DNA of 64,000 bases from Candidatus Bathyarchaeota archaeon A05DMB-2 (lineage in GTDB: Archaea; Thermoproteota; Bathyarchaeia; Bathyarchaeales; Bathycorpusculaceae): the NCBI GenBank assembly GCA_018475625.1, contig JAAKEZ010000001.1, positions 297,289 to 361,288 on the forward strand. Direction: 5' to 3'. Made by a program: the position numbers and the translations under genes. Numbering within the stretch: the first letter of the stretch is position 1; every line of letters begins with the position of its first letter. Positions 1-64,000 of this stretch are shown piece by piece. The notes beneath the pieces are model-generated. The model was not told the DNA's origin, searched no databases, and saw nothing but the letters and a program-made list of their open reading frames with translations.

Positions 1-656
1 GTTTTAGCGGGAGGCGCTTTTTGGAGCATGTTGCAAAACTTTACGGCGTATCTCAGGTTAACCAAACGGTTGATGCGTTGCTCAAGGATGTAGGTTTGGC
101 TGAGGCTAAAGACAAGCCGATAAAGGCGTACTCTGCAGGCATGCTCAAACGCCTAGGCCTGGCTCAAGCCCTTATTGGGAACCCTGAACTGGCCATACTT
201 GACGAACCCACTGCAAACATTGATCCACTAGGTCGCTTAACACTGCTAGATAAGATCAAAGAGATGCATAATAACCATGACACAAGTTTTCTCATAGCAA
301 CCCATATCCTTAGCGATTTAGAAAAAATCTGCAACTGGCTCATAATTATTGATTCAGGAAAAATTGCCGACCAAGGTAACATACATAACCTAACGGAGAA
401 GTACTCAGCCAGCATTTACAAAGTTGAAGTGTCTAATCCTCAGCTTTTCGTTGCGGCGGTTCAAAAATTAGGCGCTGTCGATAGAGTTTGGGAAGAGAAC
501 GATAAGGTATTTTGCAAGGTGAATAATCCCGAGGTATTCTGCGAACAGATACCTAAGATAGTGATTGAATTAAAGCTGCAACTAAAAAGCTTCCAGCAGA
601 CGCTAGGCACCCTTGAAGAGATTTATACACAGACCGTTGGGGAAAAGCGGAGATGA
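1..656 (+). CDS. ABC-2 exporter ATP-binding subunit (5' truncated by window edge)
   Basis: This is the ATPase of an ABC-2 type exporter; it should energise the two permeases encoded just downstream. The frame is open to the left edge, so Walker A and the true start lie outside the window. What remains shows the helical subdomain, the signature SAGMLKR, Walker B LAILDEPT and the H-loop ATH, followed by a C-terminal tail of about 90 residues with no recognised motif. The stop overlaps the start of the next gene in an ATGA, which indicates translational coupling. The family assignment is firm; the substrate cannot be read from the sequence. Confidence 0.93.
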   Translation, partial: FSGRRFLEHVAKLYGVSQVNQTVDALLKDVGLAEAKDKPIKAYSAGMLKRLGLAQALIGNPELAILDEPTANIDPLGRLTLLDKIKEMHNNHDTSFLIATHILSDLEKICNWLIIIDSGKIADQGNIHNLTEKYSASIYKVEVSNPQLFVAAVQKLGAVDRVWEENDKVFCKVNNPEVFCEQIPKIVIELKLQLKSFQQTLGTLEEIYTQTVGEKRR

Positions 657-1408
657 GCAGATCACGTCCCAGAACCTTTTCCAGATTAGTCCTTTGGGAA
701 ATTGAAGGATGCCTAAGCCTGCCCATACTTTCGTTAATTGTTGCGTCGGCGATTATTGCTGTTCTTGTTCAATCATCCTCGCCTAGGGATTTCGCCAACA
801 GTTACATTAATCTATATGATGGAACAAGCATAATATTTCTTATCCTCGCTCTTGTTGCGAGCACTTTGTTCTCACACAGCTTTGCTGGTAACATCGGAAA
901 CGGCGGACTCAAAAGAATGCTATCTTATCCTGTTAGGCGGTGGCAGGTTTTTCTTTCGAAAGTTATCGCTACTACCCTGATAGTCTTCGGTGCATACGCA
1001 TCAGCTTTTACGTTAAATCTATATCTTAGTTCACTTAGCCCATTAGAACCACTGTTTTACGTGTCGTTATTTACAATGTTTCTGCATTTACTTTTAGTAT
1101 GTACTGTTTCAATAGGTATTTCGCTGTTGACGGGAAGCGAAATAATATCAACCATGGTTTCCTTTCTCTTGGTTCTGGGGCTCGATAACGCTTTTGACTT
1201 CCGCAGCTACTTTTCATCTCAGGGACGGTTCACGTACATTTTTGGGTATTTTGAACAATTAACTCACCTTGATTCTTTCTTCATGCTCACAAATTCGCCT
1301 GTTACGGTAGAAGAAGTTGCAATTTCAATTGCGATTCCAATTTTGGTGACAACAGTTGGGCTAACAACAGCTTTTATCTACTTCACCCGCAAAATGGAGA
1401 TTGACTAA
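653..1408 (+). CDS. ABC-2 type permease
   Basis: A 251-residue membrane protein with about six hydrophobic segments, the length and layout of an ABC-2 permease. It begins in an ATGA overlap with the ATPase gene and ends one base before the next start. Its body (for example LSYPVRRWQVFLSK and the ending FTRKMEID) is repeated in the C-terminal half of the next protein, so the two permeases are paralogues and probably form a heterodimer with the upstream ATPase. The cargo is unknown. Confidence 0.88.
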   Translation: MSRSRPRTFSRLVLWEIEGCLSLPILSLIVASAIIAVLVQSSSPRDFANSYINLYDGTSIIFLILALVASTLFSHSFAGNIGNGGLKRMLSYPVRRWQVFLSKVIATTLIVFGAYASAFTLNLYLSSLSPLEPLFYVSLFTMFLHLLLVCTVSIGISLLTGSEIISTMVSFLLVLGLDNAFDFRSYFSSQGRFTYIFGYFEQLTHLDSFFMLTNSPVTVEEVAISIAIPILVTTVGLTTAFIYFTRKMEID

Positions 1409-2779
1409 ATGAGAAATAAAGCTAGACTGTTTACCAACTTTGGCATAATTCTTTTGGTGATAGGCAGCTCTTTTCTGGCAGGCACCATTTACCGCAGCAC
1501 CAATACTCCTAGTTTCTCCATAAAAGAGGTATTTGAATTCCCCCAGCCCCAACAAGCTATTTTAGAAGCACATCGATCTGTGCTGACTTATGCGCTGCCA
1601 CCACGCGACCTTAGTATAGAACTAAAAACAAATGCAACAGTAGACCTTTACCTTCTTGATGATGAAGGCAGAAAACTCTGGCTTTCAGAAGGCACGCTTA
1701 AACCCGTTTGGTCTGTAAAAAACACTTCATCACAGACATTTACGCTGCAGCTCCCAAGTAGAGGAAACTATGGCATTAAAGCGTTCAATCCCAACAATTC
1801 AACTGTAACGCTCGATTTGAGGGGACAATTGTACGGTTATGAGCGCGATTTGCTGTGGTTTTCGTTGGCAACTACAGCTATGGGGTTAGTAATTACTGCA
1901 GCATCTAGAATAGCGCTTTTGGACAGATATAAAAAACTTGATATACCAGCAAGGAAAACCAAACGGGGTTTGTTGCATAAGGACTTGCCAGCCAATTTTA
2001 AAGATTTCAAAGTTAAACCAAATGAAGTCAAGCATACAAAGCAATTTCATGAGCTTATTGCTTGGGAACTTGAAGAGTACATGGCGTTTCCCATATTAGA
2101 AATTATAATAGTCATTGCCGTCTGCACTGTATTGAGCCCCACTATCATTGAAACGTCACCAGCGCTTAGTTATAGTAATCTTCTTTCAGGAATCCAAACC
2201 ATTTTTCTATTCCTCATCTTTGTGGCAGGAGCACTGTTTTGCCACAGCTATGCAGGAAGCATTTCTAAGGGCGAAACCAAAATGCTCCTGTCCTATCCCG
2301 TGCAGAGAGGCCACTTGTTTTTGTCAAAGTTTATCGTCCTATTCACAGTACTCTTCGCAGTATACGCAGGTGTATTTGCGTTACAAATATATCTTTTAGC
2401 CCTTAATCCCTTTGAACCACTATTCTATGCCTCGCTACTGTTTGTAGCCCTTCAGCTTTTGTTAGTCTGCGCAATATCCACCGCCTTATCCGTAATCACC
2501 AAAAACGAAATACTCTCGATCCTAGTATCAGCATTGCTACTTTTTGGGCTTGAAAACGTAGCTGCACGCATAAGCCTTGTTTCCTTCACTGGCAGATTTA
2601 CGACTGGTTTTGCTTTCGTCAGTCAGCAAGTCCACGGCGTTCTGCCTCCAGGAGCAGAGTTTTCAGCGGCACCGACAGCTGGCGATGCGCTCTTAAGTCT
2701 TTTTGTGTCAATCGGAATTTCGGTTTTCTTGTTTGTTTTCTCATATGTATACTATACTCGCAAAATGGAAATTGATTAA
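1409..2779 (+). CDS. Sensor-permease fusion: N-terminal extracytoplasmic domain plus ABC-2 permease
   Basis: A 456-residue protein in two parts. Residues 1-170 hold an N-terminal membrane anchor, an extracytoplasmic segment (VDLYLLDDEG, then YGYERDLLWFSLA) and a second membrane helix. After a charged linker, residues from about 215 onward are an ABC-2 permease homologous to the preceding gene product and ending in the same TRKMEID. The N-terminal part is homologous to the whole of the next small protein (VDVYILDEVA, VEKDLLVASLA). The start follows the upstream stop directly. I infer that the outer domain gates or recognises cargo for the exporter; no known function is claimed for it. Confidence 0.8.
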   Translation: MRNKARLFTNFGIILLVIGSSFLAGTIYRSTNTPSFSIKEVFEFPQPQQAILEAHRSVLTYALPPRDLSIELKTNATVDLYLLDDEGRKLWLSEGTLKPVWSVKNTSSQTFTLQLPSRGNYGIKAFNPNNSTVTLDLRGQLYGYERDLLWFSLATTAMGLVITAASRIALLDRYKKLDIPARKTKRGLLHKDLPANFKDFKVKPNEVKHTKQFHELIAWELEEYMAFPILEIIIVIAVCTVLSPTIIETSPALSYSNLLSGIQTIFLFLIFVAGALFCHSYAGSISKGETKMLLSYPVQRGHLFLSKFIVLFTVLFAVYAGVFALQIYLLALNPFEPLFYASLLFVALQLLLVCAISTALSVITKNEILSILVSALLLFGLENVAARISLVSFTGRFTTGFAFVSQQVHGVLPPGAEFSAAPTAGDALLSLFVSIGISVFLFVFSYVYYTRKMEID

Positions 2780-2793
2780 GGAGGTATGAAGTA

Positions 2794-3309
2794 GTGAAAA
2801 GAAGCTCAAGATTTTTCGTCGCTATTTTCCTGTTAGGGTTTTCGCTTCTCATCGTAACAGGGATGAGAACGAATTCGGCTCCACACATCATGAGTTTTGG
2901 GAACGAAGAGGGGGGAGCTACCGCGGGGTGGGTTATGTATCCAGATTTTCTCATGTTTCCTAGAGATTTCAGAGTAGACATTAGAGCAAACAACACTGTA
3001 GATGTGTATATTCTTGACGAGGTAGCTGCACGGCAATGGAATGCCAGCGGAACTCTTGATGCTGCATGGACCTACAAAGATATCAAGCAGGGCGTATTTA
3101 ACGAGCACGCCTACAGTAGGGGTGCATACGCCATCTTGGCCTACCTGCCAGCAAATGCTACCACAGCAATCAAGATAACTTTAACTTTTTTCAGTGTTGA
3201 GAAGGACCTGTTGGTGGCTTCTTTGGCGATAATTGCAACCGACAGTATAGCTATGGGCATATCGCTATTAATTGGTCAAAAGAATAAAAACATCCAAAAA
3301 CCCAAATAG
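2794..3309 (+). CDS. Membrane-anchored accessory protein of the ABC exporter
   Basis: A 171-residue protein with an N-terminal membrane helix, an extracytoplasmic domain and a C-terminal helix ending in a Lys/Asn-rich tail. It matches the N-terminal third of the preceding fusion protein, so it is a stand-alone copy of that domain. The GTG start is chosen because a strong AAGGAGGT ribosome site lies 8 bases upstream; an ATG between the two reads only two codons before a stop. It is the last gene of the exporter operon, and the converging gene on the other strand ends shortly after it. Confidence 0.75.
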   Translation: MKRSSRFFVAIFLLGFSLLIVTGMRTNSAPHIMSFGNEEGGATAGWVMYPDFLMFPRDFRVDIRANNTVDVYILDEVAARQWNASGTLDAAWTYKDIKQGVFNEHAYSRGAYAILAYLPANATTAIKITLTFFSVEKDLLVASLAIIATDSIAMGISLLIGQKNKNIQKPK

Positions 3310-3332
3310 ACTTCCAAATAGAAAAATGAAAG

Positions 3333-4226
3333 CTAGTTTCTTTTTTTCTTACGCTTGATCACAAAAGCCACAACAAGTAAAACAACTGCTGTTGGTAGTA
3401 TTGCGTACTGTAAGATTATTGTCCAGTTGAGTGAGGTATCTTTAGCACCCAAGTCTATGTTTGTGTCCGAAAACATCTTGAGGCCACTATCGTATATTCC
3501 TATGGCCGCCATTATGGGATCCCATTGAAAATAACCACCTACGCCAAGTCCAGTGTCTAAATCGTAAAACATCATAATATTTTGACCTTTTCCGTTATCA
3601 CTTACTGTGATCGTTCCACTTATCTGAAAGCCGTCCTGTTTGCCTTGTATAGTTTCGAACCAGACGTTATTGACCGCTGCTGGCAGAGTTATGGTCTTAG
3701 GCGGCACATCCCAAACAACCATATTTTGGCCTTCACGTGGGTTAGCAGGCAACCATAAGTGGGTTGTACCCAACAACGTTCCATCTGCGGTGTAGACAGC
3801 CCTAGTATATAAGTCAACATAGACTTTGCCATTGAGTTGCAATGACGCATTATTTAATGGTATACGACTCAGCTCTGTTCCGACAAAATGAAACAGCTCT
3901 TCTCCAACATAATCAAAAGTGACCTGCAGTTGTGCTGTTGTATCATTAGTGCTAATGCAACGCCACGTTAAACTAGCATTCCAATATTTAATTTGATCGT
4001 AGGCTGGGGCAGTCAACCAGTCAAGCCCTCTATATTGCGGATCGGTTATATTAAATATCAATGCAGAATTTTCTTCGTCAGTGACATAGGTTGCGTAGAC
4101 CCCCTCCTTTAACCATGCGGGTGCAAAGGAGTCTCGTGCAGAAATGGCGGGAATATGGGAGCCTAACATATACAAACATATTATCGATAATGCTGACATT
4201 AGTATTTTTCGGCGCGTTTTCTTCAT
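3333..4226 (-). CDS. Secreted, C-terminally anchored protein, paralogue A
   Basis: A 297-residue protein with an N-terminal signal segment, an extracytoplasmic domain, one C-terminal membrane helix and a basic tail (KRKKKRN). The external domain carries NxT/NxS sites. It is a close paralogue of the next gene on the same strand: both contain GTTH(L/M)W, VVWDVPP and TIQG(K/R)QDGF in the same order. I recognise no characterised family. The position opposite the ABC exporter suggests a shared surface role, which is inference only. Confidence 0.75.
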   Translation of the reverse strand: MKKTRRKILMSALSIICLYMLGSHIPAISARDSFAPAWLKEGVYATYVTDEENSALIFNITDPQYRGLDWLTAPAYDQIKYWNASLTWRCISTNDTTAQLQVTFDYVGEELFHFVGTELSRIPLNNASLQLNGKVYVDLYTRAVYTADGTLLGTTHLWLPANPREGQNMVVWDVPPKTITLPAAVNNVWFETIQGKQDGFQISGTITVSDNGKGQNIMMFYDLDTGLGVGGYFQWDPIMAAIGIYDSGLKMFSDTNIDLGAKDTSLNWTIILQYAILPTAVVLLVVAFVIKRKKKRN

Positions 4227-4437
4227 TCTTAAGTCATCCTTAAGTACGTCAAATGACGGTTAAATTATCGCTTGAGTTAATTTAAACTTTAAGTACAAAT
4301 TGTATACAAAAAAAGCAAAAGCGCATATTAGACATAGAGCACACCTCAATCACAAGTATGTAAACCAATCATAAACCAATAAAAACTACAACAAAACATA
4401 AAAACAAAGCATCTGACTTGATATATAAAAAAAGAGC

Positions 4438-5331
4438 TTAACTGCAAAAAGCAAAATTTACCCTTATAAAAGCAATATGCCCGACAATTTTACGGTTTTT
4501 ATGTTTTTTATGCATGTACTTGTAGAAAATAACGAACAGTCCAATAAAAGCAATCGTCGGCAAAGTTGCAAGCATAATAATTAGGGGCCAATTGGTTGGA
4601 TCAGATGTAGGTCCAAGTGCAATATTGGTATCTGAAAGCATAACAATACCGTTAAGTAGAAGAGCATTAATCCCTGCGCTAGTAATTAGCGGGTCCCATC
4701 CAAAATTTCCATCTATCATCAGCCCAGTATCTTGGTCGCAAAGAATTAGAAAATTTGTCGATACACCATTAATTTTGCCAGTTCCCTCTAATGAGAACCC
4801 ATCTTGTCTGCCTTGGATAGTTGTGAACCAAATACCATTACATTTTGCTGGTAAACCCACCTTGTCAGGGGGCACATCCCAAACAACCACTTCTTGACCT
4901 TCAGAGGGGTTAGCAGACACCCACATATGAGTTGTACCCAATAAAGATCCATTTAAATCATACACAGCCCTACTAGATAGATCAACATACACCTCACCAG
5001 TAAGCTGCAATGTAGCATTATCCAAAGAAACCTTATTCAGCTCCTTACCAGTATAATTCAAAGTAAACGATAATTTCGCTATTGTATCGTTGATGCTAAT
5101 GCAACGCCAACCAAAAGTTGCGTTCCAAAAACTAAGAGTGTCAGAGCCTAACGGATTTGAGTTGTTGGCCACATAGGCATAACCTACTTGGTTGGTGGTA
5201 TATTTTACGTATGTGCCTTCTCTTAGCCATGTAGGTGCAAAATTACTAGCATTAGATAGACTGATAAAACATAGACTAATAAAACCGGATGCTAGGATGA
5301 TACAAACTGGTAACAATCCAAATCTTGTCAA
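4438..5331 (-). CDS. Secreted, C-terminally anchored protein, paralogue B
   Basis: A 297-residue protein of the same architecture as paralogue A: signal segment, beta-rich external domain with GTTHMW, VVWDVPP and TIQGRQDGF, then a membrane helix near residues 255-275. Its cytoplasmic tail is longer than in A and less basic at the very end. The two genes lie head to tail with a 211-base gap, the usual product of tandem duplication. Function is unknown. Confidence 0.73.
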   Translation of the reverse strand: MTRFGLLPVCIILASGFISLCFISLSNASNFAPTWLREGTYVKYTTNQVGYAYVANNSNPLGSDTLSFWNATFGWRCISINDTIAKLSFTLNYTGKELNKVSLDNATLQLTGEVYVDLSSRAVYDLNGSLLGTTHMWVSANPSEGQEVVVWDVPPDKVGLPAKCNGIWFTTIQGRQDGFSLEGTGKINGVSTNFLILCDQDTGLMIDGNFGWDPLITSAGINALLLNGIVMLSDTNIALGPTSDPTNWPLIIMLATLPTIAFIGLFVIFYKYMHKKHKNRKIVGHIAFIRVNFAFCS

Positions 5332-5399
5332 ATTAACCCCCTCTCAACATTTATTGATATAAAAAAAAGATGTGTTGTTTAGTACCTATAACTCCACTT

Positions 5400-5831
5400 T
5401 TATGGAAGTTGTGCTATTGAAGTTGTCCAAGTAAAGACTCCTCTACGGCTATCATAGAAACTGCTGGATGCAGATGCGCCTATACTGCTGTAAGGACCAC
5501 CGCCTGTCCTATCATGAGTATTATCTATAGTACCACCGTATTCTATTAGTCCTCCATTAGCGTAGAACCACCAGTAGAGACCACCATAGTAGCTTTGGCA
5601 TGACCCCAGCCATCGCCCTGAGTGCCATGCAGGAGAATAATATAGGCCGCCGCTAGGATTGCCTGCAACGCCTGCGCCTACTCCTTCACCATAGTATGAG
5701 CCAGCTGTCTTCGTCGAAGTGTCTGCGCTGACTGCAGGGATAACAATTGCAATTGCCATTGCAACTAACATCGCTGAAAGCAATCCTGATTTTATAATTG
5801 CTGATTTATTCAGTTTTCTTTCTGCATCCAA
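5400..5831 (-). CDS. Small secreted Gly/Ser/Tyr-rich protein
   Basis: A 143-residue protein with a clear signal segment (charged start, hydrophobic residues 15-33, likely cleavage after VSA) and a mature part of about 105 residues that is rich in Gly, Ser, Tyr and Trp and has one Cys. There is no membrane anchor, so it is probably released or surface-associated. It lies upstream of paralogues B and A on the same strand with a gap of only 68 bases. I do not recognise the family; the composition suggests an aggregating or cell-surface protein, but that is a guess. Confidence 0.6.
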   Translation of the reverse strand: MDAERKLNKSAIIKSGLLSAMLVAMAIAIVIPAVSADTSTKTAGSYYGEGVGAGVAGNPSGGLYYSPAWHSGRWLGSCQSYYGGLYWWFYANGGLIEYGGTIDNTHDRTGGGPYSSIGASASSSFYDSRRGVFTWTTSIAQLP

Positions 5832-6158
5832 TTATCGTCAATTATTGGGTTAATTTAAAACAATTTGCACGATTTACATACCATTTGTATACATTTTGCA
5901 CACAAACACGCCTTGATTTCTCTGGATACCAGTCATCGTTCTGGCTTTTATCAGAGCATTCGTCGGCGACAAAATTGCACGAGCATTTAGAACGAGTAAT
6001 GTTATCCTCAAGGCTTGCCAAGTTCTCCGTAAAATGATTGGATAGTACTTATGGCGTGACTATCATATACTCGATATAATCTGGGTATTCCGAGCACTGT
6101 GAGCTGAGTGCGAAAGAACTTGAGGATGCTATGAAGCAAAGATGTCTTCAAAGCGAAC
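5832..6158. other. Intergenic stretch without a supported gene
   Basis: AT-rich promoter-like sequence for the minus-strand secreted-protein gene lies at the left end. Short open frames on both strands read as unrelated peptides and carry no recognised motif. The string TATCCTCAAGGC occurs here and again near 12,148 at the other side of the accessory block; this 12-base match may be chance. I see no RNA gene. Confidence 0.4.
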
Positions 6159-7670
6159 TCAGCTTGCAGACCAGAACAAGTAAACTTTGGTCTGCAAGAG
6201 AAAACCGCACAATCTGATTAGATGCGCGAGCTTTTCAACGCCAGCCGTCTTTAGCGCCTCAACATAATCTTTCTTGCGCCCAAACACCTGATGCGGAAAC
6301 AAGTACTTCATGAAGCGAGTATGGCAATGCTTACTGAAAGCCTCTCTCACCTTTTCTAAATCCTCACCGCTTAAGGCTTGTAGCTTGTTCAAAACGTATT
6401 TCTCGCTTCCCAGCAGTTGAATGTTGAATCCGAAATACTCCAGAACCTCCGCAATTCTTAGTGCTTCTTTTGGCGGAGGCTGCTCAGCCACTTTCTTCAT
6501 TCCAGCTTTCTCAGCGAATGGGTTGTATTTCGCCATAACCGCGGGCATCTCCACATTTTCGGTTCCAGCCAGAGGCAATGTTTCCTTGACAAGTTTTGAG
6601 CCTAAGCCTATTGTGCGGTACTTCGGATGCACAACCACGCGACTTATTATGCTCAGCTTCTGGTTCAGTTCTTTCATGCCCATTTTTGGCAAAACAAGCC
6701 TGCGTCCGAAGCATGTAGGCGGCGGATAACAATAAACAATCACACCGCACAGTTCTTCTCCGCGTTTGAGGCAGAAGATTTTGCGGAGACCCGCTATCTT
6801 GTGGCTGCGGTAGTGAAAGCTGGCAAGTTTTTTCCAGTCTTCAGTTGTGCCTTCTGTCACTCGCATTTCCTTTATGAGACTGCACTCCTTGGCAGGCACG
6901 TTTGGATAATAGTTTACGGTTATTTCCTTTCCGAAGCGCTTGTGTATGTGCACTGAAGGGTTCAGGTCTTCCGCTAAATCGGTGTGAGTTGTAGCTGCCA
7001 AAACCGCCTTGCCCTGCTGCCTCGCGATTTTCTGCAAGTTAAACGCGATAATCTTGGCTGTATCCCTGTCTAAGCACGCGGCAAACTCGTCCATCAACCA
7101 CCACTGCCTACCGCTCTCGATAAGTTTAGCAATTCGGTAACGGTACTTCTGCCCATCACTCAGCTGATTGTACGTACGCAGGAAAAGAAAGGCATCATTC
7201 AACCCTACCTTGCTCAGCAGCTCCAAGCCTTCTTCCACCGTAGCGCCCACCGTTTCAATCAGAGGCTTGTCCGCGTCCACTGCAACCTCTGAGAGGTCGA
7301 TGGCTTCTTCACCCAAATCTTGCTTTATCGCTCGGAGCAGGACGCTTTTGCCGCTGCCGCTGTCCCCCGTGATATACACTATGTCTCGTGGTCCAATGTT
7401 CAGCTCCGCGTCTAATACCTTGAATCGCTGCGCCTCATCAATGCCTAACCCGAAGGCTTCAGCCACCACAAGACTCCTCGGTGTCGGATTAGTATGCGTC
7501 TCATAGCTGATGTTAAACGTGAACTTGCCTGATTCCCGATCGTAGACTCGGCGGAACTGTCGTATGCGGAAAAACTCGTCTCGCCTTCTCGCAATTCGGC
7601 ATACGCCGCTAACCTTGCGTTCTGCCAGTTTCTTCCGAACACGCGCCAAATCAGATTTGCCGTTACCCAT
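6159..7670 (-). CDS. ABC-type ATPase fused to a GNAT acetyltransferase domain (COG2401-like)
   Basis: A 503-residue soluble protein. Residues 60-235 form an ABC-class ATPase: Walker A GDSGSGKS (102-109), signature LSDGQ (170-174), Walker B WWLMDE (190-195) and H-loop residue H229. Residues of about 270-400 resemble a GNAT acyltransferase, with the acetyl-CoA-loop-like VVHPKYRTIGLGSKLVKE near 350. This order matches the archaeal family COG2401. There are no membrane helices, so it is not a transporter subunit. It starts 7 bases after the terminase stop and is probably co-transcribed with it. The role is unknown; coupling to DNA packaging or DNA modification is inference from the neighbour. Confidence 0.85.
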   Translation of the reverse strand: MGNGKSDLARVRKKLAERKVSGVCRIARRRDEFFRIRQFRRVYDRESGKFTFNISYETHTNPTPRSLVVAEAFGLGIDEAQRFKVLDAELNIGPRDIVYITGDSGSGKSVLLRAIKQDLGEEAIDLSEVAVDADKPLIETVGATVEEGLELLSKVGLNDAFLFLRTYNQLSDGQKYRYRIAKLIESGRQWWLMDEFAACLDRDTAKIIAFNLQKIARQQGKAVLAATTHTDLAEDLNPSVHIHKRFGKEITVNYYPNVPAKECSLIKEMRVTEGTTEDWKKLASFHYRSHKIAGLRKIFCLKRGEELCGVIVYCYPPPTCFGRRLVLPKMGMKELNQKLSIISRVVVHPKYRTIGLGSKLVKETLPLAGTENVEMPAVMAKYNPFAEKAGMKKVAEQPPPKEALRIAEVLEYFGFNIQLLGSEKYVLNKLQALSGEDLEKVREAFSKHCHTRFMKYLFPHQVFGRKKDYVEALKTAGVEKLAHLIRLCGFLLQTKVYLFWSAS

Positions 7671-7677
7671 TTTTGTT

Positions 7678-8964
7678 TCACCTTGGAATAACCGCTAAGA
7701 ACGGTTCAGGCTCAACCTCCATCGACGCAGCCACAGCCAAACAAATACTCCAAAAACGGTCATCATGCGTACCCGGAGCATGAAAAAACCTGATGTTGCC
7801 CTCGCCCTCATCAGATTTGCCAGGCAACTCCTCAAACTGCTCAACCGCCAAATCCGCAATAACCTCTGGATCATAGTAAAAGCGGAAAAGCCTCTTACCC
7901 ATCAACTGCTTCAGAAAGCTAGCGTACTTCTGCTTAGACTGAAGACTAAACGCTACGCCCTCAACCTCAGCATCCTCAATCTGCGAACGCAAAGCTTCAG
8001 CCAAAGCCCGCTCATTAGTCGAATCCACAAAAACACGCACCGTACTCTGCCACCGCTCACTCAGAACCTTAACGTGGCTAGCGATAACGTCGTACCTGGT
8101 GCCTAATGGGAAGATGTAGCTGTATCTTAAGAACCGTGTTTCACCAGCCTTCTCCACAACGCTAAGCGCCGCATTGTCAACTTCCTGACCAACGTCTAAG
8201 CCCATGTAGAACTCTAAACCCTCAAAGCTGTCCTCGAAACGCCAAGGCTCCACCATACCCGAGTCAACGCATGCGGTTATCAGCTCTTGGCTTAGCCATC
8301 GCCCTGTGTCTTCGGTGAACTTGCATTCGTATTCGCGGCTGAAACGGTCAGGATCCAACTGCTGCCTCTGCAAATCAATGAACTCCTGCGTAATCAACCC
8401 CACTTCCACAGCTTTCCGCCAATCAGCCACAAAAGGCGTCCAAAACTTCGACACGCTCGGCTCATTCAGCGTCTTATAGTAGAAGCCGCGCCCCCAAGGC
8501 GTACTGTTAAGGATAATGGAGGCGCCGCCAGCCCATCGAGTAGCCATCTGAGGCGTCAAAGTCCCCTGCACAAGCTCCTCGCACTCCTTGATGAAAGCCG
8601 CCTCTTCCACATCCACGTCGTCACTGGTTTCGCCTCGCAGCTTCTCAAGGCTAAACGGGAAAGCCTTCAGCCTAGAACGATTGCACAGCCGAATAGTGGT
8701 TCTGAGAACTTTCTCAACCCACGCCCTGTAAGCCACAGGATCCATCTTGCTCAAGACATCGGACAGCTTCTCTAGAACAAGCTTTGCCTGACGTAAGCCT
8801 GGACCTGTGATTGTTGCTTGACTGCTTGGGCGCCGAACTCTACGCTTGAACAGCTTGATGCCTATGGATGTGGTTTTGCCTCCTTGTCGTGTCCACAAAA
8901 CCGTCTGCTGCCTAGCATAATTCGTCAGAAAACTAAGCGGGTAATCCTTCGGCTTAAAATTCAA
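7678..8964 (-). CDS. Phage-type terminase large subunit (ATPase plus RNase H-like nuclease)
   Basis: A DNA-packaging motor-nuclease family protein, 428 residues from the TTG at 8964. The ATPase half shows Walker A TRQGGKTT (25-32) and Walker B VDVEEA (117-122). The nuclease half shows acidic residues in the expected order: D257 in MGLDVG, D313 in VFVDST and D401/D402 in GTHDDRF. The frame remains open about 23 codons upstream of the TTG and reads EELGEDPLFSEVF, which fits the N-terminus of terminases, but no ATG, GTG or TTG lies there. The start is therefore uncertain. No portal, capsid or tail genes are visible nearby. Confidence 0.88.
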   Translation of the reverse strand: MNFKPKDYPLSFLTNYARQQTVLWTRQGGKTTSIGIKLFKRRVRRPSSQATITGPGLRQAKLVLEKLSDVLSKMDPVAYRAWVEKVLRTTIRLCNRSRLKAFPFSLEKLRGETSDDVDVEEAAFIKECEELVQGTLTPQMATRWAGGASIILNSTPWGRGFYYKTLNEPSVSKFWTPFVADWRKAVEVGLITQEFIDLQRQQLDPDRFSREYECKFTEDTGRWLSQELITACVDSGMVEPWRFEDSFEGLEFYMGLDVGQEVDNAALSVVEKAGETRFLRYSYIFPLGTRYDVIASHVKVLSERWQSTVRVFVDSTNERALAEALRSQIEDAEVEGVAFSLQSKQKYASFLKQLMGKRLFRFYYDPEVIADLAVEQFEELPGKSDEGEGNIRFFHAPGTHDDRFWSICLAVAASMEVEPEPFLAVIPR

Positions 8965-9245
8965 GAAAACCTCAGAAAACAGCGGGTCTTCGCCAAGCTC
9001 CTCAATGCTGTGATCTTGACTCTTCCGCGCTTAAGCACTGGGCACATTTCGCCTAGAGCAACTGTTTTGACGGCTACGCCTATGGCGTCGTCTCCGCCTG
9101 GACTGGGCGAAACCTTGTCGTCAGCGCTTAAGTAGACGGGTGAGCCTTTGGTGACTGCAGCCTCAGCCTCAAAAGATTCTATGACAGCGTTGGGGTCGTC
9201 TGTTTCGCCAACAGCCATCCAGCTTTTGCCAGATCTATCAGTCAT
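8961..9245 (-). CDS. DUF2190-like small protein (possible capsid-decoration type)
   Basis: A 94-residue protein. The middle, AVTKGSPVYLSADDKV then DAIGVAVKTVALGE and KRGRVKITA, follows the pattern of DUF2190 proteins, small beta-rich proteins found in phage head modules. The last 14 residues (after ITA) look unlike the rest and overlap codons that in another frame resemble the terminase N-terminus, so the natural end of one gene and beginning of the other may be disturbed here. It sits directly upstream of the terminase on the same strand. Confidence 0.55.
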   Translation of the reverse strand: MTDRSGKSWMAVGETDDPNAVIESFEAEAAVTKGSPVYLSADDKVSPSPGGDDAIGVAVKTVALGEMCPVLKRGRVKITALRSLAKTRCFLRFS

Positions 9246-9330
9246 CCAAAATCAAATCTGTTTTCAGTTTTGAATTTCCCAAAGTTCGTCCTTTGGTACT
9301 CTTCCCCACAAAAGTGAGCATGAACAAGGC

Positions 9331-9684
9331 TTAGCTGCCTCCTGCCTTATGCTGTAGCTGTTGAACTACTCGGCGCAATTCTTGGCACATGCGCTGCGGT
9401 CCAAGACTCCAGCTTCTCTGAACCATAGGCGAAGGCAAAACAGACTCAACCATCTTGGCAGCTTCAGAAGCCGGAATCATTTTAGGCGGATTCTTGAGCA
9501 AACCGCCACCGGGCAACTGCCTCCGCAAGTCTTCAATGGTTTTCTCCGCTTCCGACAGTTTACTCGAAGTATCCGCAAGCTTGCCTTCGACTTCTGACAG
9601 CTTAAGCTGCAGACTGCCAACTTTTTCATCCGTAAGCTTCTCTAAAACCTGCACGTTAGTCTCCGGGATACCTGGAACCGCCAC
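9331..9684 (-). CDS. Short coiled-coil protein of the phage-like cassette
   Basis: A 117-residue protein. Residues of about 10-55 form a charged heptad-like helix (KLSEVEGKLADTSSKLSEAE), followed by a Pro/Gly-rich linker and a C-terminal helix rich in Arg and Gln. No enzymatic motif is present. It is first in the minus-strand set that continues with the DUF2190-like protein, the terminase and the ATPase-acetyltransferase. A scaffold or adaptor role is possible but only inferred from position. Confidence 0.5.
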   Translation of the reverse strand: MAVPGIPETNVQVLEKLTDEKVGSLQLKLSEVEGKLADTSSKLSEAEKTIEDLRRQLPGGGLLKNPPKMIPASEAAKMVESVLPSPMVQRSWSLGPQRMCQELRRVVQQLQHKAGGS

Positions 9685-10012
9685 TAAACTACTCGCCTCC
9701 TGCCAAATTTTTCTTAACTTGACAGCCGAAATCCCTCATAGATGAAAAAAGAGGGAGAGAAGATGCGAAGAAACGACGTGGCGCAACATCGCCACTGCAA
9801 CGAGCCGCTGCTGTCGCGTCGAGTTGGGGAGTCCGAATCCCACCCCCGCACCACTATAATTGAGTATTATGTTTTGGCGAGAGAACAAGCGGTTGTCGCG
9901 ATTTTTGGATGTTGCCGACCCTATTTTGGAATGGTTCTATTACTCATGCCGGTGTATCATTTGGAGCGGAAAACTGAAACCGTGATGGTTAAAAGAAAAG
10001 AGAAGAGGATTG
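9685..10012. other. Intergenic stretch with a tRNA-3'-end-like segment
   Basis: The region between the phage-like cassette and the DUF4382-like gene has no convincing gene. A plus-strand frame of 96 codons runs from 9742 to 10032 but reads as low-quality sequence. Bases 9823-9853 resemble a tRNA 3' end: a GGGA/TCCC hairpin with loop GTCCGAA, then CCCCCGC, A, CCA. No matching 5' half (GCGGGGG) is present, and the T-loop is non-standard. It may be a decayed attachment-site copy of a tRNA end. Confidence 0.3.
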
Positions 10013-11188
10013 TCAAGGTAAAGTCGCCTTGACTGTGAAGGTTTGGAAGCCTTCACCCATCAGTCTTAGCGTGTAGTTGCCGTCAACTATTGGCGTTATG
10101 GTGAACAGTGGATTTTGGTTTTGTCTCCAGCCAGTATAAAGTGCAATGACATCGCTGAAATTCAACGTTGCACTTTCACCAGGATTTATGGTCAACGATG
10201 AAAATGGTTTACCAAATTCAGACGGTTTCCAGAAAGTTCCGTACAGCGGAACCAGCGTCGTTCCGTTCAGTTTGAAAGGAATTGTCTCAGGATGGATTCT
10301 CACTCTGTGCTCTTTATGCCAACCTTGTCCGAATGGCGTGACATCCCACGTCTGTGTTGTGTTAAATTCGCCATGCAACGTGAGTCCAAAGATTCTAAAT
10401 GCTACTTCGCCCTCATTCTTTATAGTCACCGAAAGCCCCGTATTGTTGCCGTTTACCGTAAGCGTAGCCGAAACAATCGTCAAGTTCTTTGAAAAGTCCT
10501 CTTTAACACGTATAAGCCGTACTCTGTTATTTTCGCCAATCGCGATAATAGTCCCTACTCTAACATGCGCTGAAGTTAGGTTCTCAACAATAATAGCGTT
10601 CGCACTAGGAACAAGCACATAATAGTATACCGTTGCGTCGTTTTCGTCTGATGCTTGTATCTGAACCAGTGTCGGGTTAAAGTCTATCAACACTCCAGAA
10701 AGCGTCTTGTTAACCGCGCCATTCACAACGTTAACAACAAACGTATCAGACAGCGAGGTCACATTGTACGTTTTCTCATTGACAACCGCGGTCACATTGG
10801 CTATCGTAAATTGAACTTTATCCACCGTTGAATTAATCGGTATGGTAATAGAGGCAATCGTCTGAGTCATATTAATCAGCGAGAACAAGTTCACAGTACC
10901 TTCTGCGCCAACTGGAAGCCATTCATCAGTACCATTTGGATAAATCACATGAAGCATGATGTCATGGTACGTCATATTGAGCTGTGTGGTTCCTGCAGGT
11001 ACCGTTGGCGGATCAGTCAACAAAATAGCAAAAGTAGCTTTTTCAACTGTTGGGACTGCGGGTTCTGTTGGAACTGTTGGTACAACAGACGTGGTGCTGG
11101 TTAAGTTTGCAAATACAGACATTCCGATGATAGCAACTGCAACGATGACTGCAGCCAAACCGTATTTAAAAGGCCATCTTCTATACAT
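10013..11188 (-). CDS. Membrane-anchored DUF4382-like surface protein
   Basis: A surface protein with an N-terminal membrane helix (YGLAAVIVAVAIIGMSVFA) and a large Asn/Thr-rich external part full of NxT/NxS sites. The first external domain, beginning FAILLTDPPTVP and continuing TQLNMTYHDIMLHV, resembles DUF4382. The rest is beta-rich without recognised catalytic residues. I start it at the ATG at 11188 (MYRRWPFKYG) because GAGGAAGG lies 4 bases upstream; a longer in-frame ATG at 11218 lacks a ribosome site. Confidence 0.72.
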   Translation of the reverse strand: MYRRWPFKYGLAAVIVAVAIIGMSVFANLTSTTSVVPTVPTEPAVPTVEKATFAILLTDPPTVPAGTTQLNMTYHDIMLHVIYPNGTDEWLPVGAEGTVNLFSLINMTQTIASITIPINSTVDKVQFTIANVTAVVNEKTYNVTSLSDTFVVNVVNGAVNKTLSGVLIDFNPTLVQIQASDENDATVYYYVLVPSANAIIVENLTSAHVRVGTIIAIGENNRVRLIRVKEDFSKNLTIVSATLTVNGNNTGLSVTIKNEGEVAFRIFGLTLHGEFNTTQTWDVTPFGQGWHKEHRVRIHPETIPFKLNGTTLVPLYGTFWKPSEFGKPFSSLTINPGESATLNFSDVIALYTGWRQNQNPLFTITPIVDGNYTLRLMGEGFQTFTVKATLP

Positions 11189-11311
11189 TTTTCCTTCCTC
11201 TGCATATGGAGGAAACATCAGGAAATTAAAATCTACACATTTTAAAGTTCGTTAAAAGCGTTTGAAGGCTCATTTAAAAAACTTTTAACCATGAAGGCAG
11301 GCGAAAAACAC

Positions 11312-11731
11312 TCACACGGCTAGTTTACGCCAAAGCCTAATCGTCTCAAACCAGAACACAGCAAGCATTGCAAAGCTTACTCCAATCAAATATGGAACAA
11401 AACCCGCACCGCAACAAATCGCCGCTGAGAAGAAAACTACAAGGATGGTAAAAAGCAAAGAAAAGAAGAACAACTGCGGCACCACAGTAGGCCCCATTTT
11501 TGAGTAACCCTCAAGAATCCTATCAGACGCCTCTTTCACCGCAGAATACTTTCCATACTCATCCTGCTTGGCAAAGCCCGTTTCTAAAAGTTTTCCTAAA
11601 TGATAAGAAGCGAGTGAAGCTGAAGAGAGGTTGAGTGCACGCTGAATATCTCTGAGTTCAGACGGCCCATGCTTAAGCAAGTATAAGTAGACTTTCAGCG
11701 TGTTGCCCCTGATTTCCTGATTGCTCGACAT
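11312..11731 (-). CDS. Membrane-bound winged-helix regulator
   Basis: A 139-residue protein. Residues 5-75 are an ArsR-type winged helix (YLYLLKHGPSELRDIQRAL, then SLASYHLGKLLETGFA), and residues 85-130 form two membrane helices. HTH domains tethered to the membrane in this way are common in archaea, but their signals are mostly unknown. It lies upstream of the DUF4382-like gene on the same strand and may regulate it; the gap of about 120 bases allows either one transcript or two. Confidence 0.75.
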   Translation of the reverse strand: MSSNQEIRGNTLKVYLYLLKHGPSELRDIQRALNLSSASLASYHLGKLLETGFAKQDEYGKYSAVKEASDRILEGYSKMGPTVVPQLFFFSLLFTILVVFFSAAICCGAGFVPYLIGVSFAMLAVFWFETIRLWRKLAV

Positions 11732-11794
11732 AAAAGAACAAAATGGAAAATCGCATTACTTAACTTTACGATAGAACTATGAAACTTGCGTAGT

Positions 11795-11819
11795 GTGGGT
11801 TCAAATCCCACCCCGCCCG
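11795..11819 (+). tRNA. Orphan tRNA 3' fragment (T-arm and acceptor strand)
   Basis: The sequence forms a perfect T-arm (GTGGG, loop TTCAAAT, CCCAC), followed by an acceptor 3' strand CCCGCCC and one discriminator base G. No GGGCGGG acceptor 5' strand or anticodon arm exists in the preceding 200 bases, so this is not a complete gene. Integrases that target tRNA 3' ends leave such copies at the far border of an integrated element. Confidence 0.6.
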
Positions 11820-11820
11820 T

Positions 11821-12015
11821 TTACAACACACCCCGAACCCTAACAAGTTTCTTGTAAGGCATATTTCCTTTTTTCCTAACGATGTTATTACTTCTGTAGT
11901 CGCAAACGTACCGAAACATGCTTCTATTAGTCGGCAGACTTTTCTTCTCCAGCGTCTCCCGCTTCATCTCATCCAAATCCATCCCAAACCAAACCTCCAC
12001 AAGATTACAGAACAC
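11821..12015 (-). CDS. Possible small basic protein next to the tRNA fragment
   Basis: An open frame of 64 codons with a plausible, Lys/Arg-rich composition; an internal ATG gives about 53 residues (MDLDEMKRETLEKK). It ends one base after the tRNA fragment. I recognise no domain. It could be a remnant of an integrase or a small element-encoded regulator, but nothing in the sequence decides this. Confidence 0.25.
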   Translation of the reverse strand: MFCNLVEVWFGMDLDEMKRETLEKKSLPTNRSMFRYVCDYRSNNIVRKKGNMPYKKLVRVRGVL

Positions 12016-12178
12016 GAAATAATAACCCTATAGGGAGTAGACTCCAAGCCTATAGCTATAGACTATGCAAACAGAAGCCGATGGTAAGATAACGATGCAA
12101 ATATATCGGTAGGCTATTTAAGCCTCGGCTGGAACAAGCCAAGCAGGATTGTATCCTCAAGGCGTGCTTTCTTTTAAT
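12016..12178 (+). ncRNA. Candidate structured RNA or terminator region
   Basis: A gene-free stretch with many short inverted repeats: CCCTATAGGG, CTATAGCTATAG, AGGCT/AGCCT, and AGCCGA pairing with TCGGCT about 45 bases later. It ends in a hairpin (AAGCA/TGCTT enclosing GGAT/ATCC) followed by TCTTTT, which looks like an RNA 3' end or terminator. No known RNA family was recognised, and the strand is inferred only from the T-rich end. Confidence 0.3.
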
Positions 12179-12445
12179 TCAGTGTGCCAGACCTTCGACA
12201 TCGTGAGGATAGAGGTGCCTTATCGTGTGGGCGGCGCCACAAATTTCTTCATAGACAACATTATAATTATTACGGCGATAGCAGAATAACCTGTTGACCT
12301 TCACATTTGCGACCCCCTGAATATAATAGTTGGACTTACTAATCTGCCGAGTAGCATAGTCGTGATAAAGCGCGCGATGTTTGCGAACTCGATAAACATA
12401 ATTTGACTTTTTTGCTGATAAAAATTGAGGGGCGCTTCCGCACCA
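12179..12445 (-). pseudogene. Open frame without a start, possible gene remnant
   Basis: Downstream of the glycosyltransferase stop, another minus-strand frame stays open for almost 90 codons with protein-like composition (NRLFCYRRNNYNVVYEE, ending HLYPHDVEGLAH). It has no start codon of its own outside the overlapping gene. It may be the severed tail of an older gene or a chance open frame; I recognise no family. Confidence 0.2.
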
Positions 12446-12465
12446 CTCGAATTTCGAACATTTAG

Positions 12466-14871
12466 TTATGGGAAAGATATGAATAGTATGCGGTTTATTT
12501 TTAGGATGATGGAGTGTATTGTGAGTTGTATTCTCTTTGCCACCTGGTATAGGAAGCTGCTTATGGCGATGGCGAAGGCTGGAAAGGCTGGCAGTATGTA
12601 CCATTCAAGTTTTGTTTGGGCAAAAGTGAACACCGCAAGTACAATCGCTATCCATGCAATAATTAAAGTGTCTCCTTTTAAACGCTTAAAAACCGCGTTG
12701 AACGCGCAAAGCCCCGCCCCGAAAGGCAGCAGAATTACCCAAAACAGGTTCTCGTTGTTAACTAAGTAGCTGAAATAGTAAAGGTAACCGCCGGCGTGGC
12801 TTTCAATGGGGTTGCTAGCTCGCATGATGCCGGAATAAACAAAAAAAGACTGCCAAAAGTCCGGTCCAAAACGCAGAATCATGTAAATCACCCAAGGCGC
12901 AATGACCAGAAGTCCCACTCGCCAAAAAAGAGCGAAGCGCTTGGTAAAGAAAAACCTCAAGCCTCTCCCTGTCGCCGTAAAATAAGAAAAGATTATTAGC
13001 GGAATCAGTAGGGCTATGAGCTGCTTTGTCATAAACGCCAAACCGAAGAATACGCCGCCTAACGCTGCGTATCGGTTAGTGCCTTCTGTTTTTTCGCTCA
13101 ATACCAAAAAGTATACGCTCGCCAAAATGAAGAAGACGAAGGGAACATCGGTCATGGCGTGTCTTGCAAACACATAAAAGGTTGTGAAAGTGCCTAAAAC
13201 TAGCGCTGAAAGAAACCCAACGGGCACGTTATACATTTTTCTTCCCAAATAGAAGACGAAAACTAAGGATAACGTGCCGAATACGGCGCTCCAAATCCTC
13301 GAGGCGAAGTTGTTAACGCCGAAGACTTGGTAGGCAAGAGAAATCAACCACATGAAGAGCGGCGGCTTCGCAATGCCTATGTCTAACTCACCATAAGTCC
13401 ATGGAGTCAGGTAGTCTCCGGTCTTAAACATGTGGAATGCCCATTGAGAATATGTTTGCTCGTCTGTAACCCACAGCGGTCCGCTTCCTATATTTACGAA
13501 GAATATTGTTGAGAAAGCAAGAATCGCCAAAATACAAAGAGCACTGGCGTGTTCTAGGAACCAAGGGCGTTTTTGGTCAAACGATGCTTCGGCGTTTTGT
13601 TTAGTCGCGTGGAGAAAGCGCACGATTGTAAAGGTAATGGCTGTCGCCACAGCGAACGCAACTGCATCAAAGGCAATTGTGGTCCACGGTAAAGAGTTGT
13701 TGGCTTGCGTGGGTACGGATTGAATGGTTGAATCGTCAAGGGCGAAGGCGTAGATGCGATAGTCACTGGAACCAACGTAAAGCTTGCCGTTTACTATTGC
13801 TGGGGAAGAATCCACAGAGCTTTCAGTTGCGTAACTCCACCTCTTTGCTCCAGTAAACGCGTCAAAGCAATAGATGCTGTAGTCTTCAGAGCCCACATAC
13901 ACGTTGCCGTCCGCAACTGCAGGAGAAGACCTGACCCAGTACCCAGTTGGGCTCCGCCATATTTTCTTGCCGTTTGAAGCGTTTAGGCAGTAAACGTTGT
14001 TGTCGTCGGAGCCTGCGTAGACGCATCCGTAGGCGACAGCGGGGGAAGAGTAAACTGAGCCTTCGGTTTGGTATTCCCAAATCTTGGTACCAGTAGAAGC
14101 GTTAAGAGCACATATGTAGCCGTCTATGGAGCCCACGTAAACGCAGCCATTGTGCACGTTGGGAGAGGAGATAAAGCTTCCAGTATGCGTGCGCCATAAT
14201 TCTTCACCTGTAGAAGCATTAAAAGCGTAAACATGATAGTCATCAGTGGCAACGTAGACCACGCCGTCTGAGACAGCAGGAGACGATTGCACGCGGTGTG
14301 AAGTAGAGTAACGCCGAATTTCAGCTCCATCTGAAGCGTTAAGGCAGAGCACATCATGGTCTCCGGAGCCTATGTAGACGCGCCCCTCCACTATTGTGGG
14401 GGAAGACCGTACTAAGCCTCCCACTTTCGTTTTCCAAACAGGCTTTCCTGTGGCAATGTCGATGCGGTAAGCGTAGCCGTCGTCTGAGCCCACGTAGACG
14501 GAATTGTTGTAGATGGCTGGCGACGAGTTCACTTCGCTGCCTGTTGAGTAGTTCCAGAATGGTTTGCCGTTGGAGGAGTTGAGACAGTAGACGCGCCAAT
14601 CCCTCGAGCCCACGAGAACGTAGCCGTTAGCCACCGCGGGCGAAGACCACCGCACAGCTTTCCACGTTTTGCAAGTCCACGAGAGTTTGACGGAGTTTGT
14701 TGGAATTTTACAGGTGGTGCAGCCGCTGTGGCTTGAGTCATGGCGGAACATCGTCCACTCGTCCGTGCCTGAAATAGCGTTAGCACTTGAGGCTACCGAT
14801 ATGCAGTATGATTTAATAAAGATGAGTGAGATGGGGATGATTAGCAGCCACAGCCGCCTGTGCTTTCCCAT
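12466..14871 (-). CDS. Beta-propeller fused to a membrane glycosyltransferase
   Basis: About 801 residues. After an N-terminal membrane helix, residues of about 35-385 form seven to eight PQQ-like blades (repeats such as SSPAVADGNVYVGS and CLNASNGKKIW). A further membrane helix leads into a multi-spanning region typical of PMT/ArnT-like transferases that use lipid-linked sugar: the acidic loop motif TDEQTYSQWA, then AKPPLFMWLI and ARHAMTDVPFVFF. I start it at the ATG at 14871 (MGKHRRLW), which has GAGGAT just upstream. The family is firm for both halves; the fusion implies that sugar transfer is tied to an extracellular binding domain. Confidence 0.85.
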   Translation of the reverse strand: MGKHRRLWLLIIPISLIFIKSYCISVASSANAISGTDEWTMFRHDSSHSGCTTCKIPTNSVKLSWTCKTWKAVRWSSPAVANGYVLVGSRDWRVYCLNSSNGKPFWNYSTGSEVNSSPAIYNNSVYVGSDDGYAYRIDIATGKPVWKTKVGGLVRSSPTIVEGRVYIGSGDHDVLCLNASDGAEIRRYSTSHRVQSSPAVSDGVVYVATDDYHVYAFNASTGEELWRTHTGSFISSPNVHNGCVYVGSIDGYICALNASTGTKIWEYQTEGSVYSSPAVAYGCVYAGSDDNNVYCLNASNGKKIWRSPTGYWVRSSPAVADGNVYVGSEDYSIYCFDAFTGAKRWSYATESSVDSSPAIVNGKLYVGSSDYRIYAFALDDSTIQSVPTQANNSLPWTTIAFDAVAFAVATAITFTIVRFLHATKQNAEASFDQKRPWFLEHASALCILAILAFSTIFFVNIGSGPLWVTDEQTYSQWAFHMFKTGDYLTPWTYGELDIGIAKPPLFMWLISLAYQVFGVNNFASRIWSAVFGTLSLVFVFYLGRKMYNVPVGFLSALVLGTFTTFYVFARHAMTDVPFVFFILASVYFLVLSEKTEGTNRYAALGGVFFGLAFMTKQLIALLIPLIIFSYFTATGRGLRFFFTKRFALFWRVGLLVIAPWVIYMILRFGPDFWQSFFVYSGIMRASNPIESHAGGYLYYFSYLVNNENLFWVILLPFGAGLCAFNAVFKRLKGDTLIIAWIAIVLAVFTFAQTKLEWYILPAFPAFAIAISSFLYQVAKRIQLTIHSIILKINRILFISFP

Positions 14872-15104
14872 CGGTATCCTCAATAATAAGAGTATACTGA
14901 ACTTTGAAAATAAAACCATTGCTGGTCCGATTCTAGACGGTTTAAACCGCTTAACCAGCAGTGTAGTGATGAATTCTGAACCCTGAGGGCTTGTTGATTC
15001 TGTTTAACACGAATACAAAATTGGATACTTAATACTTAGTTTACTTAAACAAGCGCTAAATAGGCTTTTGGAGCAGTCTTTCCTAACGGAAGAGCGCTGG
15101 AACG

Positions 15105-17129
15105 ATGCAGAAGACAGGCGAAGAGAAGCGTGAAGTGATAAGCTACTGCTGTTCAAATCCTAATTGTAAGAGCGTTTTTACCAGACCTAAAAAACTGGTT
15201 TATTATTTGTGTCCAACTTGTCAAACACTTGTTAATATGGAGACAGTGCTGGGAAATGAGAAAACGAAGAAACAGGGGCCAACAGAAGAGGACATCAAAA
15301 GAAAAGAAGCCGAACGCTTAACGGCGGAGCAAAAAGCAGTTGCTTTAGAGGCTGAGCTAAAAGCAGAACGGAAGAAGTCAGAGCGACTGGAAGCAGAGCG
15401 GCTAAAAGCAGAGAAAAGGGCAAAGCGGTTGGAGTCAGAGCTTGAGGCTTCGCGATTAGAGGTGAGGCGGAAGGAGGAGCAGTTTGAAGCTCAACGAGAA
15501 GCGGAAGTACAAGCGGCAGAACGGGCAGAGGCAGAGCGCTTAGAAGCAGAACAGAAAATGGCGCGATTAGAGGAAGAACGCCGAGGAGAACGCCTTGAGG
15601 CAGAACACAGGATAAAGCAGTTAGAAGAGGAACTACGAGCAGAACGCGAAAAGGCAGAGCAAGAAGTCGCGCAGGTAGAGGCAGAACGTCTCGATTTAGA
15701 GCACAAGGCGAAGCAAATAGCGTCAGAGCTTTTGGAGTCGGAAAGAAAATCGAAACGGTTCGAGACTGCGCTGAAAGAAGCAGAACAAAAAATAGCGCAG
15801 TTAGAGATAAAACGGTTAGAAGCAGAGCAAAAAGCGGAACAGTTAGAAGCGCAGCGAAAGGAAGCGCAAACAGAAATAGAACGGTTAGAGGCGGAGCGGC
15901 AGGAAGCTGAGCGGCAGCAGGTAGAACGACTGAAAGCAGAGCGAAAGAAAATGCAACAGCTAGACGCAAAAAGAAAAGCGGAAAACATAGAGGCGAAAAA
16001 GAAAACAAAAATGCTCGAAGCGAAACTTCAGGAAACAGAACAAAAATCAAAACAACTGGAGTCAGAACTGCTGGCAGAACGAAAGAAAACAGAGCAGATT
16101 GAGACTGAACGGACGGAAGCAGAAAGAAAGTTGGAATTACTGGAGGCGCAACGGGAAGAAATACAAAGAGAATTAGAGCGACTGGCGACAGAGCGAAAGA
16201 CAGACCAGATGGAAACTGCACGAAAAACAGAACAGCTAGAAACAAAACTTTTAGAAGCCGAGGAAATGGCAAAACGTTTGGAGGCAACACTGGAGGCAGA
16301 ACGCAAGGAGTCGCAACAAAAAAAACGACAACTCGAGTCAAAACTGTTAGAGGCAGAAAGAAAGACGAACCTTTTGGAGTCTCAACTGGTGGAGGAACAA
16401 CGAAAATTAGAGTGCTTGGAGGAGGAGCGAAGGGCAGAACGGTTAGAAGCAGAACGACTCGAAGCAGAAAGAAAGGAGGCGGAACGATTGCTATCAGAAC
16501 GGGTGGAAGCACTGAGGATGGAAGCTGAGCGGAAGGCGGAAAGATTAGAGGCGGAACTGATGGAGGCGAAACGGAACGCGGAAAAGTTAGAAGCGGGGCT
16601 CCTGCTAGCAGAGGAAAAAGCAACACAATTAGAATCAGACCTAAAAGCAGAGCAGTTAACTTCAGAACAGATGGCGAGACGATTAGAAGCGCAAAGCAAG
16701 GAACTGGAGCGGTTGGAGGCGGAACGATTAAAGGCAGAGCAGAAATCCCAGCGATTAGAGGAGGAATTAAAGGCAGAACGTCTAGAGGCTCAACTAAAAG
16801 AAGCGGAACGGTTGGAAGCGGAGCGATTAGAGGAAGAACGAAAAGAAGCGCGGCGATTAGAGGTAAAGCAAAAGGTTGAAAGGCTGGCAGAGCAGTTGGC
16901 GAAACGAGTAGAGGCGGAAAGACAGGTAGCAAGTGCAGAAGAGGTAAACAAGCCACCCGATTCTTGGTGCAAGCACTATTTTGGTTATCTTAATCGACGT
17001 AAGAAAGGTGAAGGCATACCAGATTCATGCTTGGCATGCCCCAAATCTTTAGACTGCATGCTTTCTGACCACTATAAGTCAAAGGAACCTGTCGAAGAAA
17101 TCAAGAAATGGTACCCAGTAGAAGCCTAA
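15105..17129 (+). CDS. Long charged-helix protein with terminal zinc-binding clusters
   Basis: A 674-residue protein in three parts. The N-terminus has a zinc-ribbon-like set of Cys (C15, C16, C21, then C36-x-x-C39). Residues of about 60-620 are almost purely Glu, Lys, Arg, Ala, Gln and Leu in repeats such as RLEAERKEAERL, predicting a coiled coil or single stable helix. The C-terminus has a second Cys/His cluster (CKHYFGYL, CLACPKSLDC). There is no signal or membrane segment. The repeats create long antisense open frames that are not genes. The role is unknown; a spacer or scaffold between two zinc modules is the simplest reading. Confidence 0.8.
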   Translation: MQKTGEEKREVISYCCSNPNCKSVFTRPKKLVYYLCPTCQTLVNMETVLGNEKTKKQGPTEEDIKRKEAERLTAEQKAVALEAELKAERKKSERLEAERLKAEKRAKRLESELEASRLEVRRKEEQFEAQREAEVQAAERAEAERLEAEQKMARLEEERRGERLEAEHRIKQLEEELRAEREKAEQEVAQVEAERLDLEHKAKQIASELLESERKSKRFETALKEAEQKIAQLEIKRLEAEQKAEQLEAQRKEAQTEIERLEAERQEAERQQVERLKAERKKMQQLDAKRKAENIEAKKKTKMLEAKLQETEQKSKQLESELLAERKKTEQIETERTEAERKLELLEAQREEIQRELERLATERKTDQMETARKTEQLETKLLEAEEMAKRLEATLEAERKESQQKKRQLESKLLEAERKTNLLESQLVEEQRKLECLEEERRAERLEAERLEAERKEAERLLSERVEALRMEAERKAERLEAELMEAKRNAEKLEAGLLLAEEKATQLESDLKAEQLTSEQMARRLEAQSKELERLEAERLKAEQKSQRLEEELKAERLEAQLKEAERLEAERLEEERKEARRLEVKQKVERLAEQLAKRVEAERQVASAEEVNKPPDSWCKHYFGYLNRRKKGEGIPDSCLACPKSLDCMLSDHYKSKEPVEEIKKWYPVEA

Positions 17130-17245
17130 CTCACGGCAGGGCACCTCTCATGAAAACGCAACAAAATCATCTGAATCCCCCTGCTTCAGCCAACCACGAT
17201 TCTAAGCGACGATTCAATCTATATAAGAGGGGCTATAGTCTTTTC

Positions 17246-17995
17246 TCACACGCCAGTCCTAACATTTTCCAAAAAGTCCCTGACGTCAGACGGAGAATGC
17301 CCTGAATAGTACTTGCTGAAGTATCCGAAAACTTCTGTTTGCTCATCCAAGAAAGGCCTTAGTTTGTCAGCCCACGCTTTGATGCTGTTTGTTTTGTCTG
17401 CTTCTCTTCTGCCTAAAGTGCCTTTGACTTTTCTGCGGTCTCCTTCCCACCTCACGTAGATGAAATCTGCGGTTATTTCGCTGGTTTGCGGCATGAGAGG
17501 GCTGTCAACCCACGCCAACGCCACGCTGTTATCCCTGAGGACATTGTAGAAGCCGTCGTTCACCATCTTCTGTTTTCTAACCTCAACCACGTAATGGTGC
17601 TTTTTGGGCAAGTTCCGAAGGAAATCGCGCAGAAGAGGCAGTTGCCCGGTTCCAAACGTGTAAGGAAACTGAAGCAGCAAAGCGCCAAGCTTCTCCTCCA
17701 GAAGCTCAATGCGCTCTAAAAACACCGCCACTTCCTGCTGACAATCTCTCAGCATTTTAACATGGGTTATGACTTGCGGAAACTTTAGCGAAAACAAGAA
17801 ACCCTTAGGTGTTTGCTCCTTCCAGTCTATCACGCTTTGTTTGCGGGGAATGCGGTAGAAGGTGCTGTCAACCTCCACCGTATCGAACTGACTTGCGTAG
17901 TAGGCTAAGTATTCTTTTGACGACAGGTTTTCTGGGTAAAAGTTGCCTTTCCAGAAGTCGTAGCTCCAGCCCATTGTGCCCACATGAAGCGTCAT
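17246..17995 (-). CDS. DUF72 family protein (YecE-like TIM barrel)
   Basis: A 249-residue protein with the family's opening HVGTMGWSYDFWKGNFYP, the segment FDTVEVDSTFYRIP and the C-terminal half containing YVRWEGDR and FGYFSKYYSGHSP. DUF72 proteins adopt a TIM-barrel-like fold and their activity is not established. It starts 1 base beyond the ligase stop, as the last gene of the end-joining operon, which suggests a link to DNA repair. That link is inference. Confidence 0.9.
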   Translation of the reverse strand: MTLHVGTMGWSYDFWKGNFYPENLSSKEYLAYYASQFDTVEVDSTFYRIPRKQSVIDWKEQTPKGFLFSLKFPQVITHVKMLRDCQQEVAVFLERIELLEEKLGALLLQFPYTFGTGQLPLLRDFLRNLPKKHHYVVEVRKQKMVNDGFYNVLRDNSVALAWVDSPLMPQTSEITADFIYVRWEGDRRKVKGTLGRREADKTNSIKAWADKLRPFLDEQTEVFGYFSKYYSGHSPSDVRDFLENVRTGV

Positions 17996-17996
17996 G

Positions 17997-19391
17997 CTAC
18001 TCCTTTCCTTTAAGCAGCAGCCAACTCTTTTCTCCGGCTTTCTTCAGCCTCACCAACACGTAACGCCCCTTCAGTCTTCCGCCGTTGAGCGTGACCTCTA
18101 TTAGTTTTTCGTCCCAAACCTTTGTTTCATATGAGCCTTTGTCCCATATTGTCACGGTGCCAGCACCGTACTGCCCCTTCGGAATTGTCCCCTCAAAATC
18201 CGCATACTCAAGTGGATGATCCTCGGTTTCAACTGCCAACCGCTTCTCGTCTGAGCTTTCTGGAATCCCCTTTGGCACAGCCCAGCTTCTCAGTACTCCG
18301 TTTTTCTCCAGTCGCAAATCGTAGTGCAGTCTTCGCGCGTGATGTTCCTGAACCACGAAAACCTTTGCTGTCTTCTTTTTTCCGCCGCCTTTGGGTTCTG
18401 TTGTGACGTTGAAGTCGCGTTTTGACTGGTACTCCGCAAGTTCGCCTTGAACTATCTGGTCCAGTGTGCATTCCGAAGGAAGCTTGTCTTCCCGCAAGCC
18501 GAGGAAACGCGGCATCCGCAGCCTCACGTCTTGCGTAACCACCTGACAGCCCACCTCGCAGACCAGTTTGGGCTTAAGCCACGTTACCTCATCAGGAATG
18601 TCCACCGGGAAGGGAGCTGAATCCGTCTCCAACGTTTTGAACGCTTCTAACAGTGTGCGCAGTGTTTCCTGCGAGAAACCGGTTCCAACCTTGCCAACGT
18701 AAACGGGTTTGCCTTCGCTGTTGTAAAGCCCAAGCAGCAAAGCGCCGAATGTTTTGGCTCTGGCACCTGCGCCTTTGGTGTAGCCGAATATGACGCAGTC
18801 GCAGGAACGGAGTTTTTTTATTTTCAGCCAGTTTCCGCTTCTGACGCCAGGTTCGTATGGGCTGTCTTTTTTCTTCGCCATGACGCCTTCCAAGCCTTTT
18901 TGCAAAGCTGCTGCGTAATAGGCTTCGCCGTTCTCCTCCACGACATCTGAGAGCAAGACGTGTTTGCCTTCCTGAACCGAGCTGCGCAGGATTTTCTTTC
19001 TCTCTGTCAAGGGCAGATTGAGCAGGGGTTTTCCGTCTTTCTCGAGGATGTCAAATACCACGTACACCGCTGGCATCCGCAGGTTTCCTAGTTGAATTTC
19101 GGTCGGCGAAACTGCTTTTCCTCTTTCCAGTAGCGCTTGGAAATCGGCTTTGCCTTCTTTCATGACGACGATTTCGCCGTCAAGAACCACGTTGTGCGTT
19201 AGCTTTGTTAGCTCTTCCAGTTCTGGAAAATTGTGTTTCAGTTCTTTCTGGTTGCGGCTTCTCAGGCTCAGTTCTTGGTTGACGTATGCTATGGCTCGGA
19301 ACCCATCCCACTTGACCTCGAACACCCAATCCTTATCCGAGAACGGCTTGGATGCGAGTTTAGCGAGCATGGGCTTGTAGTTGTGGCTCAT
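17997..19391 (-). CDS. ligD: ATP-dependent DNA ligase fused to 3'-phosphoesterase (LigD-like)
   Basis: A 464-residue nick-sealing enzyme of non-homologous end joining. Residues 1-310 are the nucleotidyltransferase and OB domains, with the adenylated lysine K27 in EVKWDG and later motifs DGEIV and EGVMAKKKDSPY. Residues 335-464 are a phosphoesterase domain with H350, H356, D358, R360, H392 and Y396, the same residues and spacings known from Pseudomonas LigD. The order ligase-then-phosphoesterase is opposite to that enzyme, and the polymerase is a separate gene. The start overlaps the Ku stop by 4 bases. Confidence 0.93.
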   Translation of the reverse strand: MSHNYKPMLAKLASKPFSDKDWVFEVKWDGFRAIAYVNQELSLRSRNQKELKHNFPELEELTKLTHNVVLDGEIVVMKEGKADFQALLERGKAVSPTEIQLGNLRMPAVYVVFDILEKDGKPLLNLPLTERKKILRSSVQEGKHVLLSDVVEENGEAYYAAALQKGLEGVMAKKKDSPYEPGVRSGNWLKIKKLRSCDCVIFGYTKGAGARAKTFGALLLGLYNSEGKPVYVGKVGTGFSQETLRTLLEAFKTLETDSAPFPVDIPDEVTWLKPKLVCEVGCQVVTQDVRLRMPRFLGLREDKLPSECTLDQIVQGELAEYQSKRDFNVTTEPKGGGKKKTAKVFVVQEHHARRLHYDLRLEKNGVLRSWAVPKGIPESSDEKRLAVETEDHPLEYADFEGTIPKGQYGAGTVTIWDKGSYETKVWDEKLIEVTLNGGRLKGRYVLVRLKKAGEKSWLLLKGKE

Positions 19392-20188
19392 TTCTTTTCC
19401 AGCTGCTTAAGCGTCTCGCGCAGGGCAATCATGAGCCCTTTGACTTCTTCCTCTGCAGGCTTCTCCACGACTATTTTCTCTCCCTTCAGCTTCTTCGCGA
19501 TGAGTTCTTCCACTTTCCGTCGGTAAGTGTCCTCGTACTCGGTTATGTCGAATTCGCCTGAAAGGTCTTTAATGATTTTCATGGCCAAGTCAAGCTCAGC
19601 TTTTTCAGGCGCCTTAAGCTCTTTCAGCTCTTCAAAGGCTTGCGGGTCCACCACGTCGTAAGCGTATCGCAGCGTGGTTAGCACAAGCGCATCCTTGTAC
19701 GCGTGCACTAGGACAGGGTACTCTTTGGTGCGTAGAGTTATTCTTCCTGCGCCAGCCTTGCCCATTTTCTTGAGTGCGGCGAGTAGCAAGCTGTAAGCGT
19801 CGTTGCTTTTGTCTGGCATCAGGGCGTATGTGGTGTTGAAGTATGTTGGGTCCACGGAGAAGTAGTCGACGAATTTGTCGATGCGGATGCGCTTGTCAGA
19901 TTCTGGTTTGACGGCGTCAAGCTCTTCTTGGTCGAAGACAACATACTCATTTTTGGCGACTTCATAGCCTTTGGCGACTTCTTCCCAGGGAACGAGTTTG
20001 CCGTCCTTGGTGCACACGCGCTCATATTTTAACGGTTGATTGTCAGTTTTGTGCAGGAAATGGAAGTTTATTCCACGGTCGTATATCATGGCGTACAGTT
20101 TAACTGGAACGTTAACTAAACCAATGGTTATGCTCCCCGACCAGATGGCTCTTCTTGACGGTTGAGCGGGTTTCGGTTTTTTCGCCAC
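19388..20188 (-). CDS. ku: Ku end-binding protein
   Basis: A 266-residue prokaryotic Ku: it threads onto double-strand DNA ends and recruits the ligase and polymerase. Family features are the opening RAIWSGSITIGLVNVPVKLY, the core YFSVDPTYFNTTYAL and the helical region ending KVEELIAKKLKGE. The length fits the bacterial-type homodimeric Ku. It starts 1 base after the polymerase stop and ends inside the ligase start, so the three genes should be translated together. Confidence 0.95.
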   Translation of the reverse strand: MAKKPKPAQPSRRAIWSGSITIGLVNVPVKLYAMIYDRGINFHFLHKTDNQPLKYERVCTKDGKLVPWEEVAKGYEVAKNEYVVFDQEELDAVKPESDKRIRIDKFVDYFSVDPTYFNTTYALMPDKSNDAYSLLLAALKKMGKAGAGRITLRTKEYPVLVHAYKDALVLTTLRYAYDVVDPQAFEELKELKAPEKAELDLAMKIIKDLSGEFDITEYEDTYRRKVEELIAKKLKGEKIVVEKPAEEEVKGLMIALRETLKQLEKK

Positions 20189-21076
20189 TTATTTAACCTC
20201 CAGTTTTTGCTTGTTACCAAAAATGTTTTTCCACGGGTCTTTCCTGAGACTCGCTACGTTTGAAATATTGAACTCGGCTGGCTTTATTCTTTTCTTAACT
20301 TCACTCCAGTCTAGCGGGGTTGAAACCGTGGCTGTCGGCACCGCCCTCAAACTGTAAGGACATATCATAGTTCGCCCATGCGAGTTCTGGAGGTAGTCTA
20401 TGAAGACTTTTCCAGGCTTCTTGGTTTCAGAGAACTCCGAGACAACTATCGCGTGTTCTTTAGATAACTGCTTCCCGACTGTGTGGACGAAGGCTCTTGT
20501 TTCCCTGAAAGTGTATTCTCGGGCGATGGGAATTAAGACGTGTAGCCCTTTCTTTCCTGAAGTTTTCACGTACGGTTCAAGCCCAAGCTGGTTTAGTTTT
20601 TCCTTGAGTAAAAGTGCCACTTCGGCGGCATCTTCGTATGTGGCTGGTGGTTCTGGATCTACGTCGAAGAAGACGAAGTCGGGCTTGTCTCGGTGGTCAA
20701 CTGTGGATAAGGGTATGTGGATTTCGATGGCAGCCAAGTTTGCCAGCCAGATGAGCGTGTCAAGGTCGTTGCATAGGATGTAGTGTACGTCGCGTTTGGC
20801 GGTTTCCGAGTAGAGCGTGACGGTTTTCACCCATGATGGTGTGCCTTCAGGGGTATCTTTCTCGTAGAAGCCTTCTTTTTCCACGCCGTCTGGAAACCTT
20901 GTGAGAACCAGCGGTCGATTGGCGAGGTGGCGGAGCATTTTAGGGGCGATTTTTATGTAGTACTCGATTACCTGCGCCTTTGTGACTTTGATTTGGGGAA
21001 AAAGGATTTTGTCAAAGTTGGTGAATTGGACTTTCGTAAGCTTTTCACTCATGTTTCCATTCATCTCCGAACTCAA
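20189..21076 (-). CDS. LigD-type polymerase/primase domain protein
   Basis: A stand-alone 295-residue archaeo-eukaryotic primase family polymerase of end joining; it fills gaps with nucleotides at broken ends. Metal ligands D138 and D140 are in FFDVDP and D227 in FIDYLQ; the conserved KTSGKKGLHV (171-180) supplies the nucleotide-contacting Ser and His. It is the first gene of the operon. In-frame ATGs at codons 1, 5 and 9 leave the exact start open. Confidence 0.93.
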   Translation of the reverse strand: MSSEMNGNMSEKLTKVQFTNFDKILFPQIKVTKAQVIEYYIKIAPKMLRHLANRPLVLTRFPDGVEKEGFYEKDTPEGTPSWVKTVTLYSETAKRDVHYILCNDLDTLIWLANLAAIEIHIPLSTVDHRDKPDFVFFDVDPEPPATYEDAAEVALLLKEKLNQLGLEPYVKTSGKKGLHVLIPIAREYTFRETRAFVHTVGKQLSKEHAIVVSEFSETKKPGKVFIDYLQNSHGRTMICPYSLRAVPTATVSTPLDWSEVKKRIKPAEFNISNVASLRKDPWKNIFGNKQKLEVK

Positions 21077-21212
21077 TTTGTTTTATCTTTTAATGAATTT
21101 GAACCTTCGTACATTGCGCAGGTCAGGACTGCGGGAAAGGGCAAAAGAGCATGTTCATCCTAAGCGATTGCTGTTAGGTAGCCGTACTGACGCGATCTGA
21201 ATAGTATTTAGC

Positions 21213-21229
21213 CTCCTTATATAAAGGAG
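21213..21229. promoter_or_regulatory. TATA-centred inverted repeat upstream of the end-joining operon
   Basis: CTCCTT and AAGGAG form a perfect inverted repeat around ATATA. It lies in the 324-base divergent gap between the polymerase gene and the zinc-ribbon gene and could be a symmetric TATA element or an operator. On the plus strand, AAGGAG also precedes a GTG at a good distance for a 28-codon frame, which I do not call as a gene. Confidence 0.3.
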
Positions 21230-21400
21230 TCATACGGTGGTGACGTCTCTGCTGGTAGCCCCCTCCCCTGTTTTCAACATGGTTTGGCGCTGGAGAATGC
21301 CAAATCTGACGGTAATTTGGTAAAGATTTGAGTCGACGATTAATAGACGCTTCGTCCTCAAGAGGCTGAGAATGCTGCAACTGTAAAGGAAGGGATAAGG

Positions 21401-21695
21401 ATGAAGCAAATCTATGCGTACACATTAGACTTAACTAAAGTAGTTGGGGGCGAAGAATTTTCATGTCCTCGATGCGGCGCTGCCATATCACCGGATGACT
21501 GCACTGAAGAGCTTTACTCCATTCTGGAGGCAAAAGTCAATGGCTACGGTTTAGTAGAGGCGGTGATACGCTGCAACAGGTGTAAAAAACCAAATTCACC
21601 TGACCTGCTTTTCTCTTCTTCAAAAACTGGAGCTGGAAGGAGCGAATATTGGAGAAAGGAAAGAAGAACGTTTTTGTTACATTATGCACGTATGA
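21401..21695 (+). pseudogene. Frameshifted two-CxxC zinc-ribbon protein
   Basis: The first 63 codons encode a zinc ribbon (CPRCG near residue 22 and CNRC near 58). At the run AAAAAACC (21584-21591) the zero frame turns into poor sequence, whereas shifting by one base gives a fluent continuation, QIHLTCFSLLQKLELEG up to a stop at 21695 after CYIMHV. The intact protein would be about 97 residues. The break is either a sequencing or assembly error in the homopolymer, a real mutation, or a frameshift site. The function is unknown. Confidence 0.6.
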
Positions 21696-21928
21696 TAGTA
21701 TTATCGAAGGAATTGGTGCAATTTTGTTGGATTCGATTTACTTTCAGTTCGTCTATATTGACTTGAATCTGAATATCGTAATCGAGTTTCTCAAAATCAT
21801 GTCTGTAGAGCCTGAGTCCTGTATAAACTTTAACCAAACCTGTTTATTCTCAAACCATACACGTCGTCATAGTTTATGTTAGGATTCGCGTATGATGGAG
21901 AAAACGTTAACGCTCAACTTTTGCGTTC

Positions 21929-22735
21929 TTAATCGAGTTTGTACTCCTGCGCTTGCTTCCAGAGCCGCTCAAAGTGCGACTGGCACATGGCTATGAAACT
22001 GGGGTGATTCGTCCATATAAAATGTGATTCCGCCAGAGACTTTGAGGGATAGAAATTGAAGGTGGCTTCTCTCCTGTCGAAGACCGCCGCGTTAGTATCC
22101 AGAGGACGTTGAATTAGCTTCAGTTTGAAGTTAGGCTTTGAAAGCAACGCATGAACTTCTTTCGGAAAGCTTGCATCGGTTTTAGTTTTTTCAATTATTG
22201 TCCGGTACTTAACGTGTCGGTTCAGGGCTTTTTCATAATTCTCAAAACATACGTTTATGATTTGCAGCCACCAGTTCAGAGTTGAGAGGACGTCTACGCT
22301 GCGCTGAGCGCTGTCATTCTGCCGCCTCATCTTCTGGATTTGTCTCTCTTTTCCATCGATGATGAGGAACTTGTACTCTTGTGCTTGAGCGGCTTCTTCT
22401 TCGTTTTCTTGGAATCGCTGGAGGAACTCTTTTGCCTTTTTCTCAATTTTTCTGTGCTCCTCGAGCTTTTGCGTCATCAGGATTTGCAGTCCGGGGCGGA
22501 TTGGGGTGGCCTGGAACTTGTTTGGGAGTGCTATTTCCTGTTCCACTAAGCCTTTTTGCTGGAGTTCGTGGAGAACCCTGTAGACTGCTGTTCTTGGTAT
22601 GCCTGAGTGGCTTGCGAGCGTTTTGGCGTCCGCGCTTCCGTTTTTAAGGAGTGACAGGTACAGTTTCGTTTGGGTTTCGGTGAGCCCGAGCTCGTTTAGA
22701 AGTTGAGTGCTTTCATCGAGTGCGAGCTGCTCCAA
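21929..22735 (-). CDS. TrmB-family transcriptional regulator
   Basis: A 268-residue regulator. Residues 10-75 form the TrmB winged helix (LGLTETQTKLYLSLLKNG, then GIPRTAVYRVLHELQQKG), followed by a coiled region and a C-terminal effector-like domain that reads DVLSTLNWWLQI. TrmB proteins usually sense sugars, but the sugar-binding part here is too divergent to say so. It begins with a TTG next to GGGAGG. It is divergent from the large surface-protein gene, and a palindrome between them is the likely operator. Confidence 0.85.
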   Translation of the reverse strand: MEQLALDESTQLLNELGLTETQTKLYLSLLKNGSADAKTLASHSGIPRTAVYRVLHELQQKGLVEQEIALPNKFQATPIRPGLQILMTQKLEEHRKIEKKAKEFLQRFQENEEEAAQAQEYKFLIIDGKERQIQKMRRQNDSAQRSVDVLSTLNWWLQIINVCFENYEKALNRHVKYRTIIEKTKTDASFPKEVHALLSKPNFKLKLIQRPLDTNAAVFDRREATFNFYPSKSLAESHFIWTNHPSFIAMCQSHFERLWKQAQEYKLD

Positions 22736-22792
22736 CCTCCCTGAATGTCACAACTTATATATTGGATTGTGGAAAAATAAAAGTTTTGTTTC

Positions 22793-22827
22793 TGTTTTAA
22801 CGCGTTGTTAAAACAACATTTTATAAG
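22793..22827 (+). promoter_or_regulatory. Palindromic operator and TATA box ahead of the surface-protein gene
   Basis: TGTTTTAAC and GTTAAAACA are perfect 9-base inverted arms separated by 5 bases (22793-22801 and 22807-22815). A TATA element (TTTTATAAG) follows directly. On the other strand, a second TATA-like element near 22,755 fits the TrmB gene. The arrangement suggests that the TrmB regulator binds the palindrome and controls both directions; this is not tested. Confidence 0.5.
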
Positions 22828-22884
22828 CGTACTCACCGGAATGAAACACGGAAGCGTAAGTGCTTCTTATAACATAGGAGAAAG

Positions 22885-25506
22885 ATGGCAAAAATGCAAA
22901 TGCCAAAAAACAAAGTGGCTACTGCGATTGCAATGTTTCTGATATTAACTATGAGTGCTTCTGTTGTACTTACGCAAACCGCAACTGCGCACACCCCCCC
23001 TTGGAACATCGCTTCATTTGCCTATATTGTTGCAGCGCCCAGTCCTGTGGGCGTCGGTGAATACATCTCCATCTGCATGTGGGTTGACACACCACTTCCT
23101 TCTGCAGCTGTAACCAACGACATTAGACGACATGACTATACACTCACCATCACAGATCCTGATGGGAAAGTAGAGACGCAGCATTGGGATGTTGTCAGTG
23201 ATACAACCGGCATACAGTACTTCCAGTATTCACCTACCAAAGTCGGCACATATACTCTCAAGTTCGACTATGGAGGACAAAATTACACTTGGAGCGGCAC
23301 ATTCCAAAACGACATGTTTCTGCCAGCCAGCAAAACAACAACATTCATCGCTCAAGAAGAGCCGCTACCTCAACCCATAACCAGCTATCCCTTGCCAACT
23401 GAGTACTGGACACGACCAATTGAGGGCCAGAACACAGACTGGTATGCGATTTCTTCAAACTGGCTGAATGCTCCTTACATTCGCACTGGTGCTACCTCAA
23501 CAGGCGGTGCTGGCTTTGGCAGGTTCCAGCCTGACGGCATTGGACCTAACAGTCCGCATATTATGTGGTCGAAGCCTATTCAGGACGGAGGAGTTGTCGG
23601 AGGAAACGGCTATCACGCTAATGGCACCACGTACTACATGGGCGGCTCATACAACGTCAGATTCAGTAATGCTATAGTAATGTACGGAAGGCTTTACTAC
23701 CAAGAGCCATACGGAAATTCAGGTGGCGGCGGAGACTACGTTGCAGTTGACCTGCGAACTGGAAAAGAACTTTGGCGCATTAACGTAACTGCAGGAGGCG
23801 TGCCCTCATTCGGCTACCTGTACGACTACGACATGTACAATCAACATGGAGTCATCCCTGAAGGCTGGCTATTCACAAGCAACTTTGCCAGGTCATACGA
23901 CCCAAGCAGCGGAAGGCTTTCAAACCTTAACATAACCAATGTTCCTACAGGAACAGCGGTTGCCGGTCCAGCAGGAGAAATACTGCGTTACGAGTGGAGC
24001 AACTCGGGCAAGTGGTTGGCACAGTGGAACTCATCCAAAGTATTTGTAGTGGAGACGTCAGGGAATATACCTGCTAACTGTCCAATTACTCCGGCGCGGC
24101 CAACCAACATGTACTGGAACGGTTCTATGTGGGTGTCTAACGCTGTTAGAACAGCACAGGGGTATGCGTCAGTGACAACGCCAGCCTACGACTGGAACGT
24201 AACGATACCAACGGTGGGTTCTGGCTCATGGAGCATCTTTCGAGATGCGGTCTATAATGAGATTCTGCTTCTAACACAAGGAAGTTTCGGAACAGGACCA
24301 AGAGCAGAAGGAGAAGGAGCGAACGTAACCGCAATAAGTCTTAAGCCTACGTCTCGAGGTGCAGTGCTGTGGAGCAAGTACTATCCGGAACCTTCAAACG
24401 ACGTTACGAGAGCACTTATAGCAATTGATGTAGGAGCTGGCGTATTCGTCACAGAAGATAAAGAGACTATGGAGCTTACTGGTTTCAGTCTCGCCGACGG
24501 AAACAAAGTATGGAGCGTGGTACCTGACGATGCGCAATGGGACACTATGCGATGTGTTAGTTTAGCAGCTTATGGCAACCTTTACCGGTGCGGCTTTGAC
24601 GGAATACTTCACTGCTATGACATGAAGAACGGAAACCTGTTATGGACTTACGGCAACGGCGGCGAAGGCAATACCACCTACGCCGGTTTAGCAACTGCGT
24701 GGGGGCACTACCCGATCTTCGTGGATGTGATTGCTGATGGCAAAGTCTACGTGGGCACTACTGAGCACTCTCCAGGCTCACCATTCTATAAGGGAACGAA
24801 GTACCGCTGCATCAACGCCACTACCGGAACAGAGATCTGGACTTTGATGGGCTGGGGCACAGGCATGTACGTCGGCCAATACGACATTGTTGCAGACGGC
24901 TTCTTTGTGTTCCTCAACTGCTACGACATGCAAATATACTGCGTCGGCAAAGGTCCAAGCGCACTGACTGTGGAGGCGCCTATGGCTGCCATCCCTCAAG
25001 GTTCCAGTCTGGTGATTCGCGGCACAGTGACTGACATTTCCGCTGGCACGAAGCAGAAGGAGCAGGTTGCTCGGTTCCCGAACGGTGTTCCCGCTGTCTC
25101 CGACGAGAGCATGAGCGCGTGGATGGAATACGTGTACATGCAGAAGCCACGCCCAACGAACGTAACCGGTGTCAAGGTCACTCTTAGCGTGATCGACTCG
25201 AACAATAACTACAGAGAAATCGGAACAGCGACAAGCGATGCCGACGGATTCTTCTACTACACATGGGTTCCCGACATTCCTGGAGACTTCAAAGTTATTG
25301 CAACATTCGCTGGTTCCGAAAGCTATTGGCCTTCACATGCTGAAACTGCATTCACGGTAATGCAGGAAGCAGAGGTCACCCCGCCACCGACGCCGACGCC
25401 AGCATCGATAGCTGACATATACCTTGTGCCCTCGGTAATCGGTATAATTGTCGCAATCGCTGTGGCTACAGTCGTAATAGTGCTGATGCTGAGAAAACGA
25501 CCATAA
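22885..25506 (+). CDS. Large PQQ-repeat surface protein with C-terminal anchor
   Basis: An 873-residue exported protein. It has a signal segment (residues 12-33), an Ig-like domain (about 40-165), a long region with propeller-type repeats (GKELWRINV, NKVWSVVPDD, GNLLWTYG, GTEIWTLMG), another Ig-like domain near 720-820, a Pro/Thr-rich stalk (TPPPTPTP) and a membrane helix with a short basic tail. This is a common archaeal cell-surface architecture. The ligand is unknown. Expression is probably controlled by the divergent TrmB regulator. Confidence 0.82.
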   Translation: MAKMQMPKNKVATAIAMFLILTMSASVVLTQTATAHTPPWNIASFAYIVAAPSPVGVGEYISICMWVDTPLPSAAVTNDIRRHDYTLTITDPDGKVETQHWDVVSDTTGIQYFQYSPTKVGTYTLKFDYGGQNYTWSGTFQNDMFLPASKTTTFIAQEEPLPQPITSYPLPTEYWTRPIEGQNTDWYAISSNWLNAPYIRTGATSTGGAGFGRFQPDGIGPNSPHIMWSKPIQDGGVVGGNGYHANGTTYYMGGSYNVRFSNAIVMYGRLYYQEPYGNSGGGGDYVAVDLRTGKELWRINVTAGGVPSFGYLYDYDMYNQHGVIPEGWLFTSNFARSYDPSSGRLSNLNITNVPTGTAVAGPAGEILRYEWSNSGKWLAQWNSSKVFVVETSGNIPANCPITPARPTNMYWNGSMWVSNAVRTAQGYASVTTPAYDWNVTIPTVGSGSWSIFRDAVYNEILLLTQGSFGTGPRAEGEGANVTAISLKPTSRGAVLWSKYYPEPSNDVTRALIAIDVGAGVFVTEDKETMELTGFSLADGNKVWSVVPDDAQWDTMRCVSLAAYGNLYRCGFDGILHCYDMKNGNLLWTYGNGGEGNTTYAGLATAWGHYPIFVDVIADGKVYVGTTEHSPGSPFYKGTKYRCINATTGTEIWTLMGWGTGMYVGQYDIVADGFFVFLNCYDMQIYCVGKGPSALTVEAPMAAIPQGSSLVIRGTVTDISAGTKQKEQVARFPNGVPAVSDESMSAWMEYVYMQKPRPTNVTGVKVTLSVIDSNNNYREIGTATSDADGFFYYTWVPDIPGDFKVIATFAGSESYWPSHAETAFTVMQEAEVTPPPTPTPASIADIYLVPSVIGIIVAIAVATVVIVLMLRKRP

Positions 25507-25530
25507 GCTGTAAGCATTCAGCAAACATCT

Positions 25531-25543
25531 TCCCCTTTTTTTA
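25531..25543 (+). terminator. T-rich terminator after the surface-protein gene
   Basis: A run of seven T (after TCCCC) begins 30 bases past the stop codon. Archaeal termination occurs at such U-rich stretches without needing a hairpin. Confidence 0.5.
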
Positions 25544-25555
25544 GTGAGCTATCAT

Positions 25556-25673
25556 CGCAAAAGAGAAAGAGGATAGGGGCTGAGTGGGCTCTGGGCTGAA
25601 ATGTCACGATGGCTGCAGTGGTCATCGCGGATTTTTCATTCTCTTTCTCCTATAGTTTGCGAACCCAGAGCCC
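25556..25673. ncRNA. Candidate pseudoknotted RNA
   Basis: Three long pairings interlock. CGCAAA (25556-25561) pairs with TTTGCG (25656-25661), and inside it GAGAAAGAGGAT pairs with ATTCTCTTTCTC (25638-25649; 12 pairs with one G-U). GGGCTCTGGG in the loop (25586-25595) pairs perfectly with CCCAGAGCCC (25664-25673), just beyond the stem, which makes an H-type pseudoknot. A smaller hairpin (CGATG/CATCG) sits between. The region lies between convergent genes and encodes no protein. The transcribed strand is unknown. It does not match RNase P or SRP RNA motifs that I know. Confidence 0.4.
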
Positions 25674-25905
25674 CAGCAAACCCCCTGATGCCTGTCTAAC
25701 CTGTTTGACATTTAAAAGCTGAGGGTGGGAGTTGAATCCCAACCAAGCTGCCGATATTGCCAATTCTGTATTCTTCTACGCAGCTGGATGGCAACTTGTT
25801 GACTTCCTTAAATCTGAGAGTCAAGGCAAAGGTCAACAAGAGCCCTATGGGAAGCTCAAAGCCCCAAGGTTCGAACCTTAGCCATGCTATGAAGCCAAAT
25901 AAACA
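25674..25905. other. Non-coding remainder of the convergent gap, with a tRNA-end-like segment
   Basis: No gene is supported. On the minus strand, bases 25718-25743 resemble a tRNA 3' end (TGGGA, TTCAAC, TCCCA, then CCCTCAGC), but the loop is one base short and there is no GCTGAGG partner. AAGGTTCGAACCTT at 25866-25879 is a 14-base palindrome that imitates a T-loop without forming a proper T-arm. Confidence 0.35.
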
Positions 25906-27240
25906 TTACTTTGATTTAATGAAGCTTAAAATTGAATTAAAACTCAGATTTTGTGGCTGTTGCTCGTTGATTACCTGCAATGTTATAGTACCGTTCGGGG
26001 TTAGTACCATGTCACCTGCTGAGTTTGCGCACTGCAGTGAAGATACAAAACTATGTAAACGCTGGGCGTCGGTAAAAAGGATGCCTTTTTGCATGGTAGA
26101 ACTGTAGACCGCTGATGCATTATAAATTCGGACACCATTCCCGTTTGCGAAGAGTATGTCTTCATTTTGGGAAAAAGTCTTCTGAATTTGCACTGTTGAG
26201 TATCCTGCTATCACCGCTGTGGAAATAAGAATACCCAAAAGCAATACTGTGGCAATCAAGTGCCGAGACTTTTGGATGGACTTAGAAGTCACGACGTTAA
26301 TGTTCTGTACTCTTTGTGATATTTGCGGGTGTGAGGCAAGTATTCCATGTCTATGCGCAAGAGGCGACACAAGAAATAAACTTGCAGAAAGCCGTTCAGT
26401 AAGGTTCGCCTTAGGAAACACCATTGTTACCGACTCAATTTTTGTAAGCACGTGTGCCATCAACTTGGGTTTGTCCAGTAAAGCCGCGCCTTTCTCGTCA
26501 GCAAGCAACTCCCGCTGCCTTTGGGCATGGGCTGCAACAAAGTACGAGAGAGGGTTAAAAAAGGAAAGGATATTCAAAGTGTACGATAACGTTCTGAATA
26601 GGTAATCTTTTGCTTTAACATGAGCTAATTCATGAGAAACAACAGCCTCCAACTCTTCAGAGTTAAGCATTTTTAGAAGCCCCAAAGAGAAAACCACAAT
26701 TGCATTCTGTCCATAGCCCACCGTAAAAGCGTTAGGCATCAAATCGTCGATTAGACCAACTTTCGGCTCGGAAATACCTAGTTTATGAGCGGTTTCTTTC
26801 ACTTTTTCTTGTAGCGGCATGTGCTCGCCCTCAGCCATCATAACAACATGGAACCGCCGCATAGCTATTTTCTTCCCAAAAACCACCATAAGCACAAGAA
26901 AGCCTCCCGCTGCAATTATTCCACTTATGCATAACAAACCTGTAAATGAAAAAACGCTGGGACCAACAAACATTATGCCAAAACCTGGTGGAACTGGAAT
27001 TTGATAGTTTGAAGGCGAAAAACCCCCGGCTGGTATTAAAATTTGGGGATGAAAATACAATAATATGAAAACTGGGACAAACAGCGGTATGAGCCATAGG
27101 ATGCTTTGATTCTTTCGGGAAAGGTAGGGGTTGAATTTTAGGAAGATTTTGATGCAGACAAAAGCTATTGAAAGGAACACTAAAGAATAGAAGAAGTATG
27201 GTTGAAAGATTTGAACCAAAAAATCGGTTAAATCCACCAT
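25906..27240 (-). CDS. M56-like membrane metallopeptidase (BlaR1/HtpX type)
   Basis: A 444-residue integral membrane protease. Membrane helices lie near residues 15-35, 45-65 and 100-125; the zinc site HELAH is at 203-207, with a downstream ELLADEKGA supplying the third ligand. A further helix near 330-350 leads to an extracellular C-terminal domain. In bacteria, M56 proteases of the BlaR1 group cleave a BlaI-type repressor after sensing a signal outside the cell. The gene directly upstream encodes such a repressor, so the pair probably forms an equivalent switch. The external domain is not a recognisable beta-lactam sensor. Confidence 0.83.
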   Translation of the reverse strand: MVDLTDFLVQIFQPYFFYSLVFLSIAFVCIKIFLKFNPYLSRKNQSILWLIPLFVPVFILLYFHPQILIPAGGFSPSNYQIPVPPGFGIMFVGPSVFSFTGLLCISGIIAAGGFLVLMVVFGKKIAMRRFHVVMMAEGEHMPLQEKVKETAHKLGISEPKVGLIDDLMPNAFTVGYGQNAIVVFSLGLLKMLNSEELEAVVSHELAHVKAKDYLFRTLSYTLNILSFFNPLSYFVAAHAQRQRELLADEKGAALLDKPKLMAHVLTKIESVTMVFPKANLTERLSASLFLVSPLAHRHGILASHPQISQRVQNINVVTSKSIQKSRHLIATVLLLGILISTAVIAGYSTVQIQKTFSQNEDILFANGNGVRIYNASAVYSSTMQKGILFTDAQRLHSFVSSLQCANSAGDMVLTPNGTITLQVINEQQPQNLSFNSILSFIKSK

Positions 27241-27247
27241 GTTTCGG

Positions 27248-27727
27248 TCACTTCTTCTTTTCTTTTAAGGTTTTATCGATTTTTTCTTTCAAGGCCTCTA
27301 GCTGTTTATCATCCGTTGCAACTTTTTCAACCAAGCACGTGGTGACAAGTTCCTCAAAGTTGTCTAAGAGGCTGCTGAGCACTTGGCGGACCGCGGCTTC
27401 CTTAAAGTTTGCCTCCTCCATTTTTGGCCAGTAAACGTAGTAGAGGTAGGCGCCGCCTTTGCCTTTTTCAATTCGCCGGTCAAGCAAACCTTTCTCGTAG
27501 AGTCTATCCATTGTGTTCATAACGGTGGTGTAAGCGACCTGCTTTTTCTTTCTCAGTTCTTCAAGCACTTCGCGCACTGTAATAGGCCTTTTCTTTGAAC
27601 ACCATATGGTTTCGATTATGCTTGCTTCCAGCGGTCCTAGGAATGCTTCGAGTTGTTTTCCTTCAATATTGTACTGAGGTAATGATGTTTTTTTCTTTGA
27701 TGGCGTGTAGACTTCCTCATGTACCAT
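27248..27727 (-). CDS. BlaI/MecI-type repressor
   Basis: A winged-helix repressor of about 159 residues. The family core reads LGPLEASIIETIWCSKKRPI, then VREVLEEL and VAYTTVMNTMDRLYEKGLL, and a helical C-terminal dimerisation part follows. I start it at the ATG at 27727; a longer frame reaches 27775 through a TTG. The start codon lies inside an inverted repeat (TACCAT-TAGAG-ATGGTA) that could mediate self-repression. It overlaps nothing and is followed 7 bases later by the M56 peptidase gene. Confidence 0.87.
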   Translation of the reverse strand: MVHEEVYTPSKKKTSLPQYNIEGKQLEAFLGPLEASIIETIWCSKKRPITVREVLEELRKKKQVAYTTVMNTMDRLYEKGLLDRRIEKGKGGAYLYYVYWPKMEEANFKEAAVRQVLSSLLDNFEELVTTCLVEKVATDDKQLEALKEKIDKTLKEKKK

Positions 27728-27814
27728 TAGAGATGGTAGGCTTTTAACTTTTTCCAAAATCAAGTTGCGTAACAAAGGAGAAGCTATTCTTGCTGCTTGC
27801 TTGGCTCCTGACTA

Positions 27815-27866
27815 CCTACTATCACTAGTGGTAAATCTTATAAACCCTACCACACACAATAGTAGG
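27815..27866 (+). promoter_or_regulatory. Promoter with operator arms flanking the TATA box
   Basis: CCTACTAT (27815-27822) and ATAGTAGG (27859-27866) are perfect inverted arms on either side of a TATA element (CTTATAAA, 27837-27844); CACTAGTG, itself palindromic, sits next to the first arm. The layout would let a dimeric repressor block TBP. The divergent BlaI-type repressor is the obvious candidate, regulating the ABC system to the right. Confidence 0.45.
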
Positions 27867-27884
27867 TGTTCAAGAGTTGAGAAA

Positions 27885-29201
27885 ATGGGTATTCTAACAA
27901 GAGCAACCAGAAACATTGCCAGAAGAAAAACAAGAGCCCTACTAGTAATCGTAGCACTAAGCCTTGCCCTAGCAATGATAGTATCCATTCCGCCAAGCAT
28001 CACCGCAAGCCAAGAAGCTACCCAAAAAACCATTGACAATCTAACAACCGCCGCCAAAATCGTTGCTTCAACAGTAAACATGGCAGCAACCCAAATGGAT
28101 TGCAACCTTCCATTGACCCTTCGTACAGATGCAGGTCCTTATCACAACGAAACCACCTTTGAACGACCACTTATGAATATTACAGAGTACTCCAATCTCA
28201 CTTACGTACAACATGTGACATACGTTGTACCCGTGCTAGAACAAAGGGCATATGATTGGCCATATACAGTCTACGGCGTACCTTTAGATGACGCCACTCT
28301 GCTAAGCAGCTATCCGATACTTCTTCCAGCCAACATTACTGCTGGACGAAATTTGCAGGCAGGCGACAGCGGCGTTGTCGTTTTGCATGAGCGCATTGCG
28401 AATCATTTTGGTGTCGCCGTAGGTGAAACAGTTAACATTTTTGGACGGGACTTTGAGGTAGTGGGTATTGAAGGCCAAGAAGCCCTCAATACAACTTATG
28501 CTACCATGAGTCTATCTGATGCCCAAGCCATCACTAACACAACTGGGCAAGCATCGACATTCATAGTCTTTGCTGACAGCGTGGATAACGTGTACGCCGT
28601 CAAAGAACAAATCGTTGGTGCATACCCTAAGCTAACAGTTACAATAGCTCAAACTCTGCTGAACCAAGTTTATCAAATGCAACGTCAAACCAACGAGCAA
28701 TTACAACAAGCGCACGAGACAATGAACCAAATAGAAAGCACTGGCATAGTAGAAATGGGCATTATCACCATTGCAGACAGCGCAATAATACTGTTCATAA
28801 TGTTATATACCGTGCGTGAAAGAACCAAAGAAATCGGCACTCTCAAAGCATTAGGCGCTAGTAACACAACAATTCTTGGGCAGTTCATGCTCGAAGGCGT
28901 ACTATTAAGCCTAATCGCTGGCATAGTTGGCATAGTAATCGGCATATTCGGCGCAACATCGTTAGCCAATATACTGCTTCCACAGCCGATAACCCAAACT
29001 GGAATTGGCATTACAACATCAGGAAGTGGAACATGGGGAGGAAGTGGATCCCTAACAGCAGCATCTATCTCTGTAACCATAACGCCGGAACTTATGCTAT
29101 TTGGATTAGGTTTTTCAGTATTGTTAGGTGCGCTTGGAAGTTTGTATCCTGCTTGGAGAGCGGCAAGAATACGACCAGCGGAGGCAATGCGCTATGAATG
29201 A
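27885..29201 (+). CDS. FtsX/MacB-like ABC permease
   Basis: About 438 residues: an N-terminal membrane helix (LLVIVALSLALAMIVSI), a large extracytoplasmic MacB-like domain, and three C-terminal helices of the FtsX fold, with the typical RERTKEIGTLKALGA and the ending AARIRPAEAMRYE. I start it at ATG 27885 (MGILTRATRNIARRKTRA), about 40 bases after the TATA box; an in-frame extension further upstream lacks support. The ATPase gene overlaps its stop. Such transporters act mechanically on substrates outside the membrane. Confidence 0.88.
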   Translation: MGILTRATRNIARRKTRALLVIVALSLALAMIVSIPPSITASQEATQKTIDNLTTAAKIVASTVNMAATQMDCNLPLTLRTDAGPYHNETTFERPLMNITEYSNLTYVQHVTYVVPVLEQRAYDWPYTVYGVPLDDATLLSSYPILLPANITAGRNLQAGDSGVVVLHERIANHFGVAVGETVNIFGRDFEVVGIEGQEALNTTYATMSLSDAQAITNTTGQASTFIVFADSVDNVYAVKEQIVGAYPKLTVTIAQTLLNQVYQMQRQTNEQLQQAHETMNQIESTGIVEMGIITIADSAIILFIMLYTVRERTKEIGTLKALGASNTTILGQFMLEGVLLSLIAGIVGIVIGIFGATSLANILLPQPITQTGIGITTSGSGTWGGSGSLTAASISVTITPELMLFGLGFSVLLGALGSLYPAWRAARIRPAEAMRYE

Positions 29202-29880
29202 GCTGGTACTTAAAATCGAGAACTTGACCAAGACCTACAAGCTTGGCAAACGAGATGTGCAGCCCTTAATCGACCTGAACCTTGAGGTTAGAAGAGGAGA
29301 ATTCACAGCCATCATGGGACCGTCTGGTTCAGGCAAAACCACATTGCTTAACCTCATAGGCTGCCTCGACAAACCAACAAGCGGCTCAGTACTAATTGAC
29401 AACATAGACATTGCACGTTTGCCAGAATCGCAGCTCTACAAGATTCGGCGGGACAAGATAGGCTTCATATTCCAAAACTTCAATCTCTTGCCGTACTTAA
29501 ACGCTCGAGAAAACGTGGAGTTAGCTATGGAGCTCGCTGGCAAATTCAAAGGACAAAGAAAACAAAGAGCATTGGAACTGCTTGCCACGGTTGGCTTATC
29601 AGAAAGAGAACAACATAGACCTCAAAGGTTAAGCCAAGGCGAACAGCAAAGAGTCGCTATCGCCCGAGCATTGGCCAATGACCCAGCCATAATCTTGGCG
29701 GATGAACCAACAGGAAACTTGGACAAAAACAGTAAACAGGAAATCGTGAAGCTATTGGCAAACCTTAACCAAAAACAAGGCGCTACAATCATCATGGTAA
29801 CACATGATGAGCACATTGCAGCATCTGCGGAAAGGATACTTTTTCTAAGCGATGGAAAAATACAAGAAAAACAAGCCTAA
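29194..29880 (+). CDS. MacB/LolD-type ABC ATPase
   Basis: A 228-residue ATPase that partners with the preceding permease. It shows Walker A GPSGSGKTT, Q-loop FQNFNLLPYLNARENVELA (the LolD/MacB pattern), signature LSQGEQQR, Walker B IILADEPTGNLD and the H-loop THD. ATG 29194 is chosen because the protein then begins at the family's usual position; it overlaps the permease stop by 8 bases, and GGAGG lies upstream. Confidence 0.93.
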   Translation: MNELVLKIENLTKTYKLGKRDVQPLIDLNLEVRRGEFTAIMGPSGSGKTTLLNLIGCLDKPTSGSVLIDNIDIARLPESQLYKIRRDKIGFIFQNFNLLPYLNARENVELAMELAGKFKGQRKQRALELLATVGLSEREQHRPQRLSQGEQQRVAIARALANDPAIILADEPTGNLDKNSKQEIVKLLANLNQKQGATIIMVTHDEHIAASAERILFLSDGKIQEKQA

Positions 29881-29924
29881 AAAGGAGACTATGTTCAGCC
29901 GCTAATCAGAAACAAAGCAGTAAG

Positions 29925-31085
29925 GTGAAAAACATGAAGCGAGGGAAAACGAAGGCTTTGGTCGGCGGCATCCTTCTCGTCTTTTTCCTCTATGCTTTCG
30001 CATTATTACTCCAGCCAATTCAAGCAGGGAATACGGCAACAATAACTGTTGGAGGCATGCCTTCAGCTGTGGCCATAACTCCTAACGGAGAATATGCCTA
30101 TGTTACGAATGGACATAATGTTTCTGTGATAAGCACTGCCACAAATAAGGTGACGGCAGCTGTAACTGCTGGAAGCAGCCCCTCTAATGTGGCTATAACG
30201 CCTAATGGGGAATATGTCTATGTTGCGAATGGTGGCGACGGTACAGTTTCAGTGATAAGCACAGCAACGAATAAAGTGACAGCAACGGTAACCGTTGGAG
30301 GCACCCCTTCCGCCGTGGCCATAACGCCCAACGGGGCATATGCCTACGTCGCAAAAGGTGATATTGTAAATAATAAGGGGGTTGGCATGGTTTCGGTGAT
30401 AAACACAGCTTCTAACACAGTAATGACGACGATAACCGTTGGAAGCACTCCTACGTCTGTGGCAATAACCCCCAACGGAGAATACGCATATATCACGAAT
30501 GGCGGCAGCGGTACAGTTTCAGTGATAAACACAGCAACAAATAAAGTGATGGCGACGGTAACAGTTGGAATGAATCCTAGCGGAGTGGTTATAACGTCAA
30601 ATGGCGCACACGCCTACGTTACCAATCTTGCTAGCAACTCGGTCTCAGTCATAAGCACAGCTACTAACACAGTAACGGCGACGATAACCGATTTGAGTTC
30701 TCCTAACGGTATAGCTTTAACACCCAACGATGAATACGCCTATGTTACAAATGGAGGCAATAATTCGGTCTCGGTAATAAGCACAACCACGATGACAGTG
30801 AATGCCACGGTAACCGTTGGCATCAACCCTTATGGTGTAGCTATAACGCCCAACGGCGAATACGTCTATGTTACAAATCTTATCAGCGGTACAGTCTCGG
30901 TGATAAGCACAGCTACGAACTCGGCGCTAACTGACTCCTCATCTACATCTGGTCAAGAATTTCCTGCCCAGTTGCTAATAATCGCGGTGGTTAGCTTTGC
31001 GATAGTCATCTTTTCCGTAATTGTCATTGCAAAGAAGAAATCTGGAAAATCCACTCGACAAGTACTGAACGCAGGCTGTTTCTAA
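29925..31085 (+). CDS. YVTN-type beta-propeller surface protein
   Basis: A 386-residue exported protein with a signal segment, about seven repeats of some 42 residues (VAITPNGEYAYVTNGG, then VSVISTATNKV) and a C-terminal membrane helix with a basic tail. The repeats form a beta-propeller known from archaeal surface-layer proteins. It follows the ABC ATPase with a 44-base gap and may be part of the same unit. The DNA repeats of the blades make this gene prone to recombination. Confidence 0.87.
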   Translation: MKNMKRGKTKALVGGILLVFFLYAFALLLQPIQAGNTATITVGGMPSAVAITPNGEYAYVTNGHNVSVISTATNKVTAAVTAGSSPSNVAITPNGEYVYVANGGDGTVSVISTATNKVTATVTVGGTPSAVAITPNGAYAYVAKGDIVNNKGVGMVSVINTASNTVMTTITVGSTPTSVAITPNGEYAYITNGGSGTVSVINTATNKVMATVTVGMNPSGVVITSNGAHAYVTNLASNSVSVISTATNTVTATITDLSSPNGIALTPNDEYAYVTNGGNNSVSVISTTTMTVNATVTVGINPYGVAITPNGEYVYVTNLISGTVSVISTATNSALTDSSSTSGQEFPAQLLIIAVVSFAIVIFSVIVIAKKKSGKSTRQVLNAGCF

Positions 31086-31354
31086 ACGACGAAAAAATCC
31101 TGTGTAAAGCTCAGTTTGGTAGTAGCCGTGGCTAAAGTAGTCTATTGATTCTCGATTTAGAGATTGAATTATTGAATAGTGGTTGTAGGTGCCGTGGTAA
31201 ACGAACCTGATTAGCCACTAGTTGTATGTTACATAGTCATGGTGTGCTAATATTTGTTTTAGCGGTATTGATGCATCTTTGAAGTCCTCGCCAAAACCAG
31301 CCCCCAAACCATCAAGTAGATACTCAAACAGATAAGCCGATACAAGGGCTTAGA
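31086..31354 (-). pseudogene. Degenerate protein-coding remnant
   Basis: On the minus strand, one frame reads fluently (LFEYLLDGLGAGFGEDFKD, then LKQILAHHDYVTYN), meets an in-frame stop, and continues (FVYHGTYNHYSIIQSLNRE, then YFSHGYYQTELYTGF). It has no start and merges into the 3' end of the propeller gene. The composition suggests a dead gene, perhaps from a mobile element; I cannot name the family. Confidence 0.35.
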
Positions 31355-31605
31355 AGAAACCTACTACGCAAGCCTAACCAAAACGCTTACATGCACTGCA
31401 GGAAATAGGCTACATTGGAGAAACTAAAACAGAGGAGAGCATCAAAGCTCAGACTAATTATGAGTTGCAAATGAAGGCTTACTTGGTCATGGCCCTCAAA
31501 GAACATAGCATACAAGATATTATAGACAAAGCAACAGACACACAGGCAGCCTACATCATGTTATCACTGTTAACCGTGCTGTTACCTGAAAAAGAGAAGA
31601 CATGA
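31320..31605 (+). pseudogene. Broken gene tail, frameshifted
   Basis: Plus-strand codons from 31378 to the stop at 31605 read LQEIGYIGETKTEESIKAQ and end LSLLTVLLPEKEKT, protein-like but without a start. One frame over, the preceding bases read ISRYKGLEETYYASLTK, so at least one frameshift separates the two parts. It overlaps the start of the minus-strand remnant. The likely source is a gene truncated by rearrangement. Confidence 0.35.
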
Positions 31606-31607
31606 TG

Positions 31608-31937
31608 TTACGCTTTGAGACCATCAAGCCTCTTGCATAGTTCATCAAATATGAGACGCTTCTTCTCTTTGCCTAAGTGGAATAGAACTTTGGAGACCAT
31701 TTCTTCTGAGATGGTAAAGATGTAGTTCAGTTTTATTACGCTGTCTTTTATGGAGCCCTCACTCGTACGTAACGGGATTCCCTTCATCTTAAGATTGCTA
31801 GTTATACCTGCTACCACAACGTTTCCCAACTCTTCAAACAAGACTACCGCAGGCCTGGTCTTCACTTCGGCAGTATCCGTAAATTGTACGCTTGCAAGGA
31901 TGACGTCTCCGGCTTTAAGCATGTTCCCAGGCCTCAT
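31608..31937 (-). CDS. PemK/MazF-like toxin
   Basis: A 109-residue protein of the MazF/PemK fold, whose members are mostly mRNA-cleaving toxins. The start region GDVILASVQFTD, the following TRPAVVLFEE and the later strand IKLNYIFTISEEMVSKVL fit the family. The start may be ATG 31937 or ATG 31922; either way it overlaps the end of the antitoxin gene. The catalytic Arg is probably the one in KTRPAVV, by family analogy. Confidence 0.75.
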   Translation of the reverse strand: MRPGNMLKAGDVILASVQFTDTAEVKTRPAVVLFEELGNVVVAGITSNLKMKGIPLRTSEGSIKDSVIKLNYIFTISEEMVSKVLFHLGKEKKRLIFDELCKRLDGLKA

Positions 31938-32151
31938 CTTCGGTGTTGTCCCACAGTTCCTTCATTTTGGCTTGTTGAATCATGTGAAGAAACTCATCGT
32001 ATTGCCTTCGGGTTTTGGATTCTTTTGCCAGTTTTATCAGGTTAGAAATAATTTCGTTGTAAGTTTCTCTGGGGTATCTTCTGATGCTTTTCAACTCCTT
32101 GAGTGTGGATTTCTTGAGCTGTATGGTGGTGGTGGCTTCATCTTCACTCAT
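31915..32151 (-). CDS. Antitoxin partner with ribbon-helix-helix-like N-terminus
   Basis: A 78-residue protein. Its N-terminus, TTTIQLKKSTLKELKSI followed by ETYNEIISNLIKLAKE, has the strand-helix-helix pattern of small antitoxins. The acidic C-terminus (WDNTEDEAWEHA) would cover the toxin. It overlaps the toxin gene by about 20 bases. Upstream, TATAG-CTA-CTATA (32163-32175) is a short inverted repeat over a TATA-like sequence, fitting autoregulation. Confidence 0.65.
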   Translation of the reverse strand: MSEDEATTTIQLKKSTLKELKSIRRYPRETYNEIISNLIKLAKESKTRRQYDEFLHMIQQAKMKELWDNTEDEAWEHA

Positions 32152-32253
32152 TATACATCACCTATAGCTACTATATAACACCTTATAATAAACTTTTCAC
32201 CAAAAACAAAGAAGTATGGGTTTGTCGTCAGAAGCTGGGGACTGCACTGAAAG

Positions 32254-32326
32254 AGCTGGGGATGGGAGTTGAACCCACATAGAGCAGCTCTGCAGGCTGC
32301 CGCCTGAACCGTTCGGCCACCCCAGC
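32254..32326 (-). tRNA. tRNA-Cys (GCA)
   Basis: A complete cloverleaf on the minus strand: acceptor GCTGGGG/CCCCAGC, D-arm GCC/GGC, anticodon stem GCAGC/GCTGC with loop CTGCAGA (anticodon GCA), T-arm GTGGG-TTCAACT-CCCAT, and discriminator T as expected for tRNA-Cys. No CCA is encoded and there is no intron. Confidence 0.93.
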
Positions 32327-32448
32327 AAGGTGACATTAGGGTTAAAACTGCCATAAAAATATTGTTGACTACCCTTCATGTTTCACAGCGCCTATATGCT
32401 TTTCCGCTCAATTCGCCTGATTCCCCCCATAAAACAAAAAACGGCATA

Positions 32449-32526
32449 TTTGGCGTCTATTGCTGGTTTATTGCAGAAATCTATAGAGGGGAGGGTCGCT
32501 ATTGGCGCCGAAACACGCCAAACCAT
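32449..32526 (+). repeat. Dispersed repeat, copy 1
   Basis: About 75 bases that match, with few mismatches, the reverse complement of a segment at 49056-49132. Shared blocks include TTGCAGAAA, CTATAGAGGG and TCGCTATTGGCGCCGAAACA. Both copies sit in gene-free gaps. In one frame they read CWFIAEIYRGEGRYW, so this may be the remnant end of a mobile-element gene. Confidence 0.55.
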
Positions 32527-32581
32527 GTTGACGAAGTATTCAAGAGGGGAGCTATAACCAAAAAATTATATGTGTTCTTTT

Positions 32582-33433
32582 CTATTTTTTGAAGCAGACT
32601 GCAGCGTAGCCGACGACGTTGGAATGGTCGCCTGTGATGTCCCCGCTTGTCTGGTAGCGCAGCAGTTTGGCTTGTTTCGCCATTAAGCCTTTGGCTGCGG
32701 TGATTACTGCGGCTATTGGTCCATAGCCGCATGCAGTGACGTCTTGTGCTTCTATGATGGAGTAGAATCTTTTTGTGTCCATGTCCTCAACCGCTTTGAG
32801 CACGTTCAGGTCTTTGGCGGTTGCGGTTTTCTGTGGTTCGTAATGCGTCATGTCTGATGAAGCGATGACAACCGCGTTTCGTGCGTCCATGACTTCCACG
32901 AGGGCATTTCCAACTTCTTCGGCGGAAGCCAAATCCTGCATTTGGAAGCAGACAGGCACAAACCTGAAGTCGTTACCGTAAAGGTACTGCAGGAAGGGAA
33001 GCTGAACCTCAATGGAATGCTCAAACCTGTGCGCAGTCTCATCCACATCCACTATTCGCGCTTCGTGAACTATCTCGTCAGCGACTTCTCCGTCAACCTC
33101 CACGTCGCCGAGTGGAGTGCGCCAGAAACCGTCGTTCATTACCGCTATTCCGCTGCCGTATCCTGTGTGGTTGGGTCCCAGAATCAAAACTGTGTCAGGT
33201 TTGCCATCTGCAGCTAACTCGTAATAGGCGTTTGCCGCCACGGGTCCTGAATACATGTAGCCTGCGTGCGGACAAACCAGTCCGATGATTGCTCTTTGCC
33301 CTTTCTCGTTGACTTTCGGAAGTTTTCCGGGACCAAGCCTGTGAAGAAAACAGTTGGCTATTTGAGCACGTAGCGCTTCGGCGTCAGCTTCGTAAAAAGC
33401 TCCAGCTTGGGTTGGACGCCGAATCTTCGCCAT
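32582..33433 (-). CDS. MEMO1 family protein
   Basis: A 283-residue protein of the MEMO1 family (opening RRPTQAGAFYEAD, then CPHAGYMYSGPVAANAYY, LGPNHTGYG and HRFEHSIEVQLPFLQYLYG). MEMO1 is related in fold to ring-opening dioxygenases, and archaeal members are found next to enolase, uS2 and isoprenoid genes. The biochemical role in archaea is not settled. It starts 7 bases after the uS2 stop. Confidence 0.95.
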   Translation of the reverse strand: MAKIRRPTQAGAFYEADAEALRAQIANCFLHRLGPGKLPKVNEKGQRAIIGLVCPHAGYMYSGPVAANAYYELAADGKPDTVLILGPNHTGYGSGIAVMNDGFWRTPLGDVEVDGEVADEIVHEARIVDVDETAHRFEHSIEVQLPFLQYLYGNDFRFVPVCFQMQDLASAEEVGNALVEVMDARNAVVIASSDMTHYEPQKTATAKDLNVLKAVEDMDTKRFYSIIEAQDVTACGYGPIAAVITAAKGLMAKQAKLLRYQTSGDITGDHSNVVGYAAVCFKK

Positions 33434-33439
33434 TGCGGC

Positions 33440-34138
33440 TCAGGTTTCCTCCTCTTCTTCTCGTGAAATCTTGGCTTCAAAATCCTCGATGGTCGCTGTT
33501 GGGTCTTTATCGGCTGCGAGTTCGCCTCTTTCGCGCAAAACTTGTCTGGCGAGAAGCCAGTAAATGACTGCTAACGCTCTTCTGCCCTTATTGTTCGTGG
33601 GGATGACAAGGTCGACTCCTGCGAACTCGTTGTCTGTGCTGCATAAAGCCACGATTGGTATACCCACTTTTCCGGCTTCTTTCACGGCTTGCGCGTCAGC
33701 CTTCGGGTCGGAAACCACGATGACTTCTGGGTCGATACGGTTTGGGTACAGCGGGTTTGACAGGAGTCCTGGAATGAAGCGTCCGATTATTGGTGTTGCA
33801 CCTGTTAATTCGCAGAATTTTGTGGCTGGTTCGTGCGAGTAGAGCCTGCTTGCGGCTACTGCGACTTTTGCATGTTCAAAACGCGCCAGGAATTTGGCGG
33901 CGATTCTTATTCGGTCGTCGGTTTTTTTCACGTCTAGAACGAATAGGCCGTCTGGTCTTACGCGGTAGATGAATGGTTCCATGTCTAGGGTTTTCATTCT
34001 GGTTCCTATGTGAATTCCCGCTGACAGCAGGGTGTCCCGCGGCAACAGGAGTTCTTCCTGTGCAACGTTTTCTTGTTCGTTTTCAACTTCGGTTTCTGTT
34101 GGGTCCTGTTTTACTTCGTCTTCTGCCATATTCTTCAT
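33440..34138 (-). CDS. rpsB: Small-subunit ribosomal protein uS2
   Basis: A 232-residue ribosomal protein. The conserved core reads SAGIHIGTRMKTLDM, FVLDVKKTDDRIRIAAKF, and GRFIPGLLSNP followed by DPKADAQAVKEA. The acidic N- and C-terminal extensions are typical of archaeal copies. It lies 2 bases from the enolase stop in the well-known archaeal order enolase, uS2, MEMO1. Confidence 0.96.
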   Translation of the reverse strand: MKNMAEDEVKQDPTETEVENEQENVAQEELLLPRDTLLSAGIHIGTRMKTLDMEPFIYRVRPDGLFVLDVKKTDDRIRIAAKFLARFEHAKVAVAASRLYSHEPATKFCELTGATPIIGRFIPGLLSNPLYPNRIDPEVIVVSDPKADAQAVKEAGKVGIPIVALCSTDNEFAGVDLVIPTNNKGRRALAVIYWLLARQVLRERGELAADKDPTATIEDFEAKISREEEEET

Positions 34139-34140
34139 CT

Positions 34141-35394
34141 CTACAATATTTTTAATTCTGCCATTTTGGCTCTATTACCTAGAAAATGTTCAATGCGGAT
34201 TAACTCGTTCAGTTTTGCGACTCGCGCACCTTCAACAACACCTGTTTTTATCATCGGGCACCTGTACGCCACGGTGAGGTGGGCTATGTGCCAGTCGCAC
34301 GTGTCGCCTGAACGATGGGAAACTATGCAGGTGTATCCGTTTCTTTGTGCGGTTTCGATGGTTTCCGCAGCATCTGTGAGTGTGCCGATTTGGTTGACTT
34401 TGATTATGATGGAGTTTGCGGCGCCGATTTTTATGCCTTGGTTCAGCCGTTCGTTGTTGGTGGTGAACAGGTCGTCGCCGCAGATAAGGCATTTTCGGGC
34501 TTTTTTGGTGAGTGCTGCGAAGCCGTCGAAGTCTTCTTCATGGAAGGGGTCTTCAATGTAGGCAAGATGGTACTTTTCGATGAGGTCTAAGAGGTATTCA
34601 AGTTGTTCGTCGGCGTCGCGTTTTTTGCCTTCGCTTTCGTAACTGTATTTTTCTTCTTTTTCCATCCACAGCGATGAAGCAGCAACGTCAACGCCGAAAC
34701 CGCATTCGAAGTCTAGTTCGTTGCCGACTTCCTCGCAGGCTTTGGCCATGGTTTCCAGGGCTGTTTCGTTATCTATGCTGGCAATCCATGCGCCTTCGCT
34801 GCTTTTTCCGCCGTTGAAGAGCTTGTCCTTCTTTTTGAGGGTTTCTGCAATCTTGCTATGGATTTGGGCGTTAGCGGTTGCGGCTTCCAGAAAAGTTTCT
34901 GCGCCATGCGGTAAAGCAAGGAATTCTTGGATGTCGGGTGCCTTGCCGCGTGCGTGTTTTCCGCCGCTTATGCAGTTTCCCAGTGGGTATGGAAGCGTGG
35001 TAGCGTTGTTTCCGCCTAGGAACTGGAACAGGAGTAGATTGTGCGAGTTTGCGGCTGCTTCCGCGTTTGCGAGTGAAATGGCGAAGGCGGTGTTTCCGCC
35101 TATAAGTTTGAAGTTGTTTGTGCCGTCAATCTCATGAAGCGTGCTGTCGATTTCTTCCTGGAAATCGCTGTTCAAGCCAGCTAGTTCAGGAGCGATTAAG
35201 TCGTCGACTTTTTTTATGGCTTGGTCAACTCCACCTTGAGGGTAGTAAACGACTTCTGTTTTGCCTCTGCTTTTTCCGGCTGGTGCTGACGCGCGTCCGA
35301 AACCGTTGGCGGTTATGACATCGACTTCTATGGTTTCCTCTCCTCGGCTGTTAAAGACTTTTCTGGCTATTATGTCTTCGATGATTGATGACAC
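34141..35394 (-). CDS. eno: Enolase
   Basis: A 417-residue phosphopyruvate hydratase of glycolysis and gluconeogenesis. Characteristic parts are the N-terminal ARKVFNSRGEETIEVDV, the segment AYIEDPFHEEDFDGF, the lysine-containing IIIKVNQIGTLTDA and the C-terminal VSHRSGDTCD. Several catalytic neighbours vary slightly from the bacterial consensus (SGDT for SGET), but the family is clear. It is the first gene of the eno-rpsB-MEMO1 set. Confidence 0.95.
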   Translation of the reverse strand: MSSIIEDIIARKVFNSRGEETIEVDVITANGFGRASAPAGKSRGKTEVVYYPQGGVDQAIKKVDDLIAPELAGLNSDFQEEIDSTLHEIDGTNNFKLIGGNTAFAISLANAEAAANSHNLLLFQFLGGNNATTLPYPLGNCISGGKHARGKAPDIQEFLALPHGAETFLEAATANAQIHSKIAETLKKKDKLFNGGKSSEGAWIASIDNETALETMAKACEEVGNELDFECGFGVDVAASSLWMEKEEKYSYESEGKKRDADEQLEYLLDLIEKYHLAYIEDPFHEEDFDGFAALTKKARKCLICGDDLFTTNNERLNQGIKIGAANSIIIKVNQIGTLTDAAETIETAQRNGYTCIVSHRSGDTCDWHIAHLTVAYRCPMIKTGVVEGARVAKLNELIRIEHFLGNRAKMAELKIL

Positions 35395-35599
35395 GCCTTT
35401 TTCCTCAAGTGGCTATAACATCATTCATGCTCTTATTTTAGGTTTCGGAAAGGCTTTACCGCCATTTCATGCCAACTACGGTTTTTACAAAGGATTTTTA
35501 GAAATGGTCTGCGTAATACTTTTCTGGCTGTACTGTTATGCGATTTTTCGTCTATACTCTCTTCTGTAAAAAGATTCAACCTGAGCGTTGTCGAGAAAT

Positions 35600-35628
35600 T
35601 TTGACTAAGAAAAAGCTCGTTTAGTCAA
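35600..35628 (+). promoter_or_regulatory. Inverted repeat upstream of the NosD-like gene
   Basis: TTGACTAA and TTAGTCAA form perfect 8-base arms 12 bases apart, about 50 bases ahead of the beta-helix gene. A TATA-like TTTTTTATCG lies between it and the start. The site is a plausible operator; no regulator is adjacent. Confidence 0.35.
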
Positions 35629-35676
35629 GGAATCTTGACAAAAACCTTTTTTATCGTCGAATTGTCGGAATATTAC

Positions 35677-37686
35677 ATGATGGGAAAACAAATGAGGAGA
35701 ACCGCGGTAACCATAACGCTCATCCTTGTTCTCTTAGCAGTGCCGTGTTTCGCTGTTGCTATAAGCTCAAGCGTTGAAGCTGAAGCGATTCCGTTGACTG
35801 GAGGAATCCGAATAGCGCCCGACGGCACAGTGCAGGGAACTGACATGATAACCAGAGACGGCAACGTCTACACTTTAGTTGGAGACCTAAGCGGCAGCGT
35901 GGGCAACGGGCAAATCTTCATCACAATCGAAAAGGACAGTGTTGTTTTTGATGGTTCGGGCAGAACAATTCAGGGAACAGGAACAGGCGTGGCTATATCA
36001 GTGCATGGGAGAAAAGACGTAACGGTAAAAAATACGCGAATCATCAATTTCGGAACAGGCATTGAACTTCAAGCCATAGATTTCGAGAGCAATTCAACCG
36101 CATCCAACAACCGAATCATCAATAACTACTTGGAAACCGCGTACTTTGGCATGACCCTCGACACAACCAACGCCTTCATCTCCGGCAACCAGATCGTCTC
36201 TAAAAACAGCCAATACGGAGTTCTGTTCCGCTGCAACAACACTGTATTCTCCAACAATGTATTCGTTGATGGCGGCCTGATTTTGAACCAACCCTCCTCC
36301 CTGAACGTTTTTAGCGGCAACACTATCAACGGTAAACCTCTTGTTTACCTCGAACAGCAAGCAGGCCAAATCATAGATGGCGCTGCCCAAGTAATCCTCA
36401 TAAACTGTAAGAATATGCAAATCAGAAATGTTGACACAACCGCGGACTTGAGAACAACAATAGAGCTCTCCGGAACAAGCGATTCCAGAATAACAAATTG
36501 CAGAGGCAACATTGTACTTAGAAACGCGCACAGCAACATCATCACTGGTAATCAGCTTACAGTAACGGGCTCCATGGCTTCTTACCACAGTTCCGCCATC
36601 GAACTTATAGACTCGAACAATAACACTATAACAGCCAATTCTATACAAGCAACCAAAGGGTATGGAGTCAGCCTCATCGCCTCATCTTACAATAAAGTAC
36701 AGGGAAATGAGATTTCGTCAACCGGACAAGCCGCGGTCATGATTGATGTAGTACAGTATGTCTCCTCATCGGAAACACATGTTATTCCGAGTCACAATTA
36801 CGTATACGAAAACAACATAACCTGCATAGAGACTGGAGTCTCTCTAAGAGCATCTTTAAGCACGGTTGTTTTCAAGAACTTGATCTCCGGATGCAAGAAC
36901 GCAATGATGCTGAGCGGTGCTAATCATGGTTCAATTATGGGAAATACATTGTCAGGTTCCAGGGAATACGCTGTTCACCTCTCTGTCTCAAACTACAACA
37001 CCTTCTACCACAACAACTTCCTGAATAACGCAGGTCAAGTTTACGAGAATCATCAGGTTTACTGGTGGACCGTCCAGAACGACACATACTATTCGGAAGG
37101 GAACACCTTTGATAACGGCAAAGAAGGCAATTACTGGGATGATTATACAGGTTCAGACACCAACGGCGACGGAATAGGCGAAACGCCCTACACCGTCTAC
37201 GAAAACTTCACAGACAGGTATCCCCTCACAACACCCTTCGACATTAGAAACGTCACTGTAGACTTCGAAGAGTGGGTTCCGACATCGCAGCCAGACCAGC
37301 CTGCTTCCCCAAGCGGCAGATTACGCATAATAATTATCTCGCCGGAAAATATAACTTACAGCACACCAGATGTTCCACTCAATTTAGTCGTGACCCAGCC
37401 AGTCAGTTGGTTAGGCTATAGCCTCGATGGTAACTCTAACGTCACAATTCTCGAAAACACGACGCTGACGAGCTTATCACAGGGCATGCACAGCTTGACG
37501 GTGTACGGAAATATAACAGGAGGAGTTGCGTCTTCAGAAACCGTATTCTTCAGCGTAAATGCTCCTGACTCTTTTCCAGTATTGCCCGTGGCGGTAGCCT
37601 CCACCGCTTCGATAAGTGCCGTGGTTGCTACTGGCTTGGTATTCAACTTCAAAAAACGCCGCGCAAAATCTAGGGATAAGATATGA
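35677..37686 (+). CDS. NosD-like parallel beta-helix surface protein
   Basis: About 669 residues: a signal segment, a long right-handed beta-helix made of short Asn-rich turns (NNRIINNYLETA, GNQIVSKNSQYGV, SNYNTFYHNNFLNN), the NosD-type ending GNYWDDYTGSDTNGDGIGETPY, an Ig-like domain, and a C-terminal membrane helix with basic residues. Such proteins bind sugars or surfaces, but no specific ligand can be inferred. The ATG at 35677 is preferred over an upstream TTG because it directly precedes the signal segment. Confidence 0.85.
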   Translation: MMGKQMRRTAVTITLILVLLAVPCFAVAISSSVEAEAIPLTGGIRIAPDGTVQGTDMITRDGNVYTLVGDLSGSVGNGQIFITIEKDSVVFDGSGRTIQGTGTGVAISVHGRKDVTVKNTRIINFGTGIELQAIDFESNSTASNNRIINNYLETAYFGMTLDTTNAFISGNQIVSKNSQYGVLFRCNNTVFSNNVFVDGGLILNQPSSLNVFSGNTINGKPLVYLEQQAGQIIDGAAQVILINCKNMQIRNVDTTADLRTTIELSGTSDSRITNCRGNIVLRNAHSNIITGNQLTVTGSMASYHSSAIELIDSNNNTITANSIQATKGYGVSLIASSYNKVQGNEISSTGQAAVMIDVVQYVSSSETHVIPSHNYVYENNITCIETGVSLRASLSTVVFKNLISGCKNAMMLSGANHGSIMGNTLSGSREYAVHLSVSNYNTFYHNNFLNNAGQVYENHQVYWWTVQNDTYYSEGNTFDNGKEGNYWDDYTGSDTNGDGIGETPYTVYENFTDRYPLTTPFDIRNVTVDFEEWVPTSQPDQPASPSGRLRIIIISPENITYSTPDVPLNLVVTQPVSWLGYSLDGNSNVTILENTTLTSLSQGMHSLTVYGNITGGVASSETVFFSVNAPDSFPVLPVAVASTASISAVVATGLVFNFKKRRAKSRDKI

Positions 37687-39396
37687 GTAAAAGTGTTGCG
37701 TTGTTGTTCGTTCTCGTCTTCCTAACGGCACCAAGTATACTTGTAGCCAAGCCTGTTCTTTCCTCCACCGACATACCTGGATCCATAATCATCAGGGAAG
37801 ACGGAAATATTGAGGGAACTAACAAAATTCAACGTGTTGGAGACGTTTACACTTTTACAGGTGATATTGAAATCTCGTGGATACACTTACTCGGGAATTC
37901 AGGTTCTTAAAGACAATATCGTGATAGACGGAGCTCACCATTCTCTTAACACGCAAGATTCTGGAAATATTGGAATAGACTTATCTGAAAGAACTAATGT
38001 GATGGTGAAGAATTTGATAATTAGAGGATTTAAACAAGGTATATTTCTCGAAGCATCTTCAGGCAACATCATAATCAGAAACGAAATAATCGGTTTCAAA
38101 GGCGATGGTCCATATGGTGTGCCAACAGGAATCTGGGTGAGCCTCTCAAATAATAACAGAATAGAATCAAACAATGTAACTTCAAACATTGATTTTGGCA
38201 TACTTGTACAAGCTGGCTCAGCTAACAACATCATCGCAGACAATACCATAATGGGTAATGGTGTCGGTCTCGCCCTAGATTATTGCCCTAACAACATCCT
38301 TAGAAACAATCGAATCTCTGGAAACGAGCACAATTTTAAACTCGGGTATAATACATTTGAGCAATTCATTCAAGACATTGATAACTCAAACACCGTTGAG
38401 GGAAAACCAGTGTGTTATTTGATTGACCATTATAATGTGACTGTTCCATGTGACGCAGGGTTTGTTGCGCTTGGAAATTGCACAAACGTCACCGTTGAAA
38501 AATTGACAATTAGTCATGGCTACGACAGCATCACCTTAATCAACACTAACAATTCAATAATAACAAATAACTACATAGCAAATTGTGGCAACGGAATTTT
38601 CCTAAAATATTGCCAGAACATCACCGTGACCAAGAACATCGCGAGGGGAAATAGCAATTCAGGTATAGGAACCATCGCTTGTGATAAAATCGTTATTGCC
38701 GAAAACAGCATTGACCAATGCAACTTTGGCATCTCGCCCGCAGGACAAACAAGCTACCATTCCGGCGGCAGTGGCTCAACCAATATGATTATTTTCAGAA
38801 ACAACATAACGAACTGCAACCCTGGCATGTATTTCTCACTTTCCTCTAACAATCTGATTTCTCAGAACCTTTTCAAAGGAAACGCTTATGGTGTCAATCT
38901 TGTGGCGAGCTCAGCAAACAATTTCACAGAAAACACTTTCATTGGAAATTCTGGTGGGGCACTGCGAATTTCGGATGCATACAACAATACTTTCTTTCAT
39001 AACAATTTCGTCGACAATGAACTGGATTCCCAAGTTTTAACTCAATGGTATTGTGTGAGCGCTTATGAAACCAATACATGGGACAATGGCCGTGAAGGCA
39101 ATTACTGGAGTAACTTTGAAGACAGATACCCAAATGCTTCCGAAATCTCTGGAACAAAAACTTGGAACACAGCTTTTTACATTGATGATGTAAACATAGA
39201 CCATTATCCCCTTGTTAACCCTCATGAAATCTGCATAGACAAACCCGATTCACCATTACCATTGATCTCTCCTTCGCCTAAGCAATCCAGTTCTAAACCT
39301 CCGCCGACAGCGTTAGTGTTAGTAACTGTTTCAGCTACACCAATTGCCATAGCAGGTATTGGCTTGATTGTTTACTTCAGGAGACGCAAACACTAA
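37683..39396 (+). pseudogene. Second NosD-like beta-helix gene, frameshifted
   Basis: The start overlaps the previous stop (ATGA) and encodes a signal segment and GSIIIREDGNIEGTN, parallel to the upstream paralogue. The zero frame ends at 37910, but from about 37870 another frame continues the homology (SRGYTYSGIQVLKDNIVIDG) through the beta-helix to a C-terminal membrane helix. A one-base change near 37869-37875 therefore splits a gene of about 570 codons. It may be a sequencing error or a real mutation. Confidence 0.7.
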
Positions 39397-39484
39397 GCCT
39401 AATTTTGTTCACTTCCGATTTTTAAGTGACTGTTTTTCCAGCGGTATCTAACTGATTGTTCCACTCATCAATTGAAGCTACAGA

Positions 39485-39506
39485 GGGGTATAAGTCGGAA
39501 ATCGCA
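39485..39506 (+). repeat. 22-base dispersed repeat, copy 1
   Basis: A 22-base string containing GGGGTATAAGTCGGAAATCG that recurs exactly at 45748-45769 on the same strand. It lies in the gap after the broken NosD-like gene; the remaining 250 bases of that gap hold a TATA-like element for the next gene and nothing else that I can identify. Confidence 0.5.
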
Positions 39507-39684
39507 TGCCAGTTCAGCCCTATGCAGCGATAACGAAAAAAGGCACAAATCATAACCAAAAGTAATCAATTTGCTTTCACAACCTCCCAGACAGCCGCGA
39601 AACCTTCCAGCAAATAGAGAAATTTAAAATAACTGTTCCTTTTTTATGTAGAAATCACACGCGGAGAAAAACGGAAGGAACAGC

Positions 39685-39888
39685 ATGAGCGAAGAAGGAG
39701 ACACATTCTGGGTATCCTTATCAGAGAAGTTCTTAGGACTTCTCCTAACCATAATCGGAGCGTTAACACTTTACTTCACCGTCACAACAACAACCGCTCT
39801 AGGAGTCTTCACAGGGCTCTTCGGCTTCTTAAGCATCGTCGTCCTAGGAATTGGTGTGTTCCTCCTCGTCGTCAAACCGCCAGAATAA
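39685..39888 (+). CDS. Small two-helix membrane protein
   Basis: A 67-residue protein with two hydrophobic segments (FLGLLLTIIGALTLYFTV and LGVFTGLFGFLSIVVLGIGV) and a short acidic N-terminus. It starts at an ATG preceded by GGAAGG. No family is recognised. It converges with the zinc-ribbon membrane protein gene, whose stop lies 3 bases away. Confidence 0.6.
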   Translation: MSEEGDTFWVSLSEKFLGLLLTIIGALTLYFTVTTTTALGVFTGLFGFLSIVVLGIGVFLLVVKPPE

Positions 39889-39890
39889 GC

Positions 39891-40223
39891 TCATTCTCTT
39901 TTTTCCACAACAATCCTGCAGTTTGCAACCAACGCGGCAATAACACCTAATGCCGCAAGCCACGGCGCCAAAACCACGCCGACAACCCCAACAGTGGCAG
40001 GAATTTCAAGCAGCGTCTTCCCCTTATCATCCTTCACAATTACCCTTGTCACGTTCCCCTCATGCAGCAACTCTCTGACACGGTCAACCAAGTTGCTGCC
40101 CGAAACTGTGTATTCTTCCCGCGTGACTTTCGCCGCAGCCGCGCCACACACAGGACAGAACCTGTCATCCTCCTTCAACGGCGCACCACATTTCGTGCAG
40201 TAAGGCAAACCGTTTCCCTCCAA
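39891..40223 (-). CDS. Zinc-ribbon plus DUF4342-like membrane protein
   Basis: A 110-residue protein with an N-terminal zinc ribbon (CTKCG and CPVCG) followed by a DUF4342-like domain: EYTVSGSNLVDRVRELLHEG, KTLLEIPATVGVVGVVLAP and a hydrophobic stretch ending IVVEKRE. DUF4342 proteins are small and membrane-associated, with unknown activity. The domain assignment rests on the characteristic LLEIPxTVGVVG pattern. Confidence 0.78.
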   Translation of the reverse strand: MEGNGLPYCTKCGAPLKEDDRFCPVCGAAAAKVTREEYTVSGSNLVDRVRELLHEGNVTRVIVKDDKGKTLLEIPATVGVVGVVLAPWLAALGVIAALVANCRIVVEKRE

Positions 40224-40357
40224 TCTTCTGCCAGAGCCTCACCGCCCACTTAAACATATCGCCGAACCGCTTAAACCGAAAACTTCGCTACTAAAACGCT
40301 TCCAACATGACTCGGCGACGCATATTTTGAGTTGGGTTTAATAAGCGCCTTTGATAA

Positions 40358-40987
40358 TTGCGATGTATCCTTGAGGGATACGCAACGTTTGCAATAGGGC
40401 ACTTCGCACTCGGATACCTATCAGGCACAGCATCATCCAGACTATCCAAGGTTAAAACCAACCTGCCCCTCCTGCTCGTCGTGTCAGTTCTTCCCGACAT
40501 CGACCTGATTTTTCGCTTCCTCCAACATAGAGGTCCCACACACTCCCTAATCACGTTCACCGTTCTTATGGCGCCGTTCTTCCTAATTTACAGGAAACGA
40601 GCGGTTCCGTATTACGTGGCGCTGCTTTCGCACTCGTTCATCGGAGACTTCTTCACAGGCGGCGTTGAACTTTTCTGGCCTCTATCTCACAGCTGGTTCG
40701 GTGTAGACATAGGCGTGACAAGCTTGACAAACGTCGCCATCGAGCTTGCCCTGTTCGCTGTAACCTTGGCACTTATGGTTGGCACAAGAGATATCCTGTC
40801 ACTACTGCATTCGGGCAACCATAATCTGGTGCTTTTCATAGCATTCGGCGCCGTTTTAGGTCCCATGCTACAGTTTGGACGAGGATACGAGCAGTTCCTT
40901 CCAACGTTGCTTATTGCTCCCAGCCTGTTTTACCTCGGCTTATTCATCTACTCGATGTCTATTGAGCTGTGGAGCAAAATACGATAA
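40358..40987 (+). CDS. YdjM/DUF457-type membrane metal-dependent hydrolase family protein
   Basis: A multi-spanning protein of about 209 residues with the family motif pattern GHFALGYL, LPDIDLIFRF, HRGPTHS and LLSHSFIGDFF. The His and Asp residues suggest a metal site in the membrane, and the family is annotated as putative hydrolases. The start is uncertain: a TTG opens the frame and no ATG lies near the first motif. Confidence 0.75.
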   Translation: MRCILEGYATFAIGHFALGYLSGTASSRLSKVKTNLPLLLVVSVLPDIDLIFRFLQHRGPTHSLITFTVLMAPFFLIYRKRAVPYYVALLSHSFIGDFFTGGVELFWPLSHSWFGVDIGVTSLTNVAIELALFAVTLALMVGTRDILSLLHSGNHNLVLFIAFGAVLGPMLQFGRGYEQFLPTLLIAPSLFYLGLFIYSMSIELWSKIR

Positions 40988-41089
40988 AACACCAAGTCTA
41001 TGGCTGAGTGTTTATTAAGCAATTCTCACTTATTTTTCCGTCAGCCCAGTAACTTGTTTACAGGCAAACACCAGGAGAGATGCAGCCAA

Positions 41090-42871
41090 ATGCCCATTCG
41101 TCAACCCATAGTTTGCGTTCTCGGACATGTGGACACAGGCAAAACTCTGCTACTGGACCGAATCCGCAAAACCAGCGTGCAAGCACGGGAAGCAGGCGGA
41201 ATAACGCAGCACATCGGCGCCAGCTTCTTCCCAGTCGAAACCCTCAAGCAACTCATCGGTCCGCTGCTTTCTTCGCTTGGCGGCAACATTCAGATTCCCG
41301 GCTTGCTAATCGTGGATACGCCTGGGCATGAGGCTTTCACGAACCTGCGACGCAGAGGCGGAAGTGTCGCCGACATAGCCATACTCGTCATCGACATCCT
41401 GAAAGGTTTCGAAGCCCAAACCTACGAGTGCATAGACATCCTGAAGGCGCGGAAGACGCCTTTTATCGTGGCGGTTAACAAAATCGACCGTGTTCCAGGA
41501 TGGAAACTGCAAGACTCCACGCCTTTCCTGAAATCCTACGCCGTGCAAGACTCGTATGTCAAAGAGGATTTAGATAACAGACTATACGAAATCATGGGCG
41601 TCTTCAGCCGCTTAGGCTTCCGAACCGACCGCTTCGACCACATAAAAGACTTCACCTCAACAGTGGCGCTGGTGCCGACTAGCGCGAAAACAGGCGAAGG
41701 CATCGCGGAGCTGCTTATGGTTCTCGTCGGCTTAACGCAGCAGTACCTGAAGCGACGGTTGCAGACCACAGAGGGCGCAGCGAAAGGCTCAGTTCTCGAA
41801 GTCAAAGAGGAGCCGGGCTTGGGCTTAACGTTGAACACAATAATCTACGATGGCACGTTGCAGAAGGACGACTTAATAGTTGTGGGCGGCAGGGAAAAAC
41901 CAATCGTGACCCGCATCCGAGCGATTCTGGTGCCGAAACCGCTGGATGAAATCCGCGACCCCCGCGACCGCTTCAGTTCCGTTGATTCCGTTTACGCAGC
42001 GGCTGGAGTGAAGATTGTAGCGTCTGGATTGGAAGGCGCGCTTGCGGGTGCGCCTTTGTACGCGGTGGCTCCTGGAGAGACACCTGAGAAGTACGCATGG
42101 ATTGTGAAGGAGGAGATTCAGAAGATACGCATAGCCACAGAAGTCGAAGGCGTAGTGCTAAAAGCGGACACGTTGGGGTCGTTGGAGGCAATTGCCGAGA
42201 TTCTACGCCAGAACAACGTGCAAATCAGAATAGCAGACGTGGGTGACGTCTCGAAGCGCGACGTGATCGAAGCGGCAGTGGTGAAGGCGCGGGAACCATT
42301 GTCGGGGGTTATTTTGGCATTCGGCGTTAGGATTCTGCCTGACGCTGAGCAAGAAGCGGCAGCTGCTGGCGTCCAGATTTTCAAGGAACCAATCATCTAC
42401 AATCTGATTGATAATTACTTGGAGTGGCTGCGTTCCCAGCGGGAAGCCAAGCTTGCACAGGAGTTTGAGAAATTGGTTAAGCCTGGAAAAATCCGTGTCC
42501 TGGAGGGCTTCGTTTTCCGCAGGGCTAAACCAGCAATTTTCGGCGTAGAAGTGCTGGGCGGACTGCTTAAGCCACGGAACACGCTTGTCAGGGCTGACAG
42601 CGGCGAGGACATTGGCGAAGTGCAGCAGATTCAGGACAGGGGCAAAGCGGTCTCTGAGGCGAAGGCAGGGATGCAGGTGGCGGTTTCGATGGATAAGCCT
42701 GTGGTTGGGCGGCATGTTTTTGAACGGGACATCTTGTTCGTGAAGATACCTGAGCCTGACGCGAAACTGTTGCTGTCAACTTACTCGGATAAACTATCTG
42801 AGGACGAGTTGGCAGTGCTGCGGGAATACGCTGAGATGATGCAGAAGAAGATACCTTTCTGGGCGGCGTGA
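41090..42871 (+). CDS. infB: Translation initiation factor aIF5B (IF-2-like)
   Basis: A 593-residue GTPase that promotes ribosomal subunit joining and initiator tRNA placement. G1 is GHVDTGKT (12-19), G3 is DTPGHEAF, G4 is NKIDRV and G5 lies in TSAKTG; domains II-IV follow, with the final helix region LLSTYSDKLSEDELAVLREY. I start it at ATG 41090 (MPIRQPIVCVLG), the family's usual N-terminus; a longer frame exists upstream without support. No intein is present. Confidence 0.96.
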   Translation: MPIRQPIVCVLGHVDTGKTLLLDRIRKTSVQAREAGGITQHIGASFFPVETLKQLIGPLLSSLGGNIQIPGLLIVDTPGHEAFTNLRRRGGSVADIAILVIDILKGFEAQTYECIDILKARKTPFIVAVNKIDRVPGWKLQDSTPFLKSYAVQDSYVKEDLDNRLYEIMGVFSRLGFRTDRFDHIKDFTSTVALVPTSAKTGEGIAELLMVLVGLTQQYLKRRLQTTEGAAKGSVLEVKEEPGLGLTLNTIIYDGTLQKDDLIVVGGREKPIVTRIRAILVPKPLDEIRDPRDRFSSVDSVYAAAGVKIVASGLEGALAGAPLYAVAPGETPEKYAWIVKEEIQKIRIATEVEGVVLKADTLGSLEAIAEILRQNNVQIRIADVGDVSKRDVIEAAVVKAREPLSGVILAFGVRILPDAEQEAAAAGVQIFKEPIIYNLIDNYLEWLRSQREAKLAQEFEKLVKPGKIRVLEGFVFRRAKPAIFGVEVLGGLLKPRNTLVRADSGEDIGEVQQIQDRGKAVSEAKAGMQVAVSMDKPVVGRHVFERDILFVKIPEPDAKLLLSTYSDKLSEDELAVLREYAEMMQKKIPFWAA

Positions 42872-42968
42872 AGGTTAATATTGCGTTTGTGATTTTGAAA
42901 ATGGTTAGTGAGACCGCGTTCTGAGGCGTGGATTAAGAAGGAAAAAGGCGAGGGAGTAGCTTCCGGCT

Positions 42969-43904
42969 TTATTCGAATTCTATGGTTGATGGTGGCTTGT
43001 CAGTTATGTCGTAGAGGCATCTGACCACGCTGGGGATTTCCTGTGTGATTCTCTGCGCGATTTTTCTGAGCATCTCGTGCGAAACCTGCGCGGCTTTGGC
43101 TGTTACGGCATCCTGTGATTCTACGATTCGGACGGTTATGATGTTTCCGTAGAGCCGTTTGCCCTGTTTGATGCCTGTGGCTTTGTCATTGTGGAGAACC
43201 GCGAAGTTCTGGAAGGTTCCGAGTTGTTTGGTTTCTTCTTCGACGATTTGGGTGGCTTTGCGCACGATGACGATTTTTTCTGGGGTGACTTCGCCGAGAA
43301 CTCTCAGGGACAAGGCGGGTCCTGGGAAGGGCATCCGTTCGGAGATTTCTGGTGGCAAACCGAGTTCGCGTGCTACCATACGGACTTCTGGCTTGAACAG
43401 TTCCCTAAGTGGCTCCACTATTTTGTAGCCGTATTTTTCAGGGTCTATGCCGATTTGTGAGAGGACGTTGTGTTGCGATTTTATTCCTTGCACGGTTTCG
43501 ATGACGTCGGCTTTGATTGTTCCCTGCACGATGTAGGTGATTTTTTCTTCTTTGGCGGCTTTGCCGAGTGTGCTGTAGAATTTTTCTCGAAAGGCTTTGC
43601 GTTTTTCTTCAGCGTCAGTTTTTCCCTTGAGTGCGGCGAAGAATTCGTTTTTGGCGTCGATGAACTTGGTTTTTGCGCCGAAGCCCTTGAGTGTTCGCAC
43701 CACGAATTCAGGTTCGCCTTCTCTTCTAAGCCCATCGTCTATGAAGACGGCTAAGAGTTTTTCGCCGACTGCCTTGTGGACGAGGTACGTGGCGACTGTG
43801 CTGTCTACGCCGCCTGAGCAGGCAGAGATTACGCGGTTTTCGCCGACGGTTTTTCTGATTTCTTCAAGGGAATTTTTGATAAACGCTTTAGCGTCAAACA
43901 CCAA
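42969..43904 (-). CDS. guaAB: GMP synthase ATP-pyrophosphatase subunit
   Basis: A 311-residue subunit of the split archaeal GMP synthase, which converts XMP to GMP using ammonia from a separate glutaminase. The P-loop SGGVDST is at residues 30-36; FIDDGLRREGE, IGIDPEKYGYK and PEISERMPFPGP follow, and it ends with the dimerisation domain DITDKPPSTIEFE. The glutaminase gene is not in this window. Confidence 0.95.
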   Translation of the reverse strand: MVFDAKAFIKNSLEEIRKTVGENRVISACSGGVDSTVATYLVHKAVGEKLLAVFIDDGLRREGEPEFVVRTLKGFGAKTKFIDAKNEFFAALKGKTDAEEKRKAFREKFYSTLGKAAKEEKITYIVQGTIKADVIETVQGIKSQHNVLSQIGIDPEKYGYKIVEPLRELFKPEVRMVARELGLPPEISERMPFPGPALSLRVLGEVTPEKIVIVRKATQIVEEETKQLGTFQNFAVLHNDKATGIKQGKRLYGNIITVRIVESQDAVTAKAAQVSHEMLRKIAQRITQEIPSVVRCLYDITDKPPSTIEFE

Positions 43905-44193
43905 TCTGTTTCCTCCGTGTTCTCAGTTTAGAATGCGTACTCTTTCGGTTTTTGCCCTTTTTAGCTTTGCCATCAGGAACAGCCCTTTTATTGAAGTTGC
44001 TTTTTGACTGATAGAGACTTTGAATTATTGCGAATTTTGGAGGTTTTTCAACGATTTTTGGAAATGGTTTTAGTTTAGTTGTTAAGTGAGTTCATTCTCG
44101 TAAGTTGAATGGTTTTTGGAAAATGCTCACTTTTCAAAATTTCGTTTTCCATGAGACCAACCAAACATAGCGAAAAGCGAGCCAAGAGGGGTT
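43905..44193. other. Intergenic stretch without a supported gene
   Basis: T-rich sequence between two minus-strand genes. I find no open frame with protein-like content, no RNA cloverleaf and no long inverted repeat. It contains the presumed promoter of the GMP synthase gene near its left end. Confidence 0.4.
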
Positions 44194-44677
44194 CTAAACC
44201 TCTTTAAGCAAATTCACGATTGTTACCGATGGATATTGTTTCACGTATTTAGTTTTGAGTATTCGTTCCGTATTGCTATCTATCACGAAGAAATATTTGT
44301 AGGCCGCATTAGTAAGTGATAGTTTTTCTGTCTTTTGTTATCTCCCGCTTTTGCGCCGCACCAAAATCATGCAATTGGTAAGGAATAGTTGTCTTAATTT
44401 CTGCCACTACGTTATCCGATTCAATATCTAAACCAGCACTTCCTGAAGGCTTATTTATGTTCATTGTCACGCCATGTTTCCTTTGCAGAAAATTGTTGGC
44501 AAGATGTGCGGTTAGATAATGAATGTCATTTCCAATATTTCCTACGCATTCCTTAAATTTCATCAGCTTAATCACGGCGGTCTTAACGTCTCCCTCTCTA
44601 ACTTGCATGTCCTCGGTCAAAACAAACTGCTTGATTTTTTCACACTTGTCATTTACTCCAGCCAAACTGTAAGACAT
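44194..44677 (-). pseudogene. Frameshifted restriction-endonuclease-like protein
   Basis: The encoded protein has a PD-(D/E)xK-like core (GLDIESDNVVAEIKTTIP) after a helical region, as in small restriction or repair nucleases. The frame stops at 44309 after TKDRKTITY, but removing one A from the run of five (44323-44327) gives ITKDRKLSLTNAAYKYFFV and on to VNLLKEV with a stop at 44194. The intact protein would have about 160 residues. GGAG precedes ATG 44677 and a TATA element lies near 44,720, so this start fits transcription. No methylase lies nearby. Confidence 0.55.
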
Positions 44678-44806
44678 GTTTAAATCATCTCCTATGAACA
44701 CGAAAAGAAGAATAAATATAAAAACTAAATGTATAATGCATCTGTTGCATGTGAGGGCATCATTTCAGCTTTTAGTTTTTGCGACCTTGACTCATGGGGT
44801 TAAAAT

Positions 44807-45100
44807 TTAGCCGCCACCAACTGGTGGAAGAATAGCCAAGACATCGCCATCCCGCAGCATGGTTTGTAGCCCGTTTATGGTTGAGGCGCTTTGTCCGTTG
44901 ACGAGAAACTGCAGAAAACCTTTGACTGCTCTGTTGTCGTCTTCGTAAACGTACTCGACGAAGCGTTTGCCGTACCGTTGCGCTAGCACCTTGAGAACGG
45001 TGTCCACGGTGACCTTTTCGCCTTCTGGAAACTCGAGTGTTTCCTCTCGTTTGCCGACTATTTCTCTGAGGCTCGTGAAGAAGCGAACCGAAACCCGCAA
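44807..45100 (-). CDS. MoaD/ThiS-like sulfur carrier protein
   Basis: A 97-residue beta-grasp protein: VRFFTSLREIVGKRE at the start, FLVNGQSAS in the middle and the C-terminal PPVGGG, whose final Gly is adenylated and thiocarboxylated in this family. It could serve molybdopterin (tungstopterin) synthesis, tRNA thiolation or ubiquitin-like conjugation (SAMP). The tungsten/molybdenum-type FwdB further right makes cofactor synthesis attractive, but no MoaE or MoeB gene is adjacent. Confidence 0.85.
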   Translation of the reverse strand: MRVSVRFFTSLREIVGKREETLEFPEGEKVTVDTVLKVLAQRYGKRFVEYVYEDDNRAVKGFLQFLVNGQSASTINGLQTMLRDGDVLAILPPVGGG

Positions 45101-45240
45101 TCAATCCACCGTCAAATCATTAGAAAGATGGCGGAATTAAACTGTTATGCGCCAAAAATGCCAAATTGCATATAGATGTGACAGCAGGTTTATTGATAAT
45201 TTTGCATATTAGTGTTGCCGCCAAGGTGAGACTGCTGATA

Positions 45241-45261
45241 ACTTTGCGTTTCACGCAAAGT
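45241..45261. repeat. Perfect short hairpin
   Basis: ACTTTGCG and CGCAAAGT form an 8-pair stem with a 5-base loop. It stands alone in a gene-poor gap. It is followed by AAAAATAA on the plus strand, so on the minus strand a T-rich run precedes rather than follows it; a terminator role is not supported. Confidence 0.35.
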
Positions 45262-45334
45262 AAAAATAATGAAGTGTAAAGTGGACTCGTAATTCATAAA
45301 ATCTAATAAAATAAAACGTCTGCAATAGAAGCTT

Positions 45335-45466
45335 ATGTGCATCCTGCCAAACTTCGCAAAGGGCGACCTCACAACAAAAGCAGACAAGAAACAAGAAATG
45401 AAAAAAGCCGATCCTGATACAGTTGAAATTATTGTACCAGATAGACTGTTGTTGAATTCGAGATAG
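45335..45466 (+). CDS. Possible 43-residue protein
   Basis: An ATG-started frame encoding a Lys/Asp-rich peptide (MCILPNFAKGDLTTKADKKQ, then VEIIVPDRLLLNSR). The composition is protein-like but there is no ribosome site, no family and no neighbour support. It may be a fragment of a larger lost gene. The rest of the gap from 45101 to 45494 shows nothing else. Confidence 0.18.
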   Translation: MCILPNFAKGDLTTKADKKQEMKKADPDTVEIIVPDRLLLNSR

Positions 45467-45494
45467 TCCTACGTACATTATAGCGTTCAGTGCT

Positions 45495-45776
45495 TTGTGC
45501 CAAGATTCATGTTTAGACTTCTGCTTCCTTGTTTTGCCCAGAATTATAATAATACTCACGTCCGACTATGCCAATCTTGACAAAAAGTTTAAAAAGATCA
45601 GCTCTTTCTGGAGGAAAAGTTACAGAAGCCGAAAAATTGGCAAAGAAACAAAAGGAAGAATAGTTCTACTGCCCAAGTGCCATAGATGCGGTGAATCTGT
45701 AAAACTGGTTTATCAAAACGGGTACTGGACCTACAGTTTTTATAGAAGGGGTATAAGTCGGAAATCGCACAAATAG
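45495..45776 (+). CDS. Possible small CxxC protein containing the 22-base repeat
   Basis: An open frame of 93 codons whose second half looks coding (LPKCHRCGESVKLVYQNGYW, ending YRRGISRKSHK) with one CxxC pair. The first half is hydrophobic and less convincing, so the true start may be internal. The last codons coincide with the dispersed 22-base repeat, which suggests a mobile or repeated gene end rather than a stable gene. Confidence 0.25.
   Translation: MCQDSCLDFCFLVLPRIIIILTSDYANLDKKFKKISSFWRKSYRSRKIGKETKGRIVLLPKCHRCGESVKLVYQNGYWTYSFYRRGISRKSHK
45748..45769 (+). repeat. 22-base dispersed repeat, copy 2
   Basis: An exact copy of the string at 39485-39506, here inside the end of a questionable open frame. 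Flanking bases differ after the repeat and agree only partly before it. Confidence 0.5.
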
Positions 45777-45916
45777 TGCAAAAACACTCGAAAGCAGACA
45801 TTGTTACATTCAGGATTGTCAAAGCGCAAGATTAATAAACACCACAGAAAGATAAGATGTTGCTACTTCCTAGCGATGGAATCCGCTAAGAATCCAGTTT
45901 TAGGGAGACAAACACG

Positions 45917-46564
45917 ATGGCACAGAACAATACAGCTAGCCAATTAGTCCTGAAAGGAACAACGACCATAGGTATCGTCTGCAAAGACGGCGTAATCCTA
46001 GCCTCCGACACCCGCGTAACAATGGGCTTCTACGTAGCCCACAAACTCGGAAAAAAAGTCTACAAAATCGACAACCACCTCGGCATGACAATCGCCGGAA
46101 CAGTCGCCGACGCACAACGCGTAGTCGACATACTTACCGCCAACGCACAACTCTACAAAATCAACCTGAACAGGCCCATGCCGGTCGCCTCTGCCGCACG
46201 ACTCACCGCCAACTTGCTCTTTTCCGCCCGATACGTGCCGCTGGCAACGCAAGTCCTGATCGGTGGTGTAGACGACACAGGCCCACACGTTTTCAACCTT
46301 GACCCGTTCGGAAGCTTAACCGAGGAAAAATCAGTTTCAACAGGCTCCGGCTCACCAATTGCTTATGGCATCTTGGAAGACAAGTACCGCGAAGACATGA
46401 CAGTTGAGGAACTCTTGCCCATCGTGGTCAAAGCCGTTAACGCCGCCATGAAACGTGATGTCGCAAGCGGCAACAACTACAACGTCACGGTAATAGACAA
46501 GAACGGCTATCGCGAGTTAACCGAAGAAGAGAAGCGCAAGCTTCTGGAGACCCGAGGAAGTTAA
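45917..46564 (+). CDS. psmB: Proteasome beta subunit
   Basis: A 215-residue precursor of the catalytic subunit of the 20S proteasome. A 14-residue propeptide ending LKG is cleaved before T15, the N-terminal nucleophile of TTTIGIVCKDGVILASDTR. The conserved Lys-containing segment and GSGSPIAYGILED near the C-terminus are present. It is followed 5 bases later by aCPSF1, a frequent archaeal arrangement. Confidence 0.96.
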   Translation: MAQNNTASQLVLKGTTTIGIVCKDGVILASDTRVTMGFYVAHKLGKKVYKIDNHLGMTIAGTVADAQRVVDILTANAQLYKINLNRPMPVASAARLTANLLFSARYVPLATQVLIGGVDDTGPHVFNLDPFGSLTEEKSVSTGSGSPIAYGILEDKYREDMTVEELLPIVVKAVNAAMKRDVASGNNYNVTVIDKNGYRELTEEEKRKLLETRGS

Positions 46565-46569
46565 AAATC

Positions 46570-48489
46570 GTGGCGAGAACCCAAGAAAAAGAGAAAGTCG
46601 AAATAAGTCACTACATTCTCGAACACGTGCCCAGAGAAGCAGAAGTCACCAGAATAGAATACGAAGGACCCATGCTCTCCATCTACACCAAACGCCCAGA
46701 AATCCTAGTCGACCAAAGCAGCATCGTAGCAGAAATCGTCGGCGTAATCCGAAAACGAATCGTCATACGCCCAGATCCCTCAGTCAGACTCCCAGAAACA
46801 GAAGCCGAAAAAATAACACGCGAACTCATCGCCCCAGAAGCAGAAATAACCGACATAAACTTCGACCCAAGCCTCGGCGAAATCATAATCGAAACCAAAA
46901 AGCCAGGCTTAGTCATCGGAAGAAATGGCGAAGTCCTGCAAGAAATCATCAAAAAAACCAAATGGCGCCCACACGTCCTAAGAAGCCCACCCATAAAATC
47001 CAAAATAGTCACCCACATGCGGCACTACCTCCACTCTGAAAGCAAAGAACGCGAGAGAATCCTCCGCACTGTCGGCGAAAGAATCTTCAGACCCAAACTC
47101 TACGACGTCGGCGACATCAGAATGACCGTGCTCGGCGGAGCACAAGAAGTTGGTCGTTCCGCCTTCTTAATCAAAACCCGCGAAAGCAGCGTTCTACTGG
47201 ACTGCGGCATCAACCCAGGTTCGCAACGCCCATTCGAGGCGTTCCCACGGTTCGATTCTCCCGAGTTTCAGATAGACTCCTTGGACGCGGTGGTTATCAC
47301 GCACGCTCACCTTGACCACTGCGGTTTAGCCCCGTTTCTTTACAAGTACGGCTATGACGGTCCCATTTACTGTTCACCACCCACATCAAACCTGATGACT
47401 ATGCTTCAGTTGGACTACCTCGACGTGGCTAACAAGCAAGGAATTACGGCGCATTACGACCAGAAGGATGTTCGCGAATGCGTTTTGCATACGATTCCTC
47501 TGCGGTTTGGCGTCGTCACCGATATCGCACCTGATATTCGTTTGACACTGCATAATTCAGGGCATATTCTCGGTTCTGCTATGGCGCACCTGCATATCGG
47601 TGAAGGCTTGCATAACATCGTTTATACAAGTGACTACAAGTTTGCGAGAACTATGCTGTTGGAGGCTGCTGCAACCGAGTTTCCGCGGATAGAAACTGTG
47701 ATAACTGAAAGTACTTATGGCGGGCAAGATGATTATATGCCTTCGCGTGTTGAAGCGGAAGACATGTTGACGCGTGTTATTAACGAGACTTTGGAGAGGA
47801 GGGGTAAAGTGCTTATTCCTGTGCCGGCGGTTGGTAGAGCGCAGGAGATAATGCTTGTTATCGACGGTTACATGAAGCGTGGGTTGATGAAGGAAGCGCC
47901 AGTTTTCATCGAAGGCATGATTAGCGAGGCAACGGCGATTCACACGGCTTACCCTGAGTACTTGGGCAGGGAAGTTAGGCACAGCATTCTGCATGAGGAG
48001 GTTAATCCGTTTAAGTCGGATTACTTCACGATTGTGGAGCATCCGAGTGTTCGGCAGAGCATAATCGACGGTGAACCATGCATTGTATTGGCGACGTCGG
48101 GGATGCTTGAGGGTGGACCGGTGATTGAGTATTTTAAGAGTTGGGCTGAGGACCAGAAGAACACGATAATCTTTGTGAGTTACCAGATTGAGGGTACTTT
48201 GGGGAAGAGAGTGCAGAAAGGCGTCAGCGAAGTGACGATGATGGACAACGAGGGTAAGATGGCTGCGTTGCAGGTGAATATGCAGGTGGCGTCGATAGAA
48301 GGTTTTTCAGGACACTCTGACAGGCGGCAACTAGTCAATTATTTGAGTCATCTTAACCCTAAGCCTGAAAGGATTTTCGTGTGCCACGGAGAGAAACAGA
48401 AAATATCGAACATGGCTAATTTTCTCGACAAGAAAGTTGGCATAAACACGATTGTTCCAGCTGTTCTGGAGACTTTTAGGCTGCTGTAG
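46570..48489 (+). CDS. aCPSF1 (FttA): KH-domain beta-CASP ribonuclease
   Basis: A 639-residue metallo-beta-lactamase/beta-CASP nuclease that acts in archaeal transcription termination and RNA 3'-end formation. N-terminal KH domains include IIETKKPGLVIGRNGEVL; the metal-binding motifs include THAHLDHCG, NSGHILGSAMAHL and SDYKFAR, and the C-terminal motifs include GFSGHSDRRQL and FVCHGE. It starts at a GTG. Its 3' end overlaps that of the convergent sepF gene by 14 bases. Confidence 0.96.
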   Translation: MARTQEKEKVEISHYILEHVPREAEVTRIEYEGPMLSIYTKRPEILVDQSSIVAEIVGVIRKRIVIRPDPSVRLPETEAEKITRELIAPEAEITDINFDPSLGEIIIETKKPGLVIGRNGEVLQEIIKKTKWRPHVLRSPPIKSKIVTHMRHYLHSESKERERILRTVGERIFRPKLYDVGDIRMTVLGGAQEVGRSAFLIKTRESSVLLDCGINPGSQRPFEAFPRFDSPEFQIDSLDAVVITHAHLDHCGLAPFLYKYGYDGPIYCSPPTSNLMTMLQLDYLDVANKQGITAHYDQKDVRECVLHTIPLRFGVVTDIAPDIRLTLHNSGHILGSAMAHLHIGEGLHNIVYTSDYKFARTMLLEAAATEFPRIETVITESTYGGQDDYMPSRVEAEDMLTRVINETLERRGKVLIPVPAVGRAQEIMLVIDGYMKRGLMKEAPVFIEGMISEATAIHTAYPEYLGREVRHSILHEEVNPFKSDYFTIVEHPSVRQSIIDGEPCIVLATSGMLEGGPVIEYFKSWAEDQKNTIIFVSYQIEGTLGKRVQKGVSEVTMMDNEGKMAALQVNMQVASIEGFSGHSDRRQLVNYLSHLNPKPERIFVCHGEKQKISNMANFLDKKVGINTIVPAVLETFRLL

Positions 48490-48877
48490 GTACAGGTTCG
48501 CTTGTGACTGGTGTTTTTTCTCGCCAGATTCTTATGTTTTGTGGACAGATGACGATTCGTTCTTCGCCTAGTCGTGCGATGTCTCCGCCGAGGGATTCGG
48601 TGAACGCGTAGAGTTCGTTGACTGCTTTTTTTACGTCTTCGATGTTTTTGCTGGCAAGGGGTGTTATTCGCAGGATGAGTATGTTTCCGTTTTTGACTTC
48701 GTTTTTTATGTTTTCTAAGTCTGCTAGGTCGCGGAGCGGTATGGCTTTGAGGTAGATTTTTGCCGTGTTTTCTTCTTTGGTTGTGCTTTCGGTGTTTTCT
48801 GGGTTTTCGGAGAGTGGCATTTCTGTTTTCTCATTTTCTTGTTTTTTTGGTTTGTGGAATATGCCTAGTGGCGGCAA
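48476..48877 (-). CDS. sepF: SepF cell-division protein
   Basis: A 133-residue protein with a flexible acidic linker and a SepF core: IYLKAIPLRDLADLENIKNE, GNILILRITPLASKNIED and GGDIARLGEERIVI. Archaeal SepF anchors FtsZ at the membrane during division. The usual N-terminal amphipathic helix is short here (MPPLGIFHKPKK). The gene converges on aCPSF1 and overlaps it. Confidence 0.92.
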   Translation of the reverse strand: MPPLGIFHKPKKQENEKTEMPLSENPENTESTTKEENTAKIYLKAIPLRDLADLENIKNEVKNGNILILRITPLASKNIEDVKKAVNELYAFTESLGGDIARLGEERIVICPQNIRIWREKTPVTSEPVPTAA

Positions 48878-49196
48878 TTTTTCTCCTCTCTAGCTGCTAT
48901 TTATTAGGTTTCAACAGTTAAGCGTTTCTTAATTTCTATCCTGAATTCTGATGGTTGATATGAATTGAGTTAATAAGTGTCTTATGAATTTGCAGTTAAT
49001 ATTGCAAATCTGCGATTTTTCTGACGTTTGGGGCGGGGCCTGTGGTTTTGTTTTTGTTTGGTGTGTTTCGGCGCCAATAGCGATAGGCCCTCTATAGGTT
49101 TCTGCAACAAACCACCAATAGAGGCCAACTACGTCAATGGGATTCTGGAAAATCACTTGGATATGTCTAAAACACTCATGCACCAGAAATTAGAGG
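48878..49196. other. Intergenic stretch carrying a dispersed repeat
   Basis: Holds the sepF promoter region on the left and copy 2 of the dispersed repeat in the middle. A GC-rich patch (GGGGCGGGGCC) sits beside the repeat. An 84-codon minus-strand frame covers the repeat but I do not support it as a gene. Confidence 0.45.
49056..49132 (-). repeat. Dispersed repeat, copy 2
   Basis: The inverted copy of the segment at 32449-32526, about 75 bases with few differences. In one minus-strand frame it reads GLYWWFVAETYRGPIAIG, parallel to the frame in copy 1, which suggests that both derive from the same ancestral coding end. Confidence 0.55.
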
Positions 49197-50135
49197 CTAA
49201 AACTTGTGAGTCCATGGTAAGAGCTGCTGTGCATTCTCGATTTTCTCGGAAAGCGGCAAATCCAAGTAGGCGCCACACTCATTAAAGTAAGGCGCACCCT
49301 TCATCGAGAATAGGGTCAGTACTCTGCCGTCATGATTAATCCTGACCCCTTCTTCGCAGGGCTCGTGCCCTCGAATCAAAACCTTAACGTTCAATTTTTC
49401 CAAGACCTGCGTCGTGATTTTTTTGCCAAAAAGCTGTCCTGCCCCCCTTGGAGAAAACGCAACATCCTGCACTGCTTCGGATGGGTCACTCCACAACAAA
49501 TCCTCCAACAAACGCTTTTCAGGATGCACAAGGTGCGCACGAGCCAAGTCTTGGGAGTTGCTGAGGTCGGCTGGCAAGCCACCGTGAACCATCACGCAAC
49601 GCTCCTCAACAAGCACCGCGTTGTAGAGATAAGCGAACAACTCACGAGTCTTCGCATACGCTTCTGCTCCATCCGTCCCAAAGCGGTGCTTGAACTGCAT
49701 GGGCAAATCATGCGGAGAAGCCAACAAATCCTCTGGGCCCTCATGGTTTCCGCGCAGGAGAACCACATTGGCGGGGAAAAGGCGCTTAAGCGTCAAAACC
49801 ACGTAGTAGACCTCTGCTGAATGTGCGCCTCGGTCGCCGTAGTCGCCAAGAAAAACTAGAACCACGTCTTTGCCTTCAGTCACCTTCTCCATAAAGCCGC
49901 AACTCTTCAGGATGGTTGTTAGGCTTTGCAGGTCGCCGTGTAAGTCGCCAACCACTATTGCCTCGCCCGACGCGTCAAGCCGAACAAGCCTATCTTCAAC
50001 TGTTTGGCGCCCGATTCTCCCGCTTTCGCCGCGCAGGATAGCCGCGGCTTTTTCCACCAAGGCAATAAAGGCGTCGCCCTGAACCGCCAACGACTCTTTG
50101 ATGATTGAGGTTGGGTTTAGGGACAATGCAGGCAC
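49197..50135 (-). CDS. PPP-family serine/threonine phosphatase
   Basis: A 312-residue metallophosphatase with all PPP signatures: GDLHGD (63-68), GDYGDRG (97-103), GNHEGP (129-134) and a later HGG (VMVHGGLP) and IRGHEPC. These bind two metals and hydrolyse phosphoserine or phosphothreonine. It starts 8 bases downstream of the coiled-coil gene's stop, so the two are likely co-transcribed and perhaps work as enzyme and scaffold. Confidence 0.93.
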   Translation of the reverse strand: MPALSLNPTSIIKESLAVQGDAFIALVEKAAAILRGESGRIGRQTVEDRLVRLDASGEAIVVGDLHGDLQSLTTILKSCGFMEKVTEGKDVVLVFLGDYGDRGAHSAEVYYVVLTLKRLFPANVVLLRGNHEGPEDLLASPHDLPMQFKHRFGTDGAEAYAKTRELFAYLYNAVLVEERCVMVHGGLPADLSNSQDLARAHLVHPEKRLLEDLLWSDPSEAVQDVAFSPRGAGQLFGKKITTQVLEKLNVKVLIRGHEPCEEGVRINHDGRVLTLFSMKGAPYFNECGAYLDLPLSEKIENAQQLLPWTHKF

Positions 50136-50142
50136 CGTTGCG

Positions 50143-51390
50143 CTACAGAATGTGTATTTTCTGACCTAACGATGTGTAAACGTTTTTCTCGATGGCTCTT
50201 TTGGTGCCGGCGATTTTGTCCAGCGTCTCGTTGTATGCGCGTTCCTTGACTGCCTCATGTGCTTCTACGCTTGCCTTTCGCGCTCGAAGCCGTTCGACTT
50301 GCGTCTGTAACGTGGAGAGGTCACTTTTTATCTCTTCCATCTTCGTCGAACTCAAAATTTGTCTCTCCCGAAACGCCACTTCCACGCAGCGGGAGTGGAT
50401 TTTCGCGAGCGAATTCATTTTTACTATGTCGTTGACGACCTGCTCTGCCTTCCGCGCCTTGTCGGACTTCAGCTTAAGCTTGTCTTCAGTCATAAGACGT
50501 GCCAGTTTCTCAAGAACCTGTTTCAGCATCGGGTACCCGGTCTCCTCTGTGGATAAGGCTTTGAAGGGCTGCTCCAAATACATGTTAAGCGTGTTCAGTT
50601 CATCAGGTGTCAAGCCTGCGCCGCCACCGTGCAGTGCGAGAGCCTGCACTTTTATGAAGGGTTTTTGCAGGTGTCTTAGCTTGTGTTTCAGCTCCTTGTT
50701 TAACTGTTCTATCTCTGCTTCCACGGTGAAAAGCTGGTCCACTGGCCCGTCACTCTTCAGCTGCGCGATTTTCCGCTCAAGTTCCTCTATCTCCTGTTCA
50801 ATCGGGACACGCTCACTCATAAGCCTTTTCTTTTCCTCTTCAAGCCCGACCAACTCGTTCTCCAAATTGTGCAGGCTGTTGATGAGTTGGAACGTCTCCT
50901 CTAAAGTCTTGGTTTTAATGTACTCCTTCGACAAGAAATCATTAAGGACCGCCAGCGACTGCTTCGCCTTTTCGTGAACCGAGAGGAACCTGCGCCGGTC
51001 CATGATGAAGAACGGTGAGATGCGGGGGAACCAGTTCTTGATGTCGATGTCAGTTACCACAAACACTTTCTGAACATCCTGCGCGTATCTACTCAAGCTG
51101 TCATAGGTGACTTCGTCTGGAACGGTAAGCTTTTTCAGTCTATCAAGAAACAAGCGAGCCAGCTTGTTCAATGCGCGGGCGCGGTTATAAACTCGCATGT
51201 TGCGCCTTTCAATTTCCTTCGCGCTGTTGTCCAACAGCAACTTGGCGACTTCGGCGACGCTTTGAACCGCCATGTTCAGGTCATCCCGCAACCGCTTAGC
51301 CTGAGCTTGAACTGGCGACAGGATGGAGCTGGTTTGTTTTTCAAGCCAGCTTCGTATTTCAGTGGTTGAGTAATGGGCTGTTTCAGACAT
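50143..51390 (-). CDS. Coiled-coil protein paired with the phosphatase
   Basis: A 415-residue, mostly helical soluble protein. Coiled coils lie near residues 170-240 (ERVPIEQEIEELERKIAQLK) and 340-395 (LSTLQTQVERLRARKASVEA). A segment near 255-265 reads HGGGAGLTPDEL. There is no ATPase or membrane motif. I do not recognise the family. The phosphatase gene immediately downstream suggests that it is a regulatory partner or substrate. Confidence 0.7.
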   Translation of the reverse strand: MSETAHYSTTEIRSWLEKQTSSILSPVQAQAKRLRDDLNMAVQSVAEVAKLLLDNSAKEIERRNMRVYNRARALNKLARLFLDRLKKLTVPDEVTYDSLSRYAQDVQKVFVVTDIDIKNWFPRISPFFIMDRRRFLSVHEKAKQSLAVLNDFLSKEYIKTKTLEETFQLINSLHNLENELVGLEEEKKRLMSERVPIEQEIEELERKIAQLKSDGPVDQLFTVEAEIEQLNKELKHKLRHLQKPFIKVQALALHGGGAGLTPDELNTLNMYLEQPFKALSTEETGYPMLKQVLEKLARLMTEDKLKLKSDKARKAEQVVNDIVKMNSLAKIHSRCVEVAFRERQILSSTKMEEIKSDLSTLQTQVERLRARKASVEAHEAVKERAYNETLDKIAGTKRAIEKNVYTSLGQKIHIL

Positions 51391-51519
51391 GCTTTCACTG
51401 GGATTACTATTGGTAATCGGTGCTTATCAACTTTAAGCGTATTCCCAGATTAATCCCGAATACTCTTTTTTGAGTAGCTACTCTTAAATAATTACACTCA
51501 GCAATAAAAGCCGATCAGT

Positions 51520-52092
51520 ATGAACACCAAAAAACTCGCACTAATCATAATCTTCTCCGCCTTAACCGTAGCCTTAAACCCAGCCGTTTCGGGAATCGGA
51601 ATCCCTGCACCATACGCGCCATTCCTAATTTACGGTCTGTGGGAAATCCCCATCGTCGTAGCCTTTCTACTCATAAGCCCCCTATCAGGAGTTACCATTT
51701 CACTGTTGAATGCAGCCGTTTTGTTTGCCTTCTTTCCAGGACCGCTCCCCACAGGACCTTTCTACAATCTTCTCGCTATATTCTCCATGTTTGCGGGCGT
51801 TTATGTCGCAGGCAGGTTAGATAACCGTAACGCAACTCAGGGAGTGCAGGCTATAAAAATCGTTACCGCTGCTACAGTTTTAGGATTGGTAATTCGTGTT
51901 GCCGTGATGACTGCAGTGAACTATACAACTCTTCGCTTTGACTACCCTATAGGTTTCTTGATGACTGAACCAACAATACTTGGATTTCTTCCATTGGGAG
52001 CCCTATTCAACGCTACAGTTGCCCTCTATACGATTCCTATAGGTGGATTCATAGCAGATGTTGTCAAAAGGCGACTAAAACTAAATAACTAA
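51520..52092 (+). CDS. ECF transporter S-component-like membrane protein
   Basis: A 190-residue protein with five to six membrane helices and the general look of an ECF substrate-binding component: NTKKLALIIIFSALTVAL at the start, then GLWEIPIVVAFLLISPLSG and a C-terminal VKRRLKLNN. The vitamin or cofactor bound cannot be read from the sequence. No ATPase or T-component is adjacent, so it would share a common energising module. Confidence 0.72.
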   Translation: MNTKKLALIIIFSALTVALNPAVSGIGIPAPYAPFLIYGLWEIPIVVAFLLISPLSGVTISLLNAAVLFAFFPGPLPTGPFYNLLAIFSMFAGVYVAGRLDNRNATQGVQAIKIVTAATVLGLVIRVAVMTAVNYTTLRFDYPIGFLMTEPTILGFLPLGALFNATVALYTIPIGGFIADVVKRRLKLNN

Positions 52093-52111
52093 AACAAAGC
52101 AACGCAAAAAT

Positions 52112-53095
52112 TCAAGAGGTTGAGAGGGCATAAAAACCTAAAGAACCTCTCAAAATTCCCGCGTTTATTTCTCCCGCTTTGAAGACTTTGCCCGTTTTCG
52201 CGTTGTTCACCATCAGCACGGCGGGCGCGAACAGGTTGTGGTCTATCTTGTAGAAGTCGCGGTCAGCCTCGCGGAAAATCTGCAGAAACGGCTTCCCATA
52301 ATCCTTCGAAGTGCTGGAAGGCGCTTGTGCAACAATTTTCTGCAATGCCGCATCGTCATCATGCTCCACGACAAGGTAGACGATACCGCCGTACAGTATA
52401 GCGTCATTCGTCCGCGCCATCGACACCTCAAACTCGCCGCATTTGGGCGGAATCGGCGCGTACCCCATCGCATAACGAATCAGCTTGGGGCTTAAGCCGA
52501 GCGTTCTGAGCTTGTGGATGCCCACCTCGACGATTCTGCCTGTGACCTGTGTCAACCCGGCGATGCTTGCGGTCGGCGCCACGACGCCGATTAGGTTTTC
52601 AGGTTTGACGCCGCATGCACTCGTGACTTTTTCAATTAGCGCGTCTGAGGGGAGGCTGTTGCTCTCCAGTGTCAGCACCGCCTTGTCCGAAGAGTCGCGA
52701 TAGCCGATTTCCTCGTAAACATCTTTAGGCTTCAGCGCCAAAGCCCGCGCGGGACCAGATCCGATGGCGATTGAGCCGTCAGGTTCTTTTATACGCCAGC
52801 CCGCAAACTGGGAGCCCAACGCCGCAACCGCAGGATGGTCCGAGGACACGGTTATGGAGGGAAGCGTGAGGTCGTCGTACGTTTTGAAGCTTAGCTGGGC
52901 TTTTCCAGCACCGCCCATGCAGAGTTCAGTCAAGATTTTTCCTGCTTGAAATCCGCCCGGCACGTTTACGCCTGCGTCGATGACTGTGGCGCCTGCGCTG
53001 GTTTTGGAGGCGTGGACGCCGTAAAACGCTTGCTTGCTCGAGAGTTTCTCTGCGAGTTTCCAAGCGAGCTGGTTTACGCTTAAAACCTCATGCAT
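52112..53095 (-). CDS. mch: Methenyl-tetrahydromethanopterin cyclohydrolase
   Basis: A 327-residue enzyme converting formyl-H4MPT to methenyl-H4MPT and back. Family stretches are SVNQLAWKLAEKL, GVNVPGGFQAGKILTELCMGG, PAVAALGSQFAGW, GVVAPTASIAGLTQVTGR and MGYAPIPPKCGEF. It is the last gene of the Fwd operon, 10 bases after the FwdC stop. The formyltransferase that links Fwd to Mch is not in this window. Confidence 0.96.
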   Translation of the reverse strand: MHEVLSVNQLAWKLAEKLSSKQAFYGVHASKTSAGATVIDAGVNVPGGFQAGKILTELCMGGAGKAQLSFKTYDDLTLPSITVSSDHPAVAALGSQFAGWRIKEPDGSIAIGSGPARALALKPKDVYEEIGYRDSSDKAVLTLESNSLPSDALIEKVTSACGVKPENLIGVVAPTASIAGLTQVTGRIVEVGIHKLRTLGLSPKLIRYAMGYAPIPPKCGEFEVSMARTNDAILYGGIVYLVVEHDDDAALQKIVAQAPSSTSKDYGKPFLQIFREADRDFYKIDHNLFAPAVLMVNNAKTGKVFKAGEINAGILRGSLGFYALSTS

Positions 53096-53105
53096 GGCAT
53101 GGCAC

Positions 53106-53918
53106 CTAGAGATACTTTTCGTACGTGCTCAGTTGAGGATTATTCGCTTTGGAAACATAGAGTTTTCCGTTGCCGCTCTCAGCCAAGTCCCCTATGAAAA
53201 CGTAGAATGGACCCGTGGCGGAATCGCCCTCTTCAATCTTGACTTTCGCCTTGACACTGTCAATCGTGAATGTGGGCAAGACTTCTTCTAACACGCCGGA
53301 CACCACGATTTTGCCGCCTGTCATGCAGGCGCCGACTCTGGTTCCGCAGTTTTTCTCGATGTGAATGGTGCCATCGCACATGCGAAAGCCCATGAACGGT
53401 CCCGCATCGCCGATAATCTTGATGGTGCCGCCTTTGAGGAAGACGGCTGCGTCGGTGCCCACGTTTCCGTGGACGACTATTTTTCCTCCGCGCATGCCTG
53501 TGCTGCTGCCTCGGTAAGGCGATGCCAAGTATGGGCCTGCGTTGCCCATGATTTCGAGTAAGCCGTTTTTCATGTCGCTGCCTGCCCATCCCTCCGCGTC
53601 GCCGTTAACTATGATTTTGCCGCCTGCCATTTTCTCGCCTAGGTGCATGCCCGCATTGCCGTTGATTACGATTTCGCCACTCTTCATGCCTGAGCCTATT
53701 CGGCGCACTTCTTCCACGTTACCGTTGATAACTATGCTTGGCGTTTCGGCGGGGGTCTGCTCGATTTTGAAGAGGTCGCCGAGTTTTTTCTGCTTGTTTC
53801 CTTCCCAAACCGTCAACTGGACTATTTCATCGACGGATTTGCCTTGGAACACGTCGGGATTGATGCATTCAGCCATCACTGGAAACCTGAATTGCTTGAG
53901 AGGAGTGAGGGTTATCAT
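53106..53918 (-). CDS. fwdC: Formylmethanofuran dehydrogenase subunit C
   Basis: A 270-residue beta-helix subunit built of repeats such as GGKIIVNGDAEGW, GGKIVVHGNVGTDAAVF and GGTIKIIGDAGPF, the same fold as the C-terminal domain of glutamate synthase. It forms a scaffold for FwdA and FwdB. It is 3 bases from the FwdA stop. Confidence 0.95.
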   Translation of the reverse strand: MITLTPLKQFRFPVMAECINPDVFQGKSVDEIVQLTVWEGNKQKKLGDLFKIEQTPAETPSIVINGNVEEVRRIGSGMKSGEIVINGNAGMHLGEKMAGGKIIVNGDAEGWAGSDMKNGLLEIMGNAGPYLASPYRGSSTGMRGGKIVVHGNVGTDAAVFLKGGTIKIIGDAGPFMGFRMCDGTIHIEKNCGTRVGACMTGGKIVVSGVLEEVLPTFTIDSVKAKVKIEEGDSATGPFYVFIGDLAESGNGKLYVSKANNPQLSTYEKYL

Positions 53919-53921
53919 TTT

Positions 53922-55613
53922 TTACACATCCGCCTTTATCGTTCTTGGATCTGAAATCTTGAGGTAATGGTCGGTTACTGGGTAGTTTTCGTACTCAACC
54001 GTCCAGTACTCGCGGAATCTTCTTTTCATCTCTTCGTCCACTTTAACCTGCTCCGCGGTTTGCACATCCAACCAGATGGTTCTGCCATCAACGTGCTGAA
54101 CTATTTCGCCGTCTTTAACCACGACTTTCCCGTCTTTAATCGTGTACGCAGCGTTGCCAAAGGCTCGGCGCACCGTCTTGTATTTGCGCGCTATGTCGGT
54201 CGTTTCAGGGTTCACGTTATAAATGGCAATGTCAGCGTCGGCGCCCACGCTCAAGTGACCCTTGTTCTTGAGTCCCAACGCTTTGGCTTGACCAGCTCGG
54301 GTGACTATGGCAATGTCATAAAGACTTAGTTCACGCTTCAGTGTGGGGAGGAGACTTTTCTTTTGGGCTTTCTTGTGGCACTTCTTCAGCGTCGCCATCC
54401 GCGCCTTTCTGCTGATGAGCCAACCGATAATTTTTGGGTAAGCCGTGAACGGTCCGCCGTTCGGGTGGTCAGTGGTTAGGTAAATCTTCCACGGGTCCTC
54501 AATCATCAGCGCCAACTCTAAGGCTATGGACCACTGAGTGGCGTTCACGGCGTTGTTGCGTTTGTAGTGGAAGGGGATGATGCCGCCGCTTGTCTCGGTC
54601 TCCACATCGCTGTTGACCCACTTGTGCCCGCTCAACTGATAAAGCGTGTACTCGAAGGGTCCGTCAGCCGTCATGGTTGTGGTGTCGGTGAAGATGACCT
54701 GCCCCATGTCACACGTTATGTGGCTGTGAGCGTTAATGTATTTGGCAACTTCTTCAGCGCCAGACCGCATGCTACCCCAGTCGTCGCCTGCGAAACTGCT
54801 GAATTGCAGGTGTGTTATGTGAGCCACAGGTTTGCCGTCTGTCGCCACGCTCTCCAGCGCCCTCATAGTGTCCAGCGTGGTGGCGTAGTTGCCTGGCAAG
54901 CCGAGGTTGTTTGTGTGAACGTGAATGGTGTGGGGAAGGTTCAGCATCTTGTTGACTTTGGCGAGACCGCACATAATCTCGCGGGGCGTGATGTCGAAGT
55001 TGGGAACCTTGTCGTCTATGGTGTGAACGTTCCTTCCGAAACCCCAAGATTCCAGTCCGCCTGGGTTAACGATTTTTATGGCGTAACCTTTCGTGGTGCC
55101 TATCATCCAGGCAACGTATCTTGCGCATTCTGCCAAATCGCCCTTCTGCAAGTATTCCAAAACAAACCACCAGTCACCCAGCAACGGGTAGCTGGCTTTA
55201 TCCAGCATGGGCGTGTCGTTCAACTCTTCATGCGTGTGCTTCGCTTCCAGAGGCGGCATAGAAGGATTCATCAAACTCGTGTAGCCCATGCGGGAATAGC
55301 GGTATCCAGTGGTGAACGTTGAGGGGATAGAGTAGCCCACGCCAGACCGGGTTAACGTGGTTTTGCGTTCAGTATCCTTGATGTGGTCCTCAGGTCGCAT
55401 AAGCCTGCCTGTGTTCACTTCCGCACCGGCGATGTGGCAGTGGATGTCCACGCCGCCCGGCATCACTGTTAAGCCTGTAGCATCTATCTTCTTGGCTCTG
55501 CGGTCATGTACGCTTTCCACAATTTTGCCGTTCTTGACGGCGATGTCCATTTTTTCGCCGTTAATGCCGTTAATAGGGTCGAAGACGAAGCCGTTTTTTA
55601 TGAGCAGTTCCAT
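53922..55613 (-). CDS. fwdA: Formylmethanofuran dehydrogenase subunit A
   Basis: A 563-residue amidohydrolase-fold subunit that condenses formate, made by FwdB, with methanofuran. The zinc site begins with H58 and H60 in GGVDIHCHIAG; a lysine in GYAIKIVNPGG is at the place of the carboxylated Lys. Later motifs include HVHTNNLGLPGN, HITHLQF and LTTDHPNGGPF. It lies between FwdB and FwdC with gaps of 2 and 3 bases. Confidence 0.96.
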   Translation of the reverse strand: MELLIKNGFVFDPINGINGEKMDIAVKNGKIVESVHDRRAKKIDATGLTVMPGGVDIHCHIAGAEVNTGRLMRPEDHIKDTERKTTLTRSGVGYSIPSTFTTGYRYSRMGYTSLMNPSMPPLEAKHTHEELNDTPMLDKASYPLLGDWWFVLEYLQKGDLAECARYVAWMIGTTKGYAIKIVNPGGLESWGFGRNVHTIDDKVPNFDITPREIMCGLAKVNKMLNLPHTIHVHTNNLGLPGNYATTLDTMRALESVATDGKPVAHITHLQFSSFAGDDWGSMRSGAEEVAKYINAHSHITCDMGQVIFTDTTTMTADGPFEYTLYQLSGHKWVNSDVETETSGGIIPFHYKRNNAVNATQWSIALELALMIEDPWKIYLTTDHPNGGPFTAYPKIIGWLISRKARMATLKKCHKKAQKKSLLPTLKRELSLYDIAIVTRAGQAKALGLKNKGHLSVGADADIAIYNVNPETTDIARKYKTVRRAFGNAAYTIKDGKVVVKDGEIVQHVDGRTIWLDVQTAEQVKVDEEMKRRFREYWTVEYENYPVTDHYLKISDPRTIKADV

Positions 55614-55615
55614 TA

Positions 55616-57082
55616 TTACGCTGCCTCCTGCATCCTCTGCGACTTTATCACCCGCACCTCTTCAAGTATCCGGCTTAGGATTTCCTCGTCTGACAGGATT
55701 CCTTCAGGCGGCTCAACCACCTTTTTAAGCGGAAGAGGCACATGGTCCATGCGATAAGCGGTTCCAGCTTTTTCTATGCCCACGATTGCCGCGGGGAAAA
55801 CCACGTCGCCCAGCAGCGCTGTGGCGTTCATGTGGGGGTCGATGACGATTAGCGGGTTCGCCACTAGGTGCTCGACGGCTTTGCGTGGGAAGTTGCTGGC
55901 GGGGTCTGAAGCAACTATGAGCGCGGCGTCTGACTCTTTCCGCAACAGAACATCCACAACCGAGGTCTCGCCAGGGTTATAACGTGGATAGCCCAGCGAA
56001 AAATCAACCGCGTACGGATAGCCGCTCTGCCAAGTGGAAACTGTGTTTGCGCCTGTGACGTTGAAGTGTCCTCTCATGGGCAGGATGGCAAATTTCGTGC
56101 GTCGGTTCAGGTCGCGAATCAGCGAGATGGCGACATCCACGTTTCGGAACTTGCCCGCGCTGTGGGTTAAGCCCATGCCGAAGAAGATGACGCCGAAATC
56201 GCAGTTCACCATCGCGTCCACCAGCTCCTCAAGGTACTCTACTGGGACGCCTGCGACTTGGTCGACGTCTAATTCGTGGTCTTTAACCAGCGCCCGGATG
56301 GCTAACATCAGCTCGTAGTCTTTACCCTGTTCGACCTGAATGAAGTAGTCAGCCACTTCGGCGGTCATGGTTTTCCTGACGTCAATCACTATCAGCTTGC
56401 GCCCTGCTTTGCCCAAGGTTTCAGGCGGCTTATTAACGGTAACTTTTTCAATGATGGGTTCGGGTTTGCGTTTCACGATTTCTCTTCTTTCAAGGCTTAA
56501 CAGTTTCTTCTTGCCAGCCGAAGCCTTAACTTTGTTCATGTACTCTTTCCATTCGCTTCCTTTGAACCTGCCCTCAGTGAAAGTCGTGTAGCGCTCCAGA
56601 TGCCGGGGATGCGCGCTCCAGGGGTCGCAGCCCCAGTAAATTACCAGGTCTGCGCGGTGCCGTATCTGCCCCAACGTGCATGTGGGGATTCCCACTTCCT
56701 GAACGCTTAGGATTGAGGGTCCGTGGCAGACGACTGCCGTGTTGTCGAGAACTCCGCCGATTTCTTCAGCTAGCTCTACGCCCACGCGTTGGGCTTCGCA
56801 GTCGGTGGAGCTCCAACCATATAGAATCGGATAGTTAGCGTTAGCCAAAATCTCAGCAGCTTTGTGTATAGCCTCGTCGTACGAGACTGGAACCAGTTTG
56901 CCCTCTTTCCGCATCAGCGGCGTCTTGTTGCGGTGTTCGTTCTTGTAGTTGAAGAATTTTGATTCGCACATGGCACAGCCGTTCTTCACTTTAACAACTA
57001 CGCCGTTCTCGATGGTTAATTCGATGTCGTCGCACAAGCACCCGCAAACAGGGCAAGTGACCGCGTTAACTGTTGTTGACAT
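55616..57082 (-). CDS. fwdB: Formylmethanofuran dehydrogenase subunit B
   Basis: The tungsten- or molybdenum-pterin catalytic subunit that reduces CO2 to formate. The [4Fe-4S] motif CPVCGCLCDD is at the N-terminus and the metal ligand is Cys119 in TAVVCHGPS (cysteine, not selenocysteine). I start it at ATG 57082 because GGGAGGT lies 9 bases upstream. Relative to usual copies of about 430 residues it is about 55 longer, because of a basic insertion between HPRHLERYTTF and LIVIDVRKT. Confidence 0.95.
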   Translation of the reverse strand: MSTTVNAVTCPVCGCLCDDIELTIENGVVVKVKNGCAMCESKFFNYKNEHRNKTPLMRKEGKLVPVSYDEAIHKAAEILANANYPILYGWSSTDCEAQRVGVELAEEIGGVLDNTAVVCHGPSILSVQEVGIPTCTLGQIRHRADLVIYWGCDPWSAHPRHLERYTTFTEGRFKGSEWKEYMNKVKASAGKKKLLSLERREIVKRKPEPIIEKVTVNKPPETLGKAGRKLIVIDVRKTMTAEVADYFIQVEQGKDYELMLAIRALVKDHELDVDQVAGVPVEYLEELVDAMVNCDFGVIFFGMGLTHSAGKFRNVDVAISLIRDLNRRTKFAILPMRGHFNVTGANTVSTWQSGYPYAVDFSLGYPRYNPGETSVVDVLLRKESDAALIVASDPASNFPRKAVEHLVANPLIVIDPHMNATALLGDVVFPAAIVGIEKAGTAYRMDHVPLPLKKVVEPPEGILSDEEILSRILEEVRVIKSQRMQEAA

Positions 57083-57089
57083 TGTTTTT

Positions 57090-57491
57090 TTACCTCCCAA
57101 ACTCGCTCCTGAGAAGTTCCTCGAGGGTTAAGATGGGTTTGTCTGGAGTCGGCTCAACCTCAGCTGGAGTGCCCTTAAACGAGGGCGTCCCAATGCCCGT
57201 GGTGTCGCTGCTGCAAATCGCGTTAGCCCATGGACCGTAAGGAATGTAAATCAGCCCTGGCATGGCACCTCTCGGATACTTCACGGCTCGGAGCACGACG
57301 GAGCCGTTTGAGGTTGTTACTCGAATGTTTGTGTTGTTTTTTATGCCGAGTTTCTTCATGTCGCCCGCATCCATGTAGCACATGGAAGTGCTTTCGAAAT
57401 ACTCTTTTGTGCCTTTTCCCGCTTCTTTGCCTACTCCCTGCTCTATCGTTCGCCCAGTGAGCAAGGTCACTCGCAGTTTTTGCTGAACCAT
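57090..57491 (-). CDS. fwdD: Formylmethanofuran dehydrogenase subunit D
   Basis: A 133-residue molybdopterin-dinucleotide-binding domain protein (double-psi barrel): LLTGRTIEQGVGKEAGK, CYMDAGDMKKLGI, VTTSNGSVVLRAV and IPYGPWANAI. It completes the pterin site of FwdB. It is first of the fwdDBAC-mch run; a TATA-like CTTAAATATTAG lies about 40 bases before the start. Confidence 0.94.
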   Translation of the reverse strand: MVQQKLRVTLLTGRTIEQGVGKEAGKGTKEYFESTSMCYMDAGDMKKLGIKNNTNIRVTTSNGSVVLRAVKYPRGAMPGLIYIPYGPWANAICSSDTTGIGTPSFKGTPAEVEPTPDKPILTLEELLRSEFGR

Positions 57492-57567
57492 GGTCGCAAC
57501 CCTTTACCCATATTGATTATTTGGCTAATATTTAAGAGTAAGTTTGGCAAAAGTGTGAAATTTAACA

Positions 57568-58515
57568 TCAAGGGCGGTACCCGCTGAGAGTGCACAAAGC
57601 CAACGCAGCCGCGGTTAGGTCAGCCGTTGTTCCCGGGTTCAAGCGATTCCCAGATACTCGAAGCTTCTGGTCAAACTCAGCTAAGCCCCGCCTGCCTTCA
57701 GCGGTTTCCAACCCACCTACATCCAGCACCTGCCTCGCCTCGGCAGAGATTTCATGTGCCTTCTCCAAACCAGCTTTTCGGGCGATGAAAGTGTCTGGGT
57801 GTTCTGACAGGATTTTCAGGAAAGTGTGAACGACCGCCGTGTTCAAATCCTTGCTTTCCAGCTGCCTCTTCAGGTAAGGATAAGCCGAATCAAACGTTAT
57901 GGGGTAGTTGCGGACCCATTCTGAGCATATGTCATCGTAACCTGCGGCTATCTGAAAAACCTGCAGGAGCGTCACGTTCTCCCTGCGAATTCGCTCGACG
58001 GAATCTGATGCGGTCACGTCGAGGTCTGGAGCCACGTTGAGACCGCTAGGTTTCGCTATGTCTATGGCTTTGTAAACGTTAACAGCGTCTTCCGCGGTGG
58101 TGGCTTCAACCGCTAACCCGATGTTTTTCCGTAACTGCTCCAAATTAAATTTGTGACGCTCATCAGTAGGCGTCATGCCCGCGGCGACAGCGATAGGCAC
58201 AAAAAGCATAGTAGTGCCAAGCAACGTGTTCCCGCCCCTCTGCCACCCGCTGATATCCGCCGCACAGTCGCGTATAAGCTGACCCATGCCGACATGCTCA
58301 AGGCGTAGCTTGCCTTCAGACACGTCGACGCCACGGCTTGCAGCCTCCCTGAAAGATGAGCGTGCTGCAACTGCGGAAGCCAGAAAATGCTCCACTCGCG
58401 TGCCCGCAAAGCCAACAGTGAAACTCACGTTCCCAGGCTTGTTGGCGCTGATCTCAAGCAGAATCGCCAATTCCAGGCATTGGGATATGTATTCTGCTTT
58501 TTCTGGTTTGGGCAT
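57568..58515 (-). CDS. CitG/MdcB-like triphosphoribosyl-dephospho-CoA synthase family protein
   Basis: A 315-residue protein with the family's conserved KPGNVSF near the N-terminus, GMGQLIRDCAADISGWQRGG followed by NTLLGTTMLFVPIA, and the C-terminal half containing ADLTAAALALCTLSGYRP. In bacteria the family makes a CoA-derived prosthetic group, but archaeal members lack the citrate- or malonate-lyase partners. Position just upstream of the Fwd operon suggests a role in C1-cofactor metabolism. I start it at ATG 58515; an upstream hydrophobic extension is not convincing. Confidence 0.83.
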   Translation of the reverse strand: MPKPEKAEYISQCLELAILLEISANKPGNVSFTVGFAGTRVEHFLASAVAARSSFREAASRGVDVSEGKLRLEHVGMGQLIRDCAADISGWQRGGNTLLGTTMLFVPIAVAAGMTPTDERHKFNLEQLRKNIGLAVEATTAEDAVNVYKAIDIAKPSGLNVAPDLDVTASDSVERIRRENVTLLQVFQIAAGYDDICSEWVRNYPITFDSAYPYLKRQLESKDLNTAVVHTFLKILSEHPDTFIARKAGLEKAHEISAEARQVLDVGGLETAEGRRGLAEFDQKLRVSGNRLNPGTTADLTAAALALCTLSGYRP

Positions 58516-58627
58516 TTTGAGAGGCGCACCGGGTCTATGTAGGGTCAAAAAAAGGTTTATTAACGTTATGTAAAAAACTACAAACAATTGAACCATAATA
58601 CTGCGCCAAATGAAGTAGGTTTTTCAC

Positions 58628-59647
58628 ATGCGAGCACGCGAAGGCGACCTAATCAAGACGAGAGGCAACGTGATTTTCGACGTCAAAGGCTTAGTCCACC
58701 CGCCCGATAAGATAATCGCTTTTCCAAGATACATCCCATCGCCAAGCGGTACCCGCGGAAAAAAGAGGGACTTGTACGGTAAAGTTTACAACCTCGCCGA
58801 ACGCTTCAAATACCTCCAACAAAACGCGCCCAACCTCATAGTGCACGACCCCGTGTTTGACGAGAACCTATGCGAAGTCCCGTTCAGCGCAGTCAAGAAA
58901 CGCTACGACCCAGTCGCCAAGCTCGCATCACTACGTACATCCAAGAAGCTGGAACCGCTCGAGAAGAAGACGGTCACGCTGGCGGAAGACCTGAAGGAAG
59001 TCGCAGGCATCCCTTGGAGCGCCATCGGAATCTCGGGTTCCGTGCTCGTCGGGCTGCATACCGCGAAATCCGACCTTGATCCAATCGTCTACGGCGTGGA
59101 TGCATGCAGGAAGGCTTACGCGGCGCTGAAAAACCTGCTTAAGGATGGTGATTCACGTTTTAAGCCTTACAGCCGCGACGGTTTGCATGCGCTGTTCGAT
59201 TTCCGTTCGAAAGACACCTTCATGAGCTTCGAAGACTTCGTTCAGGTCGAATCTCGAAAGGCGTTCCAAGGTATGTTTGAAGGCGTTGACTACTTCGTGC
59301 GGTTCGTGAAAGACTGGAGCGAAGTCGGCGAGCGGTACGGTGACGTGTGCTACAGAAACTGCGGCTACGCCAAGATAACCGCCACTGTGGCTGACGATTC
59401 CGAGGCTCTTTTCACGCCATGCACCTACAAGATAGAAAACGTCACAGTTGTCGAGGGCGCAAGGCTGGAGCCGATTTTGGAAATTGCTTCTTTCCGCGGC
59501 AGATTCTGTGAACAAGCCCGAAAAGGCGAAGCTGTGACGGCGCAGGGAAAGGTTGAACGCGTTACCAACATAAAAACGGGCAAAAAGCACTACAGAATGA
59601 TACTGGGCAATAAGTCCACGGATTATATGGTGTTGTCTTGTTCATGA
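58628..59647 (+). CDS. Nucleotidyltransferase-fold protein, paralogue 1
   Basis: A 339-residue protein of the Pol-beta-like nucleotidyltransferase superfamily. G137-S138 in GISGSVLVG with D149 and D151 in KSDLDPIVYG match the GS...DxD active site. An N-terminal domain of about 120 residues (GDLIKTRGNVIFDVKG, VHPPDKIIAFPRYIP) and a C-terminal OB-like part (AVTAQGKVERVTNIKTGKK) complete it. Two other genes in the next 5 kb share this three-part layout. It resembles an archaeal group of predicted nucleotidyltransferases; substrate unknown. Confidence 0.78.
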   Translation: MRAREGDLIKTRGNVIFDVKGLVHPPDKIIAFPRYIPSPSGTRGKKRDLYGKVYNLAERFKYLQQNAPNLIVHDPVFDENLCEVPFSAVKKRYDPVAKLASLRTSKKLEPLEKKTVTLAEDLKEVAGIPWSAIGISGSVLVGLHTAKSDLDPIVYGVDACRKAYAALKNLLKDGDSRFKPYSRDGLHALFDFRSKDTFMSFEDFVQVESRKAFQGMFEGVDYFVRFVKDWSEVGERYGDVCYRNCGYAKITATVADDSEALFTPCTYKIENVTVVEGARLEPILEIASFRGRFCEQARKGEAVTAQGKVERVTNIKTGKKHYRMILGNKSTDYMVLSCS

Positions 59648-59683
59648 GCCCCTGAAGCAAGGGCAGAAAATGTTAAATATACC

Positions 59684-59723
59684 TTACGTAATATATTTCT
59701 AACGTTAAATATATATTACATAA
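59684..59723 (+). promoter_or_regulatory. Inverted-repeat operator over the TATA region of the DUF3796-HTH pair
   Basis: TTACGTAATATAT (59684-59696) and ATATATTACATAA (59711-59723) are inverted arms matching at 12 of 13 positions, 14 bases apart. The second arm covers the presumed TATA box, and the start codon follows 12 bases later, so the transcript may be leaderless. The HTH protein of this operon is the likely ligand. Confidence 0.5.
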
Positions 59724-59735
59724 AGGCGATCACAT

Positions 59736-60068
59736 ATGAGAAAAAACAAGTTAGGATATCTTAGTTTACTAGGCTTTATTGGACTACTTGGCCTATTCAC
59801 AGGAAATTACGGATTCTACGGCTTCTTTGGCTTTTTCGGCTTTATCAGCATGTTGCACGGAAAAGGCAGCGATGAACGAATCGACAGAAACATCGAACGC
59901 GCATGCAGAAACGCCTTTGTCTTCGACACGGTGACAGCCGCATTCTCCATAGCCTACATAGCTTCTTTCAAAGCGGTTGACCTATGGCCACTGGCTTTGA
60001 CTTTTCCATTTATCGGAATCGCAGTATTTGGATTCTCCTACGGTTATTACGACCAAAAAGAGGATTGA
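59736..60068 (+). CDS. DUF3796-like membrane protein
   Basis: A 110-residue membrane protein with two N-terminal helices rich in Gly and Phe ([28 protein letters not shown]) and two more after residue 65, as in DUF3796 proteins. Its gene precedes a small Cro/CI-type HTH gene, a pairing seen often in bacteria and archaea. Function unknown; a membrane sensor for the HTH protein is a reasonable guess. Confidence 0.75.
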
Positions 60069-60075
60069 AATCTGC

Positions 60076-60285
60076 TTGAAAACGAGGATGAAAGAGTTCA
60101 GAGAGAAACTTGGCATCACGCAAGAGGCTCTTGCAGAGAAAGTAGACGTGACGAGGCAGACCATACTTTTTTTGGAAAAGGGAAAATATAATCCTTCGTT
60201 AAGGTTGGCATACAAGATTGCCCGTTTGTTTAACGCCAAAATTGAAGATGTTTTTTCCTTCGATGACGAAATAGTCGACAAGTAA
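60076..60285 (+). CDS. Cro/CI-type HTH regulator
   Basis: A compact 69-residue HTH protein: [54 protein letters not shown]. Such short regulators usually repress their own operon. I start it at the TTG at 60076, which has GAGGA 9 bases upstream and follows the previous stop by 7 bases; ATG 60088 is an alternative. Confidence 0.88.
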
Positions 60286-60295
60286 TTCAGCCAAT

Positions 60296-61378
60296 TCAGC
60301 CCAGTGGTGAGGCCAATTTCATGACTTGCTCGTAGTAGCGTGGGCAATAAGTCAACGTGATTTGATGAAAACTGCCTTTGGCTGATTGGACTTCTTCCAA
60401 GTTGCCTTCCACGACGACGGTTTCGTCTCGCCATGCCTGTTGGCGGAACTCTTCCATGTAGGAAAACACGCGCACTGTATCCGCTGCCTCTCGTGGACCG
60501 CTTAGCACTTCTATGGGCTGTATGCCGTAGACTGATGGAATGAACGGTGCATCAGAATCAGCGGTGACGCGGGCTTTGATTTTTGCCCAACCCTTCTGCA
60601 CGATTCGCGCTTCAGCATCGTATTCCGAGTGGATTTCGCTCCAAGCCTTCACTGGCTCAAACTCAGCTTTGATTATTCTGCCGCTTCCTGCGCGGTCATT
60701 GTATAAGCCGTAAATCATCTTGCGGCGCTGGTGCCAAACAAAGTCTTTAACGTTAAAATTCTTGAAGAGCCAACGCTTGCCCTTCATGGCGTCGTCGGAT
60801 GCAAACTCGTTACTTAAACCCGAATCGCCACGGGCATACAGTTCTTCAAGGGTCTGGCGCACTTTGGCGTTCTCTGCCTTGCCGTAGATGACGAAGTCAA
60901 TGTCTGAGTACTTTGGATGATGAAAGCCGTGCAACATGGAGCCGAAGACGCCGAAGTTCCGCGATTTCAAGCCTGAATTTTCCAGCGCTATGTTCAGGAC
61001 GCGCTGCATTGCACGTAGTAACTCGTCTGCTGGTTCAGCCTCAAGCAAAGCCACAAGGCGTTCGTCTGGTTTTCGCGCTTCCATGATGGCGTTTTCGTTG
61101 ACGCCGACAAGTTTCAGCCCAAGCATCTCATGAAAAACCATGTACTGCGGATACTTTTTAGTAACAAGCTTCATGCCCTCGTCGTTATAAAATTTGTAGA
61201 AAAGCTGGTCTTTGCCTGTTCTTGGCGCTCGCGGGTCGTTTGACGCGAAAATCTTGGCGGATGCGTATTCCGCGTCGCAGAGGTAAGCGTTCGGAGGGTG
61301 AGAGTAACCGAAAACACGGAAGATTATGCCTTCTTTTGTGAATATGCCGTCGCGGTCTCTTAGCCTTAGATTGGTCAA
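60296..61378 (-). CDS. Nucleotidyltransferase-fold protein, paralogue 2
   Basis: A 360-residue protein with the same three-part plan as paralogue 1. The N-terminal domain reads GIFTKEGIIFRVFGYSHPPN; the catalytic core has G146-S147 in GVFGSMLHG and D159, D161 in YSDIDFVIYG; the C-terminal domain reads ETVVVEGNLEEVQSAKG. The whole gene is intact and starts at an ATG. It converges on the HTH gene with a 10-base gap. Confidence 0.78.
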   Translation of the reverse strand: MTNLRLRDRDGIFTKEGIIFRVFGYSHPPNAYLCDAEYASAKIFASNDPRAPRTGKDQLFYKFYNDEGMKLVTKKYPQYMVFHEMLGLKLVGVNENAIMEARKPDERLVALLEAEPADELLRAMQRVLNIALENSGLKSRNFGVFGSMLHGFHHPKYSDIDFVIYGKAENAKVRQTLEELYARGDSGLSNEFASDDAMKGKRWLFKNFNVKDFVWHQRRKMIYGLYNDRAGSGRIIKAEFEPVKAWSEIHSEYDAEARIVQKGWAKIKARVTADSDAPFIPSVYGIQPIEVLSGPREAADTVRVFSYMEEFRQQAWRDETVVVEGNLEEVQSAKGSFHQITLTYCPRYYEQVMKLASPLG

Positions 61379-61543
61379 ATGTACTCTTCCTCGATGTAGC
61401 TGTGCTCACTACCACTTGATAGAGGGCCGTATCTTATCCTTTTTGCGTTCCCTTTGAAATTGTTATCTCAAATTGATAATGAATTCTGGTAAAAACATAT
61501 TATCAAGCTGCCTTGCCTTCAATGAAAAGGAGCCCCAGCTTGC

Positions 61544-62488
61544 ATGGTAAAAAGGCAGGAAAAAAATACAGCAATCACAGAAAAATTTGCTGGACAATCA
61601 TCACGATTTTTTTCGCTGCTTTTATCAGCCACGTACGTGGGGGCTCTAACAATTTTTTGCATAATGTATAGTGTTATTCCTGGACCAGAATTCATATTTC
61701 TAATTTTTTTGATATATGCGGCGTATAATAAACGAACTTGGCATTTTTTGAAGGATTGGCTGCCATTCATAACAGTTTTTATTTCCTATCAGTTGATGTA
61801 TAATTTAGTTGGCACGATAGCTCAGAATAATCTTCATACTGGACCGTATGAACTGGAGCTTCAGTTATTCGGTCAAATTCCAAGCGTTTTTCTTCAGCAA
61901 AATTTTAGATTCGATTTTTTGGATTACGCTGGCGCTTTGTTTTATTCCCTTCATTTTTTTGCACCAACCATTTTTGCGTATGTTCTCTGGCGAGTGTACC
62001 CTCAAAATTATAAGAAGTACACTATAGCTTTTGCCTTCTGTACTTACAGCTCCTTGATAACTTTTCTTTTCTATCCAGTTGCACCCCCTTGGTTAGAATC
62101 TAACTTGCAGTCCTCTGGAATTCTGCGTATTCTAACAGACAGTGTTGACAAAAACCTCGGCATACCTGTTTATAGAACAATTTATGATTTCTTAAGCCCT
62201 AACGTATATGCTGCTTTTCCAAGTCTACATTCAGCCTTACCCACGTTAATCTCTTTATTCGCCATAAAAATCTGGAGGAAAAGAGCGTTGCCAATTCTTA
62301 TTTTTCCATTCGGAGTTTGGTTTAGCGCAGTTTATCTTGGCGAGCACTATATTGTTGACGTTTTGGGTGGAATAGCCTATGCGGTGATTTCGTTTATTGC
62401 AGTGGAAACAATCTTGCCTTGGCTGTCTGCACGCTTTAGCTTCTTGAGGAAAAACATGCCTCAGTTGGAAACCAAACCCGAAAGCTAA
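61544..62488 (+). CDS. PAP2-like membrane phosphatase/phosphotransferase
   Basis: A 314-residue integral membrane protein with six or more helices. The signature of the PAP2/Aur1-type superfamily is present: YAAFPSLHSALP and GEHYIVDVLGG, which supply the two catalytic His. A longer first luminal loop (NNLHTGPYELELQLFG) resembles inositol-phosphotransferase relatives. It probably acts on lipid-linked phosphates outside the membrane. Confidence 0.85.
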   Translation: MVKRQEKNTAITEKFAGQSSRFFSLLLSATYVGALTIFCIMYSVIPGPEFIFLIFLIYAAYNKRTWHFLKDWLPFITVFISYQLMYNLVGTIAQNNLHTGPYELELQLFGQIPSVFLQQNFRFDFLDYAGALFYSLHFFAPTIFAYVLWRVYPQNYKKYTIAFAFCTYSSLITFLFYPVAPPWLESNLQSSGILRILTDSVDKNLGIPVYRTIYDFLSPNVYAAFPSLHSALPTLISLFAIKIWRKRALPILIFPFGVWFSAVYLGEHYIVDVLGGIAYAVISFIAVETILPWLSARFSFLRKNMPQLETKPES

Positions 62489-62557
62489 CTGCGGCTGTTA
62501 ACACCTACAAGGAGAAAAGTTACTGCTTGCCTTTCATAATATCGCGGTCTCTGAGGC

Positions 62558-63565
62558 TCAGAGGAGCCAAATGTACTCTTCCTCTGAAGTTGCGGTTCCG
62601 ACCACAACTTGGTAGTGGACAGCGCCTGTTTTGATTTCTTCGACGCGTTCCAGTTGCCCGGCGACTTTGATTTGGTTGCCCTGTCGGGCGACGTTGCGGT
62701 AGCAGCCGATGTTGGAGACAACGCGGTCAGGAATCTTGTCCAACGGCAACTCCGACTCGGCATCTAAGGGATGGTAAGCTGTGATTTTGTAGGTGGCGGG
62801 GCGGAACATGGTTTCCGAGTCATCGCTGACAGTGCACTGGAACCTGACGGGGGCGATAGAACTGAAGCGATACATGCCGTACCAAGTTTTAACTTCTTCG
62901 GGCTTACGTGTGGCGTTGTACATGAATATTTTGCCTCGATAACGTCCCTGAAATTTCCGTGTAGCGTCCAAGCGATTACTTATGATGTAGCTGAGCTTGC
63001 CAGCGTTGACAAGCCTGGCGATGGCCTCTTCCACGGCACGGAAGTTCTGCGAACCATAGACCACGAAGTCTATGTCGCTTTCGGGCGCGTGCATATTTAA
63101 AGCTATAGAACCGTGAATCCCCAAATCTTCCATACCAACGCCTGACTCGTCAGAAATTAAGTGAATAAGGTCAAGCGCCATCCGCTGCAGTTCGTCAGGG
63201 TTTTTCATCTCCATCAAGGCTTTCAGGCGGTCTTTGGGCACAAACACCCGTTCAATATGGTCTAACGGCGCCGTTATCAACTCCTTGTTTCTTAGATAGC
63301 AGTAGTAGAGATAATCGGGGAAGTTCTTGCGAAACGTTTGAATGAAAGTTTGATAATTTTTCGCCGTGTAAAGCTTCTCGGCGCGGAACAATTGCTTGTC
63401 ACCGTACTTCCATGTGCGTTCCAGCATTTCAACGTTGAAGAATGGTTTGAATTCGGCTGGGATGTACTTGAGGAACGCGAAGACACGGTTTTTTGGGTGC
63501 TCGTATCCGAAGGTGTTGAAGATGAAGCCTTCCCGAGTTACGAAGGTGTCCCCGTCTGCTGGAAT
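62558..63565 (-). CDS. Nucleotidyltransferase-fold protein, paralogue 3 (start unclear)
   Basis: The core has GS in [10 protein letters not shown] and D, D in [10 protein letters not shown]; the C-terminal part reads [19 protein letters not shown]. The first ATG is at 63427, but the frame continues upstream with clear family sequence ([19 protein letters not shown], then [17 protein letters not shown]), matching the N-termini of paralogues 1 and 2. No ATG, GTG or TTG opens this extension; I give the ATT at 63565 as the nearest possible start. A lost base or an unusual start must explain it. Confidence 0.65.
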
Positions 63566-63837
63566 CCAATCTTGTGTCGCCGTTTTGAAACACCGCGAAT
63601 ATGATTAAGCTAAAGACTAAAAAAGCTATTGCAGAAAACGATAAGGAGAGAGGTCTCTTTAGGGCTTAATTATGCTTTAAATAAAGGAGAGGCTATCCTC
63701 CGAGATCAAACGGTTTCTACCACCTCAATTCTGCCCTACTTAATCTATAAAAAAGCCAGACATTTAATCCACGCACAGGCAACAATCCACGCTTCACGCA
63801 GGTTTCACCAAATATCGCTCAGACACCACCCGAACCC
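63566..63837. other. Region between paralogue 3 and the rRNA 3' end
   Basis: No protein gene is supported. Sequence near 63,770-63,805 contains repeated CCACGC strings and may belong to the rRNA processing stem. A plus-strand open frame running into the rRNA is spurious. Confidence 0.4.
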
Positions 63838-64000
63838 TACACCTCAGGCGGTTGGTGGCCGCAGGCTGAACTGGTCGACCGAAGTCTTCCAGCGTACACC
63901 CCGGCTCCATCAAACCCATCTTTTATGGGAGCCCTCGTCCCGATGAACGGGAATGGCTGCCTCTTTTCGGGAGAGGCTTCGAGCTTAGATGCTTTCAGCT
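63838..64000 (-). rRNA. 23S ribosomal RNA, 3' end (partial)
   Basis: Reading the minus strand from the right edge gives GCTGAAAGCATCTAAGC followed by CGAAGCC, a universally conserved block near the 3' end of 23S rRNA, then GGGTGTACGC and TTCAGCCTGC as in archaeal 23S ends. The gene continues beyond the window. The 3' boundary is estimated by analogy to archaeal ends and may be off by some 10-20 bases. Confidence 0.88.

What the first reader, a model, noticed from the sequence alone, without database searches (positions are those of the whole stretch)
17246..21076. Compact archaeal end-joining operon with a ligase-phosphoesterase fusion and DUF72
Polymerase, Ku, ligase-phosphoesterase and a DUF72 gene are spaced by no more than 1-2 bases or overlap. 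Non-homologous end joining is sporadic in archaea. The ligase carries its phosphoesterase at the C-terminus, the reverse of Pseudomonas LigD, with all known phosphoesterase residues present. DUF72 in the operon points to an unassigned repair factor.
Basis: partly seen in the sequence, partly recalled or inferred. Interest (0 to 1): 0.7.

Follow-up and report, generated by a model that had tools for sequence, protein, structure and literature searches.

The report
Archaeal break-joining operon with DUF72
A four-gene operon in a Bathyarchaeota-like archaeon carries the genes of a bacterial-style DNA break-joining system plus a gene for a DUF72 protein that keeps the same place beside those genes in distantly related archaea, which makes this very widespread protein of unknown job a likely break-repair factor that can now be tested.

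Summary
On the minus strand a LigD-type polymerase, Ku, a ligase with a C-terminal 3'-phosphoesterase (PE) and DUF72 follow one another with gaps of 0 and 1 base and one 4-base overlap; catalytic residues of ligase and PE are intact. The order Pol-Ku-LigPE-DUF72 recurs in Bathyarchaeota, Methanoperedens-type archaea and a Methanomethylicus (26 of 40 archaeal Pol-Ku-Lig-PE loci with DNA left downstream). Cassette DUF72 proteins form one clade, and their divergence tracks that of Pol, Ku and LigPE (r 0.84-0.91). In bacteria DUF72 lies within 10 kb of Ku in 7 of 66 Acidobacteriota and 14 of 80 Actinomycetota Ku-bearing genomes (0.7 and 1.4 expected). DUF72 itself is near-ubiquitous (344 of 398 phylum genomes), and three Ku-bearing assemblies show none, so it is accessory. 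Its predicted fold is a TIM barrel near UV-damage endonuclease, endonuclease IV and sugar epimerases; several residues predicted in print to bind DNA phosphate are kept. Best reading: a complete archaeal end-joining operon whose fourth gene likely encodes an accessory damaged-end recognition or processing factor. No activity was tested. The DUF72-Ku link was not found in the papers searched.

The parts
20189..21076 (-). NHEJ primase-polymerase (LigD Pol type), 295 aa from TTG; likely true start ATG at 21052 (287 aa)
   Evidence: PF21686 3.4e-87; TIGR02778 1.2e-80; best solved relative NHEJ polymerase 5dmu, E 4.2e-58; close relatives' alignments start at residue 9
19388..20188 (-). Ku, bacterial/archaeal type, 266 aa, GTG start
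   Evidence: TIGR02772 3.6e-77; PF02735; solved Ku relatives; the only Ku match in the genome assembly
17997..19391 (-). Fused ATP-dependent NHEJ DNA ligase (residues about 7-309) and C-terminal LigD-type 3'-phosphoesterase (about 318-463), 464 aa
   Evidence: TIGR02779 and TIGR02777; catalytic residues invariant in 23 rows; model with low-confidence stretch 316-340 between two domains, mean pLDDT 83.4
17246..17995 (-). DUF72 (YecE-type) TIM-barrel protein, 249 aa, cassette-specific subfamily; predicted accessory end-joining factor

Best explanation
The four genes encode an archaeal non-homologous end-joining (NHEJ) set - polymerase, Ku and a ligase fused to a C-terminal 3'-phosphoesterase - together with a lineage-specific DUF72 protein that likely acts as an accessory factor recognising or trimming damaged DNA ends. 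Predicted working order, by analogy with the Methanocella and LigD systems: Ku would ring the broken ends and recruit the enzymes; Pol would fill gaps, preferring ribonucleotides; the PE domain would trim 3'-ribonucleotides and 3'-phosphates to a 3'-OH and hand the end across a flexible linker to the ligase domain, which would seal it. DUF72, encoded directly after the ligase-PE, would bind the DNA backbone through its conserved phosphate pocket and present or incise lesions that PE cannot remove. Shown here: gene order, families, catalytic residues, recurrence, clade structure, co-divergence. Inferred: every activity and the shared transcript. How likely: complete NHEJ operon about 0.95; DUF72 works with the NHEJ genes about 0.75; DUF72 as an end-processing or lesion-binding protein about 0.4; as a true nuclease about 0.25.
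Confidence: 0.6

Rival explanations
1. DUF72 is a lesion-incising or AP/UV-type endonuclease: a TIM-barrel nuclease related to UVDE and endonuclease IV that opens damaged ends so that PE and ligase can finish.
Confidence: 0.25
2. DUF72 has a general housekeeping or nucleotide/sugar-phosphate role and rides along in the operon for co-expression during stress, without touching DNA ends.
For: Near-ubiquity without Ku; present in 9 of 14 control genomes, E. coli and Thermotoga among them, while Ku rings in 1; epimerase-like fold; absent from some Ku-bearing assemblies; loose, often convergent placement in bacteria.
Against: A separate cassette subfamily co-diverging with NHEJ genes and repeated association with Ku in other lineages are more than a passenger predicts.
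Confidence: 0.25
3. Chance: a common gene happens to lie next to a rare operon, and the conserved order reflects only recent common descent of the cassette.
For: DUF72 is common; several loci of one genus share flanking genes as well.
Against: Same order in Bathyarchaeota and Methanoperedens with Ku only about 60% identical; bacterial enrichment 7 against 0.7 and 14 against 1.4 expected; PE-DUF72 pairs without Ku.
Confidence: 0.05

Closest known systems
Archaeo-prokaryotic NHEJ of Methanocella paludicola (Ku, Pol, PE, Lig)
   Same: Same four activities; the solved NHEJ polymerase 5dmu and phosphoesterase 5dmp are relatives; same PE catalytic set.
   Different: There PE is described as operonic with the polymerase and ligase (passages); here PE is fused to the ligase C-terminus and a DUF72 gene follows.
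Bacterial LigD (Mycobacterium, Pseudomonas, Bacillus)
   Same: Homologous Pol, PE and ligase domains.
   Different: Not one polypeptide: Pol is a separate gene and the ligase precedes PE. Whole-length LigD models score below their cut-offs.
DUF72/YecE family (PF01904), Tm1631 (1vpq)
   Different: Directly behind NHEJ genes; own subfamily with an RWEGDRxxVxGTLG stretch and a GYFSKYYSG motif in the cassette consensus; four other predicted contacts not kept.
PolB2 neighbourhood in archaea and bacteria
   Same: DUF72 reported as enriched to some degree near polB2, with a UVDE-like fold (one passage of PMC11791011).
   Different: That report concerns translesion synthesis; Ku or LigD is not mentioned in the passage seen.

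Membership tests
Archaeo-prokaryotic NHEJ | Ku of the bacterial type | tested here: met
   TIGR02772 259.3 bits, cut-off 150
Archaeo-prokaryotic NHEJ | LigD-type polymerase, ATP ligase and 3'-phosphoesterase encoded together with Ku | tested here: met
   TIGR02778, TIGR02779 and TIGR02777 all over cut-off
Archaeo-prokaryotic NHEJ | PE catalytic residues H, H, D, R, H, Y | tested here: met
   H350, H356, D358, R360, H392, Y396 invariant in 23 rows; reference set from passages
Archaeo-prokaryotic NHEJ | End joining in cell or tube | not testable with these tools
   needs expression and assays
LigD | Pol, PE and ligase in one polypeptide | tested here: not met
   Pol separate; TIGR02776 239 bits (Lig-PE) and 282.5 bits (Pol) against cut-off 373.2
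DUF72 (PF01904) | Family profile over cut-off, TIM-barrel fold | tested here: met
Endonuclease IV | Sequence match to the family | tested here: not met
   Pfam scan returns DUF72 only at E <= 0.001
Endonuclease IV | Fold similarity | tested here: met
Endonuclease IV | Catalytic metal cluster | tested here: inconclusive
   not examined in the model; the paper says that solved DUF72 structures hold no metal there
UV damage endonuclease | Sequence match to the family | tested here: not met

The most novel reading that the evidence does not exclude
DUF72 is an overlooked additional factor of prokaryotic end joining: a TIM-barrel protein of the UVDE/endonuclease IV fold that opens or clears damaged ends for Ku, Pol and ligase-PE, built into a fixed four-gene cassette in archaea and kept near Ku in some bacteria.
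Probability: 0.3. Interest if true: 0.8.

Novelty: new variant of a known kind. Interest (0 to 1): 0.6.

Why it matters
DUF72 proteins are common (344 of 398 genomes of this phylum and 9 of 14 control genomes, E. coli included) and have no assigned job. A cassette in which DUF72 lies directly behind a Ku-ligase-PE set, and co-diverges with it, gives the family defined partners against which to test it. It also shows one end-joining cassette spread over archaeal lineages well beyond the single studied example.

Tried and rejected
Rejected: DUF72 as a partner of standalone PE in general. One search lists 118 PE matches outside Ku cassettes and LigD genes (113 if five fragments are left out); I fetched 80 of them, five of these in Ku-bearing genomes whose PE lies elsewhere. 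Only 3 have DUF72 beside PE, and one more (L173) has a shortened Lig-PE with a DUF72 remnant. In the PE tree L166 and L173 fall with Bathyarchaeota cassettes; L144 and L208 fall with the PE proteins of their own family, one from a cassette and others standalone, so the tree does not prove that their PE came from a cassette.

Rejected: one single clade for all cassette PE domains. The PE tree needs 9 changes for that label and has many weak branches, unlike the DUF72 tree.

Limits: the bacterial Ku-DUF72 count uses all 66 Ku-bearing Acidobacteriota but 80 of the 101 Ku-bearing Actinomycetota. The Poisson expectation assumes random placement and independent genomes, which related genomes are not. 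Bacterial DUF72s in the tree were fetched mostly because they lie near Ku (17 bacterial rows near Ku plus the archaeal L226, against 5 bacterial rows not near Ku), so their grouping is partly sampling; 3 of the 17 fall outside the main bacterial group, and 2 archaeal rows not near Ku fall inside it. The tree is a quick one without bootstrap. The genome's second DUF72 sits on a very long branch, so its place is unsure. Five short DUF72 pieces were dropped (L369, L357, L358, L219 second copy, L223). G395's weak Ku match was not recovered by my own search. No unlinked gene was run as a control. No promoter or transcript evidence was sought. The plasmid Ku survey found 689 records; their neighbourhoods were not read. 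Possible metal ligands in DUF72 were not tested by superposition. The three assemblies without DUF72 are 95-97% complete, so a missed gene is possible.

Literature: no held paper has DUF72 with 'end joining', or with 'archaea' and 'non-homologous end joining'; Bathyarchaeia with 'non-homologous end joining' gives none; Bathyarchaeota with NHEJ gives three, one of them read in passages; two neighbourhood searches gave none; YecE with DUF72 gave three, none read; DUF72 with 'DNA repair' gave eleven, of which three were read in part. Only 30 of the 75 papers matching 'DUF72', a term that also catches DUF72x families, were listed. Bartlett 2013, Aravind and Koonin 2001 and Smith 2011 are not held, so this says only that the link was not found in the papers searched.

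Full report
What is there. The window lies in an unnamed archaeal genome of 2.48 Mb. Its closest named relative by Ku is 'Candidatus Bathyarchaeota archaeon isolate SRBZ_5' (95%, L056). On the minus strand four genes run head to tail from 21076 to 17246 with gaps of 0 and 1 base and one 4-base overlap. They are a LigD-type primase-polymerase, Ku, a ligase with a C-terminal LigD 3'-phosphoesterase (PE), and DUF72. Solved relatives include the NHEJ polymerase 5dmu, the phosphoesterases 3p43 and 5dmp and the mycobacterial ligase domain 1vs0, and bacterial-type Ku. The lysine of KWDG (K27, the nucleotidyl lysine by recalled motif) and the PE residues H350, H356, D358, R360, E390, H392 and Y396 are invariant in 23 aligned proteins; the six-residue reference set comes from passages of the Methanocella structure paper (PMC4797286), matched by order and spacing. 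The fusion model has two domains and a low-confidence stretch at 316-340 between them (mean pLDDT 83.4, pTM 0.59).

How common it is. Ku occurs in 14 of 100 relatives, 25 of 398 genomes of the phylum, this one included, and 23 of 149 genomes of the order of a Methanoperedens. A published survey found Ku plus the LigD ligase domain in 10 of 243 archaea (passages of PMC7719229), and another paper calls NHEJ extremely rare in archaea while reporting its acquisition by the ancestor of Nitrososphaerales (passages of PMC7554672). The PE domain alone is far commoner: 132 of 398 phylum genomes, mostly in open frames under about 200 residues; in the cassettes it is usually fused to the ligase.

Recurrence of the cassette. 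A Ku alignment searched against one genome per species kept the best 80 of 128 confirmed loci; 66 are archaeal. Of these, 41 have Pol, Ku, ligase and PE near one another with Pol separate; in 38 the ligase and PE share one frame, one of these (L108) interrupted. Forty have DNA left downstream, and 26 of the 40 have DUF72 next. The 14 without it are three Bathycorpusculum loci (L062, L068, L069), two other archaea of that surrounding (L071, L072), two Methanoperedens and an uncultured archaeon (L083, L088, L087), one Hydrothermarchaeum (L089) and five Methanomicrobiales (L094, L097, L100, L103, L104). Soil Bathyarchaeota and kin (L112-L119, L124) have Ku-Lig, mostly with a divergent Pol, and neither PE nor DUF72 found next door. 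Three Ku-bearing assemblies, 95-97% complete (G037, G046, G369), show no DUF72 at all, so DUF72 looks accessory.

Phylogeny. In a quick tree of 79 DUF72 proteins the 30 cassette rows and the 3 rows next to a Ku-less PE form one group (SH-aLRT 98). Its neighbours are the Nitrososphaera DUF72 beside a Ku-LigD pair and DUF72s of two other archaeal families. The host genome's second DUF72 falls far outside, on a very long branch whose place is unsure. Branch-length matrices of 27 complete cassettes correlate at r 0.84, 0.88 and 0.91 between DUF72 and Pol, Ku and LigPE, against 0.92-0.94 among the core genes, with 0 of 1000 permutations as high. The cassette therefore behaves as a unit, although shared species history adds to these values and no unlinked control was run.

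Bacteria. All 66 Ku-bearing Acidobacteriota were searched for DUF72: 63 have it, and in 7 it lies within 10 kb of a Ku on the same contig, against 0.71 expected under random placement. Of 80 Ku-bearing Actinomycetota examined (of 101 found), 71 have DUF72 and 14 have it within 10 kb of Ku, against 1.36 expected. Placement is often convergent or beyond the LigD gene, so this is a neighbourhood and not an operon, and the genomes are not independent.

Mechanism committed to. A standard archaeal NHEJ set, with end cleaning (PE) and sealing (ligase) in one chain, plus a DUF72 accessory protein that would bind the backbone at abnormal ends and help to clear them. Only order, families, residues, recurrence and co-divergence are shown. 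The PE-DUF72 pair without Ku in L144, L166 and L208 hints that DUF72 serves end cleaning rather than Ku itself, but the PE tree is too weak to show that all three descend from cassettes.

Novelty. The NHEJ parts are known kinds. The archaeal cassette with a C-terminal PE on the ligase and a DUF72 fourth gene is a variant not found in the papers searched, several key papers not being held.

Noticed in passing
L144:3208-4348, L166:1625-2894, L208:1191-2385: PE and DUF72 genes side by side with no Ku, Pol or ligase found in the stretch held; the genomes show no Ku. DUF72 rows fall in the cassette clade.
   Followed up: partly
L173:3772-4457: Shortened ligase-PE frame and a DUF72 remnant in a genome without a Ku match: looks like a decaying cassette.
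   Followed up: partly
L078:8852-10312 and L326:6820-8280 (same ORF sequence in both): A 486-residue ORF with an RRxRR-like stretch and an HNH-like motif (IscB-like; motif recalled, no family scan run) sits between Ku and ligase-PE.
   Followed up: no
L022:6166-7329, L026:8475-9641, L051:2591-3751, L054:8939-10147, L068:2803-3960, L072:902-2077: An aldo/keto-reductase-like ORF (by eye, no family scan run) between Pol and Ku in Bathycorpusculum and related loci.
   Followed up: no
L095, L098, L099, L101, L102, L105, L107, L111: Methanomicrobiales-type Pol-Ku-PE loci with no ligase found in the stretch held (very little DNA downstream in L098 and L099).
   Followed up: no
window 15105-17129 (+): 674-residue Glu/Lys/Arg/Ala-rich, coiled-coil-like protein with Cys-rich ends and no Pfam match; long antisense ORFs over it look like composition artefacts.
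   Followed up: no
G000:C20:160395-161021 (outside the window; L217): Second DUF72 of the genome, on a very long branch outside the cassette clade.
   Followed up: partly
L112-L119, L124: Soil Bathyarchaeota and kin with Ku-ligase, mostly with a divergently transcribed Pol, and no PE or DUF72 found next door.
   Followed up: partly
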